DNA of 32,552 nt from Hwanghaeella sp. (lineage in GTDB: Bacteria; Pseudomonadota; Alphaproteobacteria; UBA8366; Aestuariispiraceae), in contig JANQIT010000048.1 in the NCBI GenBank assembly GCA_028282025.1, positions 1 through 32,552 of the forward strand, written 5' to 3'. The notes under the pieces were generated by a model that saw only the letters and a list, made by a program, of their open reading frames with translations, was not told the origin of the DNA and did not search any database. A program made the position numbers and the translations under genes. Below are positions 1 to 32,552 of the stretch, piece after piece. Within the stretch, counting starts at the first letter, position 1, and the number at the start of each line of letters is the position of its first letter.

Positions 1-15
1 TCTCGGGTTGGGCAA

Positions 16-38
16 GGGTCCCAATGGGGCCCTTTTTT
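16..38 (+). terminator. Rho-independent terminator of a gene left of the window
   Basis: A 7-bp GC-rich stem (16-22 with 26-32, one G-U wobble) closes a three-base AAT loop and is followed directly by six T residues at 33-38. This is the textbook shape of an intrinsic terminator reading on the plus strand. No reading frame from base 1 continues convincingly through it, so it most likely ends a transcript whose gene lies outside the left edge. Confidence 0.7.
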
Positions 39-56
39 ATTGGTAGGTGGAGACGG

Positions 57-191
57 TGAACGGACCTGCCGTTCAGTCGGAAAGACGTTGTGAAACAACG
101 GCTTGGAAACCTGGGAACGCAGCAAAGCGAGCACCCGAAATCCGGCTCCCGAAACCAAACAAACGCCCCTCCCACGGGGCGTTCTTGGTTT
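57..191. other. Hairpin-rich intergenic stretch, possible structured RNA
   Basis: Three perfect stem-loops lie within 135 bases. The first pairs 57-63 with 69-75 (7 bp). The second pairs 86-91 with 95-100 (6 bp, GAA triloop). The third is composite: outer stem 152-158 with 185-191 (7 bp), inner stem 162-169 with 176-183 (8 bp), loop TCCCAC at 170-175. No plausible ORF covers the stretch. It could be a small RNA, a leader, or a dispersed intergenic repeat. The last hairpin has no U tract, so it is not a classical terminator. The strand and the identity of any RNA are unknown. Confidence 0.35.
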
Positions 192-477
192 GGCGATAGG
201 GGGGCAGGGTTGGCAAGGCGGGTCACAGATGAGTCTTATGGTTTAGCACCAAGGTAGCGCGTATTAGTCGCATCTATTAGGATAATACTCCTAGTACTTT
301 TACTTTTTCTTAAGAAACACCTAGGATTACAATAAACGGCTTTTGGAGAATTTTACCCAGGCTTGCTGTCGGCTTGGATTCTTTGGGGTTGTCGTTTCCA
401 AAGGCGACGTCTTGTTTGGGTACATATGTGGAAATCGTTGGTGTTGGGGGCGTTTTTAGGATCGCGAGGAGGCATTG
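192..477. other. AT-rich upstream region of the sensor kinase
   Basis: No credible gene lies here; the short ORFs on both strands look like chance frames. Bases 240-340 are clearly AT-richer than the surroundings and contain two symmetric elements: TAGGA-N6-TCCTA at 278-293 and the perfect 12-bp palindrome TTTCTTAAGAAA at 306-317. A TACAAT at 328-333 could be a -10 box, but no good -35 accompanies it. An AGGAGG ribosome-binding site at 467-472 closes the region and points to the TTG at 478 as the kinase start. The palindromes are operator candidates only. Confidence 0.4.
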
Positions 478-3400
478 TTGCTCTATCCAGCAGGAATTGC
501 ACGGATAGTATCGTTTGGGAATGTGTCTGTAACGAATGCGCTGGCTCAACTTACGGGGGTGGTTTTATGTTCGATCCTGGCCATCCTGTGTTGTTCCAAG
601 TCTGTTCTTGCTGAACCGTTCTTGATTTCAGAGGCGGATCGGGCCTGGTCGGCTACGGCACCGCCTGTCCGGGTCGGCATAGACCCGAATTATGCGCCCT
701 ACAGCTATATTGACCGGTCCGGAGCGTTCCGCGGTCTTTCCATCGACATTTTCAACGAGATTTCCCGGATTACCGGGTTGAAGTTCGAAATGGTACCGGG
801 GCTGACCTGGCCGGAGATTGTAACGGCAGCGCAGCAACGCTCCATCGATGTGGTGGCGACGATGGTCCAAACGGACGATCGTCTCCAGTATATGAACTTT
901 ACCGATATCTATATAGCGACGCCCCTCGCGGTGATGGGCCGTAAGGGCGACAATCGGATACTGAGCCAGAACGATCTTAATGGGCGTGTCGTCGCTCTTG
1001 TCGAACAGTATTCCTCCATGGAAAAGGTCCTGGCGGAAAACAGCGCGATTATTCCGAAGTTTGTTTCATCGCCCAGTGAAGGTCTAAAGGCCGTCGCATC
1101 TTCCGAAGCCGACGCCTATGTCGGGGTTCTGGGTGTCAGTACGCATCTTGCGCGGCAATTGGGGTTGGCGAACTTGCGCGTCTCCGCACGATATCCCGAC
1201 CCCGGAGCCGGACAGAGAATAGCGTCCCGCACGGACATGCCGGAACTCGGCCGCATTCTCCAAAGCGCCTTGAACGCCCTCGACCCTGTTTTTCTGTCAA
1301 ATGTATTTGAGAAATGGGTTCCTGTTTTCCGCGATCCCTTTTTGGAGCAACAGGTCATTCCGTTCGAGCTGACGGCCCTCGAGAAAGAGTGGCTTGCGGA
1401 GCAAGAAGAGATTTCCATTGGAACCATGAACGACTGGCCGCCCATGGATTTCGTCGATAATGACGGAAACCCGCGCGGCATAGGCGCCGACTTTATTCGC
1501 GCCCTGAACCGCCGGTTGGGCGGTAAGCTGAAGATAATCCCCGGACAATGGACTGAAATCTATGAGGACGCCCGCGAAGGCCGGTTAAATGCGATTGCCG
1601 GCATAACCCCGACTGAGGAGAGGGCGCAGCTTTTCGATTTTACATCCCCCTATGTCGTCATTCCGCATACGATCTTTGCCCATGAAGATGCGCCGTACAT
1701 CGCGGACGTTACCCAGCTGAAAGATAAAAGGATTGCGATAGAGCGTGGTTTCTTCATTGCCGATGCGCTTAGAACCAAGGGACTGGGGATCGAGGTCCTG
1801 GAATTGGAAAACACACGCGCCGCACTCGATACTTTAATTCGTGGGGAAGCCGACGCCTATGTCGGGAACAGAGCTGTTGCAATCCACACAATGCAGGAAG
1901 AACTCATTACGGGGCTTGTGGCGCACAGCAATTTCGACGAAACGAAGTCGACCAACGCCTTTGCGTCTGCGAAAGGCAGCGGGCCATTGGTCGCCATTCT
2001 TGAAAAAGCGCTGAACAGCCTGACGCTTCGTGAGCGTCGACTTATTTTCAGGGAGTGGGTCGCACCGGATACATTCGATGGAACGCCGTTCGTCCTGACG
2101 CCGACTGAAAAGGAATGGCTGGCGGAACATCCTGTGATCCGTGTCGCCGCGGATAGAGCGTGGCAACCGATTGAATTCGTGGGAACGCAAGGCGTCTTCG
2201 AAGGCGTCGCCATAGATATGCTCGACGTTTTGGAGAAGATGCTCGATGTCCGTTTCGAGTTCGACTACACGGCGTCTTGGGATGAAGCCGTGGAGAAAGT
2301 GAAGGTCCGCGAGTTGGACATGTTCTCCGCCGTAGCCATTACACCTTCCAGGCAGGAGTTTGTCGATTTCACCGCTCCATATGCGTCGCTGCCCACGGTC
2401 ATTTTTTCCCGCCGCTCCGATCCGGTCGGTCCGACAATCGAAGAACTGTCCAAAAAACGCGTTGCCGCGGTGCGTGGATATGCGGTTACGGAGTTCTTGA
2501 AAAATTCGCAACTGGACCTTGAGATCGTCAAGGTGGATGACGTTACGCAAGGTTTAAGACTTTTGTCTTCAAAACAGGTCGACGCCTATATCGGCAGCAT
2601 ACTTGTCACAGGGTATGTAATCCGAGAGTCCGGGCTTACCAATATCGTTGTATCCGGGCAGACGCCCTACGGGATAAATGTGTCGATGGCGGTACGCAAC
2701 GACTGGCCGGTTTTCACGAAGATCCTCCGACGCGCGCTTGCTCAGGTTTCAGATCAGCAACGCTCGGAAGTCCTGGCGCGCTGGCTCAGCACGGAATTCA
2801 AGGAGCCACCGAATTATCAACGCCTGTTGATGATCAGCGCAGCCATGACCGTCCTGTTCTTTCTTGCGGGCGTTTGGATTTGGATTCTTCGAAAGCGCGC
2901 CGTGTTCTTGGCCGAAGATTTACGGGAAACCAACCATGAGTTGAGGCGCGAGATGCAGGAAAGGATCGCCGCTGAAAACACAGCCTCTGTCGCCAGCAAG
3001 GCGAAATCCGAGTTTCTTGCAAATATCTCCCACGAATTCCGAACTCCCCTGAATGCGATTGTCGGGTACATTGAATTGATCCGGTGGCGATTGAGAACGA
3101 AAGAGCGCGATGAGAAACTTCAAAGTTACACGGAAAATCTGAATACAGCATCTGTGCAGTTGAAATCGCTGGTGGATGAGACACTCGACCTTGTGGTCAT
3201 TGAAGAAGAGTCCTTTACCCTCAACGAGACACGGTTTGCGGTTTCAACCCTGTTTTCCGAGGTCAAATCGCTTGTCGATCCGGCTGCGCAAAGCCGGGCC
3301 ATCACCATCGCCTGGCAAGAAGCTTCCGATATCGACCTGGTTGCCGACTGTGACCGGCTGCGCCAGGTCCTTATCAATATTGTGGATAACGCGATCAAAT

Positions 3401-3687
3401 ACAGCCACGAAGGCGGCCGTATCGCTGTTTCGGTCGATACAAGGCGATCAGGATCGCTTTCAATCCTCGTTGAGGATTCCGGCATCGGGATGAACCAAGC
3501 GACGCTTGATCGCGTTCTCCGTCCGTTTACCAGGGGGGACGACCCCTTTATCCGGTCTTCGAAAGGCGTTGGCTTGGGATTGGCGATCTGTGAGCGGCTT
3601 GTCCGGTTGCATGGAGGGCAGCTCAAGATCGAAAGTACCGACGGTCAGGGCACGCGGGTTATCATTACCCTGCCAAGGACAGAATAA
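478..3687 (+). CDS. Membrane sensor histidine kinase with three periplasmic solute-binding domains
   Basis: A two-component sensor predicted to bind small solutes in the periplasm and autophosphorylate in the cytoplasm. Residue numbers count from the alternative TTG at 475. A signal-peptide-like hydrophobic stretch ends near residue 46. Three tandem SBP_bac_3-type domains follow at about 65-290, 312-530 and 553-775. One transmembrane helix sits at about 785-804, then a short charged linker. HisKA carries the phospho-acceptor His853 in SHEFRTPLN, and HATPase_c shows the N box around Asn972, DSGIG at 1001-1005 and GVGLGLAI at 1031-1038. The protein ends there, with no receiver or HPt domain, and no response regulator is adjacent. 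The start chosen is TTG 478 because AGGAGG (467-472) is then 5 bases away; TTG 475 would leave only 2. The fold assignment is firm; the ligand is unknown. Confidence 0.9.
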   Translation: MLYPAGIARIVSFGNVSVTNALAQLTGVVLCSILAILCCSKSVLAEPFLISEADRAWSATAPPVRVGIDPNYAPYSYIDRSGAFRGLSIDIFNEISRITGLKFEMVPGLTWPEIVTAAQQRSIDVVATMVQTDDRLQYMNFTDIYIATPLAVMGRKGDNRILSQNDLNGRVVALVEQYSSMEKVLAENSAIIPKFVSSPSEGLKAVASSEADAYVGVLGVSTHLARQLGLANLRVSARYPDPGAGQRIASRTDMPELGRILQSALNALDPVFLSNVFEKWVPVFRDPFLEQQVIPFELTALEKEWLAEQEEISIGTMNDWPPMDFVDNDGNPRGIGADFIRALNRRLGGKLKIIPGQWTEIYEDAREGRLNAIAGITPTEERAQLFDFTSPYVVIPHTIFAHEDAPYIADVTQLKDKRIAIERGFFIADALRTKGLGIEVLELENTRAALDTLIRGEADAYVGNRAVAIHTMQEELITGLVAHSNFDETKSTNAFASAKGSGPLVAILEKALNSLTLRERRLIFREWVAPDTFDGTPFVLTPTEKEWLAEHPVIRVAADRAWQPIEFVGTQGVFEGVAIDMLDVLEKMLDVRFEFDYTASWDEAVEKVKVRELDMFSAVAITPSRQEFVDFTAPYASLPTVIFSRRSDPVGPTIEELSKKRVAAVRGYAVTEFLKNSQLDLEIVKVDDVTQGLRLLSSKQVDAYIGSILVTGYVIRESGLTNIVVSGQTPYGINVSMAVRNDWPVFTKILRRALAQVSDQQRSEVLARWLSTEFKEPPNYQRLLMISAAMTVLFFLAGVWIWILRKRAVFLAEDLRETNHELRREMQERIAAENTASVASKAKSEFLANISHEFRTPLNAIVGYIELIRWRLRTKERDEKLQSYTENLNTASVQLKSLVDETLDLVVIEEESFTLNETRFAVSTLFSEVKSLVDPAAQSRAITIAWQEASDIDLVADCDRLRQVLINIVDNAIKYSHEGGRIAVSVDTRRSGSLSILVEDSGIGMNQATLDRVLRPFTRGDDPFIRSSKGVGLGLAICERLVRLHGGQLKIESTDGQGTRVIITLPRTE

Positions 3688-3734
3688 AGTGGTTTGCGTT
3701 TATTCTGGATCAATTGGGGCCGCTTCATCGGCCC
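3681..3734. terminator. Inverted repeats between convergent genes, candidate bidirectional terminator
   Basis: Two perfect inverted repeats lie between the converging sensor kinase and TRAP genes. AGAATAAA/TTTATTCT (3681-3688 and 3699-3706) spans the kinase stop codon. GGGCCG-CTTCAT-CGGCCC occupies 3717-3734. The second is a compact GC stem but lacks a clear U tract on either strand, so terminator function is a suggestion based on shape and position. Confidence 0.35.
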
Positions 3735-3761
3735 GCTGGGAAAGAGGCGGGGCGTTGCAGC

Positions 3762-4760
3762 CTATTGGACGGCGGAAACCGCCCTGATCTTGTCCATGCC
3801 GCCGACCTTGGGGGCGTAGGATTCCCAAAACGGCTCCATGGCCTTTTGCCAGACCGCCCCGTCGACCTCTACCACCGTGGCGCCGTTCTCGACCGCCTTG
3901 GCAAGTGAGGCTTCCTGCTCCGCGGCGGCCAGGCCGTTGAAATAGGGAATAGAATCGGCGGCGGCGGCTTCGAAAACCTGCTTCTGCCGGTCTGTCAGGC
4001 TGTCCCAATAAGATTTGCTCATATACATCGCCCCCAGTGCATAGATATGGGCGGTCTTGCTGAAATAAGGGACGACTTCGAACAGCTTAAGGGCCTGGTA
4101 TCCGGACATCGTCATGTCCATGTAATCGACAACGCCGGTCTGGAGGGCGTTGTAGGCCTCTGTAATCGGCACCGGAGTGGGGTTGGCGCCCAGGGACTTC
4201 CACAGATCGATGTGCAGCGGGCTTTGCAGCACGCGCATTTTCTTGCCTGCGGCGTCGCCTGGCGTCCGGATCGGTTCCTTGGCGATCACATGGCGCGCGC
4301 CATAGGTGATGAAGCCGAAGACCTTGAAACCCTGATTAGCGTAGAGCGCCTTGAAGCCGTCTCCGATCTCGCCCGTCATAACCGCGTCGATATGGGCTTG
4401 ATCCCGGAACATGAAAGGCATGTCGAACAGGGCGCCTTCGGGAACCCATGTCGTCAGATTGGCGACCGTCGATAAAGCGCCGTGGATCGACCCCAGACGG
4501 ATGCCTTCCGTGGTTTCCTTCTCCCCGCCAAGCGCCCCGTCGGTAACGATGTTGAAGTCGAACTCGCCCGGCAGTTCCCGGTTCACGATTTCCGCGAAAC
4601 GTTTCCAGATCAGCGCCTGCGGCTTCTCCGGGCCATAGATCACCGCGATTGTGAATGGCTTTCCGTCGGCAAGCGCCGCCATGGAGGTAAGGCCGCTGAA
4701 CACCATGACCGCGATGCCGATACATGCCGCGCGCATCGTGTTTTTCAGAACCTGTGTCAT
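3762..4760 (-). CDS. TRAP transporter substrate-binding protein, DctP family
   Basis: Periplasmic receptor of a tripartite ATP-independent periplasmic transporter, which captures an organic acid or similar solute and delivers it to the permease encoded just upstream. The 332-residue product has a Lys/Arg-containing N-terminus and a hydrophobic signal peptide ending near ALADGK. It then shows DctP-family landmarks: ALGGEKETTEGIRLGSI, the KKMRV segment that usually contributes the carboxylate-binding arginine, the VDYMDM segment, and a C-terminal helical region. ATG 4760 is preferred over GTG 4793 because GGAG lies at 4767-4770, a normal distance from it; the longer form would add 11 residues before the signal peptide. 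It is the second gene of a minus-strand operon, 92 bases after the permease. The substrate cannot be told from sequence. Confidence 0.9.
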   Translation of the reverse strand: MTQVLKNTMRAACIGIAVMVFSGLTSMAALADGKPFTIAVIYGPEKPQALIWKRFAEIVNRELPGEFDFNIVTDGALGGEKETTEGIRLGSIHGALSTVANLTTWVPEGALFDMPFMFRDQAHIDAVMTGEIGDGFKALYANQGFKVFGFITYGARHVIAKEPIRTPGDAAGKKMRVLQSPLHIDLWKSLGANPTPVPITEAYNALQTGVVDYMDMTMSGYQALKLFEVVPYFSKTAHIYALGAMYMSKSYWDSLTDRQKQVFEAAAADSIPYFNGLAAAEQEASLAKAVENGATVVEVDGAVWQKAMEPFWESYAPKVGGMDKIRAVSAVQ

Positions 4761-4852
4761 TTCGCACTCCATTTTCTTGTTCTTTGCACTCACCCTAGCT
4801 GGCGTTAGTTCGGATTCGGGGGCCTGTCAGGTCCCTATTTTACCGACGGGCA

Positions 4853-6766
4853 TCAATCGAAGCCTGCAAGAAGCTGTCCGAGGCCGAGCGCGATGTCTGG
4901 AATGTAGGTGGTGAGCATAAGGGCGACAATGAGTGCACAGAGCAGTGGCGTCATCGCCTTGAAGGTTTCGTGAGCCGGGGTTCTTGATACTGCGCCAGTG
5001 ATGAAGACGAGCATCCCGACAGGCGGCGTCAATCCGCCCAGCATCAGGTTCATGACAATCACGATCCCGAAATGAACCGGATCTACGCCCAGTTCGACCA
5101 TCACCGGCATCAAAAGCGGGGTCAGGATCAGGACCGCTGCGCCGATATCCATGAACATTCCAAAGAACAGCATCAGAATATTGGCGATCAGCAGAACCAC
5201 CCATGGTTCCTGTGAAATCCGAGCGGCCAGCTCGATTACCGTTTGAGGGACCTGCTCGGTCGCCAGGATAAAGGTAAAGGGGGCGGCGGCTCCGATCAGC
5301 AGGCCAACCATGGCGGCGTCGACGGCCGCCGCCCTCAGCGTCTGCCATAATGTGACGCCGTCATAGGCGCGGTAGACGGCGAGCCCCAGGAAACCGGTAT
5401 AGACCACCGCCAGCACGCCGGCTTCCGTCGGGGTCACCACGCCGAACCGGATGCCGCCGATGATCAGAACGGCAAGCAGGAGTACCGGAAGGGCGCCGAC
5501 AAAGGCGCGCCATCGTTCGGCGCCGGTCGCGCGGGCGACCGCCGCACCGTACCCGTGACGCCGCGAAACCGCATAGATGCACAGCATCAGGCAGAGTCCC
5601 ATGAGAATCCCCGGCATGACGCCCGCAAGCCACAGGCTGCCGACCGATTGGTTGGAGACTGCTGCCAGGATCAGCAGGGCGACCGACGGCGGGATCACGT
5701 TGGGCAAGGTCGCGGACGCCGCGGTGACCGCGCAGGAAAAACCCGCCGTGTAACCGCGCTTCACCATCTGCGTCACCAGCAATTTCGCGCCAAGCGCTGC
5801 TTCCGAATAGCTTGAGCCGGAAATCCCGGCATAAAGACCGCTGGACAGCACATTGACTTGCGCGAAGCCGCCGCGGAAATGCCCCACCAGCGCGAAGGCG
5901 AAGTTCATAAGCCGGCTTGTCAGACCGCCGGCGTTCATCAGTGCGCCGGCGGCGATGAAAAGAGGAATAGCCAGAAGAAGAAACTTGCTCGACCCGTTCA
6001 CCATGTTCTGAACGACCGCCGCGGGCGGCAGGACGCCCCCGGCCTCGTTCGCCATGAAGGCGGAAAAGACCATCGCAAAGGCGACAGGCGTTCCAATCGC
6101 CATGGCGGCGATGAAACACAAGGCCATGATCCAACCGGGATCGAAGCCCCGCAAAGAGATCAAGGCCCCGTCGTTGAAGGCCCAATAGAGTGCGAAGGCG
6201 GCCAGTACCGCCAGCGGTGCGCGCCAGGGGGCGCGGTCTTCCTCGAAACCGCGGACCGCGAGATATGTCAGCCCCAGGATGCAACTTACCGGGATCGTCG
6301 CGAACTTGACCCAGACAGGTAGGTTCAGGACGTGGTTGGTGCCTCCCACGGCCTGAATCAGGAACGTGCCGCCGAAAAGGAGCATCACCGTACTCAGCGC
6401 CACGACGAGTTCGGCGACGAAGTGCGTAACCTCCTTCACGGGCCTTGGCAGCGGGTCCACCAGGAAAGAGATCGACATATGCATCCGGGAGCGGTGCGCC
6501 AGCGGAATGGCCAGAAAAATGACACAGATGAACAGCCACTGCGCCGCTTCCGAGGCCCAGGTCAGCGAGCTGTTAAATCCATAGCGCCCGATGACGTTGG
6601 CGAAGACGACCGCGATCAGCGCCAAGAGGGCGAGGGCGGCGATCCCGCCGACAATCTCGTCCATCCAACCGAGCGCCCGCTTCACCGCACGTTGAACGCC
6701 GGCGGCACGTCCGACGCCCTTCAAACGCGATGCGTCCGTGCGCCCGGATGTCGATGGATCATCCAC
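4853..6766 (-). CDS. TRAP transporter fused permease, DctQ-DctM type
   Basis: Inner-membrane component of a TRAP importer in which the small (DctQ, about residues 30-180) and large (DctM, about 205-637) subunits are one 637-residue chain. The N-terminal part has four hydrophobic segments with the DctQ-like NVIGRYGFNSSLTWASE region and AHRSRMHM. The C-terminal part has many membrane helices and DctM-family motifs such as SGSSYSEAALG, IPPSV and TPTEAG. Fused permeases are known in this family. Translation appears to start at GTG 6766; no strong ribosome-binding site is visible. The binding-protein gene follows in the same direction, so the two genes form a complete transporter. It is probably driven by a sodium gradient, as in characterised TRAP systems. 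Confidence 0.92.
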   Translation of the reverse strand: MDDPSTSGRTDASRLKGVGRAAGVQRAVKRALGWMDEIVGGIAALALLALIAVVFANVIGRYGFNSSLTWASEAAQWLFICVIFLAIPLAHRSRMHMSISFLVDPLPRPVKEVTHFVAELVVALSTVMLLFGGTFLIQAVGGTNHVLNLPVWVKFATIPVSCILGLTYLAVRGFEEDRAPWRAPLAVLAAFALYWAFNDGALISLRGFDPGWIMALCFIAAMAIGTPVAFAMVFSAFMANEAGGVLPPAAVVQNMVNGSSKFLLLAIPLFIAAGALMNAGGLTSRLMNFAFALVGHFRGGFAQVNVLSSGLYAGISGSSYSEAALGAKLLVTQMVKRGYTAGFSCAVTAASATLPNVIPPSVALLILAAVSNQSVGSLWLAGVMPGILMGLCLMLCIYAVSRRHGYGAAVARATGAERWRAFVGALPVLLLAVLIIGGIRFGVVTPTEAGVLAVVYTGFLGLAVYRAYDGVTLWQTLRAAAVDAAMVGLLIGAAAPFTFILATEQVPQTVIELAARISQEPWVVLLIANILMLFFGMFMDIGAAVLILTPLLMPVMVELGVDPVHFGIVIVMNLMLGGLTPPVGMLVFITGAVSRTPAHETFKAMTPLLCALIVALMLTTYIPDIALGLGQLLAGFD

Positions 6767-7090
6767 GGTCTCTCACCACTCCCTGTCCTCGGCTTCTTGC
6801 GGTGCACAGCAGCACGGAGGTTGGGTGTTGCGGGGTTAGCGGCCGACGGCAGTGCCATGGCTCTTTCCTGGATTCGCCGCTGATCGGACGCATCCGTCAA
6901 GCGTCCTTCTGTCAGGGGGACGGCTTTCCGATCAATTGTTCTGGATAATGGATAAGCGCGCCTGATGTCTACGAGACAGTTGACGCATTCCAGCTTCGCT
7001 GGTCAGTCGAAAATCTAACCAGGTTTGCGTTAACTCCTAACCTCTGAAACGCTCTCACCGTTCTGCCCGCTGAGAAGGCGGTGCGCCGCG
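6767..7090. other. Divergent intergenic region between TRAP operon and nucleotidyltransferase
   Basis: The 324 bases hold no convincing gene: the small plus-strand ORF at 6730-6948 overlaps the permease start and looks spurious. The region must carry promoters for both directions. TTGACG occurs on the plus strand at about 6980-6985 without a clear -10 partner. CCAGC-TTC-GCTGG forms a small perfect hairpin near 6990-7002. Nothing here is strong enough to call a specific promoter. Confidence 0.5.
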
Positions 7091-7957
7091 ATGTGGCCGG
7101 AAATGAAGACCGCCATTGACGTTGCTTCCGAAACACAATTCAAATGCAGTGCGAAGGTCGACTGCTGCAGTGCCGTTCATGGAGCCGAAATTCTGACGGA
7201 GCCCCGTATTCTATGCATTTCTCAAGCCCGGATGTCCTCTACGAGACTGCCGGGGAAGGTCATGGAACCGTTGGCCGGGCGGCCTTTGCTGCAATTTCAC
7301 CTGGAACGCCTTCAGAAGTGCCGTTTGATCGATACGCTTGTCGTCGCCACAACCCAGGAGAATGAAGACGACCGGATCGTCGAACTGTGCGATACTCTGG
7401 GCGTCGCGTCTTTCCGCGGTTCGCGTGACGATGTTCTCGGACGTTTCAGCGAGTGCCACGATCGGTTCGGTGGCGATGTCATCGTTCGCGTAACGTCTGA
7501 CTGTCCTTTGATCGACCCCGTTCTGAGCGACACAGTCATCGAATGGTTTTTGACAGGACCGGAGCAGCCGGATCTCGCCAATCTGGACTTAAGCCGGTTT
7601 CCGCGCGGCCTGGATACGGAGGTTTTCCGTTCAGAGGATCTGAAAACGGCGGCATCCTCCGCGACGGACCCTTTCGCGCGTGAACATGTCACCACGTATC
7701 TCTATTCCGATCCCGAAAGATACAAAGTCGCTCTTTTTACCAGCCCGATCTCCGCACCCTATCGTTGGTGTGTGGATGAGGCTGCGGACCTCGCCCTTGT
7801 CCGGGGAATCGTAGAGGGGGTGGGGAATGCCGAAATGGACTTCTCCTGGTTGGATTGTCTACGCTTTGTTGAAGCGAACCCAGCCCTGGCCGATATTAAC
7901 CGGCATGTGTCTCAAAAAACGGCTGGGGTAAAGACGCCTCGTACTGTGCCGACGTGA
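7091..7957 (+). CDS. SpsF-like cytidylyltransferase-family nucleotidyltransferase
   Basis: Belongs to the GT-A-fold nucleotidyltransferase family of SpsF (spore coat polysaccharide), related to CMP-KDO and CMP-nonulosonate synthetases. The nucleotide-binding signature QARMSSTRLPGKVM is at residues 45-58, and the metal/substrate-binding acidic motif VTSDCPLIDP lies around 134-143. The family usually begins a few residues before the QAR motif, so this 288-residue protein carries about 38 extra N-terminal residues. Only ATG 7091 and ATG 7103 are available in frame, so the extension may be real, or the true start may be a rarer codon. The gene is monocistronic here and converges on the epimerase gene. 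Activating a sugar for the glycan island is a reasonable role; the sugar is unknown. Confidence 0.82.
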   Translation: MWPEMKTAIDVASETQFKCSAKVDCCSAVHGAEILTEPRILCISQARMSSTRLPGKVMEPLAGRPLLQFHLERLQKCRLIDTLVVATTQENEDDRIVELCDTLGVASFRGSRDDVLGRFSECHDRFGGDVIVRVTSDCPLIDPVLSDTVIEWFLTGPEQPDLANLDLSRFPRGLDTEVFRSEDLKTAASSATDPFAREHVTTYLYSDPERYKVALFTSPISAPYRWCVDEAADLALVRGIVEGVGNAEMDFSWLDCLRFVEANPALADINRHVSQKTAGVKTPRTVPT

Positions 7958-7959
7958 GG

Positions 7960-7996
7960 TAGCGATCTCGCGGAGTTTATCTAGCGATTACGCGGA
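7960..7996. repeat. Short imperfect direct repeat between convergent genes
   Basis: TAGCGATCTCGCGGA (7960-7974) is repeated as TAGCGATTACGCGGA (7982-7996), 13 of 15 bases identical with a 22-base period. The second copy covers the stop codon of the minus-strand epimerase. No function is implied; it may be a duplication remnant or a protein-binding site. Confidence 0.35.
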
Positions 7997-9073
7997 CTTA
8001 ACTTGGAGAACATCCGGCGTCCCGCCGGTCTGAGCCGGTCCGTCGTGAGGGCGGGCAATTGCTTCCGCAATCCATCGGTATGTTTCTCTCAAACCTTCCG
8101 CGAGTCGGATTCGCGGCTCCCAACCCAAGCGGGCGCGGACCAGATTGTTATCGCTGTTGCGTCCGCGCACGCCTCGTGGGGCGTTAAGATTGTAATGCCG
8201 GACCAGGGTGGCGCCGGCGATATTCTCGACAATATCCACCAAGCCGTTGATGGAGACCATTTCCTCGCTTCCGATGTTCAGCGGTTCCGAGACATCGGAG
8301 CCCATCAGCGTTAGCAGGCCGTCTATCGCGTCGTCGATATAGAGGAATGATCGAGTCTGCTCTCCGTCGCCCCAAATCTCTATACCCGGATCGCCGGTTC
8401 GAAGCGATGTGGCGACCTTCCGGCAGATCGCCGCCGGGGCCTTTTCCCGGCCGCCTTCATAGGTGCCATGCGGTCCATAAACATTGTGAAATCGGGCAAT
8501 CCTTGTCTGGAGTCCGAAATCTTCTTCGAAATGACGGCACATGCGTTCGCTAAACAACTTCTCCCACCCGTAACCGTCCTCGGGCTCCGCTGGATAGGCG
8601 TCTTCCTCCCGCAGGCCCGGGTTGGCGGTTTCGTGCTGCTTGCTCGCCGCATAGACGCAGGCGGAAGATGCAAAGAAGTAGCGCTGGACGCCAACCTCTT
8701 GTGCGGATTGTAGTAGATGGGTGTTGATCAACACCGACAGCATGCACAGCGCCTTGTTGTTTTCGATGAACCCCATGCCCCCCATGTCGGCGGCAAAATT
8801 GAAAACGGTACGCGATCCCTTCAGAGCGCGCCGGCAGGCTTCCAAGCCCCTTAGATCCAGAACCTGATTGTCAACGTCGGGAAAAACTTGATGCCATTCC
8901 TGTACCGGTTTGACGTCGACCGCCCGAAGGTTGTTGAAGCCGAGCGTGCGCAGCCGCGCAATTAAGTGCCCGCCGATAAATCCACCGCCACCAGCAACAA
9001 CGATTACGCCGGTGGACGCAATCTTCTCAAAACCGTACGCCAAAAATGCCTCCTCTGAGGGCCCCGTGTCCAT
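7988..9073 (-). CDS. GDP-mannose 3,5-epimerase-like NAD-dependent sugar epimerase
   Basis: An extended short-chain dehydrogenase/reductase acting on a nucleotide sugar. It closely follows the GDP-mannose 3,5-epimerase pattern, whose characterised members make GDP-L-galactose and GDP-L-gulose from GDP-mannose. Numbered from ATG 9073 it has the Rossmann glycine motif GGGGFIGG at 28-35, ADMGGMGF, SSACVY with the catalytic-type Cys139, YGWEK (Tyr168, Lys172), GGREKAPAA (Lys211) and GVRGRNSDNN. The last three motifs separate this group from UDP-glucose 4-epimerases. A TTG at 9118 would add 15 residues of unlikely composition; ATG 9073 is preferred although its ribosome-binding site is weak. It lies just downstream of the glycosyltransferase-like gene on the same strand. 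It could feed an L-sugar into the surface glycan. Confidence 0.88.
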   Translation of the reverse strand: MDTGPSEEAFLAYGFEKIASTGVIVVAGGGGFIGGHLIARLRTLGFNNLRAVDVKPVQEWHQVFPDVDNQVLDLRGLEACRRALKGSRTVFNFAADMGGMGFIENNKALCMLSVLINTHLLQSAQEVGVQRYFFASSACVYAASKQHETANPGLREEDAYPAEPEDGYGWEKLFSERMCRHFEEDFGLQTRIARFHNVYGPHGTYEGGREKAPAAICRKVATSLRTGDPGIEIWGDGEQTRSFLYIDDAIDGLLTLMGSDVSEPLNIGSEEMVSINGLVDIVENIAGATLVRHYNLNAPRGVRGRNSDNNLVRARLGWEPRIRLAEGLRETYRWIAEAIARPHDGPAQTGGTPDVLQVKSA

Positions 9074-9124
9074 TTCCAGTACCAGTTTAGTATGTCCGCC
9101 GGCCCAGCGCCAAGCCAACCGGAA

Positions 9125-10510
9125 TCATCCTGCAAAATCCGCGCCTGCCTGAAGGCCCCTTTGTTCCAGCAGCATTTTTACATCGCGCCAGGCCGTCGTT
9201 GCGATTACGATAAAGGCGCGGGACAAGGTGCCATCTGGGTCCCCGATAGACTGGGAGGAGATTACAGCGCCTCCGTGTATTGTCTTACCGACGGAATCGT
9301 CCGTCGACGTGACGATCTGGTAGGATGTTAAACCGTGCCGGACCAAGACGCGCGTAAGCCGGTGCGCGAAACCGCCCGCTCCCCATAGGATGAGCGGCCT
9401 GCCTTGCGACAGGACTTTAATCCGAAGCATTTCGATGAACGGCGTGGCCATCAGATCCTCCACTATTGTGAGGCGTTCGGTTTGGGATAGATCTTTCCGC
9501 GAGATCCGCTCAACGGTCTCCAGGACGGATTCTACGGGGATGCCGTCCCCCATTGCAGGCCAAAGGGAATAGTATCGCCCTGTCGCCTGGAGACAGATTT
9601 GGAAGGCGCCAAGCGCCTCGGGCGGGCCGTTTCCAGATCCTGCCAAGGCGCGACGGGCCACGCCAGCAGTCAACGCAATTCGTCGTTCGATGTTTCGACT
9701 GTCATTCCGATACAACTCGACGGACGAGTCGGTCCAGGGTGCCACCCGCTCTCCATCCCAAATGTCGGTCCGGGCCGCCCCTAAACCCAACATCTTGCCA
9801 TCCGCCAGCGCAATGTTTCGGGCGGCGTCATTACCTGTCCACACCGCCTCCCAGCCGCCTGCGGTGCGATATCCGTGAAATTGATGGACTAGTAAGCCGG
9901 CTGAACTTAGGTCGACGACCGATGCGCCGCGTTCCCTGGCCTTCCAGAGAAGCCAGTTGTCCCACGCTGTCCGTCCAATGACGATCGGGGGCATCTCCTC
10001 GAACAGCCCCTTTGAATAGACGAACAGGTCTATGGCTCCCAGGCCGTCCCACGCGGCCTCGTCGGTCTGCCGTCCTTCCACCGTGTCGAAAAAATCGCTA
10101 TCCGGAATCGTGTCCAGGTCCGACGAGTCGATTGTGGCGCGCTGGGCTGTCAGAAGAAAATGTCTGTGTGTTTGCTGGCCCGTCATGAGGCTGCTGACAT
10201 GCCGGATCGTCCTCACTAGCGCCGGCGTCAGAATGATGTCCGCATTGAGATAGGCGTAGCAGGGGGCGTCGCGGAAATTCTCCGCTTTCGCGAACACATC
10301 CCTCACCAGAGGGACGCCGTCAGAACTCTTCGATACCGTGGGGTGATGATGGAACCCGTAAGTCCGTGCGGCTTCACCGACCCCGATGTCATCACCCAGG
10401 ACGAGGACTGGCAGATTTAGTAGCTTCCACGAGCGGAACGCATTGTGCTGCAACTCGGCTGGCGGGCCGGTAAATGCTTTGGGTGTGGTGAAAAAAAGGC
10501 ACTCATTCAT
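9125..10510 (-). CDS. Glycosyltransferase-like protein with C-terminal WGAG Rossmann-like module
   Basis: A 461-residue soluble protein. The N-terminal 250 residues look like a GT-A-type glycosyltransferase: an early beta-alpha pattern, AYLNADI at 86-92 in the place of a DXD motif, an acidic TAWDNWLL segment at 181-188 and VHQFHGY at 208-214. A helical middle part leads to a separate alpha/beta domain at about 370-461, beginning ILWGAGGFAHR and ending with GADF. That domain resembles the module found at the C-terminus of another protein in this window (27547-29361). The acceptor and donor are unknown. It is probably co-transcribed with the epimerase downstream, and it diverges from the UDP-sugar dehydrogenase with 142 AT-rich bases between. 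The family name is an inference from motifs, not a firm match. Confidence 0.68.
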   Translation of the reverse strand: MNECLFFTTPKAFTGPPAELQHNAFRSWKLLNLPVLVLGDDIGVGEAARTYGFHHHPTVSKSSDGVPLVRDVFAKAENFRDAPCYAYLNADIILTPALVRTIRHVSSLMTGQQTHRHFLLTAQRATIDSSDLDTIPDSDFFDTVEGRQTDEAAWDGLGAIDLFVYSKGLFEEMPPIVIGRTAWDNWLLWKARERGASVVDLSSAGLLVHQFHGYRTAGGWEAVWTGNDAARNIALADGKMLGLGAARTDIWDGERVAPWTDSSVELYRNDSRNIERRIALTAGVARRALAGSGNGPPEALGAFQICLQATGRYYSLWPAMGDGIPVESVLETVERISRKDLSQTERLTIVEDLMATPFIEMLRIKVLSQGRPLILWGAGGFAHRLTRVLVRHGLTSYQIVTSTDDSVGKTIHGGAVISSQSIGDPDGTLSRAFIVIATTAWRDVKMLLEQRGLQAGADFAG

Positions 10511-10652
10511 AAAAAAATTGCCATCGAACTATCTCTCGATATTATTTCTAGGATAGATAAACGCTAGACGATTCCACGTCCACATTTCGATCTTCCGGGA
10601 ATCGGCCAAAGGGCGTTTTCTCGCTCATTCAAAAGTCCGAAAGTTCTATTTC

Positions 10653-11993
10653 ATGGCCGCCGTCAGCGTTTTTGGTTTGGGCAAACTCGGTTCTCCACTT
10701 GCGGCGGTTCTTGCAGCGTCCGGCCATACGGTGTTCGGCTACGACGCCTCGGCTTCTGTCCGCAGCAAGCTCCGGTCGGGGGAAGCTCCTGTCCACGAAC
10801 CTGGGTTGCAGGAACTTATCTCCGGCAATTTGGAACGATTGTTTGTCGTGGATACTGTCGGCGACGCGGTTTCTTCCAGCGCGGTTTCGTTCATTGTCGT
10901 GCCGACGCCAAGTGGCGAGGATGGCGGGTTTATCTGCGATTACGTTCTGGATGCGTGCGGCGCGATCGGATCGGCTTTGGCGTTCACGGACCGCCCGCAT
11001 CTGGTGGTGATCTGCAGCACGGTGATGCCGGAAGCCATGGGCCGCCAGATAGCCCCGGCCTTGTCGAAGGCCGCTGGCGTTGAGATCGGCGGGCGTCTGA
11101 AAGTATGCTATAATCCGGAGTTCATAGCGCTCGGTTCGGTTATCCACGACATGCGAAACCCTGATATGGTCCTGATTGGAGAATCGGATCGCGATGCAGG
11201 CAGTATGCTGGTGGATGTTCTTTCGCCTTGCTGGGAGAATTCACCGCAAATCCATCGCATGTCCTTCGCGAATGCGGAGCTGACTAAAGTTGCGGTGAAC
11301 GCCTTTGTCACGATGAAAATTTCCTTTGCGAATGTTCTTGGCGAACTGTGTGAAGGGTTGCCGAACGGCAATGTGGAGGCGGTCAGCAATGCAATCGGCG
11401 CGGACAGCCGTATCGGCAAGAAATACCTCAAAAGTGGATTAGGGTATGGGGGACCATGTTTCCCACGCGACAATCGGGCTTTCGAGCGGATATCGAAAAC
11501 CATCACCGGAAAGCCGACGCTGGCGTCGCGGGTCGATGAGATCAACGAACGTCAGCCGGAACGCTACACGCAAGCTGTATTGAAGCAAACGAAGAAGGGC
11601 GACACCGTCGCGGTGCTGGGGGCGTCGTACAAGCCCGGGACCAGGGTCATGGAGGCTTCCCAAGCCTTGTCGGTAGCGAAGTCTCTGCAGGAGTACGGGC
11701 GGAATGCGATTCTGTTCGATGAACAGATCGGCGACTGTCCAGGCGGCGACCTGCCCGCCGAATATGGGGAATTGCGGTTCGATGGCGATCTGGCGGCCGT
11801 TGTCGAGAAGGCGGATGCTATTCTCCTCACCTTGGCGGATAGCGACTTGGCTGCGCAGTGCGAGCGTTTGGTTTCCAGGAAAAAAGCATCCGTGCTGGTT
11901 TTTGACATCTGGCGCATCATGCCCAACCTCGCGGAGATGAACCACGTAACCTATCATGGGAGCGGGTTGGGGCCGGTGTCGGTTGGCGAATAG
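10653..11993 (+). CDS. UDP-glucose/GDP-mannose dehydrogenase family protein
   Basis: Oxidises a nucleotide sugar to the uronic acid in two NAD-dependent steps, most often UDP-glucose to UDP-glucuronate. The 446-residue product has the N-terminal Rossmann motif VFGLGKLGSPLA, the VPTPSGEDG loop and a CSTVMPEAMG segment. The conserved YNPEFIALGSVIHD follows, then the central helix region, and GLGYGGPCFPRD with the catalytic thiohemiacetal-forming Cys269. The C-terminal nucleotide-binding domain begins near VAVLGASYKPGT. All expected catalytic regions are present. The start ATG 10653 has no strong ribosome-binding site but places the Rossmann motif normally at the N-terminus. Which sugar is oxidised (Glc, GlcNAc or ManNAc) cannot be decided by eye. 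Confidence 0.9.
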   Translation: MAAVSVFGLGKLGSPLAAVLAASGHTVFGYDASASVRSKLRSGEAPVHEPGLQELISGNLERLFVVDTVGDAVSSSAVSFIVVPTPSGEDGGFICDYVLDACGAIGSALAFTDRPHLVVICSTVMPEAMGRQIAPALSKAAGVEIGGRLKVCYNPEFIALGSVIHDMRNPDMVLIGESDRDAGSMLVDVLSPCWENSPQIHRMSFANAELTKVAVNAFVTMKISFANVLGELCEGLPNGNVEAVSNAIGADSRIGKKYLKSGLGYGGPCFPRDNRAFERISKTITGKPTLASRVDEINERQPERYTQAVLKQTKKGDTVAVLGASYKPGTRVMEASQALSVAKSLQEYGRNAILFDEQIGDCPGGDLPAEYGELRFDGDLAAVVEKADAILLTLADSDLAAQCERLVSRKKASVLVFDIWRIMPNLAEMNHVTYHGSGLGPVSVGE

Positions 11994-12013
11994 GTCAATA
12001 CACCCGCTTTACT

Positions 12014-13204
12014 TCATGCGTAGTCATCCCTGATCGGTGCGGGGCGTAACGGCAAGACAGTCAATTCGCGTGCATCGGGGGTCCTCAGGTTGTTCAGTGC
12101 ATCCGCGTAGTTCGGCTTTAGTGTCAGGGCGCGCCGCCAAGCGATCTGTGCGTCCTCGCGGTTCCCGGATTGAGCATGACATACCCCGAGATTGTTGAAG
12201 ATGTCGGCACGGTCGGAATCCACAACGAGCGACCGGTACAACTGCATGGCGTCGGCCGTGTTCTCCAATCGCAGGAGCGCGTTGGCCTCGTGAAACCGCC
12301 AACGCAATTCGTTGTCCCATTGCCAGATATCCGACCATCCCGGTTTGCGGGCCGTCGTGCGGCACAGTCGAAGCAGGTCCGTCCAACGCCCGGCCTGGGC
12401 GTGAATTCCCGCGATGATCAAGTCGCGATCTCCGGCCGATAAGCCACGTCGTTGCATATCTTCCATGACCCGCGGTACCGGCAGCTTGAGCAGCACAGAT
12501 CGAGAGTTTTTGCGGCTTCTTTCCAAGTCCCTGGAGAGGGTGCCCGGATGATCGCAATAAATGTAACCGATGTAGTCGGCGAACGAGAGGCGCGCACCCG
12601 CCAACATGCCGCGCAACAGATGGTCGTAGTCCTCTGCGCTGGTTAGTTCCGCATCATATCCGACGTCGCGTGCGGTGGATATCCGAAAGGCCCCGGTCAA
12701 GGCGGGAAGCCAGTTTCGTTCATAGAGGTGGCTCTCGTATCCCGCCGACATCAGGAAGCGGGGAATTGCACGCCGTTGACCCAAAGACTCCGCGTCGTCG
12801 GCCTTGTCCGACGGCGCAATCAGACACCCATCGAAAGCGTAGTCCGTGTTGGTATCGTACAGGACGGATATCAAAGTGGCGACCCGGCCAGGTCGGAAGC
12901 GGTCGTCTGCGTCGAGCCATATGCCGTATTCCGCCCGTGCATTCTGAAGCGCCATGCCTCTCGCACGACCGACAGGGACAGCATCCGTCAGAGACACGAT
13001 TTTAATCGGTAAACCTGCGGAGGCGGCGGCCTCGGATGCACGTTCGGCTGTGTTGTCAGTAGAGCCGTTATCGACGAGAAGAATGGAAACGGGCGACGTT
13101 TCCTGAATGGACCGGAGCGCTTCGGCTACCGTCGTTTCCGCGTTCCTCGCGACGATCAGGATTTCGGTTCGGTCCGCGTGCTTTAGATCAAACAAGGCCG
13201 TCAT
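12014..13204 (-). CDS. Family 2 glycosyltransferase with C-terminal TPR-like repeats
   Basis: An inverting GT-A-type glycosyltransferase. After the start MTALFDLK it shows ILIVARNAETTVAEALRSI, LLVDNGSTDNTAE, the nucleotide-sugar-binding acidic motif WLDADDRF and the later acceptor-side SAEDYDHLLR. From about residue 260 to the end it is helical and contains TPR-like motifs (NNLGVCHAQSGNREDAQIAWRRALTLKPNYADALNNL), often used for protein contacts in glycosyltransferases of protein-glycosylation systems. ATG 13204 is chosen because the longer frame from 13270 would lie largely inside the upstream FkbM gene. With this start the two genes overlap by 17 bases, suggesting coupled translation. The donor sugar is unknown. 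Confidence 0.85.
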   Translation of the reverse strand: MTALFDLKHADRTEILIVARNAETTVAEALRSIQETSPVSILLVDNGSTDNTAERASEAAASAGLPIKIVSLTDAVPVGRARGMALQNARAEYGIWLDADDRFRPGRVATLISVLYDTNTDYAFDGCLIAPSDKADDAESLGQRRAIPRFLMSAGYESHLYERNWLPALTGAFRISTARDVGYDAELTSAEDYDHLLRGMLAGARLSFADYIGYIYCDHPGTLSRDLERSRKNSRSVLLKLPVPRVMEDMQRRGLSAGDRDLIIAGIHAQAGRWTDLLRLCRTTARKPGWSDIWQWDNELRWRFHEANALLRLENTADAMQLYRSLVVDSDRADIFNNLGVCHAQSGNREDAQIAWRRALTLKPNYADALNNLRTPDARELTVLPLRPAPIRDDYA

Positions 13205-14228
13205 TCGAATTGCGCCGCAACTGTCTGTCGAAACGTTCCAGATAGGCTTCGTAAGAGAGGTCCTCTCCATAAACGGACTGTATCAATGCCTTAGCGAGGT
13301 CTCTCGGTTCAACATCTGCCTGGTCTCGGATTCGGTCAGCAAATTTGTTGAGTATCTCGACGGCGCAGTCCTCCATATGGAATATTTCCAACAGTCCGCA
13401 CAATTTGAGCAGTTCTGCTGCGCTGTATTCGTGACCCATATGGTCTTCGTATCCGGGGGCGGCGACATCACGGACGAAGAAAGTGTCGCACCAGATGACT
13501 TGGCCGTGCTCGGTGGCCGACGGATATTCCGCATCGATATATCGTCTGGGAAGATCCGCGCGCGAGTAGCGCCAGACGTCGATATCGAAAAGGGAATACC
13601 CGCGTGGCCTCAAGAAGCCGTCAACGTTGGAGAACAGATTGAAGCGGCGGTTTGCATGTCCGTGGAAGTTGCATTCCACGAAGAGCGCCAGGACGCTTGC
13701 TTCCACGGTTTCGCTCGCGCCCTGCAGAACTTCCATGTCATGCCCGTCAGTATCGATCTTCATGAAATCCACTCGGTCAACGGCTTCGCTCCTGCAGAAT
13801 CCGTCGATTGTCAGATCCCTGTCGGCGTCCACGATTTCTTGGCCGCGGTTGTGGCGAACCTTCCGATAGTGCATTTGGGTCAGATCATAGTGTCGCTGCG
13901 CACTCGACCGTGCAAACGGGTTCACGTAGGCGGTTACCTCCCGCTCCGCGCCGGCGGGAAAACCGTTCTTGTCGCCGTCCTTGCCGGCCCCGATCCGCGC
14001 GGCGTGATAGGTGACGTTTTCCGAACTGCGCTCATTTAATCGATCTACCTCAGTTACCAGGGTGTCGATCCCCCAAGATTTGAACGCGGGCTCGAACACT
14101 TTCCAGAAATTCGCGATACCGCCGGACGCGCCGACGTCGATCAAAGTAACGGGGGCATTCTTTAAGATGGGAAGCCGGGCGACGCGGGGTGCGAGAACCG
14201 GATGCCGTTTCGGATGTCGGATTGCCAT
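13188..14228 (-). CDS. FkbM family methyltransferase (copy 1)
   Basis: A SAM-dependent methyltransferase probably acting on a sugar hydroxyl. The SAM-binding motif LIDVGASGG lies at about residues 29-37. The FkbM landmark VDFMKIDTDGHDMEVLQGA and the ECNFHG segment follow. The last 100 or so residues, including GQVIWCDTFFVRD, go beyond the minimal FkbM domain and are mirrored in the second FkbM gene at 26504-27502. GGAG lies about 12 bases upstream of ATG 14228, and the gene overlaps the family 2 glycosyltransferase downstream. The 14229-14634 region upstream must hold its promoter. The exact acceptor is unknown. Confidence 0.87.
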   Translation of the reverse strand: MAIRHPKRHPVLAPRVARLPILKNAPVTLIDVGASGGIANFWKVFEPAFKSWGIDTLVTEVDRLNERSSENVTYHAARIGAGKDGDKNGFPAGAEREVTAYVNPFARSSAQRHYDLTQMHYRKVRHNRGQEIVDADRDLTIDGFCRSEAVDRVDFMKIDTDGHDMEVLQGASETVEASVLALFVECNFHGHANRRFNLFSNVDGFLRPRGYSLFDIDVWRYSRADLPRRYIDAEYPSATEHGQVIWCDTFFVRDVAAPGYEDHMGHEYSAAELLKLCGLLEIFHMEDCAVEILNKFADRIRDQADVEPRDLAKALIQSVYGEDLSYEAYLERFDRQLRRNSNDGLV

Positions 14229-14534
14229 TGCAGAAGAACACTCCAGCTACTGTTGCAGAGAGGCCGCTTGTCTTGAATGCGCGCTCTCGACCTTGATCGG
14301 CATCATAGATTCAGAGGAGGGCGGCGCATTCCCCGGTTTCTATGTGGCGGAACAATTCTATCCCTTACGGTAAAGTCTGCAGCGACTCCCCCCGACTTGC
14401 ACCGCGTTTCTTCGGTCAGCTTACCGTCCTTCGGTGCGGTATTCGCAAGCAAACCGATCGCCGAATCCGGCGGAACCGGAGGCAGGCACGCAAATCGCTG
14501 GAAACTCCCTTTCTTTAATGCGGTCATTTCTTGA

Positions 14535-14564
14535 TTGGCGTTTCGCGGCGACTGTTCATATATT
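14535..14564 (+). promoter_or_regulatory. Candidate sigma70-type promoter for the radical SAM operon
   Basis: TTGGCG (14535-14540) and TATATT (14559-14564) are separated by 18 bases, a reasonable housekeeping-type promoter. It would start transcription near 14571, about 65 bases before the radical SAM start codon. This is sequence resemblance only. Confidence 0.35.
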
Positions 14565-14573
14565 CTGGAACCA

Positions 14574-14590
14574 TGTTTGTTTATCAAACA
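14574..14590. promoter_or_regulatory. Inverted repeat just after the candidate promoter
   Basis: TGTTTG-N5-CAAACA is a perfect 6-bp dyad located where an operator for the promoter at 14535-14564 would be expected. It could equally be a short hairpin in the 5' leader. No matching second copy was noticed in the window. Confidence 0.35.
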
Positions 14591-14634
14591 CTTGATCATG
14601 GCCCGATCCGATGCGGCTCAGCGGGAAATTAAGT

Positions 14635-16014
14635 ATGTCCTTAGGTAAGCGGATATTCTCGGCCCCAACTTCGACCAACCTGGAGATTACGGAAGCGTGC
14701 AACGTCAAGTGCACGCACTGCTATAACTTTTGGCGGGAAGACAGTATGGGGGGCAACTCCCTGAATATCGAGACCCTGGATAAGGTGATCGACAAGCTTA
14801 TCGAAACGCAGGTGTTCCATGTAATTCTCTCCGGTGGGGAGCCTTTCGCTAAGTTCAAGATTCTGAAGCACGCCCTTAAGCGACTGGGAGAAGCCGGTAT
14901 GTCGCTAAGCGTGAATACGAATCTGATGCTTGCGAATGACGACAAATGCAAAGAACTGTACGACCTGGGGCTGGATCACGTCCTAACGAGTTTGCCGTCC
15001 AGCGATCCGGTTCTGAACGACCGGATCATGCAAAGCGTGGGGTCGTTCGAATCTATAATGCAGGGGATCGACGCTTGCCGCAGAAACGGGATACGCGTCA
15101 GCGTCAACCACGTGATCAACAACACCAACTATGACGGTGTGTACGAAGCGGCAAAACTGGTCGCCGGTAAAGGTGCACAGAAAATCTTCATCACGCGGGC
15201 CGTACCGCCCACATACTCCAAGAACGCAGAGGCCGACGGCTATCTGATGGAGCCGGAAAAACTGAAGTCCGCCTTGGATGCTGCTCTGCAAGCGAAGGCG
15301 GATTTCGGAATCGGCGTCGGCAGCTTGGTGAGCTACCCCCTGTGCTTCTTGGGCGACTTGGTAAAGTACAAAGACTTCATCGGGCGCGGTTGCCCTGCTC
15401 AACGGGGAAGCCGTTTCAGCATAAATTCAACCGGTGACGTGCACGCCTGCGTCCACGAAGAAAGAAGCTACGGGAACGTTTTCGAACAGGACATCCCGGA
15501 ACTTTACGACAATATGATGCCCTGGCATGACGGCAGCTATCGGTATAGCGGTTGTGCGGGATGCCGATATGCGGATGTTTGCGAATCCGGCTGCAGGATG
15601 TCCGCGCTCGGAGCGTATGGGGAGCTTTCCTCCAAAGACCCGCTCTATGTCGGCCCGCACGCCTTTACGCGCGACTACGAGCTTGACCCGGACAACACGG
15701 TCGCAAGTCTTTTGACCGAAGACACGCAGCTTTACGCTCCCAAAAGGCTACGTTTCCGGCAGGAAGATGGCTTTACCCTATTGAACATCCGTTGGGGCAA
15801 TACCATCACCATTTCCGACGAGATCGCTGCAGTCCTGAAGAGACACCAGGAAAGTGGTGCGTCGTTCACCTCAAAGAGTTTTGAGGCGAAGGACTTCGAT
15901 TTACTGGTCGGGTTGATTGTGAAGGACGCCGTCACGTCGCCGGACCTGAATATCGATCATCTGAAGGAAGATGTGGGTTTGAGCTTGAACCTAGAGTCTC
16001 TATTCATGAAATGA
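14635..16014 (+). CDS. Radical SAM protein with SPASM-like C-terminal cysteine cluster (copy 1)
   Basis: A radical S-adenosylmethionine enzyme. The 4Fe-4S-binding CNVKCTHC sits at residues 22-29 (Cys22, Cys26, Cys29), followed by the SAM-binding ILSGGEPF. The C-terminal half has a cysteine series typical of SPASM/twitch auxiliary clusters: GRGCPAQ, VHACVHEE, SGCAGC and VCESGC. About 110 residues follow the last cysteines, with no motif recognised. ATG 14635 is preferred, with GGGAA nearby; ATG 14611 in the same frame would add 8 residues. The next gene, 54 bases on, encodes a DapA-superfamily protein, so the two probably act in one pathway. SPASM enzymes modify peptides, sugars or nucleosides; the substrate here is unknown, and a glycan precursor is the guess from context. 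Confidence 0.87.
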   Translation: MSLGKRIFSAPTSTNLEITEACNVKCTHCYNFWREDSMGGNSLNIETLDKVIDKLIETQVFHVILSGGEPFAKFKILKHALKRLGEAGMSLSVNTNLMLANDDKCKELYDLGLDHVLTSLPSSDPVLNDRIMQSVGSFESIMQGIDACRRNGIRVSVNHVINNTNYDGVYEAAKLVAGKGAQKIFITRAVPPTYSKNAEADGYLMEPEKLKSALDAALQAKADFGIGVGSLVSYPLCFLGDLVKYKDFIGRGCPAQRGSRFSINSTGDVHACVHEERSYGNVFEQDIPELYDNMMPWHDGSYRYSGCAGCRYADVCESGCRMSALGAYGELSSKDPLYVGPHAFTRDYELDPDNTVASLLTEDTQLYAPKRLRFRQEDGFTLLNIRWGNTITISDEIAAVLKRHQESGASFTSKSFEAKDFDLLVGLIVKDAVTSPDLNIDHLKEDVGLSLNLESLFMK

Positions 16015-16068
16015 GACTAGGTCCGTCGGCAATCGCGCCGCAGCAAAAATTTTTGAGTATGTTCGCAA

Positions 16069-17028
16069 ATGTTCGATGAGTTGAAGAAGTCCCTGGAAGG
16101 GTGCGTCTACACGATTTTCACACCTTTCGACGCCGATTTGAATATCGACTACGAAGTGCTGGAACGGTATCTGGCGCACCTTTACGGCACGGGTGCCCGG
16201 AAGTTCTACGCCATGGCCTATAATTCCAGGTATTCCCAGTTGACCGACCGGGAAATAATGGACCTGAACGAGTTTTGTATCAGGACGCTAAAGAAGTTCG
16301 ATTCCGCGAATGTGGTCATTGTAGGCGATCCCATCCATTGTTCGACCGCGATCAGTGTGGAATTCGCCCGTCACGCCAGAGAAGCGGGGGCGGATCTTAT
16401 TTCACTGCTGGTTCGAGAGAAGTACTTCTCGGACGATCAGGTTCTCGATCATTTCGCCGAGGTCGGGCGTCTTTCCCGGTGTCCGATTCTTGTCCATGAA
16501 ATGCCCTTCCTGAGCGGCGCGGACGGGTCGCAGATTCACTGGCCGGAAAGTCTGCTGAACGCCCTGCCGACAGTGCCGGAGATCGTCGCCCTGAAGGAGG
16601 ATGCCAAGGATTTTGAGGTAACCTGCGCGGCGCTGGAATTGGAGCCGCGGATTAGAGTGGTGATTTCCGGTGGTGGGAAGGAGCGGTTTGTTCAGTTCAA
16701 GAAGTTTGGCGCAAGGTCCTATTTGAACGGAATTTCTATGCTCGACGCCAGAATTGGAGAGATATTCTGGAAAGCGTTCGAAAAGGACGATCATAAGACA
16801 ATCTCCTTTATCATCGAGGATATAGAGAAACCGTTCTTCGATTTTCCGGCGCAGAAGCACGGCTGGCACCGCACTAACAAGGCACTGCTTCAGGCGGCGG
16901 GGCTTATGCATCGGCGCGACCGCATGCCCTTAAAACACCTGTCGGATGAAGAATTTGCCGATGTGGAACAGGCATATCTGAAGATGAAGCCCGCTGTCGA
17001 GAAACTGATTGACGCGAATGTGGACTGA
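16069..17028 (+). CDS. DapA/NanA-superfamily protein with altered active site
   Basis: A 319-residue class I aldolase-fold protein of the dihydrodipicolinate synthase/N-acetylneuraminate lyase superfamily. The N-terminal VYTIFTPFDADLNIDYEVL matches the family opening, and Lys176 in VALKEDAKD aligns with the Schiff-base lysine. Two other hallmarks are changed. The catalytic Tyr of the usual YNxP motif aligns with His143 in HEMP (143-146), and the carboxylate-binding GTTGE loop is replaced by YNSRY around 51-55. The enzyme therefore probably does not use pyruvate in the ordinary way. It follows the radical SAM gene in a likely two-gene operon and converges on the NeuB-like gene. It could be a lyase, dehydratase or isomerase on a sugar-acid-like substrate; annotation as DapA itself would be misleading. 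Confidence 0.85.
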   Translation: MFDELKKSLEGCVYTIFTPFDADLNIDYEVLERYLAHLYGTGARKFYAMAYNSRYSQLTDREIMDLNEFCIRTLKKFDSANVVIVGDPIHCSTAISVEFARHAREAGADLISLLVREKYFSDDQVLDHFAEVGRLSRCPILVHEMPFLSGADGSQIHWPESLLNALPTVPEIVALKEDAKDFEVTCAALELEPRIRVVISGGGKERFVQFKKFGARSYLNGISMLDARIGEIFWKAFEKDDHKTISFIIEDIEKPFFDFPAQKHGWHRTNKALLQAAGLMHRRDRMPLKHLSDEEFADVEQAYLKMKPAVEKLIDANVD

Positions 17029-17057
17029 AGCGGTTTCGATCCGGTAAACCTACTCGG

Positions 17058-19310
17058 TTACCATTCTGCATCCTCCAGGACGGCCAGGGCCTCCCAGAAT
17101 CCTTCTCCGTTGTTTTTATGGCCCTGCCAGATTTCCGGGATCATGCTGGCGTCCGAACATAGCCGGTCCAACTTTTTCCGCAGATAAACAATATCCAAGT
17201 CGCCGTCTCCGAGCTGAAGTCCTTCTCCGTCCACGCCTCTAGCGTCGGCAATGTGTATGTGTGCGGCGTAGCCGCCGCATTCATCGAGAAAATCGTCAAA
17301 AGACCACTTATATGTATTGCAGGCGAGTTTCGAATGGGAGACATCGAGGCAGATGCGAAGATCGTTCTCCTCGCAAATCTTCCGGATCTGGCTGCTATCG
17401 ACAAAGAGGTTGTGATATCGCTGTCCGCCAAAATGCCATGGATACGGCGGCATCGTCTGGGGAAGCAGCTCGACGCCCTCCCGGTCGAGGGTTGCAAGCG
17501 ACCCCGCCAAAATGTCATAGCGTTCAAGAACCTGACTTTGCGTCAAAGCACCGTCTTCCGAGTGGCCGCCGACATTAACAACGATAGCAGGTCTATCGGT
17601 ACTTGGGAAAAAGGGTTGCATACGGCGTGTCAGGTCGATGACCTGTTGCAGATGGTCGATAGATTTAGAGCGATAGTCGTACTCCAACGCAGCGAGATCC
17701 AGAATATGGTCGCCCTGAAACAGCTCAGGAGCATGGACCAGCAATCCTTGGGAAAGCGGTTGCTCAAAGTGATCCGTTACCGACTCTTCTATATCCTTGT
17801 ACGACAGGTGAAATTCTAGAAACGATGGGTTGGTGTCCGCGATCAGGTGTTTGTAGTCATGGAATCGGACCGGTATTCCCCAGCGTCGTTTGATCCGATA
17901 GGGGCGGGGAGAAGAGACTCCTTTATCGGAGATGTCCGACTCGAAGAAGAACTCACCCCGATCAAGGTCGCGTTTGGCCTTCCGCCCCAGCAATTGTTCC
18001 ATGTAGGATGGTTGCAACCCCTTTCCCGGCGACTTTATGAGGATCATGTCCTTGGTGATGGATTCTCCTGCTCTGATAGGGCGGCTGGCAACAATGGATT
18101 TGGCAAGAACTTCCCGGTTCAGTAATTCGCCCTGTGTGACGACCCGCTCTTGAGCCGCGCCCATCGAAGCCTCTACCGCGCGAATGCCCGCGACCATGTC
18201 CTTGAATTCAGAAGGTAGCAGGGATACGCGATGGTCGTTCCCCTCTTGCGTCTTGTCGAGGGTAATGTGCTTTTCGATAATCTTTGCGCCGCGGGCAACC
18301 GCTGCTATCGGGACTGCATACCCTCTCTCATGGCCCGAGTAGCCGACGACCGTATCGGACATGTCGCGCAAGTGGTCCATGTACCTTAGGTTCACGTCTT
18401 TGTACGGCGTCGGATAGGTGGAGCAACAGTGCAACAGTGCGTAACAAGCGTGGCTTTGCTGTAAGATGCTGATGGTTGACTGTATTTCTTCCTCGTTGGA
18501 CATCCCTGTCGATAGGATGAAGGGTTTCGAGGTGGCTATCACGCCCCGCAGTAACTGATGGTTTGTCAAATCGGCGGAAGCAATTTTGTATCCGCTAAGA
18601 CCGTAACCTTCGAGTGCATTCAACGCGGTCAGATCCCACGGAGTGCACAGCGGTTCGATACCCTGCGCTCGGCAATAGTCGAAGGCCCGGAACATGTCGT
18701 CTTTGGACAGGCTGTACTTCCGTAGCAAATCCAGAACATATTGCGCGCCCAGGTCTTCGCTAAGATCGCTTTTGTTCGGGCCGTCAACAAATAGGCCATC
18801 CAGGTCCCGCATTTGAAACTTTGCGCAGTCCGCGCCCGCGGCGACGGCCTCGTCAACCAGTCGTTTTGCAATCCCCAGGTCGCCTTGATGATTGTTCCCA
18901 ATTTCGGCCACGACGAAGGCGGAAGAGGATTTTGAAACGACGTGATTGCCGAATTTCAACTCGTGGGGTTTGTCGATAGCGACAGCAATAAGACGATGGT
19001 TTTCGTCAACAAGTGGGATTTCATGGATACGGGCGGTGAATAACGACATGATCGCTGTTCGGCTGTCACCGAAATCGGCATAGACATAGTCGGTGTTCAC
19101 CAGCGTGCTGATCGGGACCGAGAAACCTTGCTCGCTGTTGCGGACAATCCATCGCCGCAGGTCGCCGCCGGTTACGACGCCACGCAGTACATTCCCCTGT
19201 GACACGCAGAACATTGTTCGGGCCGAGTTTTTTTCCGCACGCGCTAAGGCCGATAGGATTGTATCGTCTTCATGGACGATGAAAGCCGATATGGCGCGGT
19301 CGATGAACAT
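17058..19310 (-). CDS. Four-domain nonulosonate synthase: CBS pair, NeuB, SAF, sugar-isomerase-like TIM barrel
   Basis: A 750-residue protein whose core condenses phosphoenolpyruvate with an N-acyl hexosamine-type sugar to make a nonulosonic acid (sialic, legionaminic or pseudaminic type). Residues 1-120 form a CBS-domain pair with HEIPLVDENHRLIAV. The NeuB barrel spans about 125-385 and includes VAEIGNNHQGD, KFQMRD, KIASADLTN, ILSTGMS, GYSGHE (His327), EKHITLD (His348) and DHRVSL (359-364). A SAF/antifreeze-like domain covers about 400-462. Residues 470-750 resemble xylose-isomerase-like/AP-endonuclease-2 barrels, with LDVSHS, HIHIADARG, GLQLGDGDLD and PEIWQG as likely metal-binding strands. 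NeuB-SAF alone is normally about 340-350 residues. It follows the GT-B-like gene with a 71-base gap. The exact product and the function of the flanking domains are unproven. Confidence 0.9.
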   Translation of the reverse strand: MFIDRAISAFIVHEDDTILSALARAEKNSARTMFCVSQGNVLRGVVTGGDLRRWIVRNSEQGFSVPISTLVNTDYVYADFGDSRTAIMSLFTARIHEIPLVDENHRLIAVAIDKPHELKFGNHVVSKSSSAFVVAEIGNNHQGDLGIAKRLVDEAVAAGADCAKFQMRDLDGLFVDGPNKSDLSEDLGAQYVLDLLRKYSLSKDDMFRAFDYCRAQGIEPLCTPWDLTALNALEGYGLSGYKIASADLTNHQLLRGVIATSKPFILSTGMSNEEEIQSTISILQQSHACYALLHCCSTYPTPYKDVNLRYMDHLRDMSDTVVGYSGHERGYAVPIAAVARGAKIIEKHITLDKTQEGNDHRVSLLPSEFKDMVAGIRAVEASMGAAQERVVTQGELLNREVLAKSIVASRPIRAGESITKDMILIKSPGKGLQPSYMEQLLGRKAKRDLDRGEFFFESDISDKGVSSPRPYRIKRRWGIPVRFHDYKHLIADTNPSFLEFHLSYKDIEESVTDHFEQPLSQGLLVHAPELFQGDHILDLAALEYDYRSKSIDHLQQVIDLTRRMQPFFPSTDRPAIVVNVGGHSEDGALTQSQVLERYDILAGSLATLDREGVELLPQTMPPYPWHFGGQRYHNLFVDSSQIRKICEENDLRICLDVSHSKLACNTYKWSFDDFLDECGGYAAHIHIADARGVDGEGLQLGDGDLDIVYLRKKLDRLCSDASMIPEIWQGHKNNGEGFWEALAVLEDAEW

Positions 19311-19381
19311 ATCTTCGGTTTAAATTCTGTAGTTGCGTGTCTCGACTGACATCTGTCCGAACCATGGGGAAAGGCGTCTGC

Positions 19382-21115
19382 CTAATCGTCTTCCTGTGTG
19401 CTACAGCAAATCTCTCTCAGTGTCTCAGGATACTTGTCCGCGTTGCACCGCAGATCGTTCCGGTACCCGGTTTCCGGAGCGCGTTTCCATAAAGACGCCA
19501 GGGCTTCGACAATCTTTTCACTGTCGGGCACATAGAGTGCCCGCCCAGAGTCGATAAGGTCCCTATCGTTATCCAGCGCGTACCGATGCGTGAACAGGGT
19601 GGGGACGCCGACCGCGCATGCTTCATGAGCGACGGTTGAGTACTGCGTGACATGCACGTCCGTATTCATCAATAGATCGAACAAATGCGCCTGAACGGGG
19701 GTTTGGAGCTCAACATTATCTAGTGGAAGGGCCGACAACTGTTTTCGAATCTCGTCGACGATCTCTTGCGGCATGGCGGGATGAGTTCGGAAGACCCAGT
19801 ACGCGCCGCGGATGAAATCCTGCTGCGGACCTTCCCGGTTCACGGTGGATCGTATCGCATCGACGAGATTGTCCGGCAGGGGTTTCAGATCTTTTACCGG
19901 GAAGGGCCATTGTAGTGTGAACAGTATCCTCGCTCTCTCATGGCCGGTTTTGGGTTCCGTGGGGGGGAGGGTCCTGGACCGCAGGTGTTTTTTCCAGAAC
20001 CAAAGCCACGGATTGCCCGCCACAATCGGCCGGTGCCTCAGATTACCGAAGACCGGGCCGTGGCCATTGTTCACCTGCGTGCTGAAATACTTGTCCCAGA
20101 CCAGAAAGAAGTCGGGAACCATGGGGAAACCGGACGCAGGCGTACTGGGCCAATCTTTATAGAAGGCGTGCTGCAAACCGATCTTGCCGTGCTGAATGTC
20201 GGCGGACCGGACGCCGGCAAGGTGAGCGCCAAAAACCGTGCAGATCTCATCGCCGCCATAAAACGCGCTCAACACAAACAACTTCACATGAAGAGCTTTT
20301 AGAAGTTCGGCGAAGCCGCGCGCCAGGTAGAATTTCCTTTGAAGTGTAAGCAGCACTTGTTTTCTGCCGCCGATGGAAAATCCGCATATCCGCTCGACAA
20401 CATCATGGAAGGTCTGGAGGTTTTCGAAGTCTTCGATTTCGCCGTCGATGCCGACTTGGTCATCCAGGATGTCTTGTAGAAGGAACGAACGGATCATCTC
20501 CGCCGTGCTGACGGCAGCGGCAGGGAGGAAACACTCCCTTGCCGGATCCGGTGTTTCGAATGTGATTTTCCCGGATGTCAGCCCCACTTCGCCGGCGGCG
20601 ATGCAGGTTGAATCAATCAAACGGTTAAAGTGTTTCGACGCGACAAGCTGTTGCAGTTGCTTGTTTTGGTGATAGGCGAGGACGTCAACCGCCCCTAATT
20701 GCTGATAAACGCGATCGATCTGCGCCCGATGGCGCTCTTTGTCTTCCTGACAAAGGGTCTCCAGTATCTTCCGTTTCTCCCCTTGTGAACCCGCCTCGCG
20801 CAGGCGTGCTTCGATGTCTGACAGCATGTCCGTCAGATACATCGCAGGAACGCCCCCGTTCAGTTGGGTGACAATCATCAGGCGGAGCATCGGCCAGACT
20901 GGAACGTCCCTGAACTTGAGAGTTTCTGTATCGAATGTCGCTTCGATCTGCTGGATCAGCCGGTGGTGTTCGGTAAAGGAAATCGGGGCGTCCTCATTCT
21001 TGGGGCCAAGAACGTCTCGTCTTTCGCAAATGCTATCCGGGCGAGACCAAGTATCGCGCAAATGAAGGGCCGGTAGACGACTTTGCGGATGTTGACAATT
21101 TTTCTTTGATACCAA
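19382..21115 (-). CDS. Surface-carbohydrate biosynthesis protein, probable GT-B-like glycosyltransferase
   Basis: About 577 residues, no signal peptide and no membrane helices. The second half has features seen in GT-B-like capsule and surface-carbohydrate enzymes. ADIQHGKIG lies near residue 308, resembling the QHG motif of surface carbohydrate biosynthesis proteins. Near residue 490, VTQYSTVAHEACAVGVPTLF resembles the donor-binding segment of glycosyltransferases and CDP-glycerol-type transferases. The first half has no recognised motif. The only standard in-frame start near the front is TTG 21115. It overlaps a good -35 box for the opposite strand, so the true start may lie further in, and the first 20-35 residues should be treated as doubtful. 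It is upstream of the NeuB gene in the same direction, so it is a candidate nonulosonate transferase. Confidence 0.62.
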   Translation of the reverse strand: MVSKKNCQHPQSRLPALHLRDTWSRPDSICERRDVLGPKNEDAPISFTEHHRLIQQIEATFDTETLKFRDVPVWPMLRLMIVTQLNGGVPAMYLTDMLSDIEARLREAGSQGEKRKILETLCQEDKERHRAQIDRVYQQLGAVDVLAYHQNKQLQQLVASKHFNRLIDSTCIAAGEVGLTSGKITFETPDPARECFLPAAAVSTAEMIRSFLLQDILDDQVGIDGEIEDFENLQTFHDVVERICGFSIGGRKQVLLTLQRKFYLARGFAELLKALHVKLFVLSAFYGGDEICTVFGAHLAGVRSADIQHGKIGLQHAFYKDWPSTPASGFPMVPDFFLVWDKYFSTQVNNGHGPVFGNLRHRPIVAGNPWLWFWKKHLRSRTLPPTEPKTGHERARILFTLQWPFPVKDLKPLPDNLVDAIRSTVNREGPQQDFIRGAYWVFRTHPAMPQEIVDEIRKQLSALPLDNVELQTPVQAHLFDLLMNTDVHVTQYSTVAHEACAVGVPTLFTHRYALDNDRDLIDSGRALYVPDSEKIVEALASLWKRAPETGYRNDLRCNADKYPETLREICCSTQEDD

Positions 21116-21122
21116 GTATACG
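21092..21122 (+). promoter_or_regulatory. Candidate promoter for the CMP-nonulosonate synthetase operon
   Basis: A perfect TTGACA (21092-21097) is followed 19 bases later by TATACG (21117-21122). The spacing is long for sigma70, but the surroundings are AT-rich and lie 60-90 bases before the synthetase start. It overlaps the annotated N-terminus of the opposing gene, which argues that the latter starts later. Confidence 0.35.
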
Positions 21123-21180
21123 TAAGCGTTAACAAGTTGAAATATTGCTAGAAAATCGTGGTTTTGGAGAAGGGTCGGAC

Positions 21181-21927
21181 ATGTCTGTTATCGCGTTTGT
21201 GCCCGCTAGATCCGGTTCTAAGAGACTGGCCGGCAAGAACGTTCGCGTCTTGAATGGGAAGCCCCTGATGGTTTGGACACTAGAAGCTTGCCTGCGGGCC
21301 AAACAGGTAGACAAAGTCGTCCTTTCCACCGATTCCGAAGAGTATTTGGAGATCGCCGAGAAGGCCTTTCCAGGCGAAGTCATCCTGAGAGATTTGCGAA
21401 CGATGGGGGAGGCGGGTGACGCGGTTAAGATTTTCGACTATGTCAAAAACAAATGGGCAAAGATTTTTACGCCCCACTTGCAGCATGACAGTTCGCATGC
21501 CGGCCAGGCTGGGCCGGAAGACGCCTTTGTTCTGGCCCTTCCAACAGCGCCGTTGAGAACGGCAGAGCATGTCGATGCGTGTATCGACCTTTTCCGTAGT
21601 TCTGGCCGCGCCGTTTTTTCGGCGACGGAGCTCCCTTTTCCTGTCAATTTCAGCTTCTACCTGGATAACGAAGGCGACTGGTATCCCGTGTTGGGGGACC
21701 GGTCACCGATGGTAACCGGAAATACGCGCAGTCAGGATCAACGAAAGGCCTATCGCCCCAATGGCGCGGTGTATGTACGAAAGATCGTGGATCTTGAGGA
21801 TGACGCACTGACGACATTTTACGACGACGCCTTACCCTACATTATGGATAAAAGTGTTTCTGTGGACATAGATGACGCAAAAGACTTCCAATTGGCGGAG
21901 TTCCTGATGAACGCCGCTAGAAACTGA
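21181..21927 (+). CDS. neuA: CMP-nonulosonate (acylneuraminate) cytidylyltransferase
   Basis: Activates a nonulosonic acid with CTP to the CMP-sugar used by transferases. Numbered from ATG 21181, the 248-residue protein opens with FVPARSGSKRLAGKNV, the NeuA/LegF/PseF nucleotide-binding signature. It then has LSTDSEEYLEIAE, LPTAPLRTAEHVD, and a late RPNGAVYVRK followed by VDIDDAKDFQLAE with the metal-binding aspartates. The longer frame from 21145 would add 12 residues; ATG 21181 is chosen because AGAAGGG sits about 7 bases before it. It heads a plus-strand run with a methyltransferase, a radical SAM protein and the Maf-like transferase, which places it in a protein-glycosylation pathway. Sequence alone does not show whether it prefers sialic, legionaminic or pseudaminic acid, so the symbol is a family label. 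Confidence 0.9.
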   Translation: MSVIAFVPARSGSKRLAGKNVRVLNGKPLMVWTLEACLRAKQVDKVVLSTDSEEYLEIAEKAFPGEVILRDLRTMGEAGDAVKIFDYVKNKWAKIFTPHLQHDSSHAGQAGPEDAFVLALPTAPLRTAEHVDACIDLFRSSGRAVFSATELPFPVNFSFYLDNEGDWYPVLGDRSPMVTGNTRSQDQRKAYRPNGAVYVRKIVDLEDDALTTFYDDALPYIMDKSVSVDIDDAKDFQLAEFLMNAARN

Positions 21928-21969
21928 TGCGGACCGTCGGTCTCGCAAATTTCGAGAAAGATACCTGGG

Positions 21970-22626
21970 ATGTCCCCGCATAACGATCCATTCGAGTTCG
22001 AGAACCGCTACTTCCTGTCTTGCAAGCCGCAGCGGTTCGGCAAGGCGTTGGTACATTACGAGCTGTTCAAGAGGACGCACGATGTGGCCGGCGAGATTGT
22101 CGAATGCGGGGTGTTCAAAGGGGCGTCGTTCTCTCGCTTGGCGCTGCTGCGATCGTTGTTTGGGCCTGCGTCCCAGAAACGGATTATCGGTTTCGATATT
22201 TTCGGACAGTTTCCCCAAAGCGGCGAGGAGGATCGTGAGAAGCTTCAGGAATTCGTGCAGAGCGCCGGAGACCGGAGCATCTCCGTTGAGGCGCTTCGCG
22301 AGAATCTTCAAAGCAGAGGCTTGGTCGAGGGGGTGGAACTCATCGCGGGAGACATCTGCGAAACAGTGCCCCGTTATGTGGCGGAAAACCCGAATCTTCG
22401 AATCAGTCTACTGAATGTCGATGCGGATCTGTATGCGCCGACAAAGGTGATTTTGGAGCATCTCTGTCCATTGGTCGTACAGGGAGGAATAGTAATGCTG
22501 GACAATTATGGCGTCTTCCCAGGGGAAACCCGCGCTGTCGACGAATATTTCGATGGAGCCGTCGAAATCAAGAAGCATCCTTTCTCTAAAACGCCATGCT
22601 ACTACGTCAAGACGTCGAATGTGTGA
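21970..22626 (+). CDS. TylF/MycF-family sugar O-methyltransferase
   Basis: A 218-residue class I SAM-dependent methyltransferase of the macrocin O-methyltransferase (TylF) family, whose characterised members methylate sugar hydroxyls in a metal-dependent way. The SAM-binding region is EIVECGVFKGASFSRLA at about 42-58, followed by IIGFDIFGQFP. The metal/catalytic segments LNVDADLYAPTK and GGIVMLDNYG are present, and FPGETRAVDEYF closes the pattern. The length is typical. It follows the CMP synthetase by 42 bases, so methylation of the nonulosonate or of the finished glycan is likely from context. Confidence 0.87.
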   Translation: MSPHNDPFEFENRYFLSCKPQRFGKALVHYELFKRTHDVAGEIVECGVFKGASFSRLALLRSLFGPASQKRIIGFDIFGQFPQSGEEDREKLQEFVQSAGDRSISVEALRENLQSRGLVEGVELIAGDICETVPRYVAENPNLRISLLNVDADLYAPTKVILEHLCPLVVQGGIVMLDNYGVFPGETRAVDEYFDGAVEIKKHPFSKTPCYYVKTSNV

Positions 22627-22701
22627 CGGTCGCAATGCGCGAAGAAATCTAACCTGACGGTGCGATGGTATCTGGATCGGGTGGGGTGCCGGGCGCGGTG
22701 G

Positions 22702-22717
22702 CGGCTTGAATTTTGCA
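22702..22717 (+). promoter_or_regulatory. Candidate sigma54 (-24/-12) promoter
   Basis: CGGCTTG-N4-TTGCA has the invariant GG (22703-22704) and GC (22715-22716) exactly 10 bases apart and keeps TTGC of the -12 element. The -24 element is imperfect (CGGCTTG against TGGCACG). It lies in the 166-base gap before the second radical SAM gene and the Maf gene. Sigma54 commonly drives flagellar genes in alphaproteobacteria, which makes the position interesting, but a chance match is quite possible. Confidence 0.3.
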
Positions 22718-22792
22718 CGTTGAAGGCTGACGGCGCTGCGCAGGGCCAATGCACTGGTTGAATTTGAAGAAAGTGTATTTCGAGTTTTGATC

Positions 22793-24088
22793 ATGCCCCT
22801 TGGAAACGAATCCGTAACGGACAAATTCGCAGATATATACGATCATGCGGGCTCTTTGAGTTTACGCAGGATTCTTCGTATTATCGACGGTGTCCAAAGG
22901 GATGAAATCGACGCGCACTTCGCGGGCGATCCTTGGGCGCGAAATCTGGTCCTGAATTTGTGGGAGTACCACAACAAGGTATCGGAGGTTGAGAGTTATC
23001 CGTGGAACATCGCCTTTCCTATTGCCGATCTGTGCAACGCCCGTTGCACCTTCTGCACCTCGTGGGTGGAGGGGAAAGCCTTCTTTACGCTGGATGACGC
23101 CCGGCACTATGAAGAGCTTCTACCCTATGCGCGGACTTTCGGATATCAGGGTCATGGCGAGCCCCTTGCGAACCCGAAGATCATTGAACTGATCCGGTAT
23201 TTCGGCGAACGGCTTGATCCGCGTTGCGTCACCTACACCATCACCAATGGAGTGTATCTTGAGAAATGCATGGATGTGTTTCAGGAGACCGGCTTGAACA
23301 ACGCCGCTGTCAGCCTGAACGCGACCACATCGGAGATTCATGACAAGGTTATGGGGTTGGGTCCGACTGCATTCGAGAAGATCATAAAAACGCTGAAAAC
23401 GCTCTCTAAGGAGGGGCAAACGGACTTTTCCATCTCCATGGTCTTGACCGCCGATAACTTTCATCAGGCGGCGGATTTTGTGAAACTGGGTAACGATCTA
23501 GGGGCGACGACCGTCTATCTGCGCACGCTCGCACCCGCATCCGTGCCGCCGAAGTACCTGAACTACCATCTGCTATCCCCGATTTTTCTACCTGATTTTG
23601 CGAAACACAAAGATCGGGCGCTGCAGGCTATAGAGGCTTCCCGGGTGCCGGTGGAAGCCGCGCCTGAAACGTGGGACAAGGACAATCTGCCGGAGAAAAT
23701 CAGAAAGGAAGTGACCGAAAATCCACCGGCATTTGTCGAGAGAAGGGATGTGCTTCGGAACAAGGAGTATAGGAAGAGGCCGGTGCTTTCCGGCGACGGT
23801 CGTTTTCAATCCTATGTCGACGATTTGAACGAAAATATCTATGGGCGCGAGGCGCCGTTTTCCTGCGGTTTCATTTACCACAATATGATTTCGACCAGGA
23901 CCGATTATGAAGTCATTCCCTGCTGTTACATGCGCACTGTACCGGGGCATGAGCGCGTCGTGCTCGGCAAGGAGCGTCCGTTCCATCAGTATTGGAACAG
24001 TGACGCCTTTGTGGCGTTGCGCACCCGCCTTCGTGAGGGGCCGTTGTTTCAGGCGTGCGCCAGATGTCCCAATCAGGGATGCATCTGA
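22793..24088 (+). CDS. Radical SAM protein with SPASM-like C-terminal cysteines (copy 2)
   Basis: A 431-residue radical SAM enzyme. About 70 N-terminal residues precede the barrel. CNARCTFC (Cys81, Cys85, Cys88) binds the 4Fe-4S cluster, and GHGEPLANP replaces the usual GGEP SAM-binding motif. The C-terminus carries FSCGFIYH, VIPCCYM and the terminal CARCPNQGC, which fits a SPASM/twitch cluster domain. It is not a close copy of the radical SAM protein at 14635. ATG 22793 is chosen over TTG 22787. Its stop is 15 bases before the Maf-like gene, so the two are almost surely co-transcribed. The substrate is unknown; a flagellar glycan or its precursor is suggested by context. Confidence 0.86.
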   Translation: MPLGNESVTDKFADIYDHAGSLSLRRILRIIDGVQRDEIDAHFAGDPWARNLVLNLWEYHNKVSEVESYPWNIAFPIADLCNARCTFCTSWVEGKAFFTLDDARHYEELLPYARTFGYQGHGEPLANPKIIELIRYFGERLDPRCVTYTITNGVYLEKCMDVFQETGLNNAAVSLNATTSEIHDKVMGLGPTAFEKIIKTLKTLSKEGQTDFSISMVLTADNFHQAADFVKLGNDLGATTVYLRTLAPASVPPKYLNYHLLSPIFLPDFAKHKDRALQAIEASRVPVEAAPETWDKDNLPEKIRKEVTENPPAFVERRDVLRNKEYRKRPVLSGDGRFQSYVDDLNENIYGREAPFSCGFIYHNMISTRTDYEVIPCCYMRTVPGHERVVLGKERPFHQYWNSDAFVALRTRLREGPLFQACARCPNQGCI

Positions 24089-24103
24089 GGGAGAGCGGGC
24101 GGC

Positions 24104-26485
24104 GTGAGCACCAATCCGGCCTTGTTCAAGAGGAATCTGAATGCGCTCAAACCATGGTTCAGCAAACAGCTGGCGGCTGAGATCGATCAATCCTCCGCAT
24201 TCGATCTTGAAGTCATTCGCAACGCGGAAACTCATGAGTTCGAGAATATCGGCCTAGGGGAGGGAGTTTTCTATCCGGAACCTGCCGATACCCATGCGCT
24301 GAAACAGGTGCTGGCATTTAGTGAATCGCCGAATGCCGTCGATTTTTCGGACGCCATACAGCAGCAGGTCCATGACCAGTATTTGTGGGATCAGAATACC
24401 GAAGGGCAGTTTGCTTCGAGTTTGCTGGCGCGGTTGGAAGGAAATCCGAAGCCGGGGCCTGTGAATGCCGACTATACACCCGGTTTTTTCATTTCCTTCG
24501 GTCTCGGCGCCGGTTGCCACATTGAGCATGTCGTCAGTCGGTTTGACTTCAAAGACCTGATCGTTTGCGAGGGGTATTTGGATTTTCTCCTCCTCTCGAT
24601 GCATGTCGTCGACTGGGTGACGATTGTCGATAAAGTGACGGCAAGGGGAGGGCGGCTCCACTTCATCTTGAACACCAGCGCGACAGCGGTTCTTAGAGAA
24701 TTAAACCTTGTCATTCAGAAGTCCCACATCGGTCTCATAGAAGGCAGTTTTCTTTTTCAGCACCACAATTTTTCACCTGTTGACGAGGTTGTGGCGTCGC
24801 TGCCGGAACTTCTGCGGCAAGTAATCCAGTACAATGGGTGGCTGGAGGATGAGATAACCCACGCCCGCAACATTGCGGCGAACAGGAAGTATAACGGAAC
24901 CTCTTCGTTACTGAATGCCGCGACAAAATTACGGCTGGAAAACCCGGTTCTAATCGTGGGAAGTGGTCCGTCTCTCGAAAGGGATCTGCCCCGCCTGAAG
25001 GAGAGGCAAGACCGTTTCATCGTGGTTAGTTGCGGGTCGGCGCTTCAGGCTTTGATGGAGGCCGGCATTACCCCGGATTTCCATTGCGAGATGGAGAATG
25101 CGCTCAGCGTGGGGTTCATTGTCGGTCGAACGGCCAAGAAATTCGACCTACGGCCTATCACCCTTCTGGCATCCTGCACTGTCGTGCCGGTCTTGGCTCA
25201 GTACTTCAACAACACGATATTTTTCCCGCGTGAAGGGAATAGTTTCTCTTCCATACTGTATGAAGACCAGGTCGGATTTTCTGGACGCACGGCGACGATT
25301 TCCGCTTTGTCCATCTTCATGGGGTTGGGCGCGCAGCACATCTTCCTGATGGGAGTTGACTTCGCGCTCGGGCCGGAAAAAGAAACGCACTGCAAAAATA
25401 CCGTCTATGAAACGGACAGCCTGAAGTTCGGCCAGGGATCCGGCGCTAATCGGGAATATGTTGCGGTGAAAGGAACCTGTCGCGAGACGGTGCTAACCAA
25501 TACCACATGGAGCTATATGCGGTATGGCATGGAGATGGCTGTTCTGCACTTCCGGGCGAATGGATCCTCCAGCCAAGTTTGGAATGTCAGCGATGGCGCC
25601 GCCATAGAAAACATTCCCTATCTTTCCCTGGACGAAGTTCTGGTTCAGTCGAAATCTTTACCCGACAAGAGCAGCGCCGCCAAATCGGGGGACAGACTTT
25701 TCAACCTGTTCCAAACCAACCGGATGGGAAAGCAAGATAGAAGCCATGTACTCCCAGACGTTCGCGAGGCGCTCGCCGAGATTACCGAACTGGGCAGAAA
25801 GATGCTCAAGCTTGTCGAAAGCACCGATGACAGCCGACTGCAATATGAGTGGTTTTACACTCAGTTCTGCCTCCGGTTCAGTGACGAGGAAATCGCCGGG
25901 AAGTCAAAAAACCATCAAGCGGTGTGGCGATTGTTCCATCCGATCATCTTGCGGGCTTTTCACTATATCAACCACCGTCTGAGGCGTATGGACAAACCAT
26001 CGCAGCAAATTTGGACGGCGAAATATGTCGAGGAGTTCTTTTCGTTTTTCGATGCCATTCTGTGCCGCTTCCATGCCGAGATGGCCGGTTTGACGTTGGA
26101 TCTTGGGGGGGCGGACGACGGGCGGCAAGCCTATGCATCTTTGAAACCCGAAAGCGGTTTGGCGTCGTTCTTCGAGACGGCTTGGCGTGACCCGATTCTT
26201 GCCGTCGGCATGCTGGAGAATCTGAAACTTGATCCTGTTGTTTGGCGCTATGTCGAAATGGTTGTCTATAAGAGGATCTGGCATTATCGGGGTCTCTTCC
26301 TGACCGCGATCGTTGCTGGGTCGGACGATCATCGTCAGATCGGGGAGTATGGGTTGAAGCTGAACGCTCTTAAATTTGCCATCATGGCCTGTTTCGAGTC
26401 GGAGGATCAGTTACCCTTGCCGGAGTTCCCGGCCAGAATCGAAACGGTCATGATTGCTAACAACATCAGGCGTAATAACACCTGA
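24104..26485 (+). CDS. Maf-like motility-associated glycosyltransferase, DUF115/MptE-like
   Basis: A 793-residue cytoplasmic protein. The central DUF115 (6-hydroxymethylpterin pyrophosphokinase MptE-like) domain lies at about 255-430: NPVLIVGSGPSLERDLPRL near 280, DFHCEMEN, and HIFLMGVDFALG near 415. Motility-associated factors of this family transfer nonulosonic acids to flagellin Ser/Thr residues in Campylobacter, Aeromonas and Magnetospirillum. The N- and C-terminal helical arms are of the size usual for large Maf proteins. Translation starts at GTG 24104, preceded by GGGAGAG. It closes the plus-strand run that starts with the CMP-nonulosonate synthetase, a strong contextual match. No flagellin gene is in the window, so the target protein is inferred. 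Confidence 0.88.
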   Translation: MSTNPALFKRNLNALKPWFSKQLAAEIDQSSAFDLEVIRNAETHEFENIGLGEGVFYPEPADTHALKQVLAFSESPNAVDFSDAIQQQVHDQYLWDQNTEGQFASSLLARLEGNPKPGPVNADYTPGFFISFGLGAGCHIEHVVSRFDFKDLIVCEGYLDFLLLSMHVVDWVTIVDKVTARGGRLHFILNTSATAVLRELNLVIQKSHIGLIEGSFLFQHHNFSPVDEVVASLPELLRQVIQYNGWLEDEITHARNIAANRKYNGTSSLLNAATKLRLENPVLIVGSGPSLERDLPRLKERQDRFIVVSCGSALQALMEAGITPDFHCEMENALSVGFIVGRTAKKFDLRPITLLASCTVVPVLAQYFNNTIFFPREGNSFSSILYEDQVGFSGRTATISALSIFMGLGAQHIFLMGVDFALGPEKETHCKNTVYETDSLKFGQGSGANREYVAVKGTCRETVLTNTTWSYMRYGMEMAVLHFRANGSSSQVWNVSDGAAIENIPYLSLDEVLVQSKSLPDKSSAAKSGDRLFNLFQTNRMGKQDRSHVLPDVREALAEITELGRKMLKLVESTDDSRLQYEWFYTQFCLRFSDEEIAGKSKNHQAVWRLFHPIILRAFHYINHRLRRMDKPSQQIWTAKYVEEFFSFFDAILCRFHAEMAGLTLDLGGADDGRQAYASLKPESGLASFFETAWRDPILAVGMLENLKLDPVVWRYVEMVVYKRIWHYRGLFLTAIVAGSDDHRQIGEYGLKLNALKFAIMACFESEDQLPLPEFPARIETVMIANNIRRNNT

Positions 26486-26503
26486 TAGGGGAACTAACCG
26501 CGC

Positions 26504-27502
26504 TCATTCAGGATAGAAGGTGCGATAATCCGTCTTAAACCGGTCGGTCAGAGCATCGTAGCTGTCGGCGTATTGCCCACGTTCCTTTCGAACGATCATA
26601 TCCAGCGGTTCGCGGATTTCGCCGTCGTTCAGGCCCAGTAGATCCCGCTTGTCGATCAGCAGTTCCACCGATACGTCGTGAAAGCCGAACAATTCCAGCA
26701 AACACAACAGCCGGATGACCTCCTTCGAATTCGGAGTCCAGTCAAAGGTTTCGGCGAAGGCCGGATTGCAAAAATCCCGATAGTAAACGGCATCGCCCCA
26801 CAAAATCTGGCCGGAAACCGTTTGCGCGGGGATGGAATAGCAGAACTGATCGGGTAATGCGCTTCGGGAATAACGGTAGGTTTGCAAGTCCAGAAGGGAT
26901 AGCCCCATTCCGCGCATATATCTGTCGATATTGGCGAAGTTGTTGGCGTAATCGTGCGTGTTCCCGTGCAGGTTCGCCTCGACCTTGGCCATGAGGACAT
27001 TTCGGCCGGCAAGCATCTGCTGACCGCTCTTAAGGACCGGAAAATCGAAACCGTCCGTGTCGGTCTTCAAAAAATCAATCCGTTGATCCGGGAATTGAGA
27101 GACCAAGTCGTCCAACTCCATCGTTCTGTCGGAATAGACGACCTCTTTGTCTGCGTTATGATGCTCCTTCTTGTAATCCAGACCGCTGTTCGCGATTGCG
27201 GCGGCGGATGAAAGCCTCCTGAATGGGTGTGTCGAAAATCCACGCCGTTCTTGCAGCGGGTAATGGCTTTCCCATTCCTTCCACGCGATCAGCGCGTCAA
27301 GGTATCTGATCTTCGGGTTGTCGGTAATGCGGTTGAGCCTGTCGACCTCCGCAACCAAAGGGTCAACTCCAACCGCAGTCAGGTTTTCGCCGAAACTGTG
27401 GAAAATGGTGTCGATACCACCACTCGCACCGATATCCAGAAGGTGTATGTCGGGGAAGTCTTCACCCAGCCGGTTGGTAAAGAACTGTCTCAGTATCGTC
27501 AC
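26504..27502 (-). CDS. FkbM family methyltransferase (copy 2)
   Basis: A 332-residue SAM-dependent methyltransferase related along most of its length to the FkbM protein at 13188-14228. SAM motif LLDIGASGG lies at about 21-29, then VGVDPLVAEVDRLN and IDFLKTDTDGFDFPVLKSG, KVEANLHGN, and the shared late segment GQILWGDAVYYRD followed by a leucine-rich LLCLLELFGFHDV region. The start GTG 27502 has no strong ribosome-binding site nearby. It lies 44 bases downstream of the large glycosyltransferase on the same strand and converges on the Maf gene. It probably O-methylates a sugar of the glycan. Confidence 0.86.
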   Translation of the reverse strand: MTILRQFFTNRLGEDFPDIHLLDIGASGGIDTIFHSFGENLTAVGVDPLVAEVDRLNRITDNPKIRYLDALIAWKEWESHYPLQERRGFSTHPFRRLSSAAAIANSGLDYKKEHHNADKEVVYSDRTMELDDLVSQFPDQRIDFLKTDTDGFDFPVLKSGQQMLAGRNVLMAKVEANLHGNTHDYANNFANIDRYMRGMGLSLLDLQTYRYSRSALPDQFCYSIPAQTVSGQILWGDAVYYRDFCNPAFAETFDWTPNSKEVIRLLCLLELFGFHDVSVELLIDKRDLLGLNDGEIREPLDMIVRKERGQYADSYDALTDRFKTDYRTFYPE

Positions 27503-27546
27503 TTGATTTTAATCCCTCAGCGGGTTGGCGGAACCTGACCGAAATA

Positions 27547-29361
27547 TCAAAGGCCTATGATGAAGTCTTCACCTTCTTTCCAGATTCCGCTTGTGAAATG
27601 AGGTATCACATCATTCGCGAACATAGTCGATATGACGACGAATGCGGTCTGGGGGAGCATTCTTCGGAATTCCCTGAGTGTGACGACCGGCAGTTCCTCT
27701 CCAGCGCAATCATGAATACCAGTCTGGTCGCGTGTTGCGTCGATAAAGCCGGCTAGGGGGAGATCATATTCACGCAACGCAACAGCGGCGTCTTGACCTC
27801 TATGACCGGTTCCCCAGACATGTATCGATCTGCCGTTTGCTTTCGACCGGACATACTCCGCCAGGCGTTCAAACGCGTTGTCCACGTACTGGGCCGTTAA
27901 GAGCGCGGCGATGTCATTCAATTCCCCAACGTCCCGCGGCGAGAGTAAGCTAGACTGGAGAGTTGGCGACGTTCCCCCGGGCCTCGTGCGGTCCCGACCG
28001 GGTATTGAGCCGCTTCGGTGCGTCGTGACCGACCATTCCGATAGGTTATCCAGCGCCAATCCCCAATTCGCATCGTTAAAGATAAGTGGGGCTTTTTGCA
28101 GATCCTGATAGGCGTCAAGAAGTTGCAATGCGTTGTAGGAGATATGTTTTATGGTCTTCTTTTCGTTGATTTCGTAGCTGTCCGACGCCTTTTTAACACC
28201 CAGAGTGTGATCGATATGATAATGGGCGCATTCGTGGGGCAGCACGACTTCTTCAAGGCCCGCGTGGTTGCAACTGACGGAAAACAAACTGTCTATGTGA
28301 AAAGAGTAGAGATCGAACTCGCTGTATCCCCGAACCTTCAACCAATCTCTGCGATGCAGCATCTGGAAATCGCCGCAGGCTTCCGTATGTAAGGCGTCCA
28401 ACGAGAAGCTTGGACGCCGTCGCGAAGTTCGAGCGGATTTGTTTTCCAGATGCGCACCCACCTTGTCGATGGGAATCAGGCCATCAGCCAAGTTGATCTG
28501 AAAGGTCATGCCATCTGCCTGGTGGAGCATTTCCTCTATTGTCGGAAGATCGAGGATGCGGCGGTCTACGTCCCAGCGGTTCGACCGATAATGATGTCCT
28601 TCTTTGAGATCCGGTGACGTCAGCGCGCGGAACAGAGGTTCTGAGAAGAGAATATCAATATTGGTTACTGCTATGAATCGGCCTCTCGCTCGCCGGATGC
28701 CTGCATTCTTTGCTATCATCTGAAAGACCGGCATAGCCTTGCCGGCCTTGTATCGTTGGTGGATCTCCGGGGTGACCGTGAGGATGCGCGTGACAACGAA
28801 TTTGTGCGTCTCGGGAAAGGAAAATTGATCGGCCATCGACGGCCGGTCCGTAGGTGGGTTCCATTCCACGACGATCAGTTCGACGTTTGTCTCGTTTTTC
28901 TCCGCAAGATAATGGATGCAGTCGATGAAAGACTGGGTTCGATCCTCCATCCTTTCCACATGTGTGTCATTCCTGCTCATAACGACGATCGATAAAGGCA
29001 GGTCGTCCTGTTCGTCGCAGAGGTAACGGTCATCCAGTTCCGCCATCCGACCGGAATCCAGGCGTTCCAGAATGGGATCCAGGCGTGCTTTGACAGAAGA
29101 GTATTCGTTAAACGCGACACCCATCAGAGGCGCATGAAGCGTATTGTACAGTTCGTGAAGTTCCTGCCGTCCTGCATGGGAACGCTCCAGGGCGTCGTCC
29201 TTAAAGGCCCTGCGGTTTCCGAACACATTGTAGGCACTGATCATCCGGGCCGACACGTTCTTTACACGCCGATGGGATAAATCCCCGGCTCCATGGACTG
29301 AATGTTCAACGGCCATCGGCGCCGACGGCGATGCACGCCGACCTCTCGTCGTCTGGCTCAT
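27547..29361 (-). CDS. Large glycosyltransferase-like protein with C-terminal WGTG Rossmann-like module
   Basis: A 604-residue protein. An N-terminal helical region (1-120) leads to a GT-A-like domain opening with LPLSIVVMSRNDTHVE at about 121-136, then ELIVVEWNPP, AKNAGIRRARGRFIAVTNID at 217-236 with NID in the place of a DXD motif, and an acceptor-side stretch with CGDFQMLHRRDW and HECAHYHIDHTLG. A separate alpha/beta domain at 511-604 begins RSIHVWGTGHRG and ends GEDF. It resembles the tail of the protein at 9125-10510. ATG 29361 is chosen because it makes a 4-base ATGA overlap with the upstream methyltransferase. The longer frame to 29748 only reads that gene's other strand phase. Donor and acceptor are unknown. 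Confidence 0.75.
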   Translation of the reverse strand: MSQTTRGRRASPSAPMAVEHSVHGAGDLSHRRVKNVSARMISAYNVFGNRRAFKDDALERSHAGRQELHELYNTLHAPLMGVAFNEYSSVKARLDPILERLDSGRMAELDDRYLCDEQDDLPLSIVVMSRNDTHVERMEDRTQSFIDCIHYLAEKNETNVELIVVEWNPPTDRPSMADQFSFPETHKFVVTRILTVTPEIHQRYKAGKAMPVFQMIAKNAGIRRARGRFIAVTNIDILFSEPLFRALTSPDLKEGHHYRSNRWDVDRRILDLPTIEEMLHQADGMTFQINLADGLIPIDKVGAHLENKSARTSRRRPSFSLDALHTEACGDFQMLHRRDWLKVRGYSEFDLYSFHIDSLFSVSCNHAGLEEVVLPHECAHYHIDHTLGVKKASDSYEINEKKTIKHISYNALQLLDAYQDLQKAPLIFNDANWGLALDNLSEWSVTTHRSGSIPGRDRTRPGGTSPTLQSSLLSPRDVGELNDIAALLTAQYVDNAFERLAEYVRSKANGRSIHVWGTGHRGQDAAVALREYDLPLAGFIDATRDQTGIHDCAGEELPVVTLREFRRMLPQTAFVVISTMFANDVIPHFTSGIWKEGEDFIIGL

Positions 29362-30452
29362 AGTGCCGCCCGTATTGTCACGGATTGGATGTCTACAACT
29401 GACGGGCCGTTCCCTGACGTGTTTCTTACGACGAATTTCGCTGTCTCTGCGGCCGGCGCGGTGATGACAGTCCTTTGCAAGCTTTGGCTTGCATCTAGCA
29501 TGGCTTCCAGGCCGGTATATCTGCTGCCGTCGTCGGCAACGAATCCAAAGCCGATGGAGCCTCGTGTAACCGTACACAGGATTTCGGCGGAGACTGCGCC
29601 AACCCTGTCTTTCGGGATGCTCTCCAGGTCTTCGACGTGGGCGTAATGCCACAAACCTTCGGAAGTTGCGATCTTGCTGGGAAGAGGGAGAGTTACAGGA
29701 AGCATTTCTTCCAGATCGCGTTCCCCTGTTACTTCCGCATCCATCCAAATGAATGAGTTCGATGCGATTTTATGCTCAAGAACAGGAATTATTCGATACG
29801 GCGACAGACGTTCTTTCAGTCGCTCCATATCATACCATTGCGCCCATGGAGTTCCGTCTCCATCGGTCATCGCGCCCCATTTGTCGAAGGACGCACATCC
29901 TTCACGAGCCCATCGCTCAAAGGGATATGCAAGTTCTATCCATCGGCCGCCTGGCTTTAGGTGTCTTAGAAGCTCGCGGCACTGCGCCCGAACGAGATCG
30001 AAAGGGGTATGCAGCAGCGAGCCGTTAGCCCAGATCGCATCGAAGTTGTGCGGTATCTCTTTCAATCCGGACAAGGAGCGGATGGCATGATAGCCTTCGG
30101 GGCTCAGGTTCTTCGCGTCGCTTATTCTTCGGGTCAATTCCAGATTATCTTCGATTACATCGCTGAAAAACCACTCCACACCATTCTGCATAAAGAAGAT
30201 GCCGTCAAACCCCATACCCGAGCCGATTTCGAGAACGCGTTTTCCACGAAGAATAGGGGCGTAAAGACGCCAATACCATCCCCGCGACAACTCCCCCGCT
30301 GCGTATTGGTCGGACCAGTGCCCGAGAAGCGCCGCTTCCGAAAGGTTCAGAAGGCCGGATGACGTTGTTCTTTCCTGTAACTGGCTCCCGCCCGGCAGTT
30401 CGCTCCACTTGCTTCGAAGCTGGCCGAGAAACTCGTCAAAGGTATTGGGCAT
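29358..30452 (-). CDS. Class I SAM-dependent methyltransferase with extra C-terminal domain
   Basis: A 364-residue protein. The methyltransferase domain covers about residues 40-230, with the SAM motif RVLEIGSGMGFDG at 72-84, the acidic end of beta2 in FFSDVIEDN, and FDAIWANGSLLHT and LLRHLKPGGRWIEL as motifs II/III. After about 250 the sequence becomes strand-rich (VGAVSAEILCTVTRGSIGF, TVITAPAAETAKFVVRN) and reads like a beta-sandwich, possibly glycan-binding; this is unusual for a type 11 methyltransferase. The gene overlaps the downstream glycosyltransferase by 4 bases, so translation is coupled. The acceptor is unknown. Confidence 0.83.
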   Translation of the reverse strand: MPNTFDEFLGQLRSKWSELPGGSQLQERTTSSGLLNLSEAALLGHWSDQYAAGELSRGWYWRLYAPILRGKRVLEIGSGMGFDGIFFMQNGVEWFFSDVIEDNLELTRRISDAKNLSPEGYHAIRSLSGLKEIPHNFDAIWANGSLLHTPFDLVRAQCRELLRHLKPGGRWIELAYPFERWAREGCASFDKWGAMTDGDGTPWAQWYDMERLKERLSPYRIIPVLEHKIASNSFIWMDAEVTGERDLEEMLPVTLPLPSKIATSEGLWHYAHVEDLESIPKDRVGAVSAEILCTVTRGSIGFGFVADDGSRYTGLEAMLDASQSLQRTVITAPAAETAKFVVRNTSGNGPSVVDIQSVTIRAAL

Positions 30453-30681
30453 TCCGTTTCCTTAATGGGGGCTTCGATTGCCGTTGCGGTCATCTTCGAT
30501 TGATCGTTAATGAGCTGCGCGATGTGTTTCGGAAATCCTAAAACGGATTGTGCCTATTCTGAACTGCTGAGACGTTGTGTCCAAACTTTCCGCTCACAAG
30601 AAAGGCGATGCAACGCGATGCAGAGGGCGTCGCAGGCGATGACGGGAGCGATTTCAGTTGATTCGGAGCGAACGCAAACTG

Positions 30682-31488
30682 CTAAATCGATTCGCACGGA
30701 ACACCGGCATAGGCTGGCGATGCCGAATCGATCCGGATTGCGCGGCGTCGGCAACCTGGCGATAGTTGACCTGCTCTATGACTGGTGTCGGTGTCCAGAA
30801 CAACAAGTGTCCCTTTTTGAACGGTCAGGGGAACTTCGATGCTTTGGCGGAACGATGTAAGATTATCTATCAGTTCGTGGTGTTTTTCAGGTTGAACACT
30901 CGATGCGCGATTTCCGTCGGACGCGTTTTCCATCCGCCAATGTCGTCTCTTTCGCCTGTTTTCGATGTGGCTGCCCGGTACGATCCAGGTTGGACCGTCA
31001 CAAACCTCGACGTCATCTAGAAACACAAACAGTTTCAGCTTCTGCAACTTGTCGAAGTGCTGGAGATACGGCAATTGAGACACAGCGACCTTTGCCGGTT
31101 GGCTTTGTGCAAAAAACACGGAATGAGGATAGAGATAATCCTCTCCATAAAAACCTTCGATTAGTTCCTCGAATCCGGTTTCGTAAAGCAGCCTATGCAA
31201 TGCGCCGAGGCGGTTGTCGAAGATCGCATCTCGAATCGTGCTGGGCCCAATCAATGTGCGGATACTGAGGTGATCCAAGGGCGGATAGGCGCAGAAATGT
31301 GAACGCATCTTTTCTTGGATCTGCGTGAACTCGCTCGATAAATCCTGCAGCAACCGGGTATCGAAGAAATCGGGGATCAAGGCATGTCCGTGCGTGCGGA
31401 TAGAAGATAGGACAGCGTTGATATCCAACGCAGCTGATACGGTTGAAACCGACCCGCCGCCGGGGCAATGTGTCTGTATTGATCGCAA
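30682..31488 (-). CDS. Phytanoyl-CoA dioxygenase (PhyH)-family oxygenase
   Basis: A non-haem Fe(II)/2-oxoglutarate-dependent oxygenase of the PhyH family, whose bacterial members hydroxylate small molecules, lipids or sugars. Numbered from TTG 31488, the facial triad is visible as HxD at His144/Asp146 (LQHFDKLQ) and His237 in DTSHRAG. A downstream Arg near 247-251 fits 2-oxoglutarate binding. GPTWIVPGSH is the characteristic loop after the HxD strand. No ATG occurs near the front: TTG 31488 or TTG 31425 are possible, so the first 21 residues are uncertain. A 229-base gap without a gene separates it from the methyltransferase downstream. Substrate unknown; a sugar or lipid of the surface glycan is suggested only by location. 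Confidence 0.82.
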   Translation of the reverse strand: MRSIQTHCPGGGSVSTVSAALDINAVLSSIRTHGHALIPDFFDTRLLQDLSSEFTQIQEKMRSHFCAYPPLDHLSIRTLIGPSTIRDAIFDNRLGALHRLLYETGFEELIEGFYGEDYLYPHSVFFAQSQPAKVAVSQLPYLQHFDKLQKLKLFVFLDDVEVCDGPTWIVPGSHIENRRKRRHWRMENASDGNRASSVQPEKHHELIDNLTSFRQSIEVPLTVQKGTLVVLDTDTSHRAGQLSPGCRRRAIRIDSASPAYAGVPCESI

Positions 31489-31805
31489 CTGACGCCAGAA
31501 TGTGGAAATTCAGATAATCTAAGATTACTAAAGTATTTTATAATAATAAAATAATATGAATCCAAATCGAATGTGTGCACTCCTCCGTTGAAAGCGCGCC
31601 TCTCGTGTGGATACCAACGCTCTGTCCAACTAAACTTGGCGGTTGTGAAGTGCGAAGGCCGTGAGTCGTCACGAGACGCAGTTACGCCGAAAGACCGTCA
31701 ATCCTGATCGAATCACCGCATCGTTGAGGCACCTTCATTGGACATGTCGCTTAAGAACCTGCACTGGGTTAGAGCAGCACGTACAACAGTTTGGGGTTGG
31801 CCTCT
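31489..31805. other. Divergent intergenic region with AT-rich patch
   Basis: 317 bases between the dioxygenase and the ATP-grasp gene. Bases 31501-31565 are strikingly AT-rich compared with the rest of the window and hold a candidate minus-strand promoter, listed separately. The remainder to 31805 shows no convincing gene or terminator; a minus-strand ORF at 31769-31960 overlaps the ATP-grasp start and was rejected. Confidence 0.5.
31537..31565 (-). promoter_or_regulatory. Candidate promoter for the dioxygenase gene
   Basis: Read on the minus strand, TTGGAT (31565-31560) and TATAAA (31542-31537) are spaced 17 bases, within an AT-rich patch about 50 bases before the gene. The -10 box is 5 of 6 to consensus; the -35 box is weak. 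Confidence 0.4.
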
Positions 31806-32552
31806 GTGCAAAGCGTCGAAACCAGTTTCCGGCCTAAAGGCCGCCGGGGCGTTTTGCTGACAAGCCCTGGCGGTAAAGCGGGATTGGTCGATGCGTTTCG
31901 GAACGCGGCCTTACCCAGGGGCGTTAAGGTGTTCGGATGCGACCTTGATTCTTCCGCCACGACGCGGGATCGGTTCGACCGTTTTTACACGACACCCGGA
32001 AGCGATACGCCGGCGTACAGGGATGCGGTTCTGGCGATTTGCGAGGCTGATCCTGTCGGTCTGGTGGTTCCCACGCGCGATGGCGATATGCCGGCCTTGG
32101 CGGCGTTGGCCGAGCAGCTTTCGGAGATTGGCGCGCGGGTTTTGTTACCGGACGCGGACACGGTTGAAGAGTGCCAGGACAAACTGCGTTTTTCCAAACG
32201 CCTGGAAGAGCACGGGTACCGGGCCATACCTGTCCTAAAGAATGTGGACGGGGGGGCATTGCCCATGTTCACACGCCCCCGCGTCGGCAGCGCCAGCCGG
32301 GGGGCGGGACCGGTCCGCAGCGTGAGCGAGGCCAAAGAAATCCTGGTAGATGAACGGAAACTGCTGCATCCCTTGCTCGATCTGCCGGAATATTCAATCG
32401 ATGTTTTGTCCGACTTGGATGGCGCCCCCATTCAGGCCGTCGCGCGGAGACGGCGCCAGGTCGTGGATGGAGAGTCGGTGCTGACAACGGTGGAGTCTCA
32501 CTCCCGGCTGGAAGAGGAGGCGACGGGGATCGGCGCGTCGGTATCCTATGGC
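31806..32552 (+). CDS. ATP-grasp domain protein, 3' part outside the window
   Basis: An open frame of 249 codons runs to the right edge without a stop; its frame is closed by TAG at 31770-31772. The translation has a pre-ATP-grasp region (GVLLTSPGGKAGLVDAF, then DPVGLVVPTRDGDMPALAAL) and an ATP-grasp start (DKLRFSKRLEEHGYRAIPVL). The nucleotide-binding loop is RPRVGSASRGAG, followed by PEYSIDVLSDLDG and AVARRRRQVVDGES. This order matches carbamoyl-phosphate-synthase-like/PylC-like ATP-grasp ligases, often found in surface-glycan loci, which join a carboxylate to an amine or similar nucleophile. GTG 31806 is chosen over TTG 31797 and TTG 31791 by its position after a GGGG stretch; the choice is soft. 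The metal-binding C-terminal end is missing from the window. Confidence 0.82.
   Translation, partial: MQSVETSFRPKGRRGVLLTSPGGKAGLVDAFRNAALPRGVKVFGCDLDSSATTRDRFDRFYTTPGSDTPAYRDAVLAICEADPVGLVVPTRDGDMPALAALAEQLSEIGARVLLPDADTVEECQDKLRFSKRLEEHGYRAIPVLKNVDGGALPMFTRPRVGSASRGAGPVRSVSEAKEILVDERKLLHPLLDLPEYSIDVLSDLDGAPIQAVARRRRQVVDGESVLTTVESHSRLEEEATGIGASVSYG

Follow-up and report, generated by a model that had tools for sequence, protein, structure and literature searches.

Gene and domain architecture

The window analyzed here is a stretch of 32,552 nucleotides from Hwanghaeella sp. (contig JANQIT010000048.1). Between positions 17058 and 19310 it carries a gene for a four-domain synthase of 750 amino acids, referred to as P0001. 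The gene lies on the minus strand, where 750 uninterrupted codons run from an ATG at 19310 to a stop at 17058; the plus strand of the same interval is full of stops. The open frame is supported by full-length relatives at about 50% identity. Pfam recognizes, in this order, a CBS domain (residues 10-56; 26 bits, barely above the 24-bit cutoff), a NeuB domain (residues 151-386; E 7e-80, 268 bits, above cutoff), a SAF domain (residues 404-460; 41 bits) and an AP_endonuc_2 domain (PF01261, residues 523-746; E 8e-16, 59 bits against a cutoff of 31.1). The AlphaFold model of the full-length protein has a mean pLDDT of 91.5. The first-pass annotation had described four consecutive domains in one 750-residue frame, and the Pfam order and the confident models show this arrangement to be real, but encoded on the minus strand.

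With NeuB above its cutoff and followed by SAF, the domain matches assign P0001 to the NeuB nonulosonate synthase superfamily (PF03102). No dedicated model for the four-domain architecture exists in the protein-family libraries searched, and a literature search by domain words found no paper on the CBS-NeuB-barrel combination. All features of P0001 given below are on the minus strand.

The synthase half and its sugar pocket

The synthase half comprises a NeuB TIM barrel (residues 128-386, 18153-18929) and a SAF, or antifreeze-like, domain (17931-18101). It shares its fold, its metal histidines and its PEP residues with Neisseria meningitidis NeuB/SiaC (1xuu). The PDB alignment equates His327 (18330-18332) and His348 (18267-18269) with the meningococcal catalytic metal ligands His215 and His236, and the PEP-binding residues Lys164 and Lys242 are likewise aligned and conserved. 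Both histidines, which had been noted as intact, are invariant in the family alignments.

Compared with the meningococcal enzyme, P0001 has two extra domains and a rebuilt sugar pocket. Of the SAF domain, only Arg314 extends into the active site, where it positions the N-acetyl group of ManNAc (PMC6795526). Alignment with 1xuu and its Arg314 variants places Ser427 (18030-18032) at this position, which is occupied by Ser in all 68 aligned fused members and by Arg in 31 of 31 standalone NeuBs taken from the genome of the window and its relatives. Other pocket differences, at conserved positions of the domain, are also fixed; from standalone to fused enzymes they are SDH(T/S) to SGHE, Phe225 to Trp and Arg403 to Ala, and the fused family has Asp247 where standalone NeuBs have Glu. 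The exchange of Arg314 for Ser, together with the rebuilt pocket, points to an acceptor sugar that lacks a 2-acetamido group, and a non-acetamido acceptor is considered probable for P0001. The best NCBIfam match is NeuB_NnaB (E 4e-96), while P0001 falls below the equivalog cutoffs for Neu5Ac synthase (TIGR03569; 321.9 against 399.65 bits) and for pseudaminate synthase (TIGR03586; 235 against 340.25 bits).

The C-terminal barrel

The xylose-isomerase-like barrel (residues 471-750, 17061-17900) is defined by Pfam, by its model (pLDDT 95.3 for the barrel alone) and by fold search. Its structural matches include MJ1311 (3wqo; VIA Z 24.6) and L-ketose, D-psicose and D-tagatose 3-epimerases with Z of about 22-24, as well as endonuclease IV and xylose isomerase. 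The isomerase-like fold claimed for this domain is upheld by structure prediction. P0001 shares with 3wqo and the ketose 3-epimerases the fold (Z 22-25) and the Asp, His and Glu of the metal site, and differs from them in its fusion, in an identity of only about 10-20% and in a Gln at the first Glu position.

The expected metal site is Glu-Asp-His-Glu. Its second and third ligands, Asp656 (17343-17345) and His686 (17253-17255), and its fourth, Glu726 (17133-17135), which is also a candidate base, are invariant. The first Glu is replaced by Gln618 (17457-17459) in 89 of 89 alignment rows, and an hhalign comparison with L101 sets this Gln on the Glu of the L101 motif LENI. A loss of metal ligands across homologues had been named as what would refute the first-pass proposal; it is seen only in part, with three ligands kept and the first Glu replaced by an invariant Gln. 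Further barrel residues, His526, His659, Asp689, Glu696 and His731, are invariant as well. In ketose 3-epimerases the two Glu residues work from opposite faces, the first serving as a base. Since Gln618 replaces this first Glu, the barrel is unlikely to be a two-base epimerase; isomerization with one base, or hydrolysis, is more likely, and the chemistry of the barrel may have no counterpart among its relatives.

The N-terminal CBS pair

The CBS pair occupies residues 1-115 (18966-19310) and is supported by Pfam and by matches to the CBS domains of GutQ. A ribose-binding-type motif, Thr47-x-x-Asp50 (19161-19172), is seen in the alignments in the first repeat only, with Gly49 and Asp50 invariant; the second repeat is weak. 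All 34 homologous N-termini tested match Pfam CBS when scanned alone. Among curated proteins, their nearest relatives are the CBS pairs of arabinose-5-phosphate isomerases, GutQ being matched by 32 of the 34 members and KpsF by 29.

Among the best PDB matches of the pair is 4o9k, a structure which we take to hold CMP-Kdo. The KpsF/GutQ/KdsD group to which 4o9k belongs has a TDGDxRR-type motif in common with P0001 and acts in a CMP-ulosonate pathway; there the CBS pair is attached to a sugar-phosphate isomerase domain, in P0001 to NeuB. Taken together, the KpsF/GutQ-like pair, the 4o9k match and the single T-x-x-D motif make a CMP-ulosonate sensor the leading guess, and the sensing of a CMP-sugar by this domain is proposed tentatively.

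Distribution of the family

Barrel relatives are encoded in 420 contig stretches of a one-genome-per-species data set, the best 80 of which were kept for comparison. Nearly every copy examined among these 80 aligns with P0001 from residue 1 to about residue 746, at about 50% identity. Carriers among the same best 80 of 420 are found in Cyanobacteria, alpha-, beta- and gammaproteobacteria, Bacillota, Chloroflexota, Bacteroidota, Lentisphaerota, Kiritimatiellota, Verrucomicrobiota, Myxococcota, Bdellovibrionota, Thermodesulfobacteriota, Campylobacterota and Actinomycetota. By sequence, the four-domain synthases are a distinct, widespread and little-described family present in at least 12 phyla, of which P0001 is a fairly divergent member. 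The recurrence of the same chain across phyla means that the fusion is not accidental, and an assembly join is ruled out on the same grounds. Closer to the window, close full-length relatives occur in 2 of 98 related genomes in addition to its own. A distant DNA search of E. coli genomes gave no relative of the fused synthase, and named phages gave no full-length one.

The CBS pair is missing from a few fused copies (L077, L097-L099, the viral contig L094, and L081, which lies near its contig end), for which the family tree requires two changes. The copy in L094, at 4981-6831, comes from a contig of a viral collection. No standalone copy of a P0001-type barrel was seen among the best 80 of 420, the weak matches being generic AP_endonuc_2 proteins. 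One plasmid-record row was left out of the alignment used for structure prediction.

Neighboring genes and genome context

A CMP-sugar synthetase gene (21145-21927, plus strand) lies one gene away from the fused gene and divergent from it; it is assigned by Pfam (CTP_transf_3), NCBIfam (PseF-like, below cutoff) and locus clustering. Members of its family are found in 60 of 84 related loci, and in 47 of them the synthetase gene directly adjoins the fused gene in the same orientation. Directly upstream of the fused gene, on its strand, is a gene for a 577-amino-acid protein (19382-21115) that has no match in Pfam, NCBIfam or the PDB. Two other loci, L042 and L050, have relatives of it near the fused gene (cluster 38), and it is a candidate sugar transferase that could represent a new type.

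Genes for amino-sugar synthesis are depleted around the fused gene. Of 50 long fused loci, 12 have a gene for a DegT aminotransferase or a NeuC-type epimerase within 8 kb; for standalone neuB the figure is 14 of 19 loci (Fisher p 2e-4), in a comparison whose control is alphaproteobacterial only and whose fused set spans many phyla. Some of these 12 fused loci also hold a second, standalone neuB. The genome of the window has no match to Epimerase_2, the NeuC-type UDP-GlcNAc 2-epimerase, and its other NeuB genes sit on contigs with DegT aminotransferases. Genes related to mannose metabolism are also encountered: a ManC/ManA-type family occurs in 5 loci, adjoining the fused gene in some, and GDP-mannose-dehydratase-type proteins are among its operon mates.

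A probable, experimentally studied relative in Serratia marcescens

The four-domain architecture is not a rare one, and a likely member of the family, the NeuB of S. marcescens, has already been studied experimentally. The NeuB of strain UMH9/gn773 is encoded by a 2241-bp gene beside neuA and carries an extra COG1082 isomerase/epimerase domain that its authors call 'not typically observed' (PMC9000132). According to the same source, sialic acid and capsule depend on this protein, the capsule contains KDN at about 20:1 over Neu5Ac, of which a little is also made, and Kdn is uncommon in bacterial capsules (PMC9000132). As described there, the protein resembles P0001 in its length of about 746 amino acids, its NeuB and COG1082-type barrel domains and a CMP-sugar synthetase gene nearby. 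The likeness is drawn from published length and domains, and membership of the family, a CBS pair and an equivalent of Ser427 are presumed from it; the reported length would leave room at the N-terminus for a CBS pair of about 115 residues. The Serratia gene is described in an enteric capsule locus, whereas P0001 lies in a locus with a Maf-type glycosyltransferase. A non-acetamido acceptor had been expected from Ser427 and the missing amino-sugar genes before the Serratia comparison was made.

Proposed function and alternatives

In the model that we favor, the NeuB domain would condense an aldose with PEP at the His327/His348 metal site, by the chemistry of other NeuB enzymes, and the acceptor would be a neutral hexose, most likely mannose, giving Kdn, a sialic acid that has no amino group. 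The barrel would ready this aldose within the same chain, most likely by metal-dependent aldose-ketose isomerization of a common hexose. P0001 and one CMP-sugar synthetase would then suffice to make CMP-Kdn without an amino-sugar pathway, and the CBS pair, with its one nucleotide-type site, would probably bind the CMP-sugar end product and throttle the synthase. The product would go onto a surface glycan, possibly flagellin, which the Maf-type glycosyltransferase in the window makes a possible acceptor. To our knowledge, mannose does not usually occur free as an intermediate; its production in cis by the barrel would explain why the fused enzyme and the synthetase recur together.

A neutral-hexose, Kdn-type synthase with a barrel supplier and a CBS sensor is the best explanation of the whole, with about an even chance of being right. 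That the product is Kdn itself is slightly favored, and the part of the barrel as in-cis supplier of the acceptor is plausible though short of an even chance. The most specific version, in which one polypeptide leads from a common hexose through mannose to Kdn, is switched off when CMP-Kdn acts on its CBS pair and has reached at least 12 phyla by gene transfer, is rather unlikely in all its parts at once.

Several alternatives change the role of the barrel. NeuC and LegG/PseG free the acceptor in amino-sugar pathways, and the barrel could do likewise as a hydrolase, acting for instance on mannose 6-phosphate or GDP-mannose to release mannose, with the rest of the model unchanged. Endonuclease IV, a metal hydrolase, is among its close folds, and the ManC/ManA-type and GDP-mannose-dehydratase-type neighbors fit this activity; yet Gln618 and Glu696 deviate from the endonuclease IV ligands and no full trinuclear set could be mapped, which leaves the hydrolase improbable. 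Equally improbable is a barrel acting after condensation, to isomerize or epimerize the nonulosonate to another nine-carbon acid. Its fold suits sugar isomerization, and barrel and synthase always form one chain in the loci examined, but the Serratia locus gives plain KDN, though other members could differ. If the barrel were instead catalytically inactive, serving as scaffold or sensor purely to regulate the synthase, the invariant Gln at the first metal position would be accommodated, but the constraint on the active-site rim (Asp656, His659, His686, Asp689, Glu696, Glu726 and His731 across phyla) exceeds what a mere scaffold would be expected to show, and this role is very improbable.

Another alternative concerns the product, with P0001 as an ordinary synthase of amino-nonulosonates, of the Neu5Ac, legionaminic or pseudaminic type, that bears two accessory domains. 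The NeuB_NnaB match and the small amount of Neu5Ac reported for Serratia are consistent with it, but scores below both equivalog cutoffs, Ser427 with its rebuilt pocket, the scarcity of amino-sugar genes nearby and the absence of Epimerase_2 matches from the genome make it distinctly improbable. Part of the first-pass interpretation is affected in the same way. Its domain assignment holds, whereas the UDP-GlcNAc-, ManNAc- or bacillosamine-type substrates that it suggested are disfavored by the family-wide Ser, by the gene neighborhoods, by the genome content and by the need for the Serratia protein, of the same described make-up, in a Kdn-rich capsule. An in-cis second enzyme combined with a nucleotide-gated regulator is still the most natural reading of the chain.

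If the family makes Kdn, the CBS-NeuB-SAF-barrel arrangement with a Ser at the Arg314 position, beside a CMP-sugar synthetase, becomes a signature predicting this sugar in many groups, among them Cyanobacteria, soil alphaproteobacteria and Bacillota, in which the NeuB domain alone would point to N-acetylneuraminate. The question of where such a pathway obtains its non-phosphorylated mannose could then be put to the test, and in the CBS pair one would have a candidate example of feedback by a CMP-sugar on an enzyme of the NeuB type.

Other genes of the locus

Adjoining the fused gene on its other side is a gene for a protein of the DHDPS/N-acetylneuraminate-lyase superfamily (16069-17028, plus strand), a possible partner in nonulosonate metabolism. 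This family is also present in the fused loci L050, L091 and L094, in the last of these directly after the fused gene. The Maf/MptE-like flagellin glycosyltransferase (Pfam Maf_flag10_N) is encoded at 24104-26485 on the plus strand, and two different radical SAM proteins (14611-16014 and 22787-24088, both plus strand) lie within the glycan locus. A second cytidylyltransferase-like protein, SpsF-like by eye and separate from the synthetase at 21145, is encoded at 7091-7957 (plus strand). Farther away, at 475-3687 on the plus strand, lies the gene for a large membrane histidine kinase in which three tandem solute-binding modules of amino-acid type can be discerned by eye.
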